Source of the DNA: Catenulispora sp.
Lineage (GTDB): Bacteria > Actinomycetota > Actinomycetes > Streptomycetales > Catenulisporaceae
Direction of reading: 5' to 3'
Length of the DNA stretch: 61,529 bases
NCBI GenBank assembly: GCA_013361685.1
Contig: JABFXP010000022.1
Location: forward strand, 1 to 61,529
Shown here: positions 1-61,529 of the stretch, one piece after another
Layout: the number at the start of each line of letters is the position of its first letter
Numbering within the stretch: position 1 is the first letter of the stretch
Notes under the pieces: generated by a model
Database searches by the model: none
What the model was told of the DNA's origin: nothing
Seen by the model: the letters and a program-made list of their open reading frames with translations, nothing else
Position numbers and translations under genes: made by a program

Positions 1-2
1 TC

Positions 3-2495
3 GCCACCGCGCCCGGAGCACCGGTCCCGTCCCCGTCGACGCCGAAAACGCACTGGGGCCTGGCGATGCGGGCCGACGAGGAGGATCAGGACGCGGACGC
101 CCACGGCCTGAGCGTCACCGCCGAGGTCGTCTCGACCCCCACCGCTCCGATGCTGTCGAACCCGCTGGCGACGCAGCGCGCGCTGCGTCCGCTCAAGCGC
201 CGCGTCCCGGCGCACCGCCAGCGTGTCCTGGACGAGACGGCCACCGCGGCCCGCGCCGCAGCCCTGCGGGGTGCGCGCCCCTACCGGCCGGTCCTGACCG
301 CCGCCGACGAGCGCTGGCTGAGCCTGGCCCTGGTGATCGACACCGGCCCGGCCATGGCGATGTGGCGCCCGCTGGGCCGGGACCTGCGCGAGGCGCTGCT
401 CGGCCTGGGCGCGTTCCGCAACCTGCGGGTCTGGCACCTGGCGGACCTGAAGACCCGGGTCGGCGTGCGGACCCGGCCCGGCGGCCCGGTCCTGCACCCG
501 TCGGCGCTGCTGGACCCGGCCGGCCGCCAGGTGGTGCTGGTCCTGAGCGACTGCTCCGGACCGGCCTGGTGGTCCGGACGGGCCGAGCCGGCGCTGCACC
601 GGTGGGCGACGCACGGGCCGACCGCGGTGGTGCAGCCGATGGCCGAGCACCTGTGGCGCCGCACCGCCGTCACGCCGGTGATGGGCCGGGCCCGGACGGT
701 CCGGCCCGGCGCGCCCAACACCGGCCTGCGGTTCACGCCCTACGACGGCCGCGGCTTCCAGCCGCCGGGGACGGTGCCGGTGCCGGTGCTGGAGACGGCG
801 CCGGACTGGCTGGCCGACTGGGCCCGGCTGATCACCGCGACCGGTGGCCGGGAGCAGCCCACGGCGGTGATCCACGTCGGCGACAGTCCCCGCTCGCGCT
901 CCGCGGCGGTCACCGCCGAGCAGGAACTGCCGATCCGCGACCGGGTCCGGCGCTTCCACGCCACCGCCTCGCCGGAGGCCGCCGAGCTGGCCGCGCACGT
1001 CGCGGTGTCGGTGCCGGTCCTGCCGGTGATGCGGCTGATCCAGCACCGGATGGTGCCCGGCGGCGGTCCCGCCGCGCTGGCCGAGGTGTTGCTCAGCGGC
1101 CTGTTCGAGTCGGTGGAGGCCGACCGCGGCGTGTACCGGTTCGCCGCCGGGGCCCGGTCGGCGCTGCTGGAGACGCTGCCGCGCTCGGTGGCGCTGGCGA
1201 CGGCGGACGTGCTGAAGCAGTTGTCGGCGGAGATCGACCGGCGGGCCGGTTCGGGGGCCGAGACCTTCCGGTCGCTGCTGCTGTCGGGCTGGCGGGCCGA
1301 CGCCGAGGACCCCGCGAGCGGGGTGAGCGCGCGGGCGTTCGCCATGGTCAGCCGGGAGGCGTTGCGGCTGTTGAGCCCGCGCGCGGCGGTGTTGACGGAA
1401 GCTGCGCCGACTCAGGACACCGAGACCCGGCAGAGCGGGCAAGGCGATCAGGATGCCGAGGCACCGGCCGGGAACTCCGGCGGACCGGACGTGTCCGAAG
1501 CCCTCTCGGGACGGGTCGTCTCGGCGCGGGGCACGGCCGAACCGGACGTCGTACTGGTCCTGGGCGCGGTCCACGTCGGGCTGCTGCCCAACTCCGGACC
1601 GCTGCCCGAGGCCGCCGTGACCCGGCTGCTCTCCATCGATCCGGGCTGGCCGGTCCGGGTGACGCGGCGGCCGACGCCGCGGGTGACGTCTCCGGAGACG
1701 CTGGCCAGCGTCAGCTGCTCGCTGCCCTCGGCTTCCGGCCGCAAGGTCGTCGGCAAGGGGATCACTCAGACCCACCTCGTCGTCGTCGGCGGCCTGGCCC
1801 TGCTCGGCTCCTCCCAGATCCGGGTGGCCCCGGTCCCGGCCGAGGAGGGCCGGGACTGGCGGTGGTACCTGGACCGGCCGGGACTGATGGCGGTGCCCGG
1901 CGAGATCGACCTGCACGACGTCTCCGACGGCGTCGGGCAGGACCGCGACGACGTGCCCCGGCTGGACCTGGGCTCCATCATCGAACGGGCCCTCGGCGAG
2001 GTGCGCGGCAGGTCGCCGCTGCTCGACCGGGACGTCCTGCTGCGCACCGGCTCCCTGCGGGTGCGGTGGATCGTCGAGGTGGTCGACTCCCGGTCCGCGC
2101 CCCCGGCCGTCAACGTGGTGGTCGAGGGCCCCGAGCAGCTGACGGTGCGGATGGCCGGCCGGCTCGACGAGCTGCCGACGATGACCCGGTTCTGCGAGGA
2201 GCTGGCGCTCCACCAGTGGCTGCTGACGGTGTTCTCCCAGGCCGAGGACATCGCGACCCGGCTCGCCGCCCGCGAACCGGATCCGCTCGCGGTGCTCAGG
2301 CGGGCCCTGGGCCTGTTGGGCGATCTCTGGGAGCCGCCCCTGTATCTGGACACGAACATGAAGACGCTGTGGCGGGCGCTGGAGGAGCGGGCCGCGCTGA
2401 CCCGGCAGTTCCAGGCCTCGGTCGCGCGAATCAGAGATCGGATATCGCTGTGGGAGGCGCAGGGACGCTTCAAGGATCGTCCCGAGCTCGCATGA
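3..2495 (+). CDS. SAV_2336-like conflict-system protein (5' end probably outside window)
   Basis: The frame is open to the left edge. The first ATG inside is at 66, so the true start may lie upstream. The N-terminal third resembles the actinobacterial SAV_2336 N-terminal region: an RP-rich stretch, then a vWA-like segment (LALVIDTGPAMAMWRPLG) and conserved Trp/Gly blocks. The C-terminal part (about residue 640 on) is helical with 'HQWLLTVFSQAEDIATRL'. Relatives are encoded next to MoxR-type ATPases and caspase-like proteins and are thought to sense or transduce a signal in intracellular conflict systems. The partner genes would lie left of this window. The family call is by resemblance and the function is inferred. 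Confidence 0.55.
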   Translation, partial: ATAPGAPVPSPSTPKTHWGLAMRADEEDQDADAHGLSVTAEVVSTPTAPMLSNPLATQRALRPLKRRVPAHRQRVLDETATAARAAALRGARPYRPVLTAADERWLSLALVIDTGPAMAMWRPLGRDLREALLGLGAFRNLRVWHLADLKTRVGVRTRPGGPVLHPSALLDPAGRQVVLVLSDCSGPAWWSGRAEPALHRWATHGPTAVVQPMAEHLWRRTAVTPVMGRARTVRPGAPNTGLRFTPYDGRGFQPPGTVPVPVLETAPDWLADWARLITATGGREQPTAVIHVGDSPRSRSAAVTAEQELPIRDRVRRFHATASPEAAELAAHVAVSVPVLPVMRLIQHRMVPGGGPAALAEVLLSGLFESVEADRGVYRFAAGARSALLETLPRSVALATADVLKQLSAEIDRRAGSGAETFRSLLLSGWRADAEDPASGVSARAFAMVSREALRLLSPRAAVLTEAAPTQDTETRQSGQGDQDAEAPAGNSGGPDVSEALSGRVVSARGTAEPDVVLVLGAVHVGLLPNSGPLPEAAVTRLLSIDPGWPVRVTRRPTPRVTSPETLASVSCSLPSASGRKVVGKGITQTHLVVVGGLALLGSSQIRVAPVPAEEGRDWRWYLDRPGLMAVPGEIDLHDVSDGVGQDRDDVPRLDLGSIIERALGEVRGRSPLLDRDVLLRTGSLRVRWIVEVVDSRSAPPAVNVVVEGPEQLTVRMAGRLDELPTMTRFCEELALHQWLLTVFSQAEDIATRLAAREPDPLAVLRRALGLLGDLWEPPLYLDTNMKTLWRALEERAALTRQFQASVARIRDRISLWEAQGRFKDRPELA

Positions 2496-2541
2496 GCGCC
2501 GACACGGAACGCACAAAGGCCGAACGGCGTCTAATGGAGCC

Positions 2542-3159
2542 GTGACGCACGCCAATCCCTTCCAAGCCCTCGTCGACCAACTCCACCACGCCTCCCCCGC
2601 CGCACTGGCCCTCAGCGCCCGTGCCTGCCTCCACCGCGCCGGCGCCGCCTTCGAGGCCGCCGGCCGCCCGCACGAGGCCACCCCGGTGTTCAGTCCGCAC
2701 ACGCTCACCGATATCGGCCTGCACACGCCGCTCCCGCAACTGCTCACCCCGGTCCTGGCCGCCCAGCCCCTGCTGCGTCACTACGCCGCCGACCCCGAGA
2801 CCGGCGACCTCCCCGCCTCCGACGAGTCGCCCACCGCCCTGATCATGTCCATGGTCACCGAGCTCACCCTCCTCGCGCCCACGGCCCCGCACTCCCACGC
2901 CCCGCTCCGGGACTGGTCCCAGGCCTGCTCCGACATCACCCTCACCATGTGTCTGCACATCGACACCAAGGACACCGGCCACTTCCCCACGCCCGAATCC
3001 GACCCCGGCCGCGTCGCCTCCGCCGAACTCGCCACCCAGCTCTCGATCCTGCACCTGCTCTCCATCGGCTCCGAGGACGCCTACTACGAGGCCGCCCGCC
3101 TGTCGCAAGCGCAGCGCGCGGAGTTCGCCGTGGCGATCGCGGGGCTCATCAGCGGGTGA
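2542..3159 (+). CDS. hypothetical protein, 205 aa
   Basis: GTG start with a weak GGAG a few bases upstream, 46 bp after the preceding gene on the same strand. The protein is Ala/Leu/His-rich, apparently soluble and largely helical, with no signal peptide or membrane segment. Codon usage has the strong third-position GC bias of its neighbours, which supports real coding. No family was recognised. Position suggests it could be an accessory of the SAV_2336-like gene, but nothing in the protein proves that. Confidence 0.6.
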   Translation: MTHANPFQALVDQLHHASPAALALSARACLHRAGAAFEAAGRPHEATPVFSPHTLTDIGLHTPLPQLLTPVLAAQPLLRHYAADPETGDLPASDESPTALIMSMVTELTLLAPTAPHSHAPLRDWSQACSDITLTMCLHIDTKDTGHFPTPESDPGRVASAELATQLSILHLLSIGSEDAYYEAARLSQAQRAEFAVAIAGLISG

Positions 3160-3216
3160 CCGCCGCCCCGGCGAGTCCGCGGCCCCTTGTCACCGCCGTC
3201 GGTCATGCTGTCGGTC

Positions 3217-3600
3217 ATGAAATCCCGAACCGCCGGAATGTGGTGGGGCACCGCGATCGAGGCCCCCGACCCGGGCCTGCTGGCCGCCTTCTACGCCGAA
3301 CTCCTCGGCTGGCACGTCGGGCACGAGGAGCCCGAGACCGCGATCGTCGCCGCCTCGCCGCAGGGTCCGTTCCTCGTCTTCCAGAAAGCCGACGGCTACC
3401 GGCCTCCGGTGTGGCCGCCCGCCGAGGGCGAACAGCGCCCGATGATCCACTTCGACTTCCAGGTCGGCGACCTCGCGGAGGCGGTCGACGAGGCGATCGC
3501 GCTGGGCGCCACCCTGGCCGACGTCCAGCCGCAGGAGAACGTGCGGGTCCTCTTCGATCCCGCCGGCCACCCCTTCTGCCTGGTCTTCGACGCGGGATGA
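3217..3600 (+). CDS. VOC family (glyoxalase/bleomycin-resistance-like) protein
   Basis: About 127 aa, one vicinal-oxygen-chelate module: 'GTAIEAPDPGLLAAFYAELLGW' at the start of the first beta-alpha-beta unit, 'MIHFDFQVGDLAEAVDEAIALGA' in the second, and a closing 'FDPAGHPFCLVF' typical of the fold. I chose ATG 3217 because the frame upstream (ATG 3187, 3205) adds residues that the family lacks. Substrate is unknown: VOC proteins range from dioxygenases to antibiotic-binding proteins. It stands alone, between the hypothetical gene and the AraC gene. Confidence 0.8.
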   Translation: MKSRTAGMWWGTAIEAPDPGLLAAFYAELLGWHVGHEEPETAIVAASPQGPFLVFQKADGYRPPVWPPAEGEQRPMIHFDFQVGDLAEAVDEAIALGATLADVQPQENVRVLFDPAGHPFCLVFDAG

Positions 3601-3697
3601 CCGAGCGCCGGGAGCGGCGCCGGCTCGATGCGGGCGGCAGCACGGCTGGATGGGTTCGGCCCAAGGATGCCGACGGGGCGTCGGCGATACTGTGGGC

Positions 3698-4537
3698 GTG
3701 GAGTACGTGTCCAGAGTGCCGCGACCGCCGCTGGACGGGCTGATCGACGACCTCTACTACCTCGAGGGTGCGCCGCCGTACGCCCGGCTGACGCTGCCGC
3801 CGATGCCGGCGGCGCTGCTCATCGTCAACCTCGGGGCGCCGTTCCACATCCGCGCCGGCGCCGACCTCACGACGGCCGAGTACGCCGACGGCTGCGTGGT
3901 CACCACACCCACCCGCGCGCTGGATTTCGGCTACCCCCTCCCGACCCGGTCCGTCGGCGTGCACTTCAAGCCGTGGGGGCTGGCGCCGTTCCTGCCGATG
4001 CCCGCAGCCGAGCTGTGCGACCGGCCGGTGACGGTCGAGCAGGTCTGGGGCCGGGCCGCCGTCGCCGAGTTGCGAGATCGCCTGGCCGCGGCAGCCGGCC
4101 CGCAGGAGATGCTGACGCTGCTCGAGCAGGAGCTGAGGCGGCGGTTGTCGCAGACCGCCGGCCTGGGGCTGGTCCGCCATGCCAGCAGTGTCATCGCGGC
4201 CGCCGACGGGGCGGTGGCGATCGGCGACCTGAGCGTGGCAGCCGGTGTCAGCAGCACTCATCTGGCACAACGGTTCAAGGAGCTCATCGGCGTCACACCG
4301 AAGCGGCTGGCCCGCACCTACCGCTTCGCCGCCACCGTGTTCGCGATCGACCCCGCCGGACCGATCGACTGGGGAGCCCTCGCCGGCGGCGCGGGCTACT
4401 TCGACCAGGCCCACTTCGGCCACGAGTTCCGGGCGTTCACCGGCCTCACGCCGACCCGGTACGTCGAAGTCCGCCAACGGTTCCTGCGCGAACATCCCGG
4501 CCATACGCTGGACGGCTGGCCGCTGCCGGCCGATTGA
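3698..4537 (+). CDS. AraC-family transcriptional regulator
   Basis: About 279 aa. The N-terminal half resembles the DUF6597-like sensing domain of actinobacterial AraC regulators. The C-terminal half has the two AraC helix-turn-helix motifs, 'IGDLSVAAGVSSTHLAQRFKELIGVTPKRLAR' and 'GYFDQAHFGHEFRAFTGLTPTRY' (each paraphrased from a longer conserved block). GTG 3698 is chosen; GTG 3692 and ATG 3650 are also in frame. It lies 68 bp before the DHFR-like reductase on the same strand and could control it, which is an inference from position. Confidence 0.85.
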   Translation: MEYVSRVPRPPLDGLIDDLYYLEGAPPYARLTLPPMPAALLIVNLGAPFHIRAGADLTTAEYADGCVVTTPTRALDFGYPLPTRSVGVHFKPWGLAPFLPMPAAELCDRPVTVEQVWGRAAVAELRDRLAAAAGPQEMLTLLEQELRRRLSQTAGLGLVRHASSVIAAADGAVAIGDLSVAAGVSSTHLAQRFKELIGVTPKRLARTYRFAATVFAIDPAGPIDWGALAGGAGYFDQAHFGHEFRAFTGLTPTRYVEVRQRFLREHPGHTLDGWPLPAD

Positions 4538-4604
4538 TTTCTTACAAGAACGCCGGCTCACGAGAGGCTAGTTTCGGGGTGATCCCCAAGCAGAGGAGAG
4601 TCCC

Positions 4605-5186
4605 GTGGGCAAAGTGGTCATGTACAGCTCGGTGTCGGTGGACGGCTTCATCGCGGACGAGAACGACGACCCCGGACCGCTGTTCGACTGGTTGACCAGC
4701 GGTGACGTCCCGTTGGACGACAGCGGCGCGGTGCGGGTGTCGCAGCCGTCCTACGACCACACCCGGCCGTACTGGGACCAGATCGGGGTGACGGTCGTCG
4801 GCCGCCACGTCTTCGACATGACGGACGGCTGGGACGGGACGCCTCCGAGCGGCATCGACCACGTGGTCGTCGTGACGCACCGGCCGGCGCCCGAAGGCTG
4901 GGACCCCGAGGCGCCGTTCCACTTCGTCGACGGCGTCGAGGCGGCCATGGCCGAGGCGCAGAAGCTCGCGGGTGAGCGCATCGTCGAGGTCGCCGCCGGC
5001 GACGTCGGCGGCCAGGTGCTCGCCGCGGGCCTGATCGACGAGGTGCGCATGGACGTCGTCCCCGTCGTCTTCGGGTCCGGCAAGCGCTACTTCGGGTCGG
5101 TCCACGCCCAACACCTGTTGGAGGATCCTGAGGCTGTGGTTCAGGGCAACCGGGTGCTTCACCTGCGCTATCCGGTACGCCGTTGA
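4605..5186 (+). CDS. dihydrofolate reductase-family protein (RibD C-terminal-like)
   Basis: 193 aa, GTG start preceded by a good AGGAGAG site. The opening 'VVMYSSVSVDGFIADEND', the central 'TVVGRHVFDMTDGW' and 'HVVVVTHRP', and the C-terminal 'VAAGDVGGQVLAAGLIDEV' are the NADPH-binding fold signatures of the RibD C-terminal/DHFR-like family. Actinomycete members are mostly uncharacterised NAD(P)H reductases rather than true folate enzymes. It follows the AraC gene and may be regulated by it. Confidence 0.85.
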   Translation: MGKVVMYSSVSVDGFIADENDDPGPLFDWLTSGDVPLDDSGAVRVSQPSYDHTRPYWDQIGVTVVGRHVFDMTDGWDGTPPSGIDHVVVVTHRPAPEGWDPEAPFHFVDGVEAAMAEAQKLAGERIVEVAAGDVGGQVLAAGLIDEVRMDVVPVVFGSGKRYFGSVHAQHLLEDPEAVVQGNRVLHLRYPVRR

Positions 5187-5326
5187 CCGCTCTGAGCTCG
5201 CCGAGACGCCGCTCGCCGATCCGGTGACCGACGCGTTCGGCCACCTCCGCCGGAACTCGTCGGCGATCTCCTCCGTTCTCCCCTAAACCCCTTCACACCC
5301 ACTGCCCGACAGAGCGGAGTGCCACG

Positions 5327-6022
5327 GTGAACCAGCGAACCAACGCCTCCGGCAGCGGACCGGGCACGATCACCCCCGACGGCTGCGCGGTCGATCTCTA
5401 CCTCCGCCTGCCCTCCCGCGGAGAAGCCGAACTCGTGCACTCGGCGGTCCCCGAGGGCGCCGGCATCATCGAACTCGGCTGCGGCACCGGCCGGATCAGC
5501 ACGCCGCTGGCCCGCCTCGGCCACCGCGTCGTGGGCGTCGACGAATCCCCCGAGATGCTCGAACACTGCCACGAGCTGGAAACCGTCTGCTCCTCGATCG
5601 AGGAGCTGGCTCTCGACGAACGCTTCGACGTCGTCCTCCTGGCCTCCTACCTGGTCAACAGCCCCGAGCCACTGCGCACGAAGCTGCTGCGGTCCGCGCG
5701 CCGCCACCTCGCCCCCGGCGGCACCGTGGTCCTCCAGCGCCACCGCCCCGGGTGGGTCCGCACGGTCACCGATACCTCGAGCGACGACGGCGCGCTGCGC
5801 AGCTCGCTGCTGGTCCTGGACCGGCCCGCACCGGATCTGCTGCACGCCCGCGTCCGCTATGAGGCCGACGCAATGGTCTGGGAACAGGAGTTCGTCACCG
5901 GCGATCTGGACGACGCGGCGCTGCCCGGCGTCCTGGCAGCCGCGGGCCTGCGTTTCGGGCGGATGCTCACGGACGAAGGTGACTGGTTCACGGCGGTGGC
6001 GGACCAGACCGGGGAACAGTGA
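5327..6022 (+). CDS. class I SAM-dependent methyltransferase
   Basis: 231 aa, GTG start with a GGAG-type site. The SAM-binding motif I is 'IIELGCGTGRISTPLARLG' near residue 48, followed by the acidic ribose-binding end of strand 2 ('VVGVDESPEML') and motif post-I 'FDVVLLASYLVNSPEP'. The protein has the usual single-domain length. The acceptor substrate cannot be read from sequence. It sits alone, 140 bp downstream of the reductase. The following 312 bp before the membrane-protein gene (6023-6334) contain no supported gene. Confidence 0.85.
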   Translation: MNQRTNASGSGPGTITPDGCAVDLYLRLPSRGEAELVHSAVPEGAGIIELGCGTGRISTPLARLGHRVVGVDESPEMLEHCHELETVCSSIEELALDERFDVVLLASYLVNSPEPLRTKLLRSARRHLAPGGTVVLQRHRPGWVRTVTDTSSDDGALRSSLLVLDRPAPDLLHARVRYEADAMVWEQEFVTGDLDDAALPGVLAAAGLRFGRMLTDEGDWFTAVADQTGEQ

Positions 6023-6334
6023 AGAACACTTCGACGACGCGCTAGAAGAGCGGCCTTCCGCAGCGAATCCGGCTCCGGCCGAAGTATCATGGCTTCCGCG
6101 GCGCCGGGCTCCGCCCAGGTCCAACCGGGACTCGCGGGCGGTTCGATGCGGTACTCTCCTCGCAGAACCCTGCGATGATGCCGACCGGCACAGCCGGGTC
6201 TGGAAGCCGTCCCCGGACGGCCTCGCCGTCTGCTCGCGCTGTCGCCGTGACAGCCGGGCTCGGATTCTTCTTCAAGCTCAGATGTTTGCTGTTGGGCCGG
6301 CCGCTTGTCCGCCGGCGGGGGAACGGGAGTGACA

Positions 6335-7978
6335 GTGAGCACCGTCATCACCGAAGACGAGCCTGGTCGTCCATCGGATCCGCTCCGGGCGGCCGCGAGG
6401 CGACAGGGCCCGCGATGGCAGTCGGAACAACAACGGCGCATCGCGTTCCGGACCGGCGCGGTCCTGGCCTCGATCACGCTGTTCACCGCCCTGTACTACC
6501 AGGCCAGGTCGGTCGCCGTTCACTCCGACGGCGCCGGCTACGTGCTCCAGGCGCGGGACATGCTCCACGGCAACCTCTTCCTGCACGGGTGGACGACCTC
6601 CGACGTCACCTACCTCACCACCGAGCTGCCCTGGTACATGCTCGTGGAGGTGATCCGCGGGGTGAACGGCAGCACCGTCCCCACGGTGGCCGCCCTCAAC
6701 TACACCCTGATCGTGATCCTGTCGGTCCTCGCCGCGACCGGCGGCAGCACCGGCCGGGAGCGCTGGATCCGCGGCGGCCTGGTCGCCGCCGCGCTGATCG
6801 CCCCGGCCGCCGGCGGGGTGACGGCGGCCACCGAGCTGACCTCCCCGGACCACTTCGGCACCGGCGTGCCGGTCATGGCGGTGTACGTCCTGTTCGACCG
6901 GGCCGGCAAGCGCCGCGCGGTGCCCTACGCCGTCGGCGCGCTGCTGGTGCTGTTCGGCATCGGCGACCAACTGGTCCTGCTGGTCGCCGCGATCCCCCTG
7001 GCCCTGGTGGCCGCGGCCCGCTTCCTGCGCCCGGGCCCGGACCGCCGCTTCGACGGCGAACTCGCCCTCTGCGCCGGCGCCGCGACGCCGATCAGCCTGG
7101 GACTGGTCGCCCTGATCCACGCCCTGGGCGGACTCTCCTCGATCAACCCGCAGTTCACCCTGATCGACCCCTCCGACATCGTCCCGCACGCCAAGCTGAC
7201 CGGCCAGTGCGTCCTGATGCTGTTCAGCGCCGACTTCTCCGGCCTGCCGCCGGGCATCAAGCTGGCCTCGGCCTGCTACCACCTGCTGGCCGTCGCCGTC
7301 GCCGGCTACGGCGTGGTCGCCGTCCTGGCCCGCCTGCTCGCCCGTTCTCGCACGCGCATGGAAGAGGCGATGGTCGTCGGCATCGTCATCAACCTCGCCG
7401 CCTTCATGTTCACGAGCCTGTCCACCGGCGACACGCTCATGGGCCGCGAGATCTCCCTGGTCCTGCCGCTCGCGGCCGTCCTCGGCGCACGGGTCGTGGG
7501 CAGCCGCCTGGCCGGGTTCCGCTGGACGCCCGTCGGCGTGGCCTGCTGCGTGGCACTCAGCGCCCTGAGCCTGACCGTCCACGCCACGGCACCCCGCGCC
7601 AAGCCCGAGGCCCAGGACGTGTCGTCGTGGCTCCTGGCCCACAAGTTCCACCACGGCCTCGGCGGCTACTGGCGGGCGAGCATCATCACCATGACCACCG
7701 GAGACCGGGTCCAGGTGCGCGGCGTGGTCGGCGCCTTCGGAAAGATCGCGGCCGACACCTGGGAGACGAGGTCGCAGTGGTACGACCCCGCCACGAACAC
7801 CGCGAACTTCCTGGTGATCGACAACCGCCCGACCATGGCGGGCTACGGCACCGAACTCGACGCCCTGGCCACCTTCGGCAAGCCGATCCAGCGCGTGGTG
7901 TTCAAAGACGGCCTGGTGCTGATCTACGACCACGACATCATGCCCCAGCTCCAGCCGCCCCCGCCGCCGCCGTCCTGA
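6335..7978 (+). CDS. polytopic membrane protein, possible GT-C-like glycosyltransferase
   Basis: About 547 aa from GTG 6335 (GGGAG six bases upstream; TTG 6305 and GTG 6329 are alternatives). A first membrane helix after residue 40 is followed by an extracytoplasmic loop with 'HSDGAGYVLQARDML' and then roughly ten hydrophobic segments. The C-terminal about 120 residues are soluble and end in a proline run. The acidic residue in the first loop and the topology resemble GT-C glycosyltransferases, but no family was firmly recognised. It converges on the kinase gene across a strong hairpin. Confidence 0.65.
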   Translation: MSTVITEDEPGRPSDPLRAAARRQGPRWQSEQQRRIAFRTGAVLASITLFTALYYQARSVAVHSDGAGYVLQARDMLHGNLFLHGWTTSDVTYLTTELPWYMLVEVIRGVNGSTVPTVAALNYTLIVILSVLAATGGSTGRERWIRGGLVAAALIAPAAGGVTAATELTSPDHFGTGVPVMAVYVLFDRAGKRRAVPYAVGALLVLFGIGDQLVLLVAAIPLALVAAARFLRPGPDRRFDGELALCAGAATPISLGLVALIHALGGLSSINPQFTLIDPSDIVPHAKLTGQCVLMLFSADFSGLPPGIKLASACYHLLAVAVAGYGVVAVLARLLARSRTRMEEAMVVGIVINLAAFMFTSLSTGDTLMGREISLVLPLAAVLGARVVGSRLAGFRWTPVGVACCVALSALSLTVHATAPRAKPEAQDVSSWLLAHKFHHGLGGYWRASIITMTTGDRVQVRGVVGAFGKIAADTWETRSQWYDPATNTANFLVIDNRPTMAGYGTELDALATFGKPIQRVVFKDGLVLIYDHDIMPQLQPPPPPPS

Positions 7979-7985
7979 CGCACGG

Positions 7986-8016
7986 CCCGGCAGCGGACGA
8001 GCAGCCCGCTGCCGGG
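7986..8016. terminator. bidirectional hairpin between convergent genes
   Basis: An 11-bp perfect stem (CCCGGCAGCGG at 7986-7996 pairing with 8006-8016) and a 9-base loop lie between the stops of the membrane protein (7978) and the kinase (8038). There is no U-tract, as is common for actinomycete terminators. Confidence 0.65.
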
Positions 8017-8037
8017 ATCGCCCAGCGCCGGGATCGT

Positions 8038-9780
8038 CTAGCGCCGGGCCGCCGCGCGCCGGACGCGGGCCCGGGACCGGATCTCAAAGCCCGCATAGAC
8101 GGCCAGGCCGATCCAGACGAGCACGGTGAGGACGATCGGGCCGGGCAGGATGTAGGTCTGCCACCGCACACCGGCACTCGGCGGCGCGAACTTCGCCACC
8201 CGCGTCGCCAGGTGCAGCGCCGATTCGCGCTGATCCTCCCCGGCGAGCGACAGCGTCGCAACGGTCAGCCACACCGCCGACACCACACCGGCGGCGTACC
8301 CGACGACCCGCAGATCCTCGCCGGCGCCCGCTCCGAGCCGCGCCATCGCCACCAGGAAGACGGCCAGCAGGACGATCTGCAACGCGGCTCCGTGCGACCA
8401 ACCGGTGAAGAGGTCGCCGGTCCACGCCAGCCAGGACTGCGTGGACTGCCACACCTCGTCGGTCCACTGCCGCCCGGTACCGGGCTCGGTCGCGACCACC
8501 CGCGCCCCGACGCCCGCCAGTTGCGTCGCCGCGCCGATCCCGACGGCGCACGCCACCGCGCACCAGAAGGGCCAGGACGCCGCCAGGGGGCGCCTTTGCA
8601 CCGTCGGCTGCCGGCCCGGGGCGACCGGTGGCGTCGCCGACAAGGTCGGGAAGTGCGACGGCGGGGCGAGCGAGCGCGGTGTCGCACCGGCTTCGACCCA
8701 GGGCGACGGCTGCGGAGGCGGCGAGTGCGACATTGAGTGCGACGGGGACTGCGAGGGGATCGGCGTGGCAGGCGCCGCGGACGCCGGGGGCGCGGCAGGA
8801 CCGCCGGGACTGCCAGACGCGGTTCCGCCGAAGCCGACGGGCGCGACCGGCCCCGTGGACACCGTAGGCGGAGCAGGCGTGACAGGCCCCGCAATCGCCC
8901 CCGACACCGCCGGCCCGGCGGGCATCGCGGCCGGCCCGGCAGCCACCGCAAGCTCCCTGTCGATCTCCGCCAACCGCGCCGCCACCTCGGCAGCACTCTG
9001 CGGCCGCCGCTCGGCGTCCCGCTCCAGCAGCCCGGCGACCAGCTCCGTCAGCGCCGGCGGCAGGTTCGGCGCCAGCTCGTCGACTCGCGGAGCCACCTCG
9101 TCCCGCTTGCGCAGCATCACCGCGATGCCGTTCTGCCCCTGGAAAGGCGGCCTCCCGGTGAGCATGCAGAACAGCACACCACCGAGCGCATAGAGATCCG
9201 ACCGCTCATCACCGCGCTCTTCGAGGAACTGCTCCGGCGCCCCGAACTCCGGCGTCCCGGCCGGCGCAAGCTGCGAGGTCCGCGCCACCGTGAACTGCGA
9301 ATGCACGAACCCGGCGATCCCGAAGTCGACGACCTTCACCGTGCCATCCACCGCGATCATGACGTTATGCGGCTTGATGTCGTAGTGGATCACCCCAGCC
9401 TTGTGCGCGGCCACCAACGCATCACAGATCCGACTCGCGATCCGCACCGCCTCCACCACCGGCAGCGCCACCCCACCACCCAGCGCCCGAGAAAGCGTCG
9501 TGCCGTCGATCCGCTCCATGACCAAGAACAGCACACCGTCCTGCACCCCACGGTCATGCACCACAGCCACATTCGGATGACTGATCTGAGCCGCCGCCAC
9601 AGCCTCCCGCTCAAACCGCCGCGCCCCATCACCAGCATCGGCATCATCCAGATACAGGAGCTTCACCGCCACGTCACGACGCAAACTCCGATCGCGCGCA
9701 GACCACACCTCCCCCATCCCACCGCGGCCCAGCCTGGCGACCATCTCATAACGCCCGGCGATCAGCTCCCCAGGATGCAA
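8038..9780 (-). CDS. membrane-anchored Ser/Thr protein kinase (Pkn type)
   Basis: 580 aa, TTG start with a GGAGGGGGAGG site just upstream. A complete Hanks-type kinase domain spans residues about 10-275: glycine loop LGRGGMGEV (17-25), VAVK with Lys40, catalytic loop HYDIKPHN with Asp134, and DFG at 152-154. A Pro/Ala/Ser-rich linker follows (about 280-400). Four hydrophobic segments are then predicted, ending in an Arg-rich tail. No PASTA, WD40 or other known sensor is visible, so the signal may be perceived in the membrane. HYD replaces the usual HRD, which is common in actinobacterial kinases. Confidence 0.9.
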   Translation of the reverse strand: MHPGELIAGRYEMVARLGRGGMGEVWSARDRSLRRDVAVKLLYLDDADAGDGARRFEREAVAAAQISHPNVAVVHDRGVQDGVLFLVMERIDGTTLSRALGGGVALPVVEAVRIASRICDALVAAHKAGVIHYDIKPHNVMIAVDGTVKVVDFGIAGFVHSQFTVARTSQLAPAGTPEFGAPEQFLEERGDERSDLYALGGVLFCMLTGRPPFQGQNGIAVMLRKRDEVAPRVDELAPNLPPALTELVAGLLERDAERRPQSAAEVAARLAEIDRELAVAAGPAAMPAGPAVSGAIAGPVTPAPPTVSTGPVAPVGFGGTASGSPGGPAAPPASAAPATPIPSQSPSHSMSHSPPPQPSPWVEAGATPRSLAPPSHFPTLSATPPVAPGRQPTVQRRPLAASWPFWCAVACAVGIGAATQLAGVGARVVATEPGTGRQWTDEVWQSTQSWLAWTGDLFTGWSHGAALQIVLLAVFLVAMARLGAGAGEDLRVVGYAAGVVSAVWLTVATLSLAGEDQRESALHLATRVAKFAPPSAGVRWQTYILPGPIVLTVLVWIGLAVYAGFEIRSRARVRRAAARR

Positions 9781-9819
9781 GGCCTCCCCCTCCGCTCTCC
9801 CAAATCATAGGCGCGGGCC

Positions 9820-11061
9820 TCAACCGCTCCAATCTCGGCGCAGCGTCTCCAGCGTTTCGTGAAAGCCCGGGAAAGTCTTCTTCACGCAGCCGGGATCGTC
9901 CAGCGTGATGCCGGGAACGCGGAGCCCGGCGATGCTGAAGGCCATGGCGATGCGGTGGTCGCCGTGGCAGGCGATGTGAGCCGGCGCGGGCTCGGCGGGC
10001 TGGATCTCGATCCAGTCGCGGCCCGTAGCGACGGGCACCTTCAGGGCCCGCAGGTTCTCGGCGCAGGCGTCGAGGCGGTCGCACTCCTTCACCCGGGTGT
10101 TGTAGACGTCTTCGATCCGCACCGGGCCGCTCGCGAACGGGGCGATCGCGGCAAGGGTCGGCATGGTGTCGGAGATGTCCCGCATGTTGACCGTCACGCC
10201 GCGCAGCCTGCCCTCGGCGGGCCCCGTGACGGTGACCGAGTCGGGCCCCATATCGACGGTGGCTCCCATCTGCTCCAGAACCCCCGCGAACCGAATGTCA
10301 CCTTGCAGCGCCTGAGAGCCCAGACCGGGGACGGTAACAGCACGGCCCGTGACCGCCGCGGCGGCCAGGGCGTAGCTGGCCGTCGAGGCGTCCGGCTCGA
10401 TCAGATACTCGGTGGCCTGGTAGCCGCCGGGAGCGACGGCGAACGTGCTGCCGTCGTGCTCGACCGTCGCGCCGAACCTACGCATCATCGCCACGGTGAT
10501 GTCCACGTAAGGCTTGGAGACCAGGTCAGTAACGCTGATAGTGAGACCGTCGGCGGTCATCGGACCGAGCAGCAGCAGCGCGGTGAGGAACTGCGAGGAC
10601 AGCCCGGCGTCGAGCTCCACGCGGCCGCCCTTAACGCCGGCCGCGCGAATGGTGACCGGGTGGTGTCCATCGACGCCCTCATGAGTCAGATCGACGCCCA
10701 ACTCTCGAAGCGCCTGGGTGAGCGGCCCAATAGGCCGACGCCGCATCTGCGCCGAAGCATCAAACCGGAACAGCCCCTCGCCGGCCGCAGCCAGCACCGG
10801 GAGAAAACGCGAGGTGGTGGCCCCATCTCGGCAGTACACATCCGCTTCACGCACCGCCGGCCCATGCGGCCGCCCCTCGATCCGCCAGAGCCCTTCCTCC
10901 CGCGCCAGTTGATACCCCAGCACCCGGAGCCCCTCAGCGAACCCCTCGGTGTCATCAGAAGACAGCGGCCGACGCAACGTGGTCGTGCCATGGGCAGCCG
11001 CGGCAAGGAACAGCGCCCGCGCCGTAATCGATTTGGATCCGGGGATGTCCACGACGGTCAT
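9820..11061 (-). CDS. aroA: 3-phosphoshikimate 1-carboxyvinyltransferase (EPSP synthase)
   Basis: 413 aa, normal family length. It joins shikimate-3-phosphate and phosphoenolpyruvate in aromatic amino acid synthesis. Visible signatures are IPGSKSITARALFLAA at the N-terminus, the 'SSQFLTALLLLGP' block, 'ISDTMPTLAAIAPFA' with the catalytic Asp, 'RVKECDRL' and 'HGDHRIAMAFSIAGL'. The segment equivalent to class I GNAGTAMRP reads D79-G-A-T-T-S-R85, placing Ala81 at the position of E. coli Gly96. No other shikimate genes are nearby. The gene starts 40 bp upstream of the kinase start, on the same strand. Confidence 0.93.
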   Translation of the reverse strand: MTVVDIPGSKSITARALFLAAAAHGTTTLRRPLSSDDTEGFAEGLRVLGYQLAREEGLWRIEGRPHGPAVREADVYCRDGATTSRFLPVLAAAGEGLFRFDASAQMRRRPIGPLTQALRELGVDLTHEGVDGHHPVTIRAAGVKGGRVELDAGLSSQFLTALLLLGPMTADGLTISVTDLVSKPYVDITVAMMRRFGATVEHDGSTFAVAPGGYQATEYLIEPDASTASYALAAAAVTGRAVTVPGLGSQALQGDIRFAGVLEQMGATVDMGPDSVTVTGPAEGRLRGVTVNMRDISDTMPTLAAIAPFASGPVRIEDVYNTRVKECDRLDACAENLRALKVPVATGRDWIEIQPAEPAPAHIACHGDHRIAMAFSIAGLRVPGITLDDPGCVKKTFPGFHETLETLRRDWSG

Positions 11062-11323
11062 GTCCTAGACCCTATGGATCGTGTAGTTCCACTGTCTTCG
11101 CGGTCCAGAACGCGGAAGGCTGTTCAGCTGGCGGTGACCTTAGCGGCCTTGGTGGCCTTGGTAATCAAAGCCGAATGGCACGACCAGCTCCGGAACGACG
11201 CAACGACTCCAGCACCGCAACGTACCGTTCGGCTCGACGTCGCAGCTCCGTCACCCGCACGCAGTCGCCCCGAAGGCCCTGCCCTCCGGCCTCGGCCGAC
11301 CCGGACCCGAACTGGTCGGCGCC

Positions 11324-12865
11324 TCAACTCCCACACAGCGCGACGCTGGGCTGCGTCTGGCTCTTACTGAAGATCGGCGTAGACGTTTCGGCCACGCTCT
11401 CCCAGCCGCCCTCGAATTTCGACTTCGCGGGCAGGAGCGCTTTGAGGAACGACAGCAGCTGCGGCGAGATCTCCACACCGATTCCCGTGCTGAGCTTGAG
11501 ATCGAGGGTCGCGCTCCGGCACAGCGCCAGCGGGGAACCGAGGGCTGAGCCCTGAGTGATGCCAGTGGAAGCGGTCAGCCCCACATACGGACCGGCACTG
11601 GCAGCCGGAGTACCGAAGCCCACTTTGACCTTCAACTTCGTCGCGGCGACGATGCCGGAGGGGCCGATGGCGACACCGCCGATGCTGTCGAGGATGCTCT
11701 GCTGCACGGACAGCGTCGGCACCTGGAAGCCGTGGCCGGTGATGCCGATCGGCCCGTCGAGCTTGTACTTGCCGGTGGCGAACACGGTGCTGTTCTTGCC
11801 GGTCAGGGCGGTCGTGACGAGGAACGACCACTTGAGCGAGATGTCGACGGGCAGACCCGCGGTGGCCGGTCCCGGCGGGATGGGGAAGTGCAGCTCGACC
11901 GGTACCTCGAAGGTCACCTTGGCGTTGTCCGCCGACCCGTTGCCCGCACCACCGGACAGCGACACCTCCATGCCCTTGATCCCGGAGACCGTGAACCCGC
12001 TGGCGGTGGCCCTGCCGCCCACGACCGTGGTGTCCGAGCTGATGTGCAGGTCCTCGACCGGGAACTTCACCGTGACGCTGGCCTTGAGCCCGGCGGTGCT
12101 CTTGTGCTCGAGCTGGAGCCCGAGCGAGGACTTGTCGGCGGACGCAGTCGCGGTCCAGGCGCCGACGGTGACCGGGATCTTGCCGCCGGCGTTCGGCGTG
12201 GCCGGGGGCAGGGTTCCTCCAGCGGACGCAGCAGACGCAACGGACTCGGCAGCGGGCGCGGCCACAAGCTGCACCGTCGGCAGGACAACGGTGCGGTCAG
12301 AGCCCTGCCCGAAGCGATAGTCCGCAGGGCCCGAGTTCTTGTCCGTCGGAGAATCCTGCCCGGACAACTGATCCCGCTGACCAGGAATCTGCTGCACGAT
12401 CACCCGGCTCAGGTCGAGACCCTGGTCAACGGAGATGTGCGCATCCTTGACCACGTCAGTAAAGCCCGCAGGCGCCAGCATCACGACCAGATCGTCACCC
12501 TGAGGACGCAACGACAACACGCGTCCCACCGCCCGACTGGTCGCGAACATGACGCTACCCACCACCAGCTTGTCCGCGTTCGGCGCATGCCGGTCGATGG
12601 TCCAGGTCAGCCCATCATCCGAGACCGACCGCACGATCGCCGGCCCACCCCCGACCAGGACCACGTCAGGCTGGTAGACGACGCTGCCATGAGGATCGGG
12701 AGCGTATCCATAAGCAATGGCCGCCTCCCCGGACGCGGCGACGCTCCCCGTAGGACCAGGCGGGGAGATCTTCGACTGCCCCGTCTTGCCGCATGCACCC
12801 ACACCCGCCACGGTGAGTGCCGCGAGAATCAGAGCCGCGACACGCCTGGAGCCATGCAAGCTCAT
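11324..12865 (-). CDS. secreted lipoprotein of unknown function, 513 aa
   Basis: N-terminal hydrophobic signal with lipobox VGAC (Cys25), followed by a Ser/Gly/Pro-rich spacer. The body is Gly/Thr/Val-rich and predicted beta-strand, with several 'VTVKFPVEDLHISSD'-like amphipathic strands. No domain was recognised. The ATG overlaps the TGA of the upstream DUF3558 gene (ATGA), so translation is probably coupled and the two lipoproteins may act together at the cell surface. The 262 bp between this gene and aroA show no further gene. Confidence 0.75.
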   Translation of the reverse strand: MSLHGSRRVAALILAALTVAGVGACGKTGQSKISPPGPTGSVAASGEAAIAYGYAPDPHGSVVYQPDVVLVGGGPAIVRSVSDDGLTWTIDRHAPNADKLVVGSVMFATSRAVGRVLSLRPQGDDLVVMLAPAGFTDVVKDAHISVDQGLDLSRVIVQQIPGQRDQLSGQDSPTDKNSGPADYRFGQGSDRTVVLPTVQLVAAPAAESVASAASAGGTLPPATPNAGGKIPVTVGAWTATASADKSSLGLQLEHKSTAGLKASVTVKFPVEDLHISSDTTVVGGRATASGFTVSGIKGMEVSLSGGAGNGSADNAKVTFEVPVELHFPIPPGPATAGLPVDISLKWSFLVTTALTGKNSTVFATGKYKLDGPIGITGHGFQVPTLSVQQSILDSIGGVAIGPSGIVAATKLKVKVGFGTPAASAGPYVGLTASTGITQGSALGSPLALCRSATLDLKLSTGIGVEISPQLLSFLKALLPAKSKFEGGWESVAETSTPIFSKSQTQPSVALCGS

Positions 12866-13425
12866 GCTCGAGCCACCGCGACCTTCGCCGCGTCGCGCAG
12901 CCGAGGAATGTACTTGTCAGAATCATCAAGGATGACCACATGGATGGCGAACCACGCGTCACCCTTGCGAACGAAGATGGTCAGATCATCTTTGTCGGTC
13001 CAGGCTTCGTCGCCGATCCCCGGCGCACTCTGCAAAACATGCTGCAGCCCGTCACGCTGCAAGTGGTAGTACTTCTCCGCACCGGGACCGACGTGCACCT
13101 CCACCTGCGCGGTGGGTCCGCTTGTCGGACCGGTGTAGGTACACGACGGAGAATCAGATTCCTCACCGGCTTTGACCGCATCGTCGAGCGGCGTGCCGAC
13201 CACCTTCTGAGCCTCGTCCTTGGTGACCAGCGCACACGGATCCAGCACAACCGGACTCGGATCGGCGGCGGGACTGGAGCTGGATGCGGCGGAGTCCGCA
13301 ATCGACTCCTGGCTCGATACGCCAGCCGACGCCGGCGAAGCACTCTTCACCGTGCCGGACTCAGAACATGCCGTCGCGCCGAGAAACGTCGCGATCGCAA
13401 GCATGGCAATGTGCTTACTACGCAC
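12862..13425 (-). CDS. DUF3558-type lipoprotein
   Basis: 187 aa, GTG start with a GGAGG site five bases upstream. The signal peptide has lipobox ATAC (Cys20) and is followed by a Ser/Ala-rich linker. The folded part opens 'LDPCALVTKDEAQKVVG' and carries a second Cys in 'SPSCTY', the disulphide pattern seen in actinobacterial DUF3558 lipoproteins. It ends 'AWFAIHVVILDDSDKY'. It is the first gene of a two-gene operon with the 513-aa lipoprotein. Function of the family is unknown. Confidence 0.8.
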   Translation of the reverse strand: MRSKHIAMLAIATFLGATACSESGTVKSASPASAGVSSQESIADSAASSSSPAADPSPVVLDPCALVTKDEAQKVVGTPLDDAVKAGEESDSPSCTYTGPTSGPTAQVEVHVGPGAEKYYHLQRDGLQHVLQSAPGIGDEAWTDKDDLTIFVRKGDAWFAIHVVILDDSDKYIPRLRDAAKVAVARA

Positions 13426-13590
13426 TTCATCCTCCGATTGACGACGCGTATTGCGAACGTAGTGGAGGAGGCGCCAGCAGGTAAGCGGCGGCAGGGTAAG
13501 TCCTTAGCTATTCGCGCAGAACAATCCGCCAGATAATGAGCGTTTCCAATATATGACAGTCGCGACGCCGCCCGTCGAGCGAAGACGGAC

Positions 13591-13628
13591 CCGGCCGCGC
13601 CAGTGGACACTTCCACTGACACGGCCGG
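13591..13628 (-). terminator. hairpin after the chitinase gene
   Basis: Two perfect 7-bp stems (CCGGCCG with CGGCCGG, and CAGTGGA with TCCACTG) are separated by a 3x3 internal loop, with a 4-base apical loop. It lies 34 bp beyond the chitinase stop and before the lipoprotein operon. Confidence 0.6.
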
Positions 13629-13661
13629 TCAGCCGGTCGGCCGTCGATCGATCGTCAGCAG

Positions 13662-16130
13662 CTACCCGACAGTTACGTCGTCGTACGTGGTGTCGGTGGC
13701 GTCGCCGGGGTTGTTCTCGTCATGGGACACCAGAGTCAGGGTGTAGGAATGCCCTGCGGTGATCGCCGACGTGACCTGCTTCCAACCCGCGTTCAGCGTG
13801 CAGGTCTTGGCCAGCACCGTCGCCGTGGTACCGGCGGTGTTATCCGCCAGAGTCGCGGTAGCCCAGTCGTAAGTCACATCGTCAGGGCAATTCTCGTTGT
13901 ACCAGAACGAAACTGCCGTCGAACCGGCCGGTGCGGTGAAGGTCTGGGAGACCTTGGAATCACCGTTGGTCGGGTTCGTCGACCCCAGCAGCGCCGCATG
14001 AGCACCGGAATGCACCGGAGAGCTCACGATCGCCGTCGTCCCAGCCCGAGACCAACCGCTGAAGTCACCAGACTCGAACCCGCCGTTGCTGATTCCCCCA
14101 GATACCGGCGCGGTGACCGTCAAAGTGAAAGTCACCGTGTGCGTTGCCGATGCAGCCGACCCCGTCACAGTGACCGAGTACGAACCGGCGGGCGTCGTGG
14201 CCGAGGTCGCGATCGTCAGCGTGCTGCTACCGCCGGCGGTCACCGACGTGGGGTTGAACGACGCGGTGGCGCCGGTCGGCAGACCAGTCGCCGACAGCGT
14301 CACCGACTCGGCGGCACCGGAGACGACCGCCGTCGACACCGTCGAGGTGGCCGAGGAGCCCTGCACCACCGACGCCGAGGCCGGGGAATCGGCGAGGGAG
14401 AAGTCGTTGGAGACCGTGCCGCCGCCGTTCACGGTGATGTCGTCGTACGTGGTGTCGGTGGCGTCGCCGGGGTTGTTCTCGTCATGGGACACCAGAGTCA
14501 GGGTGTAGGAATGCCCTGCGGTGATCGCCGACGTGACCTGCTTCCAACCCGCGTTCAGCGTGCAGGTCTTGGCCAGCACCGTCGCCGTGGTACCGGCGGT
14601 GTTATCCGCCAGAGTCGCGGTAGCCCAGTCGTAAGTCACATCGTCAGGGCAATTCTCGTTGTACCAGAACGAAACTGCCGTCGAACCGGCCGGTGCGGTG
14701 AAGGTCTGGGAGACCTTGGAATCACCGTTGGTCGGGTTCGTCGACCCCAGCAGCGCCGCATGAGCACCGGAATGCACCGGAGAGCTCACGATCGCCGTCG
14801 TCCCAGCCCGAGACCAACCGCTGAAGTCACCAGACTCGAACCCGCCGTTGACGATCGCTGACCCCCCGCCGCCACCCCCGGTGACCGTCAGGGTGAACGT
14901 CGTCGTGTGGACACCCGACGTCGCACCGGTCGCGGTAACCGTCACCGGATAAGTCCCGGCGGGAGTCGACGACGTCGTGGCGACCGTCAGGGTGCTGCTG
15001 CCGCCGGCGGTGACGGAGGCCGGGCTGAACGACGCCGTCGCGCCCGACGGCAGATTCAACGCCGACAACGCCACGGACTGCGCCGAACCCGACGTCACCG
15101 CGGTGGAGATCGTAGTCGTAACGGACGAACCCGCGGCCACGGAGCCTGACGACGGACTGGCCGTCACCGAGAAGTCATTGGTCGGCGTGCTCGACGTGAT
15201 CTTGTTGAAGATGGTCGAGTAGGCATATCCGGTCGCCTTGTCGTAGGAGTCGACCTCCCAGAACGCAAGCTCCTGAACGCCGTTGGCCGCCGCGAAGCTC
15301 TCAAGGTTCGAGGCGTCGGACTGGGAGAAGACCTCGTTGTCGTCGTTCTTACCCGCGATCGGCGTCAGCCCGATCATGTGCCACTGCTGGGCGGAGGTAC
15401 CGCCGAAGATGGTCGCGAGCTGACTGTGGGTGCCGTTCGCCGCCGTCTTGGCGTCGGCGAGGGCGTTCTGCCCGTCGCCGAAGTCCATCGTCATGATGTT
15501 GACGAGGTTGACCTTGACGCCCTTGCTCTTTGCGTCCTTGAGCAGGTTGACGGCATTGGTCGGCAGCCCGCCGGGATCCACCGGCAGGGTGAAGTCGACC
15601 TGAACCGCCGGATCGGCGGCCTGCAACGCGGCAAGCGCCTGATCACGACGGGAGATCGACGTCGTGTCGTCCAGTGGCGACCCCTCGATGTCGAAGTCGA
15701 GACGGTTGACACCGTACGTGTTGACGACGTTCTGATACGCAGCCGTGAGGCTCGAAACCGACGTACAGGTCTGGGCCAACTCACCGCCGGCCGCGCCCCC
15801 GAAGGAGACGATGACGTTGCCACCCGCCGCCTGCAAGGACTTCACCTGCGAGGTGAAGGTCCCCAGCGAGTAGTTGCCGTTCTCCCACATCGGGGTGCAA
15901 CCACTCTGCGGTATCAGGAACGCCAGGGTGTAGTCCTTCAACCCGGTGGCATTCATGTCGGCGCTCATGTCGCCGACGTTCCCCGTGGAGATCTCCAGAT
16001 ACGGCGCGGCGTACTGCGTGGGATAACCAGGCGACGCCGCATGGGCGCTCGTGCTCACTGCCGTCAGCAGCGCCGCGGGCAGCACTGCCGCGGCTACCGC
16101 CGAGACAGTACGTCGCAGAACTCTGTTCAT
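13662..16130 (-). CDS. secreted GH18 chitinase with two Ig-like and two duplicated C-terminal modules
   Basis: 822 aa from ATG 16130, chosen for its GGAGGAAGAAGG site and the signal peptide that follows (cleavage after AHA, residue 31). The GH18 barrel spans about 33-320 and has the LDFDIEG motif with catalytic Glu149; the first Asp of DxxDxDxE is Asn142. Two Ig-like modules (starting 'FSVTASPSSG' and 'FSLADSPASA') alternate with two 'NGGFESGDFSGW' beta-sandwich, probably carbohydrate-binding, modules of about 137 aa. The last two are encoded by a perfect DNA repeat. The role is chitin degradation outside the cell. Confidence 0.9.
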   Translation of the reverse strand: MNRVLRRTVSAVAAAVLPAALLTAVSTSAHAASPGYPTQYAAPYLEISTGNVGDMSADMNATGLKDYTLAFLIPQSGCTPMWENGNYSLGTFTSQVKSLQAAGGNVIVSFGGAAGGELAQTCTSVSSLTAAYQNVVNTYGVNRLDFDIEGSPLDDTTSISRRDQALAALQAADPAVQVDFTLPVDPGGLPTNAVNLLKDAKSKGVKVNLVNIMTMDFGDGQNALADAKTAANGTHSQLATIFGGTSAQQWHMIGLTPIAGKNDDNEVFSQSDASNLESFAAANGVQELAFWEVDSYDKATGYAYSTIFNKITSSTPTNDFSVTASPSSGSVAAGSSVTTTISTAVTSGSAQSVALSALNLPSGATASFSPASVTAGGSSTLTVATTSSTPAGTYPVTVTATGATSGVHTTTFTLTVTGGGGGGSAIVNGGFESGDFSGWSRAGTTAIVSSPVHSGAHAALLGSTNPTNGDSKVSQTFTAPAGSTAVSFWYNENCPDDVTYDWATATLADNTAGTTATVLAKTCTLNAGWKQVTSAITAGHSYTLTLVSHDENNPGDATDTTYDDITVNGGGTVSNDFSLADSPASASVVQGSSATSTVSTAVVSGAAESVTLSATGLPTGATASFNPTSVTAGGSSTLTIATSATTPAGSYSVTVTGSAASATHTVTFTLTVTAPVSGGISNGGFESGDFSGWSRAGTTAIVSSPVHSGAHAALLGSTNPTNGDSKVSQTFTAPAGSTAVSFWYNENCPDDVTYDWATATLADNTAGTTATVLAKTCTLNAGWKQVTSAITAGHSYTLTLVSHDENNPGDATDTTYDDVTVG
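13677..14088. repeat. 412-bp direct repeat, copy 1 (in chitinase gene)
   Basis: By eye it is identical base for base to 14439-14850. The copies are offset by 762 bp, a multiple of three, so recombination between them would keep the reading frame. Confidence 0.9.
14439..14850. repeat. 412-bp direct repeat, copy 2 (in chitinase gene)
   Basis: Second copy of the repeat at 13677-14088; encodes the inner of the two 'NGGFESGDFSGW' modules. The Ig-like modules next to each copy have diverged, so homogenisation seems confined to this block. Confidence 0.9.
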
Positions 16131-16283
16131 GCCTTCTTCCTCCGGTGGGGGCGGGTTCCGAGTGACCATGATTGTTCGCACCGCGAGCCAGACCGACGGA
16201 CTCCTCTACGTCGGCCAACGAGGACCAAGGAGCGGAAGCGGGTGGCGTCCGCAGGTGGCAAGCGCTCCACTGACGATCTAGTT

Positions 16284-16296
16284 AGGAAGGTTTCCT
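16284..16296 (-). promoter_or_regulatory. inverted repeat upstream of chitinase
   Basis: AGGAA-GGT-TTCCT lies about 154 bp upstream of the chitinase ATG in the 403-bp divergent region shared with dacB (16131-16533). Similar TTAGGAAA-type repeats occur before actinomycete secreted-hydrolase genes. Being an operator is an inference. Nothing else is supported in this intergenic stretch. Confidence 0.35.
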
Positions 16297-16533
16297 TACA
16301 ATAAGCGGAAAGTACACGCCGCCCCCACCGCGGTCAACCCGCTCCAGGGAGAGCCTCGCCTGAGCTACTGGGGCCGTGGGCAACGACGGCGACGCACACG
16401 CGCATCGCCACCTTCTGACAGCCACCGCATATGGATCGGCTATGACGGCGGCATCGGCTCCCCATCGCCCCGCCCGACTACAAACGACGTCAGGCCTCTG
16501 CTTCTCGACCTGATCATCGCGAAGGGCAAACCC

Positions 16534-18177
16534 GTGACGTGGAAAGCAATACCGCCGTCGCCGCCCCGGCGCACCGTTCTCGGCATGTTGGGCGCCGTCC
16601 CCATCATCGCCGGGCAATGGGCCGCAGCCCCGCACGCCCAAGCTCGCGGACCGAACCGCGCGTCAGGAACAGCGCCGGCGACAACGACCGGAACAGCGAC
16701 CGCAACCGACCTAGCAGCCCGCATCCAACAAATCATCACCCGCCCCACCTTCGCCGGCTCCGAGTGGGGCATGGCGATCGCCGATCCGACGACCGGCGAA
16801 TCCATCTACGCCAGCCGCCCCGACGACCTGTTCGTCGCCGCCTCCTCCATGAAGATCTTCATAGCCGGAACGGCCTTCGACGCGCTCGGCGCCGGGCACC
16901 GCTTCCGGACCGCCATCCGCCGCACCGGCCCCGTCGTCCACGGCACACTCCGCGGCGACCTCGTCCTGAGCGCCGGCGGCGATCTGCTGCTGTCCGGCCG
17001 CATGCAGCCCGACGGCACGCTTCTCCTGCCCGACCCGGACCCGACCTACCCGGGCGGCGCGCCGCTGCCCGACCCGTTCCGCGAGATCAGGGGCCTGGCA
17101 CTCCGCGTGCATGAGGCCGGAATCCGGCGCATCGAAGGCCGCGTCGTCGTCGACACCTCCTTGTTCACCGAGGCACGGGAAGGCATCGCCCTGGGCAACG
17201 CCCAGATCACCGTCTCCCCGATGATGGTGAACGACCACGTAATACACGCGGCGATCACGCCCGCACCCACGATCGGCGCCCTCGCCAACGTGGCCGCGAT
17301 GCCCGCGACCGCCTACCTCCGCTTCACCAGCCAGGTCACGACCGTGGACGGCACGACCCGCCCCCGTCCACTGACCGTGAGCGCAGACGCCTCCGAACCC
17401 GACGGCACCCACACGGTGACCATCACCGGCGACATCAAACTGAACGACCCGACAAGCTACGTGCAGTACTACGTGCCCGAGCCCGCACACTTCGCCGGCA
17501 TCGCCCTAGCCGAGCAACTGCGCGCCGTCGGCGTGGCGATTCCGGACCGTACCGTCGACCACAGCCTGCGGCACGTTCCCGGCGCACCGGTCACCGAACA
17601 TGTGTCGCCGCCGCTGGCCGACGAGGTGAAAGTCATGCTCAAAGCCAGCTCGAACGTCCACACCGTGACGTTCCCATACCTGGTCGGAGCCATCGCCGGC
17701 CGCGACCCCAACACCCCGAAAGCCACCTATGACCAGTACCGCAGAGCCCTGTTCCGGGCTGCTGGCATCGACCCGGACCCGACCGGCGCATCAGAGGGCT
17801 ACTACACCCCCGACACCTACCTCCGATTCCTCGCCTACGTGCGACGGCAGCCGTATTTCGCCAGCATGCGCGACGCCATGCCCATCATGGGCCGCGACGG
17901 CACCCTGGCCGGGAACCAGACCGACTCACCGGCCGCCGGCCACGTCTACGCCAAGACCGGTACCGGCATGATGCTCAGCCCGGGATCTACCAGCACCGCC
18001 GTCCTGCACAAAGCGCTCGCCGGATACATCGGGCTGCCCGACGGGAGGTGGCTCACCTTCGCGCAGTTCATGCACCAGTCGGCCAGCCAGGACACAGCCA
18101 TGGCGCTCGGCGACGAAGCCCAGGAGGCGATGGCCGAAATCGCCACCGCCGTCTACGAAACCCAGGGAGCTCGCTGA
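16534..18177 (+). CDS. dacB: D-Ala-D-Ala carboxypeptidase/endopeptidase, PBP4 type (peptidase S13)
   Basis: 547 aa, GTG start. A twin-arginine-type signal (PRRTVLGMLGA, residues 11-21) directs export. The S13 motifs are present: SSMK with nucleophile Ser104 and Lys107, SSN in 'LKASSNVHT', and KTG in 'VYAKTGTGMM'. The family trims or cleaves peptidoglycan stem peptides. Its TGA overlaps the ATG of the next gene (TGATG), so the two are co-translated. The next gene has an almost matching Tat signal. Confidence 0.9.
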   Translation: MTWKAIPPSPPRRTVLGMLGAVPIIAGQWAAAPHAQARGPNRASGTAPATTTGTATATDLAARIQQIITRPTFAGSEWGMAIADPTTGESIYASRPDDLFVAASSMKIFIAGTAFDALGAGHRFRTAIRRTGPVVHGTLRGDLVLSAGGDLLLSGRMQPDGTLLLPDPDPTYPGGAPLPDPFREIRGLALRVHEAGIRRIEGRVVVDTSLFTEAREGIALGNAQITVSPMMVNDHVIHAAITPAPTIGALANVAAMPATAYLRFTSQVTTVDGTTRPRPLTVSADASEPDGTHTVTITGDIKLNDPTSYVQYYVPEPAHFAGIALAEQLRAVGVAIPDRTVDHSLRHVPGAPVTEHVSPPLADEVKVMLKASSNVHTVTFPYLVGAIAGRDPNTPKATYDQYRRALFRAAGIDPDPTGASEGYYTPDTYLRFLAYVRRQPYFASMRDAMPIMGRDGTLAGNQTDSPAAGHVYAKTGTGMMLSPGSTSTAVLHKALAGYIGLPDGRWLTFAQFMHQSASQDTAMALGDEAQEAMAEIATAVYETQGAR

Positions 18178-19355
18178 TGACCCGCCTCACGTCCAGAAGA
18201 TCACTGCTGGGCATGCTCGGCGCGACCACGATCGCCGGAGGCGCCGCCGGGATCGCCTCCGTCCCGGCATATGCGAGCCCTGATCAAGCGGCCGCTTCGG
18301 TCGACGCCGGTCGCCTCCGCGAATACTGCGAGTTCGTTCAGCAACGAGCCGCCCAGGACCAGTTCTCAGGAAATGTGATGCTCGCCCGAAGAGGCAAGCC
18401 GGTCCTGGTCCGTTCCTACGGCATGGCCGACAAAGCGCGCTCGGCGGCCAACACAGCCGACACCGTCTTCTGGCTCGCATCGATCACCAAATGCTTCACC
18501 GCCCTGGCGATCGCCCAACTCGCCGAGCAGGGAAGTCTGGCGTTCACAGACACCCTCGGCACCTACCTGCCCGGCTTCTCCGACGACGCAGCCGCCGCGA
18601 CCATCCAGCAACTGCTGACCCACACCTCCGGAGTCGGACGTCCCGCACTGGGCCCCGGCAACCCCGACGAACTGAAGTGGAACAGCTTCGACGAGGTAAT
18701 GGACGGGACCCTCGACGCGGCCCGCAAGGCGCCCCTCCAGTGCACACCCGGCAGTCGCTTCGTCTACAGCAACGACGGCTTCTTCGTACTCGCCGCCATC
18801 GTCGCCAAGGTCACGGGACAGTCGTACTTCGACTACGTCCGCGAGCGTGTCTTCGGCCCTGCCGACATGCACGCGACCGACTTCTACAGCCGACCCCAAG
18901 TCCAGGCCGACGAACGCATTGCGCGACCGTACTTCACCCAACCGGACGGCTCCCGCGCCGACCTCATGTCGAGCCCTTATACGCCCTTCAGCGCCGGCCC
19001 CGCAGGAGGTGCGTACACGACCGCGTCAGATCTCCTCTCTTTCGCCACCAACCTGACCGACGGCAGCCTCATCTCGCCCGCATTCGCCGCTCTGCTCACT
19101 GGCGGGAAAGTGGCAGTGCCACCCGCACAACCGCCCAGCCAGGCCGAGTTCTACGCGTTCGGCCACCTGGAGGCGGCGGTCAACGGGCAACGTGTCCTCG
19201 GCAACAAGGGAGGCGGCCCGGGAGTGGCGACCCGGCTCGACATCTTCCCGGCCGGGGGATGGGTGTCGATCGTGCTGAGCAACTACGACACGACAATCGA
19301 CCCGATCGTGCAGGCAGCGCGGCAACTCGTCAACGCGGAACCCGGGACCAGCTGA
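18177..19355 (+). CDS. exported serine hydrolase, beta-lactamase/class C PBP-like
   Basis: 392 aa from ATG 18177. Tat signal SRRSLLGMLGATTIAGG is very like that of the preceding gene. The serine beta-lactamase fold motifs are SITK (Ser102, Lys105), YSN in 'FVYSNDGFF' and a Gly-rich 'GNKGGGPG' in place of the KTG triad. This fits a DD-peptidase, esterase or D-aminopeptidase better than a true beta-lactamase. It is translationally coupled to dacB, which suggests a joint role in the wall. It converges on GH5 across a strong terminator. Confidence 0.88.
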   Translation: MTRLTSRRSLLGMLGATTIAGGAAGIASVPAYASPDQAAASVDAGRLREYCEFVQQRAAQDQFSGNVMLARRGKPVLVRSYGMADKARSAANTADTVFWLASITKCFTALAIAQLAEQGSLAFTDTLGTYLPGFSDDAAAATIQQLLTHTSGVGRPALGPGNPDELKWNSFDEVMDGTLDAARKAPLQCTPGSRFVYSNDGFFVLAAIVAKVTGQSYFDYVRERVFGPADMHATDFYSRPQVQADERIARPYFTQPDGSRADLMSSPYTPFSAGPAGGAYTTASDLLSFATNLTDGSLISPAFAALLTGGKVAVPPAQPPSQAEFYAFGHLEAAVNGQRVLGNKGGGPGVATRLDIFPAGGWVSIVLSNYDTTIDPIVQAARQLVNAEPGTS

Positions 19356-19387
19356 AACACGGCTCCGTCAGAACGACCCAAAAAGAC

Positions 19388-19428
19388 CGGCAGGATCAGT
19401 GCGCATGTTGATCGCACTGATCCTGCCG
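19388..19428. terminator. bidirectional terminator, 16-bp perfect stem
   Basis: 19388-19403 pairs without mismatch with 19413-19428 across a 9-base loop. An A-run on the left supplies the U-tract for the leftward GH5 transcript. It sits between two convergent stops. Confidence 0.85.
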
Positions 19429-19482
19429 TCGACTAGATCGTCGTTTGGGGCGTTGGGGTCGTCGTTCAGACCGTCGTCCTGA

Positions 19483-21219
19483 TCAGCCGCCTACAGAGAC
19501 GAACGTCCACTGCTGGTTGCTGCCGCCGAGGTACCACCACTGGTCGATGTTGGTGCCAGCGGTCGTCGAATAGCCGGGATCGTCCAGCGCCTTAAGGCTA
19601 TTGAGATTGTCGATGCGGTAGGACGCGGTACCGGTCGAGGTGAGCAGGAACTGCTCGTTGGCAGCGCCGCTGACGTAGTCCCATTCGTCGACTACACCGC
19701 CGTCGTACAGCGACCCGCCGTTGATATCGATGGACTTGCCGGTCGCCACATTCTTGATGGAGTAAAGCCCGCAGCCGAGGTCGGTCAGGGCCCATTGCTG
19801 ATTGGCGCCGCCGTTATACGGCGACTGCTCGAGCCTGGTGCCATTGGCCGTAGCACCTCCCGGTATCTCGAGGACAAAGCTACTGGCCGAGTTATAGAGG
19901 TAGTAACGGCCGCTCGGAACGGCACCGGGTGCGCAGAACTGCGTGGTCGCCGGGTTCCAGGCGTAGTGCAGGCGATCCAGCAGAGTGGGGTTGTTCACGG
20001 CCAGAGACGTAACGCCCCCGGCGTTGTTCAGGTGGGTCAGCGAGTAGCCGTTGGTGTTTCCGCCGGTGTTGAACAGGCCGGCCCAGTACGCGGAGCCGAT
20101 CTGCTTGTCGTGGGCGAAGTTGGTGACGGCGCGCAGGTAGTCGATCTTCTCGTCGGGGCTGTGCGGGTCGCCGACCGGATTGCTGCTCGGGTCGCCCAGC
20201 GGGTGGTTGTAGTCGCGGCCGGTGCCGTCGCCGGCCGGGAAGGTGCCGTTCAGGGTCCAGGTGCCGAACTCGGTGATCACCGTGCGCTTCTCGTTCGCCG
20301 CCGAGCCGATGGCCTCACCGATGGCGTGCGTGCAGTGGTTGTACTCGTTCGTCCCGTCGTTGGGGACCGGAATGTCCTTCTTCGGCGCTCCGCCGTAGCA
20401 ACCGACGGTCGGCGTCATCGTCGTCGGGTCCCAGTCGCCGAAGAAGTCGTACACGTGCAGGCTCAGCAGCGTGCCGGCGAACTGTGGGGCGTCCCCGATC
20501 GGGGCCACGTGCTGGCCGTAGCCGACCCCGTCGATCAGGACCCGGTCGCGGGGGACGTCGGTGTGCATGTTGTTGAGCCAGTTGTCGGCGACGTCGATCC
20601 AGCGCTGAGTGGAGCCGAGCGGCATGCCGTATGCGGCCGATGCGCCGTCCGCGTAGCCGTACGGCTCGTTCATCGGCTCGAAGTACACCAGCGGCTGGCT
20701 GCCGTAGTCGGCGATCACCCGGCTCCACATGGCGTCGAACCGGGTCGTCGAGGTGGTCGTGCCGGGGTCGGGGGTGATGATTCCCTTGTGCGCGTTGCCC
20801 GCGTTCGGTCCCACCTCTTCCCAGTAGGCCAGGATGACTTTCATGCCCCGGTCGGTCGCCGCGTCGATCGCACCCCGGTACGGGGACCATGCAGGCGTCC
20901 CGACGGTGTAGGTGTTGACGGGCAGTCGCACCGTGTTGGCGCCGAGGGCCTTGAACCCGTCCAGGATCGGTCCGGCCTTCGCCTTGACCGTCGCATAGTC
21001 GTCAGTCGCACTCATGCCGGTGAGCACCAGCGCGCTCGACCTGTAGTTGTCTTGGGCGTCGGACCAGTTGACGCCCTTGAAGTCGGCGGTGTTCACCGGG
21101 AGGGCCGCTGCCGCGTGAACCTGCTTCGGCGCGTGCCCCGCATGCGCGGGGCCGATCACCAGCCCGGTGAGCAGCGCGGCCGTTCCGGCCACGCCCACAG
21201 CCACAGAACGCAATCTCAT
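19483..21219 (-). CDS. secreted GH5 glycoside hydrolase with ricin-type lectin domain
   Basis: 578 aa, ATG start with GGGGAG upstream; signal peptide to about residue 27. The GH5 barrel (about 45-400) has MNEP with acid/base Glu185 and ITEFGTW with nucleophile Glu317, plus the 'LSLHVYDFF' His/Tyr block. The C-terminal about 150 residues form a ricin B beta-trefoil with QQW, EQF and QQW repeats, a CBM13-like sugar-binding unit. The substrate is likely a beta-1,4- or mixed glucan or mannan; subfamily cannot be read here. Acts outside the cell. Confidence 0.9.
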   Translation of the reverse strand: MRLRSVAVGVAGTAALLTGLVIGPAHAGHAPKQVHAAAALPVNTADFKGVNWSDAQDNYRSSALVLTGMSATDDYATVKAKAGPILDGFKALGANTVRLPVNTYTVGTPAWSPYRGAIDAATDRGMKVILAYWEEVGPNAGNAHKGIITPDPGTTTSTTRFDAMWSRVIADYGSQPLVYFEPMNEPYGYADGASAAYGMPLGSTQRWIDVADNWLNNMHTDVPRDRVLIDGVGYGQHVAPIGDAPQFAGTLLSLHVYDFFGDWDPTTMTPTVGCYGGAPKKDIPVPNDGTNEYNHCTHAIGEAIGSAANEKRTVITEFGTWTLNGTFPAGDGTGRDYNHPLGDPSSNPVGDPHSPDEKIDYLRAVTNFAHDKQIGSAYWAGLFNTGGNTNGYSLTHLNNAGGVTSLAVNNPTLLDRLHYAWNPATTQFCAPGAVPSGRYYLYNSASSFVLEIPGGATANGTRLEQSPYNGGANQQWALTDLGCGLYSIKNVATGKSIDINGGSLYDGGVVDEWDYVSGAANEQFLLTSTGTASYRIDNLNSLKALDDPGYSTTAGTNIDQWWYLGGSNQQWTFVSVGG

Positions 21220-21336
21220 CGCACTCCCCGTCAGTCGACGATGGTTGACCTCTCCATCGTCGCCGGACGGCGTCGGGAAATCGTCCCCCGTAGGGTCGAT
21301 CCGTGTGGACCTCGGTACGACGCGTAGACCGATCCG

Positions 21337-21654
21337 TCAGCTGAGAGCGAGGCCCAGAAGGAACGACGCACAGTTAGCACAGAGCGCGAGTGCGAAGAGA
21401 AGTACGGCTTCCCTCCGGATCACGGCGTACAGCACAGCGGCCTCGACAAGCCACGCACCGAGCTCAGCGGCTGCGAGCACGAGCAGCGAACCGCTGCCGG
21501 TCAGCGCCCACACGACCGGGTGCGTCAGTAGATTGACACCGATGCCCAGCAGGGCCGCCGCGCGACGTGAGGTGAGTCCGGCGACGATGAGAACCGTCGC
21601 GTAGATCGGGACCTCGACGACCAGCGTCAAGAACAGGGCGACCGGATAATCCAC
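21337..21654 (-). CDS. small integral membrane protein
   Basis: About 105 aa with three to four hydrophobic helices ('VALFLTLVVEVPIYATVLIV', 'SLLVLAAAELGAWLVEAAVLY', 'AVLLFALALCANCASFLLG', each shortened here to 20 residues or fewer). I chose GTG 21654 because it puts the first helix right at the N-terminus; TTG 21675 is also possible. The frame stays open further upstream but that part is Arg/His-rich and overlaps the divergent gene. Function unknown. Divergent from the histidine-containing membrane protein. Confidence 0.6.
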   Translation of the reverse strand: MDYPVALFLTLVVEVPIYATVLIVAGLTSRRAAALLGIGVNLLTHPVVWALTGSGSLLVLAAAELGAWLVEAAVLYAVIRREAVLLFALALCANCASFLLGLALS

Positions 21655-21717
21655 GCTGGTATGGTGCCAGCTCAAGGGGAGCGGAAGGTCGCAGGGACGG
21701 GGACGGGGGATGCGGGG

Positions 21718-22728
21718 ATGCGAAGCCACGCGATGGTGACGCCTATGTTCGTCGCGGCTGCCGCCGTCGCGCTGGTCGTCGCGGTCCACGCGCCGGCCAC
21801 GACCGCCGTGGTGGGTCTCGTATGCTTCGGCATCCTGCACAACGTCCTCGAACTGCGCTATGTCGCGGGACGCTTCGCCGGGATCCTGTCCGGCACATTT
21901 CTCAGGCTTCTGCTGGTGTTCATCGGCGGGATCGCGGTCTGCCGCCTGCTGCCGTCCGGCGATCTGTCGAAGAACGCTGAGATCCTGCTGGCGTATGCGC
22001 TCATCGCGATAGCGTGCGCGCGGGCATTGCGTGAGCGGCCCGTTGCGCTCGCCGCCTCACTCGTCGCCGTCGCAGGAGCCTGCGCCGCATCTCTCGCGTT
22101 CCCGGCATACCACTTCGTGGTTCTGGCGCACCTCCACAACGTCGTGCCGCTGTTCTTCCTGTGGGAGTGGTCGAATTCAGCCTTGGCACCCCGGCCGCGT
22201 CTGGCCTTCCGCGCCGTGCAAGTCGGCTGGGTACTGCTGCTGCCGGCCGTGATCCTGGCCGGTGGCCTGGACTTCCTGCTGCGGGACAGCCCGGCCGCCG
22301 TCGCCGACTTCGGAGGCGGGACGCGGCCCCACGCCGCCCAGGCCCTCGCCACCGCCTACACCCCACCGCACTGGCTCGACTCGGCGATGGCGCTGAGGTT
22401 CCTGGCGGTCTTCGCGTTTCTCCAGACGATGCACTACGTGGTGTGGGTGTGGTTCATGCCGCGCCACGCGCCTGAGGCCTCAGCGCAGTTCCAGGCTCGC
22501 GTGCCGGGCTTCACGAACCGCGCGGTCTTGATGTTCGGCGTCATCGGCACGGCGTTGCTGGCCCTGGTCTTCGCCACCGACTACGCCAGCGGCAAGACGG
22601 TCTATTCGTCGGTCGCGACCTTCCACGCCTACCTGGAATTCCCTGTTCTGCTGGCGCTCATCCTCGGATTCGAGAAGCCGGCGCCGACACCCATGCACCT
22701 CACGGAGAAGAAGGCCGCGCTCGCATGA
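21718..22728 (+). CDS. histidine-containing polytopic membrane protein, unknown family
   Basis: About 336 aa from ATG 21718 (ATG 21661 is an in-frame alternative). Eight or nine membrane helices. Histidines occur at helix ends: 'ILHNVLELRY', 'AYHFVVLAHLHNVVPLFF', 'FLQTMHYVVWVWF' and 'ATFHAYLEF'. Such a pattern recalls membrane di-metal or haem enzymes such as carotenoid-cleaving Brp/Blh proteins, but I could not match a family. The stop overlaps the ATG of a 42-aa membrane peptide, so the two are probably made together. Confidence 0.7.
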   Translation: MRSHAMVTPMFVAAAAVALVVAVHAPATTAVVGLVCFGILHNVLELRYVAGRFAGILSGTFLRLLLVFIGGIAVCRLLPSGDLSKNAEILLAYALIAIACARALRERPVALAASLVAVAGACAASLAFPAYHFVVLAHLHNVVPLFFLWEWSNSALAPRPRLAFRAVQVGWVLLLPAVILAGGLDFLLRDSPAAVADFGGGTRPHAAQALATAYTPPHWLDSAMALRFLAVFAFLQTMHYVVWVWFMPRHAPEASAQFQARVPGFTNRAVLMFGVIGTALLALVFATDYASGKTVYSSVATFHAYLEFPVLLALILGFEKPAPTPMHLTEKKAALA

Positions 22729-22853
22729 ATCATGCCGACATCGCCCGCGACAACCCCCCGAACAACAACATCGCGCTGATCGCGATCATCGCCATAGTGC
22801 TCATGGTGGTGGCAGCGGTGGCGCTCGTGGTGATCAGCCGGAAGCGCCGGTAG
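22725..22853 (+). CDS. 42-aa single-pass membrane peptide, coupled to upstream gene
   Basis: ATG 22725 overlaps the TGA of the histidine-containing membrane protein (ATGA). The peptide begins MNHADIARDNPPNNN, has one hydrophobic helix of about 22 residues and ends SRKRR, which predicts N-out/C-in topology. The overlap, the positive-inside end and the coding bias support a real gene. It may be a small subunit or stabiliser of the upstream protein; that is inferred from the overlap only. Confidence 0.65.
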   Translation: MNHADIARDNPPNNNIALIAIIAIVLMVVAAVALVVISRKRR

Positions 22854-23024
22854 CGCCGGGGGCGCACCGAACCACAGTTCACCTCAGCGCACACCACCGC
22901 GATCATGTCCACGCGGCGGACCCATCCGGCCCAACCCCGGTGGTGAGCGACTGTACCGACGCATAGCTTCGATTCGATGAAGCCGGTCTCAAGGGCCGAA
23001 GTCGGGCAAGGAAGGTTGGAACTG

Positions 23025-24143
23025 ATGTCCTCACGTCGGGCTCGCTCATCGGCGGGTATCGCGGCCGGCACCCTCGTGACGAGCATGCTGGTGGTGGGCG
23101 TCGCGCTGCCCGTGCGAGCCGCCTCCGCCCAGGTCGTCCGTCCTGGTGGGTCGATCCAGCAAGCCGTCGACCGGGCGCACCCCGGGGACACGATCGTGCT
23201 GCTGCCGGGCACCTATCCCGGAAGCGTCCTGGTCACCGTCTCGGGCGTGACGATCCGGGGTGCGGGCAGCGCGACCGTGATCACCCCGGCGGCGGGAGCC
23301 GGCCACGGGTCCGGAGCCCCGCGGGCCGCCGGCGCCGCCGAACCCGCGGGCGGCACCTGCGCGACCCCGGGCCACGGCATCTGCGTCCTCGGAACGGCCG
23401 GGCACCGGGTCACCGACGTGGTGATCGAGTCGCTCGCCGTCTCCGGCTTCCCGAAGAACGGCATCTCGGGCTCTGAGACCGACCGGATGACCGTCCGCGA
23501 CGTCCTCGTGGAGAACAACGCCGAGGAGGGCATCAGCCAGGAGAAGTCCACGCGCGGCCGGCTGGTGGACAACCAGGCCAGGAACAACGGGCAGGGCGGG
23601 ATCTTCGTGACCAACATCGCCTACGGCGAGGGCGGCGCGATCGACACCGAGGGCACCGTGATCAGCGGCAACGAGGTGACCGGGAACCGGTTCGGCGCCG
23701 TCCTGCGACGGGCCCGGAACCTGGTACTGGAGGACAACGCCATCACGGGCAACTGCTCGGGGGTCTTCGTGGTCGGCGACGAGGGGGTTCCGCGCGGCGG
23801 CGCCCTGACGGTCCGCGGCAACGAGGTGAACGCGAACAACAAGCACTGTCCATCAGACGGGCGGCTGCCCTACCTCCAAGGCGTCGGCGTCGTCCTCACC
23901 GGCGTGGAGGACACGGTGCTGACGGACAACAAAGTCGGCGGCAACGTCGGCGCCTCGCCCATGTCCGGCGGCATCGTGCTGTTCCGCAGCTTCCGCGGCG
24001 GCCCCGACACCGGCAACACCGTCACCGGCAACGTGGTCACCGGCAACCAGCCGGCGGACATGGCCGACCGGGACGGCGGGACCGGCAACACCTTCACCGG
24101 GAACGCCTGCCACACCTTCGAGCCGGCCGGCCGTTCCTGCTGA
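23025..24143 (+). CDS. secreted right-handed parallel beta-helix protein
   Basis: About 372 aa from ATG 23025 (GGAAGG nine bases upstream; ATG 22977 lacks a site). A signal peptide ends near AASA. 'VRPGGSIQQAVDRAHPGDTIVLLPG' (split: PGGSIQQAVDRA, GDTIVLLPGTY) is the classic entry to a pectate-lyase-like helix, followed by repeats of the 'GNEVTGN/NKVGGN/GNVVTGN' type. A Cys-rich insert ('GGTCATPGHGICVL') and a Cys pair at the end suggest disulphides. The family includes polysaccharide lyases, epimerases and adhesion proteins; no catalytic set could be assigned. Confidence 0.82.
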   Translation: MSSRRARSSAGIAAGTLVTSMLVVGVALPVRAASAQVVRPGGSIQQAVDRAHPGDTIVLLPGTYPGSVLVTVSGVTIRGAGSATVITPAAGAGHGSGAPRAAGAAEPAGGTCATPGHGICVLGTAGHRVTDVVIESLAVSGFPKNGISGSETDRMTVRDVLVENNAEEGISQEKSTRGRLVDNQARNNGQGGIFVTNIAYGEGGAIDTEGTVISGNEVTGNRFGAVLRRARNLVLEDNAITGNCSGVFVVGDEGVPRGGALTVRGNEVNANNKHCPSDGRLPYLQGVGVVLTGVEDTVLTDNKVGGNVGASPMSGGIVLFRSFRGGPDTGNTVTGNVVTGNQPADMADRDGGTGNTFTGNACHTFEPAGRSC

Positions 24144-24254
24144 CGACGCCCTGACGGCCGCCGACCGGCCGCCGAGCCACCGCCGAGCCACCGCCGACCG
24201 ACCGCGGAAACCGACCCTCACCTGTTCCGGGTGCCCATCCGAGAGAGACGGCCG

Positions 24255-25286
24255 ATGACCACCACGCACCATGCCTCTCCGCAGTCCGCCATGCGTCTTC
24301 GAGAACTGATCTTCGGCGCGGCCTGCGCCGCCGCCCTGCGCGCGGTGGCCTCGCTGGGCGTCGCCGACGCCCTCGGCGAGGAGCCGATGACGGTCGAGGA
24401 GCTGGCCGCCGCCGTCGGCGCCGAGCCGCGACCCCTGCGCCGCCTGTTGCGGGCGCTGTCCAGCCACGGCGTCTTCGCCGAGACCGACGATGGCCGCTAC
24501 ACCCACACCGACATGTCCCGGCAGCTCAGAGAAGGCTCGCCGAGCAGCCTCCGTTACATCGCCTTGTGGTGCACGGAGCCGTGGACGTGGCAGGCCTGGC
24601 CCCGGCTGGACGAAGCGGTGCGCAGCGGTCGGAACATCTTCCCCGACCTGTACGGCAAGGAGTTCTTCGACTACCTGCACGACGACGCGGCCGGTTCGGC
24701 CGAGGTGTTCAACAAGGCCATGACCCACTCCAGCCGGCAGTCCGCGGCCGACCTCGTCGGCTTCCTCGACCTCGACGGGGTCTCCAGCGTCGTCGACATC
24801 GGCGGGGGCGAGGGGCACGTGCTCGCCAGCCTGCTCGAGAAGCACCCCGGGCTCAGCGGGACGCTGATCGATCTGCCGCAGGTGGTCGCGCACGCCGATC
24901 CCCGGCTTCAGAAGGGCGGGAGCCTGGCCTCCAGGGCCCGGCTCGCGGCGGGCGACTGTCGCACCGAGGTTCCGGTCCGAGCCGACCTCTACATCATCAA
25001 GAACCTGCTCGAATGGGACGACGACAGCACTCGCAGAACACTGCGCAACGTGGTCGGAGCCGCCCAGCCCGGAGCCCGGGTCGTGGTCGTGGAGAACCTG
25101 GTCGACGACAGTCCCTCCATGAAGTTCACCACCGCGATGGATCTGCTTCTGCTCCTCAACGTCGGCGGGGCGAAGCACTCCCGGCAGAGCATGCTCGCCT
25201 TGCTGACCGAGGCCGGGCTGCGGGTCGAGCGGGTGGAGCCGGTCAACCCGTATCTGCACGCCTTCGAATGCACCGTCCCGTCCTGA
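24255..25286 (+). CDS. SAM-dependent O-methyltransferase (plant-type PF00891 fold)
   Basis: 343 aa from ATG 24255 (GAGAGACGG upstream). An N-terminal winged-helix dimerisation domain (about 10-100, 'MTVEELAAAVGAEPRPLRRLL') precedes a Rossmann methyltransferase: motif I 'VVDIGGGEGHVLASLLEKHP', then 'GTLIDLPQVV' and 'YIIKNLLEWDDDS' in place of the usual HxxHDWxD. This family methylates phenolic hydroxyls of aromatic polyketides. It converges on the end of the polyketide/carboxylase operon, so it is a plausible tailoring enzyme for that pigment. The 112 bp between the stops contain only short CACGT- and GCACG-type tandem repeats. Confidence 0.88.
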   Translation: MTTTHHASPQSAMRLRELIFGAACAAALRAVASLGVADALGEEPMTVEELAAAVGAEPRPLRRLLRALSSHGVFAETDDGRYTHTDMSRQLREGSPSSLRYIALWCTEPWTWQAWPRLDEAVRSGRNIFPDLYGKEFFDYLHDDAAGSAEVFNKAMTHSSRQSAADLVGFLDLDGVSSVVDIGGGEGHVLASLLEKHPGLSGTLIDLPQVVAHADPRLQKGGSLASRARLAAGDCRTEVPVRADLYIIKNLLEWDDDSTRRTLRNVVGAAQPGARVVVVENLVDDSPSMKFTTAMDLLLLLNVGGAKHSRQSMLALLTEAGLRVERVEPVNPYLHAFECTVPS

Positions 25287-25398
25287 CGTCAGGCCAGGTC
25301 GCGTAAGACCAGACCCGGTCACGCCGCGTCGCGCCGCACCACACTGCGGCACGGCACGGCACGGCGGGGCGCGCCAAACCGCGTCACCTCACGTCACC

Positions 25399-26772
25399 TC
25401 ACGTCGCGTCCGCCGACCGCGGGACCTCCGCGGTCATCGCGTCCACCAACCCCGTGGTGTGCCGGGCAGCCCGGAACTCCGACCGCCCGAGAACCTCCCG
25501 GAGGAAACCGACCGTCGTCCGCAGACCACTGCCGTCGATCCGGAACTCACCCAGCGCCCGATCCATCCGCGCCAGCGCCTGCGCCCGGTCCGGCGCCCAG
25601 ACCACCGTCTTGGCGAGCAGCGAGTCGTAGTCCGGCCCGACACGCCAGCCCGGGTAGGCGTGGGTGTCGACGCGGACGAACTGACCGCCCGGCAGCCGGA
25701 AGTCACTGAGCGATCCCGGCGTCGGCGCGAACTCCTTGGCCGGATCCTCGGCGTTGACCCGGCACTCCAGCGACACGCCCCGAGGGCTGACATCCTCCTG
25801 CCGGATGGTCAGCGGCAGACCGGCGGCCACCATGAGCTGTTCCCGGACGATGTCGATCCCGGTGACCATCTCGGTCACCGGATGCTCCACTTGCAGCCGG
25901 CAGTTGATCTCCATCAGATAGAACTCGTCCGCCGGGGTCAGCACGAACTCGAAGGTGGCCGCCCCGACGTAACCGACCGCCTCGGCGCCGCGCACCGCCT
26001 CCGCGCAGATGGCCGCGCGCAAGTCCTCCGACAAGCCCGGCGCCGGGCACTCCTCGATCAGCTTCTGGTGCCGGCGCTGCACCGAGCAGTCACGCTCCCC
26101 GAGATGGACCGTCGACCCGTGGGTGTCGCGGAGCACCTGGACCTCGATGTGCCGCGCGTCTTCGACGAAGCGCTCCAGATAGAGCCGGTCGTCACCGAAG
26201 ATCGCGCGGGCGTGGGCGCGGGTCTGGCCGTAGGCCCGCAGCAGGTCTTCGGGGTTGCGGACCACGGTCATGCCGCGCCCGCCGCCGCCGGCCACCGCCT
26301 TGAGGATCACCGGGAACCCGACCCGCCGGGCGGTCTCCTGCGCCGCCACGGGCCCGGTCAGCGCCTCGTCGCTGCCCGGCAGCACCGGCAGTCCGGCCCG
26401 GGCCATCAGGGCGCGGGCCACCGCCTTGTCGCCGAGCTGCCGCATGACCGTCGGGGACGGGCCGACGAAGGTGATCCCCTTCGCTTCGCAGACCTCTGCG
26501 AAGTCCGGGTCCTCCGAGAGGAAGCCGTAGCCGGGATGGATGGCCTCGGATCCGGTCTGCAAGGCGGCTTCGATGATCGACGGTATGTGCAGATAGCTGC
26601 GTTTGGACGCCGGCGGGCCGATGTGCACCGCGCGGTCCGCGAAGCGGACCACCGCGGCGTCCCGGTCCGCGGTGGAGTAGACGGCCACGGTGCGGATGCC
26701 GAGCTCGCGGCAGGTCCGGGCGACCCGCAGCGCGATCTCGCCCCGGTTGGCGATCAGCACGGTGGAGAACAT
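25399..26772 (-). CDS. accC: acetyl-CoA carboxylase biotin carboxylase subunit
   Basis: 457 aa, the normal length of a stand-alone AccC. Opens 'VLIANRGEIALRVARTCREL', and has the ATP-grasp glycine loop GGGGRGM, the 'VEHPVTEMVTGIDIV' block and 'NAEDP' near the C-terminal domain. It carboxylates biotin on AccB with ATP and bicarbonate. Its ATG directly follows the TGA of accB (TGAATG). It is the last gene of the long polyketide operon, which suggests a dedicated malonyl-CoA supply. Confidence 0.95.
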   Translation of the reverse strand: MFSTVLIANRGEIALRVARTCRELGIRTVAVYSTADRDAAVVRFADRAVHIGPPASKRSYLHIPSIIEAALQTGSEAIHPGYGFLSEDPDFAEVCEAKGITFVGPSPTVMRQLGDKAVARALMARAGLPVLPGSDEALTGPVAAQETARRVGFPVILKAVAGGGGRGMTVVRNPEDLLRAYGQTRAHARAIFGDDRLYLERFVEDARHIEVQVLRDTHGSTVHLGERDCSVQRRHQKLIEECPAPGLSEDLRAAICAEAVRGAEAVGYVGAATFEFVLTPADEFYLMEINCRLQVEHPVTEMVTGIDIVREQLMVAAGLPLTIRQEDVSPRGVSLECRVNAEDPAKEFAPTPGSLSDFRLPGGQFVRVDTHAYPGWRVGPDYDSLLAKTVVWAPDRAQALARMDRALGEFRIDGSGLRTTVGFLREVLGRSEFRAARHTTGLVDAMTAEVPRSADAT

Positions 26773-27366
26773 TCAGCAGTCCTCGCCGCGGGAAACCGGC
26801 TCCACGGCCATCAACTGCTGCGCGTACTCGACCGGCTGCCCGTCGGCCACCAGGATGTCGACGACCCGCCCGGCCACGTCCGCGTGCACCGTGCTCAACA
26901 TCTTCATCACCTCGAAGATCCCCACGGCCTGGCCGGGCTGGACCAGGTCCCCGACGGACACCAGCGGCGCCGCCCCCGGCTCGTCGGCGCGATAGAAGGT
27001 GCCCACCATCGGGGCGCAGATGTAGCTGAGCCCGTCGTCTGTCTTGTCTTCCCGTCCCGCCTCCGTCGCGGACACCGGCCCGGGATCGCAGGACCGGGCC
27101 GGAAGCACCGCCGACGGAACGGCAGCCGACGCCACCGGAACCGGATCCGGCCACTCCACCTCCACCGTCGTCGAGCCGTGACACAGCTTGATCCTGCTCG
27201 GCGGCCGCGACGACGACCGCGCCAGTTCGGCGACGCTGCGGCACACGGCCTCGAGGTGCGTCGCGCCGTCCGGCCCCGGCGCGGTGGGGGCGAGCGGCCA
27301 CTCGACGACGCCCTTCTCCATGCGGCCGCTTCCGTCAGGGCTCTTCTTGGTGATGTTCACAGACAC
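26773..27366 (-). CDS. accB: biotin carboxyl carrier protein of acetyl-CoA carboxylase
   Basis: 197 aa, GTG start (a second in-frame GTG at 27360 overlaps the previous stop as GTGA). The C-terminal about 80 residues are a biotinyl domain with '[12 protein letters not shown]' and biotin-accepting Lys155. The thumb region precedes it ('[16 protein letters not shown]'). The N-terminal half is a variable, Pro/Ala-rich region. It carries CO2 between AccC and the AccDA carboxyltransferase encoded on either side. Confidence 0.95.
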
Positions 27367-29195
27367 TGCGATCCCTTTCCGGCCGGCTGTACGGCGTCGA
27401 TGCCGAAGCCGTGGTACCGGCTCCGGCGCTCCCGGAGCAGCCGCTCGGGCTCCCAGCCGGCCAGCTCGGCCAGCGCGGTGCTGACCGCCGATCCGAGCAG
27501 CGCGGCGGCTCCGGCGTGGTCCTGGTGCGCACCGCCCGCCGGTTCCGGGACGATGCCGTCGACGACGCCGAGCCTGAGGAGTTCACCGGCGTCCAGCCGC
27601 AGCGCGCCGGCCGCCGTGGGCGCCGCGCTCTGGTCCTTCCACAGGATGGCCGCGCAGCCCTCGGGGCTGATCACCGAGTAGGTGCCGTTCGTGCTGATGA
27701 GCACGCGGTCGGCGACCGCCAGGGCGAGCGCGCCGCCGCTGCCGCCCTCTCCGATCAGGACGGCGACGATCGGCACCGGCAGCCGGGACAGCAGGCGCAG
27801 GTTCTCGGCGATGGCGATCGCCTGACCGCCCCGCTCGGCGTCCGGGCCCGGGTGGGCGCCCGGGGTGTCGATGAGGGTGACCAGCGGCAGGCCCAGCTTG
27901 GCCGCCATCCGCATCAGCCTGGCCGCCTTGCGGTAGCCGGCCGGGGCGGGCATCCCGAACCGGCGGCGATGCCGGTCGGCCAGGTCGGGCCCGCCCTTCT
28001 GGTGGCCGATCAGCATCACGGGCCGGCCGCTCAGCCGTCCCGGCCCGCCGACGATGGCCGGGCAGTCCTCGGCGAGCCGGTCGCCGTGCAGTTCGTGGAA
28101 GTCCTCCAGCAGATGGCTGACATAGTCCAGGGTGGTGGGGCGCTCCGGATGCCGGGCGAGCCGCACCACCTGCCAGGAGTCCCGCCCGGACGGCTCCGGC
28201 GGCGGGCCGGTCCGGGGTTCGGCCTGCGATTCGGCCTGCGATTCGGCCTGCGATTCGGTCCGGGACTCGGCCTGCGATTCGGCCTGCGGTTCGCTCCGGG
28301 ATTCGGCCCGGGGTTCGGCCTCGGGAGCGGCGATCGGCTTCGGGCGCGGCGCGGCCACGTCCGAAGCAGCCGGCCGGCGGCGCCGGGCCGGATGCAGGCC
28401 CAGCAGCTTGCCGAGCGTCGGCCGCAACGCCGAGCGCGGCACGACGTCGTCCACCATCCCGTGTTCGAGCAGGAACTCGGCCCGCTGGAACCCCTCCGGG
28501 AGGGTCTCGCCCGTGGTCTGCTCGATGACCCGCGGCCCGGCGAACCCCATGCGCGCGCCGGGCTCGGCGATGATCACGTCGGCGAGGGAGGCGAAGGACG
28601 CCGCGACTCCCCCGTACGTCGGGTCGGTGATGAGCGACACCACGAGGATCCCCGCCTCGTCGAGTTCGGCCAGTGCCTGGGCGGTCTTGGCCATCTGCAT
28701 CAGGGACAGCACGCCTTCCTGCATCCGCGCGCCGCCGGAGGCCGTGACGAGCAGCAGCGGGTGCCGCAGCCGCAGGGCCGTGTGCGCCGCCTCGGTGATG
28801 AGGGCTCCGACTCCGCAGCCCAGACTGCCGCCGAGGAAGCGGAAGTCCATCACGGCGGTCACCACCGGCCGCTGCTCGATGCGGCCGGTGCCGCACACCA
28901 CGGCCTCGCGCATGCCGGTGCTGGTGCGGGCGTCGAGCAGCCGCTCCGGGTACGGCCGGACGTCGACGAACTCCAGCGGGTCGGGCGTGGCCTCCACATG
29001 GACGATCGGCTTCGCGGATCCGGGATCGAGCAGTTGCCGCAGCCGTTGCCCGGCGGTCAGCCGGGCGTGCCAGCCGCACTCCGGACACACGTGCAGGCCG
29101 CGCACGAAGCGTTTGCCGTAGACCAGCGCGGCGCACTGCTCGCACCGTATCCACTCGGGCGCGTCCGCGGGCGGCCGGACGTCCGTCTCGACCAT
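27357..29195 (-). CDS. accDA: fused acetyl-CoA carboxyltransferase, beta-alpha (AccD-AccA)
   Basis: About 612 aa from ATG 29195 (GGAGGAG upstream); GTG 29270, overlapping the cyclase stop, is an alternative. The beta half starts with a Cys4 zinc ribbon (Cys18, 21, 37, 40) and has '[17 protein letters not shown]' and '[15 protein letters not shown]'. A Glu/Ser/Gln linker built from a tandem repeat joins it to the alpha half ('[15 protein letters not shown]', '[18 protein letters not shown]'). Fusion fixes 1:1 stoichiometry. Together with AccB and AccC this gives a full enzyme making malonyl-CoA, the extender unit of the polyketide synthase upstream. Confidence 0.93.
28216..28323. repeat. 12-bp tandem repeat coding the AccDA linker
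   Basis: Nine imperfect units of GATTCGGCCTGC (plus strand) lie inside the fused gene and encode a four-residue Q-A-E-S-like repeat. Unit loss or gain keeps the frame, so linker length may vary between strains. Confidence 0.85.
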
Positions 29196-29266
29196 GGTGG
29201 GTTGCTCCTCCAGATGTCCCGGGCGCCTCGGACGCCCTTCGGACCGGTGGGACCGGGCAGCGGTCG

Positions 29267-29599
29267 TCACGGGGTGACGGGCCGCTCCCAGCGGTAGAAC
29301 TCGCGGGCCATCGCGTCCTTCGGCTCCCGCCAGGTCTGCGGGTCGTAGGCCCGGACGTAGGCGGCCAGCCTCCGGCTGACGTCCTGGAACTCCGGGTGCC
29401 CGGCGACCTTGGCGACCTCGGGGCCGGGGTCCCGCTCGGCTTCGATCAGATGCAGGTAGAGGTCGCCGAACTGGAACAGGCTGCGGCCGGTGACGCCGAC
29501 CAGCCGCGGCAGTTCGCCGCGGTCGGACGCCTGGAAGACCTCGGCGATGTCGTCGGCGGAGTCCGGTTCCATCCGGGCGATGATCAGGGCGCGGTGCAT
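29267..29599 (-). CDS. polyketide cyclase, TcmI type (WhiE ORFVII-like)
   Basis: 110 aa from ATG 29599, which has GGAGGAG upstream and lies five bases after the aromatase stop. The sequence '[20 protein letters not shown]', '[21 protein letters not shown]' and 'FYRWERP' is characteristic of the TcmI cyclase family, small ferredoxin-fold proteins that close late rings of aromatic polyketides. Its place after KS, CLF, ACP and aromatase is the whiE gene order. Confidence 0.92.
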
Positions 29600-29604
29600 C
29601 GGGC

Positions 29605-30312
<708 letters not shown>

Positions 30313-30316
<4 letters not shown>

Positions 30317-31578
30317 GGCGTGTCACTCCTCGGGTCGTGTCCAGCAGAGCCGTGGCGCAGGACCAGCGCCGCGTTGGAGCCCATCAGGCCGCGGCTCAGC
30401 ACCAGGGCCGTCCGCAGCTCGGCGGGCCGGGCCAGACCGGTCACGAGGTCGATGTCGTGACCGGCGGCGCCGACATTGGGGGTGGGCGGCACGAGCCCCT
30501 GCTCCAGCGCGAGCACGGCGGCCGCGGTGTCGAGCAGCGGGGCGCCGCAGTACGCCCGCCCGGTGCCGGCCTTCGGGGCGGTCACCGGGACGCGGCGGCT
30601 GTGGCCGCCGAGGGCGTCGGCGAGCGCGAGCACCTCGGCGCGGTCGGCCTCCGGCACGCCGAGCGCGTCGGCGAAGACCACGTCGACTTCTTCGGGGGCG
30701 CAGTCGGCCGCCGCCAGCGCGCCCCGGATCGCGTGCGCGAGACCGTCCCGCGACTCCGCCCAGCGGGAGGCGCCGGTGAAGGTGGCCGCGTGGCCCGCCA
30801 CGACGGCCCGGATCCGGGCCGCCCGCCGCCGGGCCGACTCCGCGTCCTCCACGACGAACATCCCGCCGCCCTCGGCGGGGACGAACCCGCACGCCTCGGT
30901 GCTGAACGGCAGATACGCCCGGCCGGGGTCGGCGCCGAGGCTGAGCTCGGGATACCCGAGCTGGCAGACGATCGAGTACGGGGCCAGCGGCGCTTCGGTG
31001 GCGCCGACGACGACGGCCGCCGCCCCGCGCCGGATGGTGCGTGCCGCGTGCGCCAGGGCGTCCAGGCCGCCGGCCTCGTCGGCGGCCACCACCGCGCAGG
31101 GTCCCTTGAGTCCGCCGCGGATCGAGATCTGACCGGTGCTGGCCGCGTAGAACCAGGCGATGGACTGGTAGGGGCCGACGAAATGCGGGCCCTGAGCCCA
31201 CAGGTGCTGGAGTTCGCGCTGTCCGAACTCGCCGCCGCCGGAGCCCGCCGCGGTCACCACGCCGACCGCGAACGGCGACCCGGCCCCGGTCTCGAGCCCG
31301 GCGTCCCGCACCGCGAGGTCGGCCGCGGCCATCGCGTAGTGGGTGAAGCGGTCGGTCTGGACCAGGAAGCGTTCCTCGATCACCGACTCCGCGTCGAAGC
31401 CGTGGACCTCGCCGGCGACCCGCAGCGGCAGATGGGTGCAGCCGTCGCGGGAGACCGGAGCCAGGACGCTGATTCCCTCGGCCGTGGCTTTCCAGAACTC
31501 GTCCGCGCCCACGCCGTTCGGCGCCACGACGCCGATGCCGGTGATCACCGCGCGGCCGTCGGTCCGGGAGGCCGTCAT
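30313..31578 (-). CDS. ketosynthase chain-length factor, KS-beta (WhiE ORFIV-like)
   Basis: 421 aa thiolase-fold protein, partner of KS-alpha. The active-site Cys region is replaced by '[12 protein letters not shown]', as in chain-length factors; most carry Gln where this one has Glu168. The catalytic His motifs of KS-alpha are also degenerate. The partner controls chain length and helps priming by malonyl decarboxylation. ATG overlaps the KS-alpha stop (ATGA) and its own stop overlaps the ACP start. Confidence 0.95.
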
Positions 31579-32840
31579 ACCTTCACCCCCTCACGGCGCA
31601 GGACCACCGCCGACTGGAAGCCGCCGAACCCGCTGCCGACCGACAGGACGTTGCGCAGCGGGACCGAGCGGGCGGTCCTGGGCACGTAGTCGAGATCGCA
31701 TTCCGGATCCGGCGTGCCGTAGTTCGCGGTCGGCGGCACGACGCCGTCGGCCAGGGCCAGGGTGCAGGCCACGAGCTCGATGGCGCCGATCGCGCCGAGC
31801 GAGTGCCCGACCATCGACTTGATCGAGCTCATCGGGGTCTTGTACGCGTGCGCGCCCAGCGACCGCTTCACCGCGGCCGTCTCGTGCCGGTCGTTCTGCT
31901 TGGTGCCGGAGCCGTGCGCGTTGACGTAGTCGACGTCCGAGCCGTCGACGCGGGCGTGCGCCAGGGCGTGGTCGATCGCCTCGGACATCTCCCGGCCCTC
32001 CCGCGTCAGCCCGGTCATGTGGTGGGCGTTGCCGAAGGTGGCGAAGCCGGCGATCTCGCAGTGCACGCGCGCGCCCCGGCGCCGGGCGTGTTCGAGCTCC
32101 TCCAGGATCAGGACGGCGCCGCCCTCGCCCAGGACGAAGCCGTCCCGGTCGGCGTCGAACGGCCGGGAGGCGTGCTCGGGGTCGTCGTTGCGCTCGGAGG
32201 TGGCGTGGATGGCGTCGAAGCAGGCGACGGTGATCGGGGAGATCGGCGAGTCCGAGGCCCCGGCGACGCAGACGTCGGCCCGGCCGTCCTCGATCGTCTG
32301 GAAGGCGTACCCGACCGCGTCCAGGCCCGCGGTGCAGCCGGTGGACACCACCTGCACCGGGCCGCGCGCGCCGACGTGCTCGGCGACCGCGGAGGCCAGG
32401 GTGCTCGGCGAGAGCGCCCGGTGCAGCTGCGGCCCGGCCCGCCGGGGGTCCACGGCCCACTGCGCCCCCGAATCGCTGACCTGCGTGTAGTCGTGCTCCA
32501 GCCGTGTCGTGCCGCCGACCGCCGTGCCCATCGACACCCCGATCCGCCAGGGGTCCTCGGTCTGGACGTCGAGCCCGGCGTCGGCCACCGCCTCGGCGGC
32601 GGCGACCAGGGCGAACTGGACGTACCGGTCGGCGCCGGCGACGGTCCGGGCGTCCAGGCCGCGGGCCACCGGGTCGAAGTCGCATTCGGCGGCGATCCGG
32701 GACCGGAAGCCGGCCGGGTCGAACAGCGTGATGCCGCGGGTCGCCGTCCGGCCGGCGGTGAGCAGGTCCCAGAAGGCCGGGACGCCGATTCCGCCCGGCG
32801 CCACGATGCCGATCCCGGTGACCGCCACCCGGCGGGTCAC
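31575..32840 (-). CDS. beta-ketoacyl synthase, KS-alpha (WhiE ORFIII-like)
   Basis: 421 aa. Catalytic triad motifs are complete: '[16 protein letters not shown]' with Cys169, '[15 protein letters not shown]' with the first His, and '[14 protein letters not shown]' with the second. It elongates the polyketide with malonyl-ACP. GTG start overlaps the cupin stop (GTGA). No ketoreductase gene is in the cluster, so the nascent chain is probably unreduced, as for known spore pigments and tetracenomycin. Confidence 0.96.
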
Positions 32841-33262
32841 GAAATGACCTCCGCGCGTTCCGGGGGGAGGGCCGTCGGGTCCTCCTCGGTGTCCACGTGC
32901 CCCAGTTCGGGCCGGGGGGCCAGGGGGCCGAGGTGGAACACCATCCGGGCCTCGGTGTCGCCGACGTTGCGGAACCGGTGGCGCATGGTGACCGGGATCA
33001 TCAGGCCCTGGTCGGGACGCAGCGGGTGCGCGACGCCGTCGAGGTCCACTTCCAGCTCGCCGCTGACCACGTAGACGAACTCCTCCGAATACGGGTGGTA
33101 GTGCTCCCCGATCCGTTCGCCTGGCTGCACGATGGCCAGGCCCATGAAGCCGCTGGTGGCGCCGACCGCGGTCGGCGTGAGCAGCGGCCGCAGATCACCG
33201 CCGCGCCGGCGGTTGGGCGCAACCTCGTCGATGTGCACTATGCGCGGGGAAAGGCCGGCCAT
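32837..33262 (-). CDS. cupin-domain protein (WhiE ORFII-like)
   Basis: 141 aa from ATG 33262 (GGAGG upstream). One conserved cupin barrel: '[21 protein letters not shown]' with the HxH...E metal motif and '[21 protein letters not shown]' with the second His. Spore-pigment loci carry this cupin between the ORFI-like gene and KS-alpha; a cyclase or oxygenase role has been suggested for relatives but is not proved. Translationally coupled to KS-alpha. Confidence 0.92.
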
Positions 33263-33300
33263 GACGACCACACCTCCAGATCGCTTGACGGGCGGGAAAA

Positions 33301-33351
33301 TTCGCTGACGGGTCTTCGGCTGTCGGCTTCGGCTGTCGGCTTCGCTGACGG
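33301..33351. repeat. nested short repeats between ORFI-like and cupin genes
   Basis: A 13-bp unit (TTCGGCTGTCGGC) occurs twice head to tail at 33315-33327 and 33328-33340. It is bracketed by TTCGCTGACGG at 33301-33311 and 33341-33351. It may be slippage or an mRNA structure in the 104-bp gap. Confidence 0.6.
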
Positions 33352-33366
33352 CGGTACGGCGAAAGC

Positions 33367-34455
33367 TCAGGCGCCCTTCGCACGCCGGTCGGTGACCAGA
33401 GCCATCTCGCACTCCTCGCGGAACCGGTCGATCCCCGCGTCGTCACGCAGCTGGTGGTCGCCGAGGACGACCAGCCGGCCGAGCACGGCGGACGCCCGGA
33501 CGCCGGGGACGCCGAGCGCGAGCGCGGGCACCGTCTCCGGCGGAGCGGAGAGGTCGACCGTGCGGACCACCGTGTCCCCGCGGCGGAAGACGGTGGCCGC
33601 CGCCAGCGGTCGCGCCCCGTCGGCCACGGCCTGCCGGTCCTGGCGGGCGAGCAGCTCGGCGACCGCCGCACCACAGCCGCTGCGGACCGGATAGAGCAGG
33701 GCGTGCCGGCTGACCTCGGCCGGCTGCTCGCGCGCGGCCACGTGGTGCACCGCGGGAAGGGCGGCGCGCAGGAAGAACGCGCGCGCGGACTCGGGGTCTG
33801 CGAGGTCGCGGTCCTCGGTCAGATACGGGTTCACCGCTTCCTCGACCGCCCGGACCTCGGGCTGCATCGCCACGTGGCGGAGCGCGGCCCCGAGGTCGCC
33901 GGACACCTCGACGATCCGCACCACCCGGTCGCCCCGCATGAACAGCGAGGTCCGCCGGAGCCGGGTGCGGCCGTCGACCTCGGCGGCCGGCGAGGTGTAC
34001 CCCGCCAGGATCTCCGCCACCTTCTGCTCACTGCCGGGCTTCACCGTGAAGGTGAGGGCGTGCCGGGTGACGCCGTCGAGAACCGGGGTCGGGCCGTCGA
34101 ACGTCTCGGAGCCGGTGGTCTCCCGCATGACGGCGAACCGTAGCGAGCGGGTGTCGTGCACGCAGCCGTGCAGCGGCTTCACCATGGCGCGGTGCTCGGC
34201 GCTGTCCACCCAGGACAGGAACGACTGCGCATCCTCCCACTCGCTGGTGATCAGCCACTGCAACGGGTCCTCGATGGACTGGCACAGTTGGTCGGTGACG
34301 TGACCGGGCACCGCGGCGACCTGGTGGCGCAACTGCTCGTAGGCGTCCAGGAAGCGCTGCTGCGCGCCGTCGACCACATCGCACATCAGCACGACGCGAA
34401 GCCTGGTCGTGGTGACCGCACGGCGGCGCGGCGCGGGTTTCGTCAGGACTGTCAT
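33367..34455 (-). CDS. SchA/CurD-domain protein (WhiE ORFI-like)
   Basis: 362 aa from ATG 34455, preceded by GGGAGAGG. Residues about 18-105 form an antibiotic-monooxygenase-like ferredoxin fold ('[21 protein letters not shown]' in part, '[14 protein letters not shown]'). The rest is two further related modules typical of the SchA/CurD domain, each with a 'TRHALTFTV' or 'SRHALLYPV' strand and a '[10 protein letters not shown]' or '[10 protein letters not shown]' strand. The family is specific to spore-pigment clusters and has an unproven oxygenase or cyclase role. It is the first gene of the ten-gene leftward operon. Confidence 0.9.
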
Positions 34456-34471
34456 TTTCGCCTCTCCCTTC

Positions 34472-34661
34472 GATCGGCGCCCCGGTCTCGGCAGCGGAAC
34501 GGCAGGCACCGGCGTCGAAGCACGAGGTCGATCGTCGTGTCCGGATCCGCTCGGCGCGAGAGCTGGGAGCCATCCGAGCGAAAGCCCCGCCGACGGCCGT
34601 ACCGGCCGAGCGCGATCGGCGCGAAGCGCCGATGCTGGATCTGGACCATCGGGATCGGCGC
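34472..34661. promoter_or_regulatory. bidirectional promoter region of the pigment cluster with repeated GATCGGCGC
   Basis: The 247-bp divergent gap (34456-34702) contains GATCGGCGC at 34472-34480, 34614-34622 and 34653-34661. The middle copy forms a perfect inverted repeat ATCGGCGC-GAA-GCGCCGAT (34615-34633). The repeats are visible; a role as developmental operator is inferred. Confidence 0.45.
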
Positions 34662-34702
34662 GCCGCCGACTCGCCCAAGGCCTGCCGGAGAGGGAACTGC
34701 CG

Positions 34703-36340
34703 ATGAACGCACGGGTCGATGACCGGGTGCCGGTCCTGATCGTCGGGGGCTCGCTGGTGGGGCTGTCCGCCTCCCTGTTCCTCGGCCGCCTCGGTGTCAG
34801 GCATCTGCTGGTCGAGAAGCACTCCGACACCTCGCACCACCCGCGCGGCCGCGGCAACAACGTCCGGACGATGGAGCTCTACCGCACGGCGGGTGCCGAG
34901 CCGGCGATCCGCGCGGCGGCGTCGGTCTTGGCCGACAACCACGGCATCCTGCAGGCCGAGACCCTCACCGTCGAAGACCACGAGTGGCTGTTCAAGGAGA
35001 TCGACCCCGGCGGGGCCCTCGCCCGCTTCAGCCCCTCCGGCTGGTGCCTGTGCAGCCAGAACGATCTGGAGCCGGTGCTACTGCGGCAGGCCGTCGAGCT
35101 GGGCGGCGACGTGCGCTTCGGCACCGAACTGACATCCTTCGACCAGGACGGCGACGGGGTCACCGCGGTGCTGCGCAGCCGTGAGGACGGCAGCCTGCGC
35201 ACCGTGCGCGCCGACTACCTGCTCGCCGCCGACGGTCCGCGCAGCCCGGTCCGGGAAGCGCTGGGCATCGGCCAGTCCGGCGCGGGCGACCTGTTCCACA
35301 ACGTCAGCGTCACGTTCCGCGCCAAGCGCTTGGCCGAGGTCGTCGGAGACCGGCGCTTCATCGCCTGCTACCTGACGAACGAGCAGGCCTCCGGAGCGCT
35401 GTTGCCGGTGGACAACGTGGAGCAGTGGGTGTTCCACATTCCCTGGCATCCCGACCGCGGCGAGCCCCTGGACGCCTTCACCGACGAGCGGTGCGTCCAG
35501 CACATCAGGACGGCTACGGGCGTGCCCGACCTGGATGTCGAGATCACCGGCAAGGCGCCTTGGCACGCGGCGGAAAGGGTCGCCGAACGCTACAGCTCCG
35601 GCCGGGTCTTCCTGGCCGGGGACTCCGCCCACGAGATGTCCCCCACCGGCGCGTTCGGCTCGAACACCGGGATCCAGGACGCACACAACCTGGCGTGGAA
35701 GCTGGCCGCCGTCCTGGCGGGGTGGGCCGGGCCAGGGCTGCTCGACACGTACGGCGAGGAACGGCGTCCGGTCGCCGTCGCGACGAGCGCGCGCGCCTCG
35801 GCCCGGTCGGCGGAGCACCGTCATCCGGGCTACGACGCGCTCCCCGGGACAGGCCGGCAGAAGAACGTGCTGGCTGTGGCGCTCGGGTACCGCTACCCGG
35901 TCGGCGCGGTCGTCGGCACGGACCCGGAGGCGCCGGCGATACCGGACAGCTTCGAGTCGACCGGCGCACCGGGCACGCGAGCGCCGCACCTGTGGCTACG
36001 GCGCGCAGGTGAGAGGCTGTCCACGCTCGATCTGTTCGAGCGGTCGCCGGTGCTGCTCACCGGAGCCGGGGGCGGCGCCTGGCACGAGGCGGCGCTCCGG
36101 TTGGCCGAGCAGCGCGGCATCCCCCTCGGCGCGTATCGCATCAGCGAGGACCCGGCCCACGAACTCGCCGCCGAGCCCGGCACGAATTGGGCGCAGGCCT
36201 ATGGAGTCGGGCTGGACGGCGCCGTCCTGGTCCGGCCTGACGGGTTCGTCGCGTGGCGAGCCGCTCAGTCTGTGCCGGACCCGTACCCGACACTCTGCGA
36301 AGTGCTCGACGCCACGCTGCGGCGGAGCGCTCTCGGCTAG
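34703..36340 (+). CDS. FAD-dependent aromatic hydroxylase (WhiE ORFVIII-like)
   Basis: 545 aa from ATG 34703 (GGAGAGGG upstream). Class A flavoprotein monooxygenase: dinucleotide motif 'VLIVGGSLVGLSAS' at the N-terminus, 'DYLLAADGPRSPVRE' (DG motif), 'VFLAGDSAHEMSPTGAFG' (GD motif) and a C-terminal thioredoxin-like domain, as in the PheA/TfdB group. In whiE-type loci the hydroxylase gene lies divergent from the PKS operon and changes pigment colour by hydroxylating the aromatic core. The same layout is seen here. Confidence 0.93.
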   Translation: MNARVDDRVPVLIVGGSLVGLSASLFLGRLGVRHLLVEKHSDTSHHPRGRGNNVRTMELYRTAGAEPAIRAAASVLADNHGILQAETLTVEDHEWLFKEIDPGGALARFSPSGWCLCSQNDLEPVLLRQAVELGGDVRFGTELTSFDQDGDGVTAVLRSREDGSLRTVRADYLLAADGPRSPVREALGIGQSGAGDLFHNVSVTFRAKRLAEVVGDRRFIACYLTNEQASGALLPVDNVEQWVFHIPWHPDRGEPLDAFTDERCVQHIRTATGVPDLDVEITGKAPWHAAERVAERYSSGRVFLAGDSAHEMSPTGAFGSNTGIQDAHNLAWKLAAVLAGWAGPGLLDTYGEERRPVAVATSARASARSAEHRHPGYDALPGTGRQKNVLAVALGYRYPVGAVVGTDPEAPAIPDSFESTGAPGTRAPHLWLRRAGERLSTLDLFERSPVLLTGAGGGAWHEAALRLAEQRGIPLGAYRISEDPAHELAAEPGTNWAQAYGVGLDGAVLVRPDGFVAWRAAQSVPDPYPTLCEVLDATLRRSALG

Positions 36341-36360
36341 GCGCGGATCGGTCGGCCAAG

Positions 36361-36765
36361 TCAGAGCGAGGGCCCGTCGACGTGATCGACCTTCCCGCTG
36401 GCATCGACCGTGTACAGCGCGATCCCCAGCTTGTCCCGCACTCCGGACGGGACGCGCTGCGCGAACCGGACAACCGTCTTGGCCACCGCGAGCGCGTACA
36501 CGGTGCCCGGCTCGTCGGTGATCCGCCGAAGCAGTTTCCCGTAGCCGGTGTCCAGGTCGCTGCCCGAGTCGCGGGAGAACCCCTTCGCCTCGACGATGAG
36601 CCGGCGGCCGTCGACGTGGCGGGCGTCGACGGCCGGGTGGTCTCCGTGGGAGGGCAGCTGCTTGCACTCCCAGCCCTGCTCAGCGAGCCACGCCGAGAAG
36701 ACCTCGATGACGGTGGCTTCGGAACCGGGCCCGCTGATCGGGCTCCACATACTCGCATTCGACAC
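36361..36765 (-). CDS. small PD-(D/E)xK nuclease-like protein
   Basis: 134 aa. An N-terminal helix ('ATVIEVFSAWLAEQGWECK') leads into 'HPAVDARHVDGRRLIVEAKGF', which has the D...ExK spacing of restriction-endonuclease-fold proteins, and then 'ALAVAKTVVRFAQRVP'. No HTH, zinc finger or ATPase is present, and no methyltransferase is nearby, so it is not a normal restriction system. It could be a stand-alone nuclease or a remnant fold used for binding. Converges on the FAD hydroxylase with a 20-bp gap. Confidence 0.6.
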   Translation of the reverse strand: MSNASMWSPISGPGSEATVIEVFSAWLAEQGWECKQLPSHGDHPAVDARHVDGRRLIVEAKGFSRDSGSDLDTGYGKLLRRITDEPGTVYALAVAKTVVRFAQRVPSGVRDKLGIALYTVDASGKVDHVDGPSL

Positions 36766-36795
36766 GTCCGCAGGATATGCCGACGCCGCGACCGG

Positions 36796-37968
36796 TCAGT
36801 GCAGGCTGAGCAGCCGGAACGGGCTCGTCTCCGCGTTGGCCAAAGCCAGGTGGGTCTTCAAGGACTCCGCGTAGCACGCCTGCACATCGTCCTGCCGCCC
36901 CATTTTGATGACGCGGCCGAGCAAATAGGCCGTCGAGAGCTCATGCCAGTTCGAGTAAGTCTCGGCGCACAGCTGGCCGGCGCGCAACACGATCTGCTCA
37001 GCAGTAGGCCTATCGCAGTACCCGCATTGCATTCCCCAACGGGCCATGTTCACGGCCCGGCCCAGATCCCACACGGCCTGCGTCCACACCACACCATCGG
37101 CCGGCAGCACATTGTCGCGCCGCAGCCAGGACTCGCACATGCCGACCCAATGAGCCACGTCATACATCTCGGCCGCCGTGCTGGGGTCGGCTGAATTGGC
37201 CGCGCACCACTCCTCAGCCAGGCGCGACAGCAACGTGGGATCGGCCGGCTGCGCGCCGTCAGCAACAGCCTTCCTCCGCAGAGCCAGCAACACGTCGACG
37301 ATCTCGTAGCGCTGGGTGTTGAGAAGCGCATCCACTTGCCGACGCCAGTCCCGGGCCGAATAGATGCCCCAGGACTCCCGTATCGACAGGGCGCGCGCGA
37401 CGTAGTGGACGTACTCACCCATCATGCTGTTCCACGGCATGCAGTTGGTGTACGACAGGTGCGCCCCACACGCCAACGCCCGCGCCAAGGGACCATCCAG
37501 CGCCTCGGCACGGGTGAAGCGCACCTGGGTCACCAACTCCTCCCAGGTCTTCACAGCCCGGGGATGCCGGTTCAACCACTTGGCCGCTTCCGGAACCGTG
37601 ATACGGAACTCCATATAGGTCCCGCGGTTCACGACCATCGTCCACTTGAACTTGTGCTCTTCAAGGATCCGAACCGCCCGATCCCACATCAGCCACCGGT
37701 AGAACACATCCGGCCGACACGGCTGAGTCAAGCTGGCATCGGTAGAAACATCAATGCAGACAGCGCCATTCTCCCGATAGGTCACATGCCCGGTACCAGT
37801 CTCCGTCCCGGCCAGTACCTCATCCCCCTGCGCCCGCGGACTAGGCATAAAGACGTTAATCCCCGCCAGCACAGTCAGATACCCATCGCGGTCCCCATTA
37901 CGCAGAGCCGCAAAGAGCCGATCCCCGTCATCCATCAGGCCAACCGGCCCGCCATTCCCCATCATCAC
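36796..37968 (-). CDS. SseB-like N-terminal and DUF1266 domain protein
   Basis: 390 aa, GTG start. Residues about 12-110 resemble the SseB N-terminal domain ('DRLFAALRNGDRDGYLTVLA', 'FYRWLMWDRAV'). The C-terminal part has the DUF1266 pattern: 'WGIYSARDWRRQVDALL', 'AVWDLGRAVNMARWG' and a 'LGRVIKMGRQDD' ending. DUF1266 proteins are widespread in actinomycetes and enterobacteria and have no proven role. GC bias and codon use are slightly softer than in neighbours. The 173 bp upstream contain only a terminator for the next operon. Confidence 0.75.
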   Translation of the reverse strand: MMMGNGGPVGLMDDGDRLFAALRNGDRDGYLTVLAGINVFMPSPRAQGDEVLAGTETGTGHVTYRENGAVCIDVSTDASLTQPCRPDVFYRWLMWDRAVRILEEHKFKWTMVVNRGTYMEFRITVPEAAKWLNRHPRAVKTWEELVTQVRFTRAEALDGPLARALACGAHLSYTNCMPWNSMMGEYVHYVARALSIRESWGIYSARDWRRQVDALLNTQRYEIVDVLLALRRKAVADGAQPADPTLLSRLAEEWCAANSADPSTAAEMYDVAHWVGMCESWLRRDNVLPADGVVWTQAVWDLGRAVNMARWGMQCGYCDRPTAEQIVLRAGQLCAETYSNWHELSTAYLLGRVIKMGRQDDVQACYAESLKTHLALANAETSPFRLLSLH

Positions 37969-38066
37969 GGCACATCCCCCATGCTCAATCCCCGTCGTCT
38001 CGGCCGCCCCCCGCCCGACAAGCAGTCGCGAGCCTACGCCTGTCTCCCACCCACCTGCCAGGCGGT

Positions 38067-38098
38067 CCGCGTCGGCTGCTCGAAGGCAGCCGACGCGG
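38067..38098 (-). terminator. terminator of the MFS/pseudo-receiver operon
   Basis: A 13-bp perfect stem (38067-38079 with 38086-38098) and a 6-base loop TCGAAG lie 44 bp after the stop at 38142. Confidence 0.75.
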
Positions 38099-38141
38099 CG
38101 AAGATGAAGCCGTTCGAGCCGGCCGTCTACAGCACCGCCCG

Positions 38142-38822
38142 CTACCGATCCTCGCCGTGGATCGCGACCGCATCGACTTCAGGCAGCCGGCGATCGTCGG
38201 CGGACTTCGGCGCCAGCCGGGTCACGGCCTGCGGCATCGGGCCGATCGTGAGGACTCGCACTTGCGCGCCGATAGTGATCGCGGCGAAGGAAGCGACGTC
38301 CGGCACCTGCTCAGGAAGAACGATGCCGTGCGCACCGGCCGACAGCTCTCCGTCGAACACCTGCATCGAGGTGCTGGTCGGCTCCGGCGGCGTGAACGAT
38401 GTACCCCACAACGCCTCGACGGTGACGTGCTCCGCGTCGCCGAGTGTGATCCGCAAGGTTCGCTGAGACTCGTCATAAGTGACGTCGCCGACGTCGCCAG
38501 CGTCACCACGTACTGCGGCTTCGACTTGGGCGGCGATAACCCCCGGGATGCCAGCCAAGCCTTGGACCACGGCGATCCGTGGATTGCGCCTGGTGATCTC
38601 CTCGCGCAGGCGCTGCTTGGTGTCCGGCGGCACCATGCCGCCGAAGACCAGTACGTCGAGGTTGGCTACGTCGTAATCGCTGAGGATCTGGTCGAACTGA
38701 TTGGTGGCGTCAGCACGATAGCCCTTGTCACGCAGCAACCGAGCCGCCGCTATCAGCACACTGGGACTGCGCCCGGCTATCAGCACACGAGCAGCTTCGG
38801 TCGCGGTCTCTTCGCTCTTCAT
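38142..38822 (-). CDS. receiver-like protein coupled to an MFS exporter
   Basis: 226 aa. Residues about 10-95 look like a CheY-type alpha/beta domain ('ARVLIAGRSPSVLIAAARLL', 'LDVLVFGGMVPPDTKQRL', 'RIAVVQGLAGIPG'), but the strand that normally carries the phosphorylated Asp reads VFGGM, so it cannot be phosphorylated in the standard way. The C-terminal about 100 residues ('TYDESQRTLRITLGDAEHV') are beta-rich and unassigned. Its ATG overlaps the stop of the MFS gene (ATGA). A regulatory or scaffold role for the transporter is only a guess. Confidence 0.6.
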   Translation of the reverse strand: MKSEETATEAARVLIAGRSPSVLIAAARLLRDKGYRADATNQFDQILSDYDVANLDVLVFGGMVPPDTKQRLREEITRRNPRIAVVQGLAGIPGVIAAQVEAAVRGDAGDVGDVTYDESQRTLRITLGDAEHVTVEALWGTSFTPPEPTSTSMQVFDGELSAGAHGIVLPEQVPDVASFAAITIGAQVRVLTIGPMPQAVTRLAPKSADDRRLPEVDAVAIHGEDR

Positions 38823-40318
38823 CGGTTCTCCTGGGAGATGACGAGATCAGATACAGCCAGCGCCTGATCTCCTGCGGGTTCGGCCGACTGATGGGCCGGG
38901 TCTTCATGGGTGTTCTTGGTCGCTAGCGCGATCAGCGCTGACGCCGCCGCGAACGCGGCTCCAGCAGCCAGGGCGTAGTGCATGCCCGAAGTGGTGGCCT
39001 CCGGCACCGCCGTCCCCGAACCGAGCAGGTGATGGACTCGCGCCGCGCCGACAGCGGAGAACACAGCCAGCCCGAGCGCCCCACCGATCTGCTGCGAGGA
39101 GTTGAGCAGCGCCGCCGCCAGCCCGGCCCGTCCCGGCTCGACACCGGCGTTCGCGGCGGTGGTCACGCCGACGAAGACCGGACCGATACCGAACGCGACC
39201 AGCAGCAGACCGGGAAGGATATGCGCGACGTACCCGCCCTGGACGGGAGCACGGCTCAGCAGAAGCAGTCCGCCGGCCACCACCAGGGCACCCGCCATGA
39301 TCACTGGACGGCTGCCAAGCTTGGTCAACAATTTGGAGCCGATCCCGGCCGAGACACCGATAGCGAAGGTGAGCGGCAGGTACGCCGCCCCGGCGACGAT
39401 CGGCGAGTAGCCCAGGACGTTCTGCATGTACAGGGTCAGGAAGTAGAACATTGAGAGCATCCCCGCGAAGCCGATGAGCCCTGTCAGGTTCGCCGCCGCC
39501 AGTCCCGGTACGCGGAAGATGTCCAGCGGCAGTATCGGATCCGAGACGGTTCGTTCGACGACCACGAACAGCGCCAGCACGCCGGCGGCGCCGAGCAACT
39601 CGACCCCCGTGGACGTGGCACGCCATCCCTGATCCGGCGCCTTGATGAGGCCGTAGACCAGCAGCAACATGCCGCCCGTGACAAGCACGGTGCCCAGAAC
39701 GTCGAACCGGTGGGTCCGCGCCGCGGGCGGGTCCTTGGGCAGGACCGCGAGAACGGCCGGGATGACCAGCGCACACGCGATCGGGTTGACGAACATGACC
39801 CATCGCCATCCGGGACCATCCGTCAGGACGCCCCCGAGCAGGATCCCGGCCGCCGAGGCGAGACCCGCGACACCCGCCCAGACGCCGAGCGCCCGCTGAC
39901 GGTCCTTCGTCGCGGTGAACGTGGTGGTGAGGGTGGACAGCGCGGCGGGAAGCATCAACGCGGCGCCGAGCCCCTGGACGAGCCGGGCGGCGATGAAGAC
40001 GCCCGCGCCACCGGCGAACCCGCCGGCGAGCGAGGCGAGCCCGACCAGCGCCGTACCGGCCAGCAGCATGTTGCGACGGCCGAGCAGGTCCGCCAGCCGG
40101 CCGCCGAGAAGCATGAACCCGCCGTACGTCAGCAGATAGGCGGAGGGCACCCATTGCAGGCTCTGCGTCGAGAAGTGCAGCGAGCGCAGGATGTGCGGCA
40201 GCGCGACGTTCGTGATGGACGCGTCGATGAAGTCGAGCAGCGCGACGGAGCACAGCAGCGCGAGGATCCGTCTGCCACGCCCGCTGTCCAGCGTCAGAGA
40301 TTCGGGAACGGTCGACAC
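38819..40318 (-). CDS. MFS drug exporter, EmrB/QacA (DHA2) type, 14 TM
   Basis: 499 aa from GTG 40318 (GGAGGT just upstream; the frame runs further but across the operator). Fourteen hydrophobic helices. Motif A is 'GGRLADLLGRRNMLLAG' and 'VQGLGAALMLPAALSTLTT' is the DHA2 motif C-like region. Typical role: proton-driven export of hydrophobic toxins or antibiotics. Divergent from a MarR gene across three operator-like palindromes, which suggests substrate-inducible expression. Confidence 0.9.
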   Translation of the reverse strand: MSTVPESLTLDSGRGRRILALLCSVALLDFIDASITNVALPHILRSLHFSTQSLQWVPSAYLLTYGGFMLLGGRLADLLGRRNMLLAGTALVGLASLAGGFAGGAGVFIAARLVQGLGAALMLPAALSTLTTTFTATKDRQRALGVWAGVAGLASAAGILLGGVLTDGPGWRWVMFVNPIACALVIPAVLAVLPKDPPAARTHRFDVLGTVLVTGGMLLLVYGLIKAPDQGWRATSTGVELLGAAGVLALFVVVERTVSDPILPLDIFRVPGLAAANLTGLIGFAGMLSMFYFLTLYMQNVLGYSPIVAGAAYLPLTFAIGVSAGIGSKLLTKLGSRPVIMAGALVVAGGLLLLSRAPVQGGYVAHILPGLLLVAFGIGPVFVGVTTAANAGVEPGRAGLAAALLNSSQQIGGALGLAVFSAVGAARVHHLLGSGTAVPEATTSGMHYALAAGAAFAAASALIALATKNTHEDPAHQSAEPAGDQALAVSDLVISQENR

Positions 40319-40329
40319 GCGACCTCCAG

Positions 40330-40385
40330 TGTTGGCATGACCAATGTTGGCCTCGCCAACATAGCAGGTGTTGGCCGCACCAACA
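40330..40385. promoter_or_regulatory. three MarR-type operators in the MFS/marR divergent promoter
   Basis: TGTTGGC-CTC-GCCAACA (40345-40361) is a perfect palindrome. TGTTGGCCGCACCAACA (40369-40385) is nearly perfect, and a weaker TGTTGGC...CCAAT copy starts at 40330. Together they fill the 84-bp gap between the start codons. Confidence 0.8.
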
Positions 40386-40402
40386 ACGGATAGGCTGAAC
40401 CC

Positions 40403-40852
40403 ATGCCCGTGCATCACGACCGGATCGGCCGCACCCCCGACCGGGTCAAGGACCGCCCGACCTGGCTCATCAGCCGCGTCCACGCACGCTCCTCGGCGCT
40501 GCTGGCCGCCGGCTTCGAAACCCGCGGCGAGGGCCTGCGCGGCTACCACTACCGCCTGCTCGCGGCCCTCGACCAATGGGGCCCCACCAGTCAGGCCGAC
40601 CTCGGCCGCGCCACCGGCATCGACCGCAGCGACGTCACGGCCGCCCTGACCGACCTGGAGTCACGCCACCTCGTCGACCGCAAAGTCGACCCCCACCACA
40701 AACGCCGCAACGTCGTCACCCTCACCCCCGAGGGCACCAAAGCCCTGCTCCACCTCGACGAAGTCCTCGACGAGATCCAGGCCGCAGTCCTCGCTCCCCT
40801 GACCGCCGCACAACAACGGCAGCTCCTCGACCTCCTGTCACGCATCGCCTGA
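40403..40852 (+). CDS. MarR-family transcriptional regulator
   Basis: 149 aa, usual MarR length. Winged helix: 'LAALDQWGPTSQADLGRATG', recognition helix 'DRSDVTAALTDLESRHLV', wing 'RKVDPHHKRRNVVTLTPEG', then a long C-terminal dimerisation helix. Most likely represses itself and the divergent MFS exporter by binding the TGTTGGc/gCCAACA sites between them, with release by the exported compound. The 212 bp downstream, before the GNAT stop, hold no supported gene. Confidence 0.9.
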   Translation: MPVHHDRIGRTPDRVKDRPTWLISRVHARSSALLAAGFETRGEGLRGYHYRLLAALDQWGPTSQADLGRATGIDRSDVTAALTDLESRHLVDRKVDPHHKRRNVVTLTPEGTKALLHLDEVLDEIQAAVLAPLTAAQQRQLLDLLSRIA

Positions 40853-41064
40853 CGCCGACAGTCGCCATAGGCCGTTTCCGTCCCGCCACCACCGCAGTAC
40901 GGTGCCAGGCCCAGCTGATCGCTTTGGCATCCGCGATCTCAGCGGACGTTTGGCGGACGTGAGCCAGTCGGACCGGCTCTCAGAGGCACGGCGATCGCAA
41001 CGGCATACGACGGGGAAGGCATCCGAGGGATGTGGACTAACCGGAAGGCTCGCCGATCGGTCGA

Positions 41065-42042
41065 TCAGGCAAGCGGCTTGCGGTAACGGACGTACTCGTT
41101 GCGGCGCTGGAACCCCACGCTCTCGTAAAGATCGAAGGATCGATGCGGGTTCGCCGTGCCCGTGAACAGCCGCGCGGTCGTCGCACCTTGCTCGTGAAGG
41201 CTTCGCAGCCCGTCCAGCAGCAGGGCCCGGCCGATTCCCAGGCGCCGATGGTCCGCCCGGACGCTCAGCTCCTCGACCTCGCCCACGTCGTGGCGGCGGA
41301 GGGAGCACAGGGCGACGCCGACCATGTCCCGCCCGTTCCATGCGGCTCTCCAGCATGCCGGGTCGGCGTTGTCGACAAAGTCCTGGAAAGGCCATTGCGG
41401 AGTGAAACCGGCATCCGCATAGGAATCGACGACTGTTCTCCAGGCCGCACGGTAGTCGCTCGTCCCGATCGGCCCCGTCCGCATCCCTGGCGGCAGTTCA
41501 CCGCCGCCGTCGGGCAACAACCTCAGATCGCCCAGTCCCAGCTCGACCAGGCTGAAGACGCGTCGGTAGCCGGCTGTCAGCAGCAGCGACGTGGCGTCCT
41601 GCTCGGAGGCCATGGCGTTCGCGCCGATCACTGCCGTGCGTACCGTTCCGTGCTGTTCGACGAGCCGACGGATCCGCCCTTCCGCCCAGTCCAGCATGGC
41701 TGAGCCGATGCCTTGGCGACGATGCTCGGGCAGGAGATAGCCGCGATGCAGATATAGCCACGTATCGTCCCGCTCCTGCCACCACCGGATCGTCGCGTAG
41801 CCGACGACGCTCCCGGCGTGCATCACAAGGACCTGGTTCTTGGACGGTTCCTCCACCTTGGCGGAGGCTTCGGCGATCTCTGCCGCTGTCGGAAGTCCTT
41901 CCACGACCGAGTGGGCATCGACCCGGTCCCGCTCCGCACAGCCCAGCCGCACCGCGACCATGGCACCGTGGTCTTCACTGCCGCGATACGGCCGGAAACC
42001 GAACCCGGCCGGTAGGTCCCGTCCTGGCACCCCGTCACCCAT
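41065..42042 (-). CDS. tandem GNAT N-acetyltransferase
   Basis: About 325 aa with two GNAT folds. The first has acetyl-CoA loop 'YLLPEHRRQGIGSAML'; the second has 'LSVRADHRRLGIGRALLLDG'. The closing 'GTANPHRSFDLYESVGFQRR' is typical of mycothiol-synthase-like double GNATs. ATG 42042 is chosen because the longer start at 42084 falls inside the transposase relic; that ATG remains possible. Substrate unknown. Last of a leftward run with APH and CapA genes. Confidence 0.85.
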   Translation of the reverse strand: MGDGVPGRDLPAGFGFRPYRGSEDHGAMVAVRLGCAERDRVDAHSVVEGLPTAAEIAEASAKVEEPSKNQVLVMHAGSVVGYATIRWWQERDDTWLYLHRGYLLPEHRRQGIGSAMLDWAEGRIRRLVEQHGTVRTAVIGANAMASEQDATSLLLTAGYRRVFSLVELGLGDLRLLPDGGGELPPGMRTGPIGTSDYRAAWRTVVDSYADAGFTPQWPFQDFVDNADPACWRAAWNGRDMVGVALCSLRRHDVGEVEELSVRADHRRLGIGRALLLDGLRSLHEQGATTARLFTGTANPHRSFDLYESVGFQRRNEYVRYRKPLA

Positions 42043-42076
42043 GACCGGATGGTCTCGAACTTCCAGGCCGATCCGC

Positions 42077-42160
42077 CACTGCATTCACGCCGCGGTCGTC
42101 GGCCCAGACATAGACGAAGTCCAGCTCCGACAGGTCACGGGCCTGGAACCCCTTGTGGTC
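42077..42160 (-). pseudogene. relic of an IS256/Mutator-type transposase
   Basis: In one minus-strand frame this stretch reads HKGFQARDLSELDFVYVWAD followed by DRGVNAV. This is recognisably the conserved IS256 transposase segment (consensus of the form HxxFxxRDLSExDFVYVWADGxHVN). The DDE Asp of 'VWAD' is retained, but the reading breaks off within a few residues and no transposase sequence is seen on either side. It lies in the gap between the GNAT and APH genes. Inverted repeats were not found. Confidence 0.7.
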
Positions 42161-42191
42161 CTCGCTCGCTTGACCGCGCAAAGCAATGCCT

Positions 42192-43283
42192 TCACAGCTC
42201 AACTGTGTCAGCCCACTGAGCAAGAAGTTCCGCCAGCGGCTTGATGCGCTCAAGCTCTTCGGCTGCCGCGTCGTCCTGATCGGAGGATGCTCCGTCAGCA
42301 GCGCCACGAACTGCGGATCCGATCACCAGCGCGCCGAGCCAGCTGTACTTGGCGGCGCCGCAGGCAGCGATCCCGGCACGGGCCTCGTCCGCAGAACCGT
42401 CCCAGCCGCCGTCCGCCAGACCCGCGATGTATCCGTCGCAGACCGCCTCGACGATATACGGCAGCTGCGCGATATCGATCAGGCCATCGGTGACACTGTC
42501 GATGATCAGGTTGGCCGGATCCTCGCCGACGGCTCCCTCACCGACGAACGCCCAGTCAATCAATACAGAGCCGCCGGAGTCGTCCTCGATGAAGTTGGCG
42601 GGCCACAGGTCGAGGTGGCACAGCGTGCGCGGAAAAGCCTCCGCCGCAGCCACCACCGCCGTCCGCGACTCCCACAGCCGACGCAGCGAGCGCCTCATCT
42701 TCGCCGGCCACACGCGGGCGATCGAGTGGTCCCAGTCGACGTCGTCGATGAAAACCTCACTGTGCGGACCGCCGCTGACATATTGCGCCAGCCAGCGCCG
42801 GGAGAGCCAAGGCAGTTCAGCGGCCGGCGGCACCTGCTTGACCCACCGTGCCTGACCGACACCGAGCTCGTGCCCGAAGCGGCCGAGCCGACCGACCGAC
42901 ACGTCGAAGCCCGAACGCCCGCCGACGTCCTCAAGCCACAGCTCGATCGAACCATCCGCCCGAGTCTCGACTGCCAACAGACTGGGCGCGCGAATACCCG
43001 CCTGCCGGAAAGCGGAGTTCGCGAAGCAGGACTCGTACGCCGCAACCTCACGCCGCCAGTAGTTGAAGTGGTCGGGCGCCTCGCTCGTCGGCCAAGCACA
43101 GCTACCACCCTCGTGGTCCGCCACCGGTGGCCGCAGTACTTTCAGGATCCTGCTTTCCTCCCACCCGTCCTCTCCTCCAGGCACCCGGAAGGTCCCACCC
43201 GACGCGGCGTTCTCCGTGTTGAACGGCAAGGCAATGTGCTGCTCATCGACCCCTGGAACCTGCGTGCCTTCATTCACCGGCAC
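42192..43283 (-). CDS. aminoglycoside phosphotransferase-fold protein
   Basis: 363 aa, GTG start with AGGAGG (43277 is a second possible GTG). The kinase-like catalytic loop is 'LCHLDLWPANFIEDD' (HxDxxxxN) and the metal-binding Asp lies in 'VLIDWAFVGEG' (IDW). The N-terminal lobe is divergent and contains 'WRREVAAYES'. APH-fold proteins phosphorylate antibiotics, choline or other small molecules; nothing identifies the substrate. Follows CapA with a 39-bp gap. Confidence 0.85.
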   Translation of the reverse strand: MPVNEGTQVPGVDEQHIALPFNTENAASGGTFRVPGGEDGWEESRILKVLRPPVADHEGGSCAWPTSEAPDHFNYWRREVAAYESCFANSAFRQAGIRAPSLLAVETRADGSIELWLEDVGGRSGFDVSVGRLGRFGHELGVGQARWVKQVPPAAELPWLSRRWLAQYVSGGPHSEVFIDDVDWDHSIARVWPAKMRRSLRRLWESRTAVVAAAEAFPRTLCHLDLWPANFIEDDSGGSVLIDWAFVGEGAVGEDPANLIIDSVTDGLIDIAQLPYIVEAVCDGYIAGLADGGWDGSADEARAGIAACGAAKYSWLGALVIGSAVRGAADGASSDQDDAAAEELERIKPLAELLAQWADTVEL

Positions 43284-43322
43284 TCCCCTCCTATGTAGAG
43301 CAGCCCAAGCACTGCCCCCGCC

Positions 43323-44468
43323 TCACAAGACGAGCGTCAGCATCCCGTCGGTTCTGCTCTCGAACCGCGTCTTGAAGCGTTCGCTCGTCTCCTCCAGCAC
43401 CCGCTCCAGCCACAAAACGTCCTCAGGCGCCGCGTGTTCAAGCCGCATCCGCCGCGCCCGCACCACCCGCATAGCGAGCCCGGCCAACTCCCCGCTGGCC
43501 TGGTGCACGGTCGGGAAGTACAGCAAGCGCAGATCGCCGCGGAACTCCTCCTGCCCGGAAATGCCCTCATAGTCGTTGATCAGGTCCCCGCAGCCGTACA
43601 AGATGAGCCGCTGCCGATAGACCTCGATCGGCCGAGGGTGATGCGACGAATGCCCATGAACGATGTCCACGCCGCCGTCGACGAGCCTGCGGGCGAAGCG
43701 GACCTGATCGCGGGACACCTCCCATCCCCAGTTCGAGCCCCAATGCAGGGAGACGACGCAGATGTCGCCGGGTTGGCGCACAGCGCTCAGACGCCCGACG
43801 ATCTCGTCGGCCACAGTGTCCGCCAGGCTCGGCACGAACCAGACACCGGGACGGTCTGCCCCCGCGGCCCAGCTGTCCGGGACGCCGGCCGATGCCATCG
43901 CGCAGGCCAGAACGATGATCCGCCCGCTCGCACCCGGCACGGGCACCAGCACGGGCCGCCGGGCCTCCTCCAAGTCCTCCCCCGCACCAACCGTGGCCAG
44001 CCCCGCCACGGCCAGCGTGCTGAGCGTGCTGCTCAGGCCGGGCCGGTCGAAGTCGAGCACGTGGTTGTTCGCCAGCACGCACACGTCCGGCCGGGCGACG
44101 GTGACCGCCGGCAGGTTCAGCGGGTTCATGCGGTAGTGGATGGCCTTGCCCTGCACGAAACTGTCCGCGGTGGTCACCGCGGTCTCCAGGTTGATCACCG
44201 AGACGTCGGGCGCCACCTGCGCCAGCGTGACGAGCGCGTCACCCCAGATCCACTCGAACCCGGCCGGCTGGGGAACCGGCCCGTTGACCGCCTCGGCCAG
44301 CTCCACATACCGCCGCGCGTCCCGAACCCAGTTCTCCCGCAGCAGCGCATCCCCCGGATGCGGCAGGATCTGGTCGATCCCGCGCCCGGTCATGACGTCG
44401 CCGGCCAGGAACAACCGCACCGTGCCGTCCGCACGGCCGACAGTCGCCGGAGCCTGTCCATCGATCAT
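43323..44468 (-). CDS. CapA-family metallophosphatase-like protein
   Basis: 381 aa without signal peptide. CapA/PGA_cap signatures: 'RLFLAGDVMTGRGIDQILP' at the N-terminus, 'VSVINLETAVT', 'VCVLANNHVLDF' (the NNH motif), 'VSLHWGSNWGWE' and 'VHGHSSHHPRPIEVY'. These supply the metal ligands of a calcineurin-like fold. The family is linked to poly-gamma-glutamate capsule synthesis but is common in actinomycetes that lack a capsule operon. Heads the CapA-APH-GNAT gene run. Confidence 0.9.
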   Translation of the reverse strand: MIDGQAPATVGRADGTVRLFLAGDVMTGRGIDQILPHPGDALLRENWVRDARRYVELAEAVNGPVPQPAGFEWIWGDALVTLAQVAPDVSVINLETAVTTADSFVQGKAIHYRMNPLNLPAVTVARPDVCVLANNHVLDFDRPGLSSTLSTLAVAGLATVGAGEDLEEARRPVLVPVPGASGRIIVLACAMASAGVPDSWAAGADRPGVWFVPSLADTVADEIVGRLSAVRQPGDICVVSLHWGSNWGWEVSRDQVRFARRLVDGGVDIVHGHSSHHPRPIEVYRQRLILYGCGDLINDYEGISGQEEFRGDLRLLYFPTVHQASGELAGLAMRVVRARRMRLEHAAPEDVLWLERVLEETSERFKTRFESRTDGMLTLVL

Positions 44469-44573
44469 CGGGGGCCTTTCGCCTGCTACCGAGTCTACGG
44501 CCGAAGATCGTCGACGTCATCTGTCCGGTCAGGCTCCCGCACCCGCGGCGGATCCCGGACCTCCCCATAAAGA

Positions 44574-44606
44574 AGGCGGCCGGGCCACAGAAGGGCCCGA
44601 CCGCCT
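44574..44606 (-). terminator. terminator of the xylanase gene
   Basis: A 13-bp stem with one mismatch (44574-44586 with 44593-44606) lies 14 bp past the xylanase stop and is followed on the minus strand by TTCTTTAT. Confidence 0.75.
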
Positions 44607-44620
44607 GTCGCGTCAGCGAA

Positions 44621-46186
44621 TCAGCTGCACGCGGTTCCATTCAGTGTGAACGCCGTGGGGCTGCTGTCATTGGAGCCGAAGGTGCCCTGGAAGCCGAACG
44701 ACGTGCTGCCACCAGGAGCGATGCTGCCGTTGTAGGCGGCGTTGGTCGCCGTCACGTTCGCGCCGCTCTGGCTGGCGGTCGCGCTCCAGGCGTTGGTGAT
44801 CTTCTGGTCACCCGGGAAGGCCCAAGTCAGGGTCCAGCCGTTGACCGCGGTCGTACCGGTGTTGGCGATCGTCACATTCGCGGTGAACCCGCCGGGCCAT
44901 TCGGAGCTCCGGTCATAGGTCACATGGCAGACCCCTGTGGTACCCCCGCCGCTGATCGACCAGGTAAACGTCGCCGAACCGGAGCCGCTGGCATCGCTCG
45001 CGGTCACCGTGACGTTGGAAGTGCCGGAGGCAGTCGGAGTCCCGGAGATCAGACCCGAGGAACTGATCGACAGGCCCGCCGGCAATCCGGTGGCGCTATA
45101 GGTCAGAGTCTGACCCGCCGAATCCGTCGCCTGAATCTGAAGCGGACTGATGGCCGTGCCCACGGAGCCGGTCTGATTCCCGGGGTTGGTGACGGTCACC
45201 TGGGTCCCGGCCTCCGGGCTGATCACCCAAGTGAAGGTAGCCGTGCCCTTCGCCCCGGTGGAGTCGGTCGCCGTGACGGTGACCTGGTAGGACCCGGTAG
45301 TGGTCGGCGTACCCGAGATCAGCCCACTGCCACTGTCGATCGACAGACCCGGAGGCAGGCCGGAGGCGGAGTAGGCCAGGCTCTGCCCGGACGCCGAGTC
45401 CGAGGCGTGGACCTGCACGCTCACCGGCCGGCCGACCGTCGTGCTCTGGTTGCCCGGGCTGGTCACGGTCACCGTGTTCGTGACGGTGCCGCCGATGGTG
45501 ATGTTGGAGTTGCCGCTGCTCTGGTAGCCCTCGGTGGCCAGGATCATGTAGTTGAACTGGCCCATGTTCATGCCGTGGCTGGCCCAGGCGTCGAAGAAGT
45601 TGCCGGTGGTGATGGAGCCGCCGACACGCTTGGACTGCCGCACGGCCCAGTACTGGTTGAACGTGGCCGTGCCGATGATGGACGGCTGGTTGACCCGGGT
45701 GGTCTCGTAGATGTCGTAGGTGCCGCCGTCGCTGGTGACCGTGCCCTTGTACGTGCCGGTCGGCCGGTAGCTGCCCCAGCTGTCGGTGATGTAGTACTCG
45801 ACCAGCGGGTTGGTGGTCCATCCGTACAGCGACAGATAGCCGTTGCCGGAGGGGTTGAAGCTGCCGGAGTAGTCCACCGTCCGGCGACTACCGGTACTCC
45901 AACCCAGGCCACCCACGAAGTTGCCGGCGTTGCTCCAAGAGGTGCTGTAGTTGCCGGCAGAACCGAACGTCATGCAGGCCGAACCGGAGCCCTCAGTCCA
46001 GAACGAGTACCAGTACCCGTTGATGGTGTTGGTCTGGCTGGAGCACACGGTCGTCGCCGCACTGGCGGTGCCCGGCAGCAGCGCCATGACACCAGCCAGC
46101 ACCGCGGTACACAGAGCGCTGATCAGAAGGCTCATCCTGGTACGGCCGCGCCCGCGACGACTCGGACGCGTTGGAGCGTCATTCAT
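44621..46186 (-). CDS. secreted GH11 endo-1,4-beta-xylanase with Ig-like modules and CBM2
   Basis: 521 aa. Signal peptide ends ASA (residue 43). GH11 jelly-roll domain about 45-235: nucleophile Glu130 in '[12 protein letters not shown]' and acid/base Glu219 in '[14 protein letters not shown]'. Two putative Ig (He_PIG-like) modules follow, each with '[21 protein letters not shown]' or a close variant. A C-terminal family 2 cellulose-binding module ('[15 protein letters not shown]', '[11 protein letters not shown]') closes the protein with a Cys pair. Hydrolyses xylan outside the cell. Confidence 0.95.
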
Positions 46187-46356
46187 ATGTGTACTTCCCT
46201 CTTGTCGTGTCCGTTTACCCCGCCGACACCCAGCGCGGCCGACTCACGGAATTCACAATGCGCGCACAGAAATAAGCCGCGCACGTTCTTCCACGCCCGC
46301 AATCGACATCACTGTGAGCCTGGCCGGCCACCATGTCAAGGCCCTTGAAAAGGTTT

Positions 46357-46369
46357 CGAAACTGTTTCG
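46357..46369 (-). promoter_or_regulatory. palindrome upstream of xylanase
   Basis: CGAAAC-T-GTTTCG is a perfect inverted repeat about 170 bp before the xylanase ATG. CGAA...TTCG pairs recur at 46491-46506 and 46512-46523. Xylan-responsive CGAAA-type repeats are known in streptomycetes. The 603-bp gap 46187-46789 otherwise holds only the MFS terminator. Confidence 0.45.
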
Positions 46370-46710
46370 ATACTCGATCTTGGGAATGCCATATTGAGGC
46401 GGCCACAGCGCCTGACGTGTAACTTTCAGACTCGGCACCCAATGATCCATATCTCACCATCAACCGAACGGCGAGGTAGACAGGCGCAAACGAAGCCCTT
46501 CCTTCGCCTTTCGAAGCGTTTCGACACTTCGGGACGCGTTGACACCGTCGATATCCTTCTGGCACCGTCGCAAGAATATGGACCACTGTCGCTAAGAGCG
46601 ATATTCAAGTGTGTCCCGGGGCTCGATTCGCCATGGCCGCTGTAAGGGCAGCTCGATATCGACAACGGTGCCGGTCCCGACGTCGGGGACGTCCACCCAG
46701 AGCAAGCATG

Positions 46711-46752
46711 AAAAACGCCAGAGAGCCGCCGACCTCCGGCGTCTCCCTGGCG
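46711..46752 (-). terminator. intrinsic terminator of the MFS gene
   Basis: A 16-bp stem with two mismatches (46716-46731 with 46737-46752) is followed on the minus strand by TTTTT (46715-46711), 38 bp after the MFS stop. Confidence 0.85.
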
Positions 46753-46789
46753 ACCTACCGAACTCTCCCCGCAACCGTTCCGCCGTCAT

Positions 46790-48382
46790 TCACATCTCGG
46801 CAGACAGCTCCGCACCAGCATCAGCCCTCGCACCACTCCCGGCCCCGGCCCCAACCCCCGACCCCACCGCATCCCCCTCCGCCTTCCCCGGCGCACGCAC
46901 CACCGCGAACACCGCACCGGCAAGCAACACAACGATCGCAATACCGAAGGCCGTGTGCGTAGCGTCAACAAAAGCCTGCTGCGCAGCATCCATCAAGTTC
47001 TTACCCTTCGGCCCGAACTGCGCGAGCTTGCCAGAAGCGCCCTTCACAGCCGCGATCGACGACTGCGCCCCCGCCGCCACCTGCGGCGGCAGCCCCTGCG
47101 TCGCACCGGCGACGTGCGACCGATACGCGGAGCTCAACGCACTCCCCAGCACCGCGATCCCCAGCGCGCTGCCCAGTTCGCGCGACAGGTCGTTCATCGC
47201 CGAACCCACGCCCTGCTTGGACTCCGGCAGCGAGGACACGATCGCAGTAGTCGCAGGCGTACCGGCCAGTCCCATGCCGAGGCCGAACAGCGCCAGCCCG
47301 ACAGCCAGGTGCCAGTAGACGAGGTGCGTGCTCAGCGTCGTCAGGACAGCCAGCCCGGAGGCGCTGAACACCAGCCCGAGCGGGAGCACCCGCTTCGCGC
47401 CCACCCGGGCGGCGATCTTCGGCGCATTACGGGCGACGGGAACCAGGAACACCGGCATCGGCAGCAATGCCAGGGCGGCGCGGAAGGGCGACAGGTCGGC
47501 GACGTACTGCAGGTACTGCAGGATGATGAAGAACAGTCCGAAGCTGCCGAAGAACTGGATCGTGATCACGCCGGATCCGGCGCCGAATCCCTTGAGCCGG
47601 AACAGCCGCACATCCAGCATCGGTTCGTCGCGGCGCAGCTCCCATCCGATGAACGCGGCCAGGGCGAGACCGCCGACCACGAATCCCGTCACGGTCAGGG
47701 CGTCGCTCCAGCCGCGGTCGGGACCCTCGATGATGCCGAGCACGATGCCGACCGCCGCCAGCAGCGAGAACAGTCCGCCGACCGGGTCCAGGCGCGGGGC
47801 GTCGGCGTCGCGGGAGGTGGGGATGAGCACGAGCGTGCCGATCAGGGCGACGGCGGCGAGGGCGACGTTGAGGCCGAAGAACGAGCTCCAGGCGAAGAAC
47901 TCCAGCAGCGTGCCGGAGGCCAGCAGGCCGAGCACCGCGCCGCCGCCGGCGACGCCGACCCACACGCCGACCGCCCGGCCGCGTTCCTCCGGCGGGAACG
48001 ACGTGGTGATGATGGACAGGGTCGACGGCATGACCGCCGCCGCGCCGAGTCCCATCGCCGCGCGCAGGCCGATCAGCGCTGACGGGGATCCCACGAACAT
48101 CGCCACCGCGGCGGCGGCTCCGAAGACGGCCAGACCGGCCAGCAGGGTGCCCTTGCGGCCGTAGCGGTCGCCGATGGCGCCGGCCGGGAGCAGGAAGCCG
48201 ACGAAGACCAGGGTGTAGGCGTCGACGATCCAGATCACCTGGGTCTGCGAGGCGCCGGTGGCGGCGGACAGGTCGGGCAGGGCGACGTTCAGGCCGCTGA
48301 CCGCCGAGACCACCATCATCAGCGCCAGGGCGACGACGGCCAGCACGAGCTTGCGGCGGCGGGGGGTGAGTTCGGCAGACAT
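46790..48382 (-). CDS. MFS drug exporter, EmrB/QacA (DHA2) type
   Basis: 530 aa, ATG start with GAGGAC upstream. Fourteen predicted helices, motif A 'GAIGDRYGRKGTLLAGLA' and motif C-like 'GVWVGVAGGGAVLGLLASG'. A long Gly/Ala/Asp tail ends the protein. Divergent from a TetR gene across a palindromic region, the standard layout for a repressor-controlled multidrug exporter. Distinct in sequence from the MFS gene at 38819. Confidence 0.9.
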   Translation of the reverse strand: MSAELTPRRRKLVLAVVALALMMVVSAVSGLNVALPDLSAATGASQTQVIWIVDAYTLVFVGFLLPAGAIGDRYGRKGTLLAGLAVFGAAAAVAMFVGSPSALIGLRAAMGLGAAAVMPSTLSIITTSFPPEERGRAVGVWVGVAGGGAVLGLLASGTLLEFFAWSSFFGLNVALAAVALIGTLVLIPTSRDADAPRLDPVGGLFSLLAAVGIVLGIIEGPDRGWSDALTVTGFVVGGLALAAFIGWELRRDEPMLDVRLFRLKGFGAGSGVITIQFFGSFGLFFIILQYLQYVADLSPFRAALALLPMPVFLVPVARNAPKIAARVGAKRVLPLGLVFSASGLAVLTTLSTHLVYWHLAVGLALFGLGMGLAGTPATTAIVSSLPESKQGVGSAMNDLSRELGSALGIAVLGSALSSAYRSHVAGATQGLPPQVAAGAQSSIAAVKGASGKLAQFGPKGKNLMDAAQQAFVDATHTAFGIAIVVLLAGAVFAVVRAPGKAEGDAVGSGVGAGAGSGARADAGAELSAEM

Positions 48383-48418
48383 GGCGTCCTCGCAGAGTTG
48401 AGGTGGAGCCGGACCGGT

Positions 48419-48456
48419 ATTCTGTACATACAGAATTCTGCACCGCTAGAATTCTG
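48419..48456. promoter_or_regulatory. TetR-type operator cluster
   Basis: ATTCTGTA-CA-TACAGAAT (48419-48436) is a perfect inverted repeat. It overlaps CAGAATTCTG (48431-48440), and AGAATTCT recurs at 48449-48456. All lie in the 99-bp gap between the MFS and tetR start codons. Confidence 0.8.
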
Positions 48457-48481
48457 CATGTCAAGAATTTCGGAGGGAAGC

Positions 48482-49102
48482 ATGGCTGAGCAGGCCAAGA
48501 AGGCGACGGCCGCCAAGCGCGGCCGCCGCACCGACGGCGGCCAGGCGAAGGAAGCGATCCAGGAGGCCGCCTGGCGCCTGTTCGCCGAGAACGGCTTCGA
48601 CCGCACCTCGGTCCGCCAGATCGCCCTGGCCGCCCACGTCGACCCGATGCTGGTCACGCACTACTTCAAGACCAAGGCCGGCCTGTTCGCCGCGATCATG
48701 CGCCCCCCGGTGGAGCCCTCCGAGGCGATCGCCTTCGTCCTCGCCGAAGGTCCGGACCACGCCGGCGAACGCATGGCGGCTTTCATCCTGCGCACCCTGG
48801 AATCCCCCGACCGACGCAAATGGATCGTGGCGATGGTCCGCGCCGCGACGGCCGAACCCGAGATCGCCGCGGTGGTCCGCGAACGCTTCGCCGAGACGAT
48901 CCTGATCCCGCTCGCCGAAGCCATCGGCTCCTCCGACCCCGAATACCGCGCCACGCTCGTGATGTCCCAGCTCATCGGACTGGCGATGACCCGCTACATC
49001 GCCGCCGTCGAGCCCATGGCGTCCCGCCCGGCCGATGAAGTCGCGGCTGACATCGCGGAGACGTTTCAGCGCTACCTGACCGGGCCGCTCAGCGCCGGGT
49101 AA
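48482..49102 (+). CDS. TetR-family transcriptional regulator
   Basis: 206 aa from ATG 48482 (GGAGGG upstream). N-terminal HTH: 'IQEAAWRLFAENGFDRTSVRQIALAAHVDPMLVTHYF' (short parts: LFAENGFDRTSVRQIA, HVDPMLVTHYFKTKAGLF). The C-terminal ligand domain resembles the TetR_C_17/AcrR-like group ('MAAFILRTLESPDRRKW'). It is expected to repress the divergent MFS exporter and itself through the ATTCTG palindromes. Confidence 0.9.
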   Translation: MAEQAKKATAAKRGRRTDGGQAKEAIQEAAWRLFAENGFDRTSVRQIALAAHVDPMLVTHYFKTKAGLFAAIMRPPVEPSEAIAFVLAEGPDHAGERMAAFILRTLESPDRRKWIVAMVRAATAEPEIAAVVRERFAETILIPLAEAIGSSDPEYRATLVMSQLIGLAMTRYIAAVEPMASRPADEVAADIAETFQRYLTGPLSAG

Positions 49103-49276
49103 AGAGCGCGATCCGGAAGAGACGGTCAGCCCCAGCGGGCAGTATGCGAGCTTTAGTATGGAGAGATAAGCCCTGTCTGCTCTGCACCCCATCGGGCACC
49201 AGGACCGCAGTTCGAAACCAGAGGCATAGCTGCTCCAGATCCTGGCAAGCGGCGTGGATGCCAGAGGTGATACGTC

Positions 49277-49933
49277 ATGCGTTTCCGGGATCGCACCGAG
49301 GCCGGTCAGACGCTGGCCGACCAGCTGCGCGGCATGGATATGCACGACCCCGTAGTACTGGCGCTCCCCCGTGGCGGCGTACCGGTGGCCGTTGAGATCG
49401 CAGCCGCTCTGCACGCCGACGTCGACGTGTTCGTCGCCCGCAAAGTCGGGCTGCCAGGCCACGAGGAATTCGGCGTGGCGGCGATCGCCGAGGGCTCCGA
49501 CGAGCTGGTTCTCGGCGAGGGCGCCGCCAGCTACGGCCTCGACCGGCACGAACTGGCCGAACTCGCGGCCCGGCAACAGCAGGAACTGCGGCGGCGAGTG
49601 ACCGCCTATCGAGGCGACCGCAAACTGCCGGAACTCGCCGGCCGAGACGTGATCCTCGTCGACGACGGCGTCGCCACCGGCATCACCGCCGAGGCCGCGT
49701 TGAAGTCACTCCGCACCCAGCGACCACGCCGCCTGATCCTGGCAGCGGGCGCCTGCGCGGCGGATTCGAAACGGCGGCTGGCACGCATCGCCGACGACGT
49801 CGTGTGCGCGACGTCGCCCCGGGACTTCGTCGCCGTCGGCCTCTGGTACACGGACTTCCGGCAGGTCAGCGATCAAGAGGTGCTTGATCTGCTGCACAAG
49901 GCCGAACCTACGGTTCGGAAGGCACGGCGATGA
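49277..49933 (+). CDS. phosphoribosyltransferase-fold protein
   Basis: 218 aa, ATG start with AGAGGTG. PRPP-binding motif 'VILVDDGVATGITAEAALK' and PPi loop region 'VLALPRGGVPVAVEIA', then 'VFVARKVGLPGHEEFGVAA'. This group of short actinobacterial PRTases is often found with stress proteins, and the true base acceptor is unknown. Its 3' end overlaps the convergent BASS transporter gene by 26 bp. Confidence 0.87.
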   Translation: MRFRDRTEAGQTLADQLRGMDMHDPVVLALPRGGVPVAVEIAAALHADVDVFVARKVGLPGHEEFGVAAIAEGSDELVLGEGAASYGLDRHELAELAARQQQELRRRVTAYRGDRKLPELAGRDVILVDDGVATGITAEAALKSLRTQRPRRLILAAGACAADSKRRLARIADDVVCATSPRDFVAVGLWYTDFRQVSDQEVLDLLHKAEPTVRKARR

Positions 49934-50957
49934 ACGCAGCTGTCGCGATCGGCGTCGGCGCCTGCTCAACAGCTGCTTCAGACTCGGCGCCCCACCGCCG
50001 GGCAAGCACCGTGCAGGCCATCAGCTGTATCTGGTGGAACAGCATCAGCGGCAGCACCATCAGCGGCAGTTCGTGAGCCGGGAACAGCACCGCCGCCATC
50101 GGCAGGCCGCTCGCGAGGCTCTTCTTCGAACCGCAGAAGATCAGTGTGATCCGCTCCGGGCGATCGAAGCCGAGGCGCCCCGCCGCACGACCGGTCAGCG
50201 TCAGCACCGCCGTCAGCAGCAGTCCGCAGCACGCCAACAGCGCGACCAGCCGCGCCGGCGACACCGTGTGCCAGACCCCTGCGACCATGCCCTCGCTGAA
50301 GGCGCTGTAGACGACCAGCAGGATCGAGCCTCGATCGACCAGCGTCAGCATCGGCTTGTGCGCGGCGATCCAATCCGCGATCCAGCGGCGCGCCACCTGC
50401 CCGGCCAGGAAGGGCAGCAGCAGCTGGGCCACCAGCGCGGTCACCGCGCCGCCGTCCACCCGCACCGCGCCGCCCAGCAGCGCCGAGGCCAGCAGCGGCG
50501 TCACCACGATCCCGGCCAATGAGGAGAACGACGCCGCGCACACCGCCGCCGCGACGTTTCCCCGGGCCAGCGAGGTGAACGCGATCGACGACTGCACGGT
50601 CGAGGGCAGCAGCGTCAGGAACAGCACACCCTTGGCCAGCTCCGGTCCGAGCACCGGCCGCGCCGCCGCCTCAGCAGCCAGCCCGAGCAGGGGGAACAGG
50701 ACGAAGGTCGACGCCAGGATCACGGCGTGCAGGCGCCACTGTTTGATGCCGGCCCACGCAGCACGCGGCGACAGACGTGCGCCGTAGAGGAAGAAGAGCA
50801 GGCCGATGACGAAGACCGTGACATGCGACAGGCCCTTCGCCGTTCCGCCGCGCGCCGGAAGCAGCGCCGCGCCCGCGACGGTGGTGAGGATCGCCAGCAG
50901 ATAGGGATCCACGCCGACGTCGGCCATTTTGAGGCGCAGGGACTTCAGCATGGTCAT
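49908..50957 (-). CDS. bile acid:sodium symporter-like (BASS/SLC10A7-type) transporter
   Basis: 349 aa with about ten helices. 'GLLFFLYGARLSPRAAWAGI', 'LLPSTVQSSIAFTSLARGN' (the conserved NxxxxA-like crossing helix) and 'FCGSKKSLASGLPMA' are hallmark segments of the SLC10A7-like branch. Sodium-coupled uptake of an organic anion is likely. Its ATG overlaps the amidase stop (ATGA), which makes it the third gene of an amidase operon and suggests it imports the substrate or a product anion. Confidence 0.88.
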   Translation of the reverse strand: MTMLKSLRLKMADVGVDPYLLAILTTVAGAALLPARGGTAKGLSHVTVFVIGLLFFLYGARLSPRAAWAGIKQWRLHAVILASTFVLFPLLGLAAEAAARPVLGPELAKGVLFLTLLPSTVQSSIAFTSLARGNVAAAVCAASFSSLAGIVVTPLLASALLGGAVRVDGGAVTALVAQLLLPFLAGQVARRWIADWIAAHKPMLTLVDRGSILLVVYSAFSEGMVAGVWHTVSPARLVALLACCGLLLTAVLTLTGRAAGRLGFDRPERITLIFCGSKKSLASGLPMAAVLFPAHELPLMVLPLMLFHQIQLMACTVLARRWGAESEAAVEQAPTPIATAAFIAVPSEP

Positions 50958-52204
50958 TCAGGATCCTTATTCGTGACGTGCTGGCCGGTCGGGTGGAGTG
51001 GTTGTCGGTCGGACTGGGAATCGTGGCCGGCGGCGGCCTGGATCCGACCTTCCCCCTCTTCGCTCTGCCGCCGCGCCAAGTGCACCAGCCGTTCATCAGC
51101 GCCGGGTTCGCCGACCAGGCTGAGCCCGATCGGCGCGCCTTCGACCATCGCTGCGGGGATGCTGACGGCAGGTGCGCCCGCTGCTCCAGCCAGGCAGGTG
51201 AAAAGCAGCGTCGCCGCTCGCCGCTGCGGATCACTCGCCGCCGAACCGAGGCGCGGAGCCGGGCCCGGCGCTGTGGGGATCGCCAGCACCGCGCCGGACA
51301 GCCGGTCTCGCAAGAGCGCTGCCGTCTCTTCAAGAACGGCCCGTCCGGCCTCAGCTTCCGCAGCGGTCACTTCCCTGGCCGCCCGGAACCGTGCACCGAC
51401 GCCCGGGCCGAATCGCGGATTCTCCCGCTCGATCCACGCGCCGTGTGCCTCCCAGGCCTCAAACGCCTGCACGACGCGGAACGCCTCCCGCGTCCGCTCC
51501 CAGAGCCCTGATCCGTCGAACAACGCCGCTCGGTCCACGGCCAGATTCAGCCGCTCGACCTCGGGCTCCAACGCCGCAGCGACGGCCGGCTCCACCACGG
51601 CCCACACGTCTGACGGCATCAGCACCCGTATGACCTCGGCCGTCTGCGGCCCCGGCTCGAGCAGCCACGAGCACAGCTCAAGCAGGTGCGCGTCCCGCGT
51701 CATCAGCCCGGGCACGTCGAACGATCGCGCGAGAGGCACGATCCCCTCCCGCGACACCCGCGCGTGTGTCGGTCGCAGGCCGTAGAGGCCGCAATACGAG
51801 GCCGGGACGCGGATCGAGCCGGCCGTGTCCGTTCCCAGCCCCACGTCGGCGAGCCCGGCGGCGACCGCCGCCGCCGTTCCGCTCGATGAGCCGCCCGTGA
51901 CCCGGTCCGGCGCGGCGGCGTTGCGCGGGGCGCCGTAGTGGAGATTCGTCCCGCCGAGGCTGTAAGCGAGCTCGTCGGTGTGGGTCTTCCCCACGAACGA
52001 CAACCCCGCGCGCCGCAGCAGCGCCACGACCTCGGCGTCCCGCTCGGCCACCTCGTGCGTCGCCAGCCACAGCGGATGCCCGCAGCCGGTCGGCAGGCCC
52101 GCCACGTCGATGACGTCCTTCACCGCGAGCCGCAGGGCGCCCTCAGGTGTGGCCGCAGCCGCCGACGGGTCCACCGGCACCCAAGGCACAAACGGATCGA
52201 TCAC
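50954..52204 (-). CDS. amidase-signature hydrolase (AtzE/GatA-like)
   Basis: 416 aa, somewhat short for the family (usual about 450-480). Ser-cisSer-Lys triad visible: Lys29 in 'LAVKDVIDVAG', Ser106 region in 'GGSSSGTAAAVAAG', nucleophile Ser130 in 'GTDTAGSIRVPAS'. No fused allophanate domain. The C-terminus has a polar tail after 'LVHLARR'. Hydrolyses a carboxamide to acid and ammonia; the substrate is unknown. Coupled by ATGA overlaps to the FmdA/AmdA gene upstream and the transporter downstream. Confidence 0.9.
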   Translation of the reverse strand: MIDPFVPWVPVDPSAAAATPEGALRLAVKDVIDVAGLPTGCGHPLWLATHEVAERDAEVVALLRRAGLSFVGKTHTDELAYSLGGTNLHYGAPRNAAAPDRVTGGSSSGTAAAVAAGLADVGLGTDTAGSIRVPASYCGLYGLRPTHARVSREGIVPLARSFDVPGLMTRDAHLLELCSWLLEPGPQTAEVIRVLMPSDVWAVVEPAVAAALEPEVERLNLAVDRAALFDGSGLWERTREAFRVVQAFEAWEAHGAWIERENPRFGPGVGARFRAAREVTAAEAEAGRAVLEETAALLRDRLSGAVLAIPTAPGPAPRLGSAASDPQRRAATLLFTCLAGAAGAPAVSIPAAMVEGAPIGLSLVGEPGADERLVHLARRQSEEGEGRIQAAAGHDSQSDRQPLHPTGQHVTNKDPE

Positions 52205-53298
52205 AGACCCGCCTCCCCGAGCGCGGCCAGGTGTGCCTTCGGAATCCGGCAGTGCACGCCCTTCACCAGATCGACGACCTGCGAAACATGGAAGTCGCAG
52301 GCTGCTGACAAGTACGCGAGCGCGATCGCCGGCGGCACCCCGAACCGCTCGCCCAGGAACGTGATCGCGTTCCGGGTCGCCGTCCGCAGCGCCTCGTCGA
52401 GGTCGGCGTCGAGCCCGATCACCACGTGGTCGGCCGCGGTCTCGGCGTACGGCGCGGCGAGGGCCTTCGCCATCCGGCGGACCGGTTCGTCGGAGCGGAC
52501 GGTCAGCCGCAGCGTGGCCCGCAGCGGCGCCTCGAACGCCGTCAGCGCCACTTCGCCGTCGCCCTGGGAGAAGTGCGGATCGCCGGTGTAGAACAGGGCT
52601 CCACCGGTCTGGACCGGGAGATACAGCTTCGAGCCCTGAGTCAGTAGCCTGATGTCCAGGTTGCCGCCGTGCGGCCCCGGCGGCACGGAGTGCACCGGCT
52701 GGTCGGTCGCCGCCGCCACCCCGAGGATCCCCAGGAACGGTGCCAACGACCAGCGCAGCGCCCGGCCGTCGCCCAGCGGCAGCCGCCCGTGCTCGTCGTC
52801 GTCGGCGAACGCCACCAGGCAGACCGGCGGCACCACGCCGTCCGGCCCCGGCTCCCCGGCCGGGTACTCGCCGGGCAGCGCGCCCCGGCCGTGGCGGTTG
52901 CTGATGACGCCGTACGGGGCCCGTCGCCGCAACGACAGCACCTCGACCTCCAGCACGTCCCCGGGCCGGGCCCCGCGCACAGCCACCGGGCCGGTGACGA
53001 CGTGCGAGCCGCGGGTGGCGGGCTCGTGCCGCAGGACCGAGGCGATCTCGATGGCGTCGGCCAGCAGCCCGGACCGCGCGATCCCGGCCGCGCCGAAGAA
53101 GGCCGCCGGGTCGCCGCCCTGATCGGCGAGCAGCCCTTCGTGGCTCACGGTGTCGACCGTCACCGAGGTGCCGGAATCCACCGCCAGCACCGGCGCCGAG
53201 GCGGCGTTCGGCAGCAGCCCCCAGGAGACGGTCTCCGGCGTCGAGCGCAGGTACCGCGCGCCGTCGATCGCTCCTTGGTCTGGCTGTAGTACGTTCAC
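52201..53298 (-). CDS. acetamidase/formamidase family (FmdA/AmdA) protein
   Basis: 365 aa, GTG start with GGGAGGGG. FmdA/AmdA signatures: 'VTGPVAVRGARPGDVLEVEV', 'SVPPGPHGGNLDIRLLTQGS', 'PVQTGGALFYTGDPHFSQGDGE' (in part, the metal-binding HxxQGxGE) and 'ATRNAITFLGE'. Zinc-dependent hydrolysis of small amides to ammonia. First gene of a three-gene leftward operon whose promoter carries a GntR-like operator, divergent from the GntR gene. Confidence 0.92.
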   Translation of the reverse strand: MNVLQPDQGAIDGARYLRSTPETVSWGLLPNAASAPVLAVDSGTSVTVDTVSHEGLLADQGGDPAAFFGAAGIARSGLLADAIEIASVLRHEPATRGSHVVTGPVAVRGARPGDVLEVEVLSLRRRAPYGVISNRHGRGALPGEYPAGEPGPDGVVPPVCLVAFADDDEHGRLPLGDGRALRWSLAPFLGILGVAAATDQPVHSVPPGPHGGNLDIRLLTQGSKLYLPVQTGGALFYTGDPHFSQGDGEVALTAFEAPLRATLRLTVRSDEPVRRMAKALAAPYAETAADHVVIGLDADLDEALRTATRNAITFLGERFGVPPAIALAYLSAACDFHVSQVVDLVKGVHCRIPKAHLAALGEAGL

Positions 53299-53328
53299 AA
53301 CGAGCCCCTCCCAGTCCGGTCGGGGACG

Positions 53329-53340
53329 ATTGTATTCAAT
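53329..53340. promoter_or_regulatory. GntR operator 1 (amidase operon/gntR divergent promoter)
   Basis: ATTGTATTCAAT, an inverted repeat with flanking G and C (GATTG...CAATC), lies in the 53-bp gap between the FmdA and GntR start codons. Its core TTGTATTCAA differs at one base from the site before the amidohydrolase gene. Confidence 0.8.
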
Positions 53341-53351
53341 CGAGGTAGACG

Positions 53352-54146
53352 ATGAAGAGTGGGGTCGGCCACACCGGCTCGACCGAGGGGGCTGCCGGGA
53401 CGGCCGGGGCCGGTGGTGCTGCCGGTGCGGCGCAGCCCGCTGACGTCGCCGAACCCGCCCGCAAACCCGGCCGCGTCTCGGCCCACGAGGTCAGCCGGGC
53501 CATCCGCGACGACATCATCCGCGGTGTGCACGCCCCGGGCGCCCGGCTCGCCGAGGAGGCCCTGTCGGCCCGGTACGGCGTCTCCCGGGTCCCGGTCCGA
53601 GAGGCTTTGCGCACATTGGAGGCCGAAGGCTTCGTCCGTTCACGCCCCTACGCCGGGGTCGCGGTGGCCGAACTCGACGACGCCGAAGCCGAGGACCTGC
53701 TGGAGATCCGGGCCCGGCTGGAGCCGCTGGGCGCCGGCCGCGCCGCCGCGCGCCGCACCCCCGAGCAGCTCGGACGTCTCAAAGAACTGCTGCTCCTGGC
53801 CGACGACGCCCTGGCCGCCGACCGCCTGGGCGAGCTGGCCCGGCTCAACAGCCGCTTCCACGAAGTGCTCGCGCAGGCCTCCGGCTCACAGACCCTGACC
53901 CAGCTGGTCACGCAGCTCAGCTGGAAGATCGCCTGGGTCTACGCGGTCGAGCTGCCGCGCCGCGCCGACGACTCGTGGCGGGAGCACGCGGAGATCGTGG
54001 CCGCGCTGGAAGCCGGCGATCCGGATCGGGCCGCGAAGGTGGTGGCGAAGCACATCGCCCAAGCTCAGAAGGCATATCGGCGCCGTCCGTCGGGCGCGGC
54101 GGACGCATCGGGCGGGGCTGCCGGGAGTGCGGAGTCGGAAACATAG
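53352..54146 (+). CDS. GntR-family regulator, FadR subfamily with FCD domain
   Basis: 264 aa, ATG start. After a Gly/Ala-rich N-terminal extension of about 40 residues comes a winged helix ('AIRDDIIRGVHAPGARLAEE', 'YGVSRVPVREALRTLEAEGF') and an FCD effector domain with 'LEIRARLEPLG', 'LNSRFHEVLAQAS' and 'HAEIVAALEAGD', which supply its metal-binding His/Asp set. TnGTATACnA-type sites bound by this subfamily occur before both neighbouring operons. It likely represses them until a carboxylate ligand appears. Confidence 0.93.
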   Translation: MKSGVGHTGSTEGAAGTAGAGGAAGAAQPADVAEPARKPGRVSAHEVSRAIRDDIIRGVHAPGARLAEEALSARYGVSRVPVREALRTLEAEGFVRSRPYAGVAVAELDDAEAEDLLEIRARLEPLGAGRAAARRTPEQLGRLKELLLLADDALAADRLGELARLNSRFHEVLAQASGSQTLTQLVTQLSWKIAWVYAVELPRRADDSWREHAEIVAALEAGDPDRAAKVVAKHIAQAQKAYRRRPSGAADASGGAAGSAESET

Positions 54147-54180
54147 ACGTTGCCTGGCACGTCTTTGATCGCAACACGGT

Positions 54181-54190
54181 TTGTATACAA
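54181..54190 (+). promoter_or_regulatory. GntR operator 2 (before amidohydrolase)
   Basis: TTGTATACAA, a perfect palindrome, ends only 8 bp before the amidohydrolase ATG, so bound repressor would block the start region directly. No clear Shine-Dalgarno site fits in this gap. Confidence 0.8.
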
Positions 54191-54198
54191 CCTTGCCC

Positions 54199-55506
54199 AT
54201 GCCAGATCTCCTGCTGCGGCGAGCACGGATAGCCGACGACGCGCCGCTCGTCGACATAGTGGTCCGCGACGGCCGGATCGCCGCCCTCGGCCCGGGCGCG
54301 GCCGACGGCGAACCGGCATCGGAGGCGAAGCCTGAGGCGGAGCTTGAGCCAAAGCCCGAACCGAAGCCCGGCATCGCAGAGCTCGACTGTGCGGGCCGGG
54401 TCGTGATCCCCGGCCTGATCGAGTCCCACCTGCACCTCGACAAGGCCCTGCTGGACCGCGAACGCCCCAACCTGGAGGGCACGCTCGCCGGCGCCATAGC
54501 CGTCACCGGTGAACTCAAGCGCGGCTTCACCGTCGAGAACGTCCGGAACCGGGCCCGCACGGTCCTGGAGACCGCGATCACCCACGGCGCGACCCTGATC
54601 CGCGCCCATCCCGACGTCGATCCGATCGTCGGACTCCTGGGCCTGGACGTGGTGCTCGGCCTCAAGGAGGAGTACCGGACCGCCGTCGACATCCAGGTCG
54701 TCGCTTTCCCGCAAGAAGGCATCTTCAAGGCGCCGGGAACGCTCGAGCTGCTGCGCGAAGCGCTCAAGCGCGGCGCTGACGTCATCGGCGGCTGCACCTA
54801 CAACGAAGCGGACCTGGACGACTGCCACCGGCACGTCGAAACGGTCCTGGACCTCGCCGTCGAGTTCGGCGTCCCGGCCGACCTGCACGCCGACTTCGCC
54901 GACGACGTCTCCGATCCCCGCTACGCCCTGGCCGGCTACATCGCCGAGGCCACGTCCGCGCGCGGCCTGCAGGGCAGCGTCGCCCTGGGGCACATGACCT
55001 CCCTGGCGGCCCTGAACCCGGCGGAGCGGGCCGTCGTCCTCAAACAACTCGCCCAGGCCGGCGTCGCGGTGATCCCGCTGCCCGCCACCGACATGCACCT
55101 GGGCGGACGGCGCGACGAGGCCAACGTGCGGCGCGGGGTCGCGCCCGTCCGCGACCTGTGGGAGGCCGGCGTCACCACCGCCTTCTCCTCCAACAACGTC
55201 CGCAACGCCTTCACCCCCTACGGCAACGCGGACCTGCTCGACATCGGCCTGTTCCTGGCCCAGACCGGACACCTGTCGTCCCCGGACGATCTGGCCCGCG
55301 TGCTGGCGATGGCCACCACCGAGGCGGCGGCCGTGGTCGGCGTCGCCGAAGACTACGGGCTGCGCGTCGGCGCCAAGGCCGACCTGGTCGTCCTGGACAC
55401 CCTCGCGGTCGCCGACGCGCTGCTGGACCGGCCGGTGCGCACGGCGGTGGTCAAGGGCGGGCGGATCGTCGCCCGGACGACGAAGACCACGGCTCTGTCG
55501 CTGTAG
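54199..55506 (+). CDS. cytosine-deaminase/AtzC-like amidohydrolase with altered active-site residues
   Basis: 435 aa from ATG 54199. Composite amidohydrolase: an N-terminal and C-terminal beta-sandwich flank the barrel. HLHLDK (His77, His79, Lys82) and His230 ('DLHADFADD'), His265 ('LGHMTS') match family metal/catalytic sites, but the position of the usual Glu after the third His is Phe233 and the usual strand-8 Asp is Asn332 (SNNV instead of SDNV). An EPKPEPKP-type acidic insert (about 40-58) is unusual. A ring-opening or deaminating role on a cyclic amide is expected if the site is active. Confidence 0.85.
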   Translation: MPDLLLRRARIADDAPLVDIVVRDGRIAALGPGAADGEPASEAKPEAELEPKPEPKPGIAELDCAGRVVIPGLIESHLHLDKALLDRERPNLEGTLAGAIAVTGELKRGFTVENVRNRARTVLETAITHGATLIRAHPDVDPIVGLLGLDVVLGLKEEYRTAVDIQVVAFPQEGIFKAPGTLELLREALKRGADVIGGCTYNEADLDDCHRHVETVLDLAVEFGVPADLHADFADDVSDPRYALAGYIAEATSARGLQGSVALGHMTSLAALNPAERAVVLKQLAQAGVAVIPLPATDMHLGGRRDEANVRRGVAPVRDLWEAGVTTAFSSNNVRNAFTPYGNADLLDIGLFLAQTGHLSSPDDLARVLAMATTEAAAVVGVAEDYGLRVGAKADLVVLDTLAVADALLDRPVRTAVVKGGRIVARTTKTTALSL

Positions 55507-55601
55507 CGATACGGCAACACCCGCCCAATAACACCTTCCGGGCACCGGTGCCCACCAACGGCTCTCACCGACGACCCCCATCAACGCTACGGAGAATCAT
55601 C

Positions 55602-56177
55602 ATGCGCGAACGCATCCCGCACGAGATCGCCGCCTCCATCCTGGCCGCGACCACCGCCTTCATCGGCGGCACCACCCTGAACCTGCCGCCGTGGGCGATC
55701 TTCATCTCCTGGGCCGGCACCTTCCTGGCCGGCGGCCCGAGCCTGGCCGTGGCGAAGCGTTTCTGGCTGGCGATGCCGGCCGGCTCGGCCTTCGCCCTGG
55801 CGATCGTCTTCATCGACCAGCACATCGGCGACAAATTCGGCTCAGGCCGGGTGGCCCAGGACGCGATGCTCGCGCTGATCATCCTGGTCGTCAACAGCAT
55901 CCTGATGTACGCCGGCCGCCTGAAGCTGCTCTCGCTGATCCCCGGCATGTTCCTCGGCTTCGCGTCCTACTTCGCCACCTTCTTCGGCGGCTTCGGCTTC
56001 AAGGAGGGCAACATCTGGGCCGCGTGGGTGAGCGTCGTAGCCATGAACGCCCTCGGCCCGGCCTTCGCCTACCTCGCCGGCAAGCTGACGTTCCCGGTGG
56101 CCGTCGCCGCCAAGGCCGAAGACGTCTCGGCGGCCAAGCTGGACACCACCCCGGCCGTGGCAGTCGCAGATGCCTGA
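55602..56177 (+). CDS. DUF1097-type membrane protein
   Basis: 191 aa from ATG 55602 (ACGGAG upstream). Five or six hydrophobic helices with 'STLNLPPWAIFISWAGTFLA'-like and 'LIPGMFLGFASYFATFFGGF' segments, as in DUF1097 proteins. Family members often sit beside amidohydrolases and purine or pyrimidine catabolic genes and are thought to be permeases or accessory membrane proteins. It overlaps the next gene by 8 bp and follows the amidohydrolase by 95 bp. Confidence 0.85.
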   Translation: MRERIPHEIAASILAATTAFIGGTTLNLPPWAIFISWAGTFLAGGPSLAVAKRFWLAMPAGSAFALAIVFIDQHIGDKFGSGRVAQDAMLALIILVVNSILMYAGRLKLLSLIPGMFLGFASYFATFFGGFGFKEGNIWAAWVSVVAMNALGPAFAYLAGKLTFPVAVAAKAEDVSAAKLDTTPAVAVADA

Positions 56178-56553
56178 TCCGCGCGTGAACGAGCCGGCAG
56201 CGCTGACCGAGATGCGGGAGGCGTTCGCCCGCTACGAGAAGGCCCTGACGACGAACGACATCGCCACCCTCGACGAACTCTTCCATGACAGCCCCCACAC
56301 CATCCGCCTCGGCGCGGGAGAGGAGCTGTTCGGCTACCCCGAAATCGCCGAGTTCCGGCGACGACGACCGGCCGCCGGGCTGAACCGGGACGAGGTCCGC
56401 TCGGAGGTGACAGTGTTCGACGACAGGTTCGCGGTCACGAGCTTGGTGTTCACTCGCGACAACGTGGCCGGCGTCGGGCGACAGACGCAGACATGGGTGC
56501 GGTTCGCTGAGGGCTGGCGGGTCGTCGCAGCGCACGTGTCGCAGCGGGGATGA
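56170..56553 (+). CDS. AtzH/HpxZ-like (DUF3225, SnoaL-fold) protein
   Basis: 127 aa. 'FARYEKALTTNDIATLDELF', 'SPHTIRLGAGEELFGYPEI', 'FTRDNVAGVGRQTQTWVRF' and 'GWRVVAAHVSQRG' closely follow the AtzH/HpxZ pattern. HpxZ belongs to oxalurate (purine) catabolism and AtzH acts as a dicarboxyurea amidohydrolase in cyanuric acid breakdown. Its presence next to an AtzE-like amidase argues for a ureide-type pathway. ATG overlaps the DUF1097 stop. Confidence 0.88.
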   Translation: MPDPRVNEPAALTEMREAFARYEKALTTNDIATLDELFHDSPHTIRLGAGEELFGYPEIAEFRRRRPAAGLNRDEVRSEVTVFDDRFAVTSLVFTRDNVAGVGRQTQTWVRFAEGWRVVAAHVSQRG

Positions 56554-56588
56554 GCCCCAGCCCCTGCAATAGCGCAGAGCGCAACAGT

Positions 56589-57215
56589 TCAGTCGACGCT
56601 CTGCTGGGAGGTCGGCGGGATCATCGGGACCGGAAGCTGGAACACCGGCGACACCGATGCGTCCCCGAGCGGATGCCGGATCATGCTCCAGATCATCTGG
56701 CAGCACATGGCGACCGCCGCGAGGCCCAGAAGCCACAGGATGTCGAAGCCGGTGCGTTGCAGGCTGTCCAGGTGGAGCCGGTCCCCGAAGGCCGAAGCGG
56801 CGGTCCAAGCCAAAGCTCCAGCGCCCGGAGCAGGAAACAAAATCATCAAAGCGTTGATTCGCCGAATCGTACTGCCACGCACGAACTTGTAGTTCGCCAA
56901 TTGCCAGCCTTCCCAACCCAGACCGCCCGGGACCCGGCTGCTCAGCTCGTCCTTGATGTAGAGCGCGGCGCGCTGGGTGCCGTACTGATGGTCGACGTAC
57001 CGGGCGCACAGCATGTAGGTCGAGATCGGGATGATCAGAAGGAAGCCACCGTGTTTGGAGCTGGCAAGAGAGAAGCTGAAGACAGCGCCGGCCGTGGTGA
57101 GCTGGAGAACGAACAGGGCGTGCTGGATGTTGTTCCGTCGCTCCACCTCCTGCCGCAGGGCGACGAATTCGGCGAGCGGCCCCTCATGGCCCGTCGGTCC
57201 GGTGCTCATCGGCAT
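56589..57215 (-). CDS. hypothetical membrane protein
   Basis: 208 aa, ATG start. A soluble N-terminal helix ('LAEFVALRQEVERRNNIQHA') is followed by two closely spaced membrane helices (about 37-70), a cytoplasmic region with 'YIKDELSSRVPGGLGW', and two more helices (about 120-175). The tail is Pro/Ser-rich. No family was recognised. Stands alone and converges on the AtzH-like gene. Confidence 0.7.
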   Translation of the reverse strand: MPMSTGPTGHEGPLAEFVALRQEVERRNNIQHALFVLQLTTAGAVFSFSLASSKHGGFLLIIPISTYMLCARYVDHQYGTQRAALYIKDELSSRVPGGLGWEGWQLANYKFVRGSTIRRINALMILFPAPGAGALAWTAASAFGDRLHLDSLQRTGFDILWLLGLAAVAMCCQMIWSMIRHPLGDASVSPVFQLPVPMIPPTSQQSVD

Positions 57216-57382
57216 CCCCCATTCGCAGCCTGGTCAGGCGCGGCCAGGCGAACACCGGACGACATGCCCGTTAACTCAACGCGTTCGCCTGACTACAAGA
57301 ATGCCACGCAGATGCCGATCGCAGAACTCTTAGGCAACGCTCCCCGGGCTGCCAGGCCTCACCCCACCTCCGCATCCGAAGC

Positions 57383-57718
57383 TCAGTGAGCCTCGTGTGT
57401 ACGTCCTTGCTCGGTGAGCTGCGTAAGCGCGAGCAGATGCTTGTCGAACGCGGTGCGGCCCTTCGCAGTCAACGAGAACCAGGTGCGCGGGCGGCGGCCG
57501 ACATGTCCCTTGCGGATGTGCACGTAGCCGATTTCCTCCAGCGCGGTCGCGGCTTTGGACAGCGTGGAGGCGTTGATCTCGCAGTGGTCGACGACGGCGC
57601 CGAACTCAGCCTCGCTGCACCCGGCCAGGAAGGCGACCAGCTTGAGCTTGGGCATCGTGGTGAACGCCTCGTTGAGGCCGGAGCGCCCTGCCTCGGCGCG
57701 CTCAGGGGTGGCAGTCAC
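57383..57718 (-). CDS. winged-helix transcriptional regulator (MarR/HTH_27-like)
   Basis: 111 aa, GTG start overlapping the stop of the upstream membrane-protein gene (GTGA). 'LKLVAFLAGCSEAEFGAVVD', 'INASTLSKAATALEEIGYV' and 'RRPRTWFSLTAKGRTAFDKHL' form a compact winged helix of the kind fused or coupled to small membrane proteins in actinomycetes. It should control its own operon; the signal may come from the coupled membrane protein. Confidence 0.85.
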   Translation of the reverse strand: MTATPERAEAGRSGLNEAFTTMPKLKLVAFLAGCSEAEFGAVVDHCEINASTLSKAATALEEIGYVHIRKGHVGRRPRTWFSLTAKGRTAFDKHLLALTQLTEQGRTHEAH

Positions 57719-58164
57719 CGGCGCCGCCGAGCGAGTTGGTCACCACCGGCTGCGACACCGAGAGCGACGCCGGCATAGATCAGCGCCCAGCCGGTGCGGC
57801 CGGTCACAACCCAGACTGCCGCATAGCCGACTACGCCAACCAGCGTCAGCCACAGGCGGTTCCACCGCTGGCGAACAGTCGCGCCCTGAGTGGGGTCCGG
57901 AACGACGCCGTCGCGTCGCCATCCGATGGCCAGCCCCACGAACAGCGCGATCTGAAGGACGAGCAGCGCAACCCCGCTGCCGCCGAGGATCGCCCTGCCA
58001 CTACCGCCGTCCACCAGATCCGAGGCGCCGAGCAGGATGAAGCCCGCCGGAGCGATGACGGCGGTGACCGCCGCGAACTTCGGGGGCACGCGGTGGGCGC
58101 TCGCGGCCCGGCGAGTGGTGAGGGCGGTGTCGAGGGCGAGTTCGGGGGACAGATCGCGATCCAT
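57715..58164 (-). CDS. small four-helix membrane protein coupled to the regulator
   Basis: 149 aa. Helices at about 28-50, 60-80, 105-122 and 125-142, with a charged loop 'GWRRDGVVPDPTQGATVRQRW' (in part) and an RRRR end. It precedes the winged-helix gene with a GTGA overlap and lies 16 bp after the GyrB-like gene, so three genes form one operon. Unknown family. Such membrane protein/regulator pairs may act as a membrane sensor with its transcription factor. Confidence 0.75.
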   Translation of the reverse strand: MDRDLSPELALDTALTTRRAASAHRVPPKFAAVTAVIAPAGFILLGASDLVDGGSGRAILGGSGVALLVLQIALFVGLAIGWRRDGVVPDPTQGATVRQRWNRLWLTLVGVVGYAAVWVVTGRTGWALIYAGVALGVAAGGDQLARRRR

Positions 58165-58180
58165 ACTTGAAACTTAGCAT

Positions 58181-59335
58181 CTATTTTCCAAAAGGAAAGT
58201 AGATAGTGCGAGCGACCATCCTGCTGATGAGAGCGTCAGCCTGCTCGGGATGATCGCCCAGCCACCGGCTCAAGTGCTCTCGGACCGCTGCCCGGACCCG
58301 TGCCCGCACAGGCCCGTTGCCCAGAGTGTCACGAAGGCATCCCTGGAGCTGTGGGTGATCCAGCCTCACAGCCACCACCGCAATCAGGCCTTCGCCGATC
58401 GGGTCGTCGCCGAGATCCGAATCTGTCTCCGCCAGCAACTGCCGCTCGCGGGCGTACGCGTTGATCGCATCCGCCATCCCGTCGCGGAAGCCTCGCTCGT
58501 GCGTGCCGCCGTGGGTGGTCTGGCTGTTGGCGAAGCTGCGGATCTGTTCCGTAGAGGATGCGGTCCACCGCCACGCGATCTCCATCTCACCCTCCATGTC
58601 CGGATCGTCGAGATCGAAGCCGACGATGTCGGGGGCCGACGGCTCGCCGTCCAGGTAGGCGACGAAGTCACGGACGCCGCCCGGAAACCGGAACCGGACC
58701 GGCGTGGGCTCGGCCGGTTCGCGCTCGTCGATGAGGGAGATGTCCAGAGGCCGGTTCAGGAAAGCCAGTTCCCTGAAACGCTCCGCCAGCGCGGCGAATG
58801 ATTGGTCCGTCGTCTCGAAGATTTCGGGATCCGGCCAGAACCAGAAGGTCGTCCCGTTCCCGTTCCCTCTCTTCGGCTCCGGCGCCGGCGGTGTGGGCTG
58901 GGTGGCGGCGACGCCCCGCGCGTACTCCCACACCGTACTGACGCCGTCCTGACGCACTTCGGCCCTCATCCGGCTGGACAGGGCGTTGACCACGCTCAGA
59001 CCCACTCCGTGGAAGCCCGCCGTCACATCGTGGCGGCCGGGTCCCCCGTGGCACGCCGTGAGAACGGTCAGCGGCAGGTCGAAGCCGTCGACGCGAACAC
59101 CCGTCCCGTCGTCTGCGACGCGTACGCCACCGCCGGGCAAGAGCGTCACCTCCATGCGGCTGGCGCGACCGGACAGGATCTCGTGGGCCGCTCGCTCGAC
59201 GACCTCGAACACCAGGTACCGGAGACCGCGCTCGCCGGTGGACCCGATGTACATCCCGGGCCGCTTCCGGACCGCTTCCAAGCCTTCCAGGACCTGGATG
59301 TGACTGGCGTCGTAAGTCATCGCGTCATCGCTCAC
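58181..59335 (-). CDS. truncated GyrB-like GHKL ATPase (no TOPRIM domain)
   Basis: 384 aa from GTG 59335 (GAGGGGG upstream; GTG 59359 is possible). It covers only the ATPase and transducer domains of a type IIA topoisomerase: 'LEGLEAVRKRPGMYIGSTG', 'GFHGVGLSVVNALSS', 'GTTFWFWPDPEIFET' and 'SFANSQTTHGGTHERGF' with the transducer QTK-loop area. General base Glu44 and Asp75 are kept, but the Mg-binding Asn is Arg48 and the coumarin-contact Arg is Thr78; the ATP lid is short. It lacks the TOPRIM and GyrA-binding parts, so it cannot be a gyrase subunit. Confidence 0.85.
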   Translation of the reverse strand: MSDDAMTYDASHIQVLEGLEAVRKRPGMYIGSTGERGLRYLVFEVVERAAHEILSGRASRMEVTLLPGGGVRVADDGTGVRVDGFDLPLTVLTACHGGPGRHDVTAGFHGVGLSVVNALSSRMRAEVRQDGVSTVWEYARGVAATQPTPPAPEPKRGNGNGTTFWFWPDPEIFETTDQSFAALAERFRELAFLNRPLDISLIDEREPAEPTPVRFRFPGGVRDFVAYLDGEPSAPDIVGFDLDDPDMEGEMEIAWRWTASSTEQIRSFANSQTTHGGTHERGFRDGMADAINAYARERQLLAETDSDLGDDPIGEGLIAVVAVRLDHPQLQGCLRDTLGNGPVRARVRAAVREHLSRWLGDHPEQADALISRMVARTIYFPFGK

Positions 59336-59584
59336 AATGCCCCCTCGAACGGTGTTCACCAGAGGCTCGAAGGCTATCCCGGATTTCGATGAAAGGCCAG
59401 GTCAGAGCATATATAACGACGGCCGGAGAGGCCTCGTGAACGCCTCCCGGGAGGGTGTCGTCCAGCCCATTCGGAACAGCGTCGAAATCGCGTCAGCGCA
59501 CCCGCCGAAGCCCCGCGTCGGGCCTTTCTCGGCGGACGTCAGGGTACGAATTTGTTAGCCCGCCAGGCGTTCGCCTCATCGGTG

Positions 59585-60745
59585 TCAGGCACGAAGGGAA
59601 CGCAGTCCAGTGCGGATCTCGTCGACCAGAATCTCGGGCTGTTCCAAGGCGGCGAAGTGCCCGCCCTTGTCGGCCTCGCCGTAGTGGATCAGGTTGCTGT
59701 AGGTGTCTTCGATCCAGCTCCGGGGCAGGCGTGGGATGTCCCGCGGGAAGACGGTCACGGCGACGGGAAGCGTCAGCTTCGGGCCAGCGAAAGTGAGCGC
59801 CTTGTTCTCCCAGTAGATGCGGCCGGACGACGCCGCGCTGTTGGTGAACCAGTACAGCGATATCGCGTCGAGCATGTCGTCGATGCTGAGGGCGTCCTCG
59901 GCGAGCCCGTGGTTGTCGGTCTTGGACTGGAACTTCTCGTAGATCCAGGCCGCCTGGCCGGCGGGAGAGTCCGCCAAGGCGAACCCGACAGTCTCCGGCT
60001 TCGTGCCCTGGAGGTGGTTCGACCCACCCAGATCGCCGGTATAGAGGGCGAGCGTCTCCACGGCGTAGCGCTGTTCGGGCGACAAGGTGTCGGGTATCTG
60101 CGCCGGGAACGCGAACTGGCTGTTCAGATGAATCCCGAGAAGCCCCTCGGGCTGCATAGCCCCCAGAGCAGTGGTGACGGCGGCACCCCAATCGCCACCC
60201 TGCGCAGCCCACCTCGTGTAGCCGAGACGCTTCATCAGCTCCACCCACGCATCTGCGATACGCGCTACGGTCCACCCGCTCTTCGTGGGCTTCTGGGAGA
60301 ACCCGAACCCGGGCAGCGAAGGAACGACGACGTCGAACGAATCGGCAGCGTCGCCCCCGAACGAGACCGGATCGGTGAGCGGGCCGATCAGCTTCAGGAA
60401 CTCGACGATCGAGCCCGGCCACCCATGCGTGAGTATCAGCGGCATCGCGTCGGGATTCTTGGACCTGACGTGGATGAAGTGGATGTCCAGCCCATCGATC
60501 TCGGTCAAGAACTGGGGAAAGCCGTTGAGCTCGGACTCCAAGCGCCGCCAGTCATACCGATGCTCCCAGTACTCGACCAAAGACCTGGCGTCGCCCACCC
60601 GCACCCCCTGCGACCAGTCGCCCACCGTCTCCGGATCCGGCCATCGAGTCCTGGCCAGCCGCTGCTTCAGATCATCGATCTCCGCATCCGCGATCGAGAC
60701 CACAAACGGGCGAACGAGGGCCGAGGCCGGCGTCAGTACGGTCAT
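59585..60745 (-). CDS. epoxide hydrolase (EHN-type alpha/beta hydrolase)
   Basis: 386 aa from ATG 60745 (AGGAG six bases upstream). The N-terminal EHN domain ('RPFVVSIADAEIDDLKQRLA', 'GVRVGDARSLVEYWEHRYDW') precedes an alpha/beta-hydrolase core: HGWPGS oxyanion motif, nucleophile Asp in 'QGGDWGAAVTTAL', lid Tyr residues and catalytic His in 'KGGHFAALEQPE'. Opens epoxides to diols without cofactor. Divergent from a TetR gene across two palindromes. The 225 bp between it and the GyrB-like gene (59360-59584) hold no gene I can support. Confidence 0.93.
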   Translation of the reverse strand: MTVLTPASALVRPFVVSIADAEIDDLKQRLARTRWPDPETVGDWSQGVRVGDARSLVEYWEHRYDWRRLESELNGFPQFLTEIDGLDIHFIHVRSKNPDAMPLILTHGWPGSIVEFLKLIGPLTDPVSFGGDAADSFDVVVPSLPGFGFSQKPTKSGWTVARIADAWVELMKRLGYTRWAAQGGDWGAAVTTALGAMQPEGLLGIHLNSQFAFPAQIPDTLSPEQRYAVETLALYTGDLGGSNHLQGTKPETVGFALADSPAGQAAWIYEKFQSKTDNHGLAEDALSIDDMLDAISLYWFTNSAASSGRIYWENKALTFAGPKLTLPVAVTVFPRDIPRLPRSWIEDTYSNLIHYGEADKGGHFAALEQPEILVDEIRTGLRSLRA

Positions 60746-60781
60746 TGTCTTCTCCTGAGCCTGAAAGCAGCGCAACTCTTC

Positions 60782-60826
60782 ATTGCACACCAGTGTGCAA
60801 TCTACTTCACTGCACACCGGTGTGCA
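60782..60826. promoter_or_regulatory. two TetR-type palindromic operators
   Basis: Site 1 (60782-60801) is ATTGCACAC-CA-GTGTGCAAT, with perfect 9-bp arms. Site 2 (60811-60826) is TGCACACCGGTGTGCA, also perfect. Their centres are 27 bp apart and fill the 92-bp gap between the start codons. Confidence 0.88.
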
Positions 60827-60837
60827 ACACTGTTGCC

Positions 60838-61437
60838 ATGCCCGCCGAGTCCTCCCGCGCACGCTCAATGAACGAGACACGCGAGCGCATCCTCAACGTC
60901 GCCCTCGACGTCCTGGGCCAGGACCCCGACGCCGGAATGGCCGACATCGCCTCCGCCGCCGGCGTCGTCCGCCGCACCGTCTACGGCCACTTCCCCTCAC
61001 GCCTGGACCTGATCCGAACCCTCACCGAACAAGCCGTCACCGAGATGACAACCGTCCTCACCGACGTCACCGCCGCCGCCAAACCAGCAGACGCAGCATG
61101 GGTCGAATTCATCGCCCGCCTCTGGCCAGTAGCCCACCGCTACCGAGTCCTCCTCGCACTACGCCGCGGCGAGTACGGCACAGCAATCCACGCCCTACTC
61201 GGCCCCTTCGACGAGCGCCTCACCAACCTCGTGCAACAGGGCCAGGACACCGACGTGTTCGCAAAGCACCTGCCACCACCCATCCTGAGCCAGCTCGCCT
61301 ACAGCACCATCTTCGCCATCGCCGACAGCGACCTGTCGAACGGAATCCGCAGCCCCCGGGCAGCAACGATCACGAGCCTGCTGATGCTCGGAGTCCCCGA
61401 GGCACGTGCCATCGCTCTCGTGGACGACCAGGGCTGA
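60838..61437 (+). CDS. TetR-family transcriptional regulator
   Basis: 199 aa from ATG 60838. HTH in 'ILNVALDVLGQDPDAGMADI' and 'ASAAGVVRRTVYGHFPSRLDL'. The C-terminal domain has 'WVEFIARLWPVAHRYRVLLAL' helices of the TetR ligand pocket. It probably represses the divergent epoxide hydrolase and itself through the two GCACAC...GTGTGC palindromes, with an epoxide or its precursor as inducer. The last 92 bases of the window show only a 27-codon frame that I do not support. Confidence 0.92.
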   Translation: MPAESSRARSMNETRERILNVALDVLGQDPDAGMADIASAAGVVRRTVYGHFPSRLDLIRTLTEQAVTEMTTVLTDVTAAAKPADAAWVEFIARLWPVAHRYRVLLALRRGEYGTAIHALLGPFDERLTNLVQQGQDTDVFAKHLPPPILSQLAYSTIFAIADSDLSNGIRSPRAATITSLLMLGVPEARAIALVDDQG

Positions 61438-61529
61438 GGCTCGATGTCAGGATCACGCCGGACCCTGAAGGCGCTGCAATCGGTGGCCTGGCTGCTGTCG
61501 CCGCTCGACCCCGACACGACCCAGTAGGA

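Follow-up and report, generated by a model that had tools for sequence, protein, structure and literature searches.

A candidate oxalurate breakdown cluster with an FmdA-family amidase in Catenulispora

The closest described systems to the locus studied here are the HPX and ALL routes of the oxalurate branch of purine catabolism, in which ureidoglycine-glyoxylate aminotransferase (UGXT) is a source of oxalurate. The HPX genes (hpxWXYZ) have the order ggt-atzG-atzE-atzH in enterobacteria, where ggt is presumably hpxW. The available text of PMC6219798 places this order beside a transaminase and an allantoate amidohydrolase, and it has AtzH converting dicarboxyurea in a reconstructed pathway. For the ALL branch (allFGHK in Escherichia coli), the accessible portion of PMC11326118 describes oxamate as a dead end in that organism and lists oxalurate with a mass of 131.0084.

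We analyzed a window of 61,529 nucleotides from the 9.5-Mb draft genome (90% complete) of a soil actinomycete, Catenulispora sp.. Seven genes in this window could constitute a GntR-controlled regulon for oxalurate breakdown (steps 2 to 4 below), a reading to which we give an even chance and whose substrates and reactions are all deduced from sequence; the cluster probably also breaks down a cyclic ureide that yields oxalurate. Direct observations cover the gene families, the retention of catalytic residues, the fusion of genes in relatives, their conserved linkage, and the exclusive operator-like sites. A preliminary description of this DNA had found that the gene set matched no known pathway; on the contrary, its parts fit the HPX and ALL routes.

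Gene set and operator-like sites

All seven predicted open reading frames (ORFs) were confirmed at or near the positions given earlier, and the family assigned to each was correct according to Pfam and NCBIfam (Table 1). The leftward genes had been called ATGA coupled, which is true of the junction between the BASS and amidase genes (an ATGA overlap) but not of the other leftward junction, which is GTGA. The amidohydrolase is likelier to start at ATG 54199, since TTG 54181 falls within an operator-like palindrome. The gene set recurs, in the two-sided arrangement seen here, in Streptacidiphilus jeojiense (L056) and in Nocardia sp. alder85J (L052), where gntR was not detected. With the linkage of FmdA to the amidase in FmdA-clade loci, these two genomes bear out conserved co-occurrence.

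Table 1. Predicted genes and operator-like sites of the cluster (window coordinates)
Feature	Position	Strand	Match or remark
SBF_like (BASS-type) transporter	49908..50957	-	PF13593 2.1e-90
Amidase-signature enzyme, PRK08310 type	50954..52204	-	PF01425 1.6e-67; NF006169 over cut-off
FmdA/AmdA-family amidase	52201..53298	-	PF03069 3.4e-29
Operator-like site TTGTATTCAA, fmdA/gntR gap	53330..53339	+	Contains one of the two genomic TTGTATNCAA places
GntR-FCD regulator	53352..54146	+	GntR PF00392 1.1e-17; FCD PF07729 3.3e-27
Palindromic operator-like site TTGTATACAA, gntR/amidohydrolase gap	54181..54190	.	TTGTATNCAA place
CodA/AtzC-fold amidohydrolase, Asn subfamily	54199..55506	+	Amidohydro_3 2.5e-29
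DUF1097 (YcdZ-like) membrane protein	55602..56177	+	PF06496 4.6e-20
AtzH/HpxZ protein (NTF2-like)	56170..56553	+	AtzH-like PF11533 2.3e-48

Across the draft genome, TTGTATNCAA occurs at just two places, which are the two gaps flanking gntR, and the palindromic site between gntR and the amidohydrolase gene is placed likewise in S. jeojiense. The sites were first spotted by eye and tested afterwards by genome and locus pattern searches; an inverted-repeat search of positions 53250-53400 returned a single overlapping GC-rich palindrome, within fmdA. Neither L052 nor L102 showed the paired sites, though most genes are common to these loci and the window, and a looser operator pattern had no hits in L110 or in the AllFG/kinase loci (L068, L078, L087, L104, and L123). 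The GntR-FCD protein is the predicted local regulator of both operons, and the seven genes probably form one regulon under this one regulator, which would bind at the two sites flanking its gene. TTGTATNCAA is also present in four unrelated loci (L094, L122, L196, and L203).

FmdA relatives and the enzymes beside them

Neighborhoods were compared in an FmdA-clade sample of 81 loci, window included (the other 80 are the named loci below), and in a wider set of 117 FmdA loci made up of these 81, 12 further loci, and 24 controls, with three contigs counted twice. The controls were FmdA paralogs with ≤38% identity, all from the order to which the window belongs. A PRK08310-type amidase, often fused to AtzH, lies ≤3.5 kb from FmdA in 52 of the 81 loci, window included. 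UGXT and allantoate amidohydrolase genes lie ≤11 kb from FmdA in 36/81 loci, and 34 of these 36 also carry the amidase, which was not found in UGXT loci L115 and L122. A representative UGXT matched 3nnk (2.5e-165) and PucG 3isl (2e-131), and a representative allantoate amidohydrolase scored over its model cut-off. AllF, AllG, and carbamate kinase are present together in four of the 81 loci (L068, L078, L104, and L123), all of which also have the amidohydrolase-DUF1097 pair of the window, and an 8.5-kb contig (L087) has carbamate kinase alone. AllFG and the amidase were found together in none of the 81. Since AllFGH makes oxamate from oxalurate, according to the accessible portion of PMC11326118, the AllFG and amidase sets would converge on oxamate, immediately ahead of FmdA. 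FmdA is thus a predicted oxamate amidohydrolase, in a clade linked to two alternative sets of putative oxamate-producing enzymes. The neighborhood linkage in other genomes upholds the earlier proposal of a ureide-type catabolic cluster.

The FmdA family name, taken alone, would suggest ordinary acetamide- or formamide-type amide utilization with unrelated neighbors. We consider this extremely improbable: the protein scored 81.6 bits against the formamidase equivalog NF045496 (cut-off, 500) and so fails it, the conserved multigene linkage is absent beside the paralogs (oxalurate-linked neighbor genes in 0/24), and the operator-like sites are both exclusive and shared. Parts of the clade have other surroundings. 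FmdA stands beside RidA, without the amidase, in 13/81 loci, for which oxalurate chemistry gives no explanation, and some loci have none of the neighbors sought, which were likewise not found beside proteobacterial relatives in Psychrobacter (L094) and Acinetobacter (L233). The subclade of the window FmdA comprises 14 loci (the amidase is present in 13 and absent from 1) and contains zero UGXT or allantoate amidohydrolase genes; a separate subclade of 45 loci contains all 36 loci with those genes. Lying outside the UGXT-linked subclade, the window FmdA could therefore have a different substrate.

The window amidase passes the PRK08310 model NF006169 (415 bits; cut-off, 391) but falls short of the cut-offs of both AtzE models (176 versus 461 and 169 versus 426), and its K29, S106, and S130 are kept in 51/51 matches from the 80 named loci. 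The AtzH/HpxZ protein passes the HpxZ equivalog NF033625 (164.5 bits; cut-off, 135) and has Tyr22 and Arg46, the AtzH residues given in the available text of PMC6219798, which are kept in all 30 matches from the named loci. Both AtzH and the amidase were detected in 30 named loci, and in 24 of these they form a single ORF. A reciprocal search with the fused protein gave 26 nonself matches in 396 genomes, with FmdA near five of the best seven and none of the remaining 19 (short loci with 1.5-kb flanks). Judging from these sequence features, we predict that the amidase deaminates oxalurate to N-carboxyoxamate and that AtzH/HpxZ decarboxylates the latter.

The preliminary description had also given the cluster an s-triazine flavor and had suggested a genome search for cyanuric acid genes. 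Such a gene is present: a cyanuric acid amidohydrolase (AtzD type) scores over the equivalog cut-off on contig C423. It might supply 1-carboxybiuret, which the window amidase and AtzH would take to allophanate, as could fit the dicarboxyurea activity reported for AtzH in the available part of PMC6219798. This explanation is nevertheless highly unlikely. The amidase scores below both AtzE cut-offs, and the C423 gene has a neighborhood of its own, where it is grouped with carbamate kinase and hydantoinase A/B genes. None of the 117 FmdA loci (window and controls included) gave a match to it, and C423 contains no copy of TTGTATNCAA.

The amidohydrolase, the membrane proteins, and ring opening

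The fold of the amidohydrolase is closest to those of pyrimidine and triazine deaminases (6nbo, 4r7w, and CodA; about 26 to 32% identity), and its HxH, beta-5, and beta-6 His motifs are kept. Across the amidohydrolase superfamily, a beta-8 Asp is generally needed for catalysis. This catalytic metal-binding position is occupied by N338 (numbering of the 54181 ORF), and Asn is found there in all 16 subfamily rows of our tree, with Asp in the other 33. Such a replacement could mean a dead enzyme, and a binding or regulatory pseudoenzyme in a cluster that uses imported oxalurate or oxamate would accord with its presence in 16/16 members. We think this unlikely, if worth keeping in view, since HxH, Lys, and two further His residues are kept in aligned Asn-type Actinomycetota proteins and in Asn-type proteins read off tblastn alignments, unlike in decay, and since the subfamily occurs across three phyla. 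The amidohydrolase may instead be a ring opener that converts a cyclic ureide (parabanate) to oxalurate.

Barbiturate-type degradation is a further alternative, in which the CodA-fold enzyme would open a six-membered pyrimidine ring to ureidomalonate; by parallel chemistry, the amidase, AtzH, and FmdA would then process ureidomalonate and malonamate, each of which has one CH2 more than its counterpart (oxalurate or oxamate). The best fit of the fold to pyrimidine and triazine deaminases is consistent with it, as are the place of the window FmdA outside the UGXT-linked subclade and the pyrimidine links of DUF1097 (YcdZ): in Anaerostipes hadrus it adjoins preTA-hydA, which are pyrimidine genes (PMC11036815), and in enterobacteria it is predicted to be a transporter of the CytR regulon (PMC3454398). 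However, Asn-type amidohydrolases accompany AllFG and carbamate kinase in both Actinomycetota and Enterococcus faecalis, where the cluster has AllF-AllG, DUF2877 (AllH-like), carbamate kinase, and AllD; this points to oxalurate and makes the barbiturate route rather improbable. A point against the oxalurate reading is locus L043, where an Asn-type amidohydrolase occurs with DUF1097 and neither the amidase nor AllFG was found nearby.

DUF1097 adjoins the amidohydrolase in 9/81 loci, window included, and scores over the cut-off in 32/396 genomes of the phylum. Among the 30 short DUF1097 loci kept, an amidohydrolase match was found solely in that of the window, so DUF1097 is not specific to an oxalurate-type pathway. 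Its structural model is of low confidence (mean pLDDT, 67.6), and its best Foldseek hit, to a plant anion channel (ALMT1; E = 0.42), serves as a lead only; we regard the protein as a candidate transporter for a ureide or nucleobase or for an anion. The BASS importer of the preliminary description keeps its family but not its place in a conserved set: alone among the seven genes, it was unmatched in the other 116 FmdA loci compared. It is perhaps an accessory that imports anions or exports oxalate.

Contig C626 encodes uricase, allantoinase, and allantoicase. AllD had no match in the draft genome and no close ureidoglycine aminotransferase was found (best, 25% identity). The searches thus turned up neither of the known sources of oxalurate, which we count in favor of the proposed reading, and we rejected an endogenous purine supply of oxalurate despite the C626 genes. 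No oxalyl-CoA decarboxylase scored over the cut-off in the draft genome.

Proposed route and comparison with known systems

In the route that we propose, the CodA/AtzC-fold amidohydrolase would convert a cyclic ureide to oxalurate by ring opening, with parabanate the likeliest substrate (step 1). The amidase would strip the terminal NH3 from oxalurate to leave N-carboxyoxamate (step 2), AtzH/HpxZ would remove CO2 to give oxamate (step 3), and FmdA, replacing HpxW, would hydrolyze oxamate to oxalate and NH3 (step 4), with DUF1097 and BASS assumed to be transporters. Steps 2 to 4 would sum to oxalurate + 2 H2O -> oxalate + 2 NH3 + CO2. Steps 2 and 3 are modeled by analogy on AtzE and AtzH, which take 1-carboxybiuret through 1,3-dicarboxyurea to allophanate, and the earlier idea that ring opening precedes a stepwise release of ammonia stands as plausible. 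Step 1 is the weakest, and parabanate-type ring opening to oxalurate is offered tentatively. Chemically, mild base turns parabanate into oxalurate. We hold it doubtful that the full set of novel features applies, namely, parabanate opening by an Asn-type enzyme lacking Asp, FmdA as an oxamate amidohydrolase of a second kind, unrelated to the first, and a complete cyclic-ureide-to-oxalate route in Actinomycetota with related sets in Bacillota.

The accessible literature, largely outside subscription journals, contained no assignment of FmdA to oxamate or of a gene to parabanate hydrolysis. The route would propose genes for apparently gene-less steps, giving AtzH/HpxZ a role in oxalurate breakdown and supplying an alternative oxamate hydrolase and a candidate for parabanate opening. 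It offers a testable function for Actinomycetota proteins labeled merely "acetamidase/formamidase" or "amidase," and it highlights a subfamily of amidohydrolases that have consistently replaced a residue supposed to be essential.

Compared with the cyanuric acid operon atzDGEHF, the window has AtzH and an amidase-signature enzyme in common, but its seven genes lack AtzD, AtzG, and AtzF, and the amidase is not AtzE by model. With AtzC and CodA (N-isopropylammelide hydrolase and cytosine/5-methylcytosine deaminase), the window amidohydrolase shares the fold and most motifs, differing in the Asn at the beta-8 Asp position throughout the subfamily sampled. The conversion of oxalurate to oxamate in the ALL branch is common to the proposed route, and in sister loci, the same FmdA, amidohydrolase, and DUF1097 are accompanied by AllFG and carbamate kinase; however, AllFGH and carbamate kinase are absent from the window, which has the amidase and AtzH instead, and its FmdA would carry oxamate on to oxalate. 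The HPX branch shares HpxZ/AtzH, an amidase-signature enzyme, and a separate step of oxamate-amide hydrolysis, as well as the transaminase and allantoate amidohydrolase of sister loci. In contrast to that branch, the window has FmdA at the point where the enterobacterial order has ggt (the seven genes include no Ntn hydrolase HpxW), a PRK08310-type amidase rather than AtzE/HpxY, no called AtzG/HpxX gene (and no gap of >95 bases between the seven genes), and an added amidohydrolase-DUF1097 pair, and AtzH is often fused to the amidase in its relatives. Most likely, the route would use enzymes different from those of the known enterobacterial oxalurate route.

Gene cluster and putative operator sites

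All seven genes that the preliminary description assigned to the cluster were found in the window, a single contig of a 9.53-Mb draft genome (980 contigs, 90% complete). The leftward fmdA, amidase, and BASS genes are joined by 4-base overlaps; the amidase-BASS overlap is ATGA, as originally reported for both, while the fmdA-amidase overlap is GTGA.

Genes of the window cluster
Gene	Position	Direction
BASS-type transporter	49908-50957	leftward
Amidase	50954-52204	leftward
FmdA-family amidase	52201-53298	leftward
GntR-FCD regulator	53352-54146	rightward
CodA/AtzC-like amidohydrolase	better start, ATG 54199	rightward
DUF1097	55602-56177	rightward
AtzH/HpxZ	56170-56553	rightward

A phosphoribosyltransferase-domain gene (49277-49933) is convergent with the BASS gene and overlaps its end by 26 bases; past it lie a TetR regulator and a divergent MFS transporter (46790-49102). 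All three are apparently unrelated to the cluster. The DUF1097 model (pLDDT 67.6) resembled part of the plant anion channel ALMT1 (Foldseek probability 0.97, E = 0.42), hinting weakly at an organic-anion channel fold.

An operator-like palindrome, first spotted by eye and then tested, occurs once in each gap flanking gntR: TTGTATTCAA (53330) and TTGTATACAA (54181). Window copies of TTGTATWCAA are confined to these gaps, and 0/100 shuffles had any. Across the whole draft genome, TTGTATNCAA was found only there, and its reversed control pattern was absent throughout. Streptacidiphilus jeojiense (L056) carries a site pair in the same two gaps (5165, 5940). A looser pattern search recovered TCGTATACRA sites in three Glycomyces loci and L173, zero sites in AllFG/kinase loci, and no site pair in Nocardia sp. 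alder85J (L052) or Gordonia (L102), though both share most of the gene set. We infer that GntR binds these putative sites and that the window genes form one regulon.

FmdA neighborhoods across genomes

An FmdA-ortholog profile search yielded 492 confirmed candidate stretches, of which the best 80 were kept; with the window, these make up the 81 loci considered here. A single representative of each family served as the tblastn query for neighbors, and the family names rest on these representatives. The cluster is conserved, and more specific than first thought: the co-occurrence in other genomes anticipated in the preliminary description was recovered, with a PRK08310-type amidase within 3.5 kb of FmdA in 52/81 loci versus 0/24 among other FmdA-family loci (≤38% identity, all from the window's order), which had none of the sought neighbors. 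Within 11 kb we found AtzH (30/81), Asn-type amidohydrolase (12/81), DUF1097 (9/81), carbamate kinase (5/81), and AllF with AllG (4/81); amidase and AllFG occurred together in 0/81. Two or more of the seven purine/ureide genes sought lay within 11 kb in 37/81 loci, and allantoate amidohydrolase plus a PucG-like aminotransferase in 36/81, 34 of which also have the amidase (exceptions, L115 and L122). Twelve further loci, three repeating members of the 80, had similar neighborhoods; the more distant L044 and L045 among them (45 to 46%) had no amidase within 3.5 kb.

The representative aminotransferase was nearest to the solved ureidoglycine-glyoxylate aminotransferase (UGXT; 3nnk, 2.5e-165) and PucG (3isl). 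Representatives of allantoate amidohydrolase, HIU hydrolase, OHCU decarboxylase, allantoinase, uricase, FdrA/AllF, AllG, AllH, and PucR exceeded curated cut-offs, and the kinase exceeded one carbamate kinase subfamily model but fell below the arcC equivalog cut-off. The seventh purine/ureide family is an Asp/Glu/hydantoin racemase, labeled HpxA in the present analysis.

Oxalurate would be the link between these FmdA loci and the purine-catabolic neighbors. Two observations count against this reading, tree placement and RidA context. The FmdA tree assigned the window to a 14-locus subclade, with no UGXT or allantoate amidohydrolase genes and with the racemase in L061 only; all 36 UGXT-linked loci fell in another (n = 45) that also takes in Gordonia L102 and L173, both with Asn-type amidohydrolases. 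Two further subclades hold the 5 AllFG/kinase loci and all but one of the 13 RidA loci, and FmdA substrates may differ among subclades. In the RidA loci (L062-L065, L067, L069, L072, L077, L084, L095, L096, L114, and L119), FmdA directly follows a RidA-family gene, without the amidase, a context that oxalurate chemistry does not explain; 10/13 also have a family-3 solute-binding protein cluster.

Eight Streptomyces/Frankia loci (L035, L036, L050, L051, L053, L054, L057, and L124) link window-type FmdA to a creatininase-family protein, a cupin, and an isochorismatase-family hydrolase, with ABC and FAD oxidase genes added in Streptomyces and a luciferase-like monooxygenase in Frankia. Other upstream chemistry is possible there.

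The Asn-type amidohydrolase and its candidate substrates

The window amidohydrolase is CodA/AtzC-like in fold and sequence, but the beta-8 Asp of those enzymes is replaced by Asn (N338, numbered from 54181). A tree of 49 relatives separated 16 Asn from 33 Asp proteins by one branch (87/93); the Asn group comprises the window protein, other Actinomycetota, two alphaproteobacterial plasmid proteins, and one Enterococcus faecalis protein (44% identity). The 12 Asn-type loci among the 81 (window plus best 80 of 492) include 7 with amidase, 4 with AllFG, and 1 with the kinase alone (short contig); four others (L038, L040, L043, and L173) include 2 with AllFG, 1 with amidase, and 1 with neither. The two alphaproteobacterial genes have different neighbors.

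The E. faecalis gene clusters with PucR, an AllF-AllG ORF, DUF2877 (AllH-like), carbamate kinase, and AllD. PMC11326118 refers to OXTCase activity in a crude extract of Streptococcus faecalis ATCC 11700 and to a title from 1965 about parabanic acid as an inducer. A role as oxalurate producer fits the Asn-type amidohydrolase best, with parabanate as the simplest cyclic precursor for the predicted enzyme; barbiturate-like rings are also possible substrates.

In the E. faecalis cluster (L231:2001-13221; NZ_CP143580.1), AllF and AllG form one 1,003-aa ORF, accompanied by an MFS transporter, a symporter, and a 451-aa protein without a family match. L231 and L233 (CP040042.1) are very large, plasmid-labeled records with chromosome-like genes (serB, psd, and phoBR in L233; ordinary metabolic genes in L231) and may therefore be mislabeled chromosome pieces.

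Elsewhere in the draft genome, contig C626 groups uricase, HIU hydrolase, OHCU decarboxylase, allantoinase, and allantoicase. Since AllD had no match, a close ureidoglycine aminotransferase was not found, and no oxalyl-CoA decarboxylase exceeded the cut-off in this draft genome, purine breakdown would stop at ureidoglycolate and urea, and an imported ureide is the likelier substrate of the window cluster. The genes not found could sit in the unassembled tenth of the genome. Cyanuric acid genes, proposed earlier as something to look for, are represented by a cyanuric acid amidohydrolase above the equivalog cut-off on contig C423 (L140:1128-8081), in a separate ureide/lactam cluster with carbamate kinase, hydantoinase A/B (caprolactamase-like), a carbon-nitrogen hydrolase, and XdhC.

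Proposed oxalurate chemistry and comparison with known systems

Based on family, residues, and context, the amidase would convert oxalurate to N-carboxyoxamate, AtzH would decarboxylate this to oxamate, and FmdA would release the last ammonia. The first two roles are modeled on AtzE and AtzH: AtzE converts 1-carboxybiuret to 1,3-dicarboxyurea, which AtzH probably then converts to allophanate (PMC6219798). Among the best 80 of 492 loci, all 30 AtzH matches retain Tyr22 and Arg46, residues that catalysis is reported to require (PMC6219798), and all 51 amidase matches retain the Lys and both Ser. AtzH and amidase are one ORF in 24 of the 30 loci in which both were detected, a fusion that fits hand-over of an unstable intermediate. 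When a fused Cryobacterium AtzH-amidase was searched against 396 genomes of the phylum, 1.5-kb flanks of the 26 non-self loci contained FmdA in 5/7 of the best and 0/19 of the others.

In Bacillus subtilis, ureidoglycine aminotransferase is described as a route to oxalurate (PMC5270733). HpxY is an oxalurate amidohydrolase in the text of PMC12625717, though differently labeled in a figure legend there, and HpxW is an oxamate amidohydrolase (PMC12625717; PMC5270733 concurs). In enterobacteria, ggt-atzG-atzE-atzH adjoins a transaminase and allantoate amidohydrolase (PMC6219798, section 14). Compared with that arrangement, the actinobacterial loci hold a similar set in which FmdA replaces ggt. 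We take the enterobacterial ggt beside atzG-atzE-atzH to be hpxW, although the source paper does not so name it. Judged from sequence, the window cluster would be a new form of the oxalurate branch, its amidohydrolase being a candidate for a new ring opener, rather than something categorically new.
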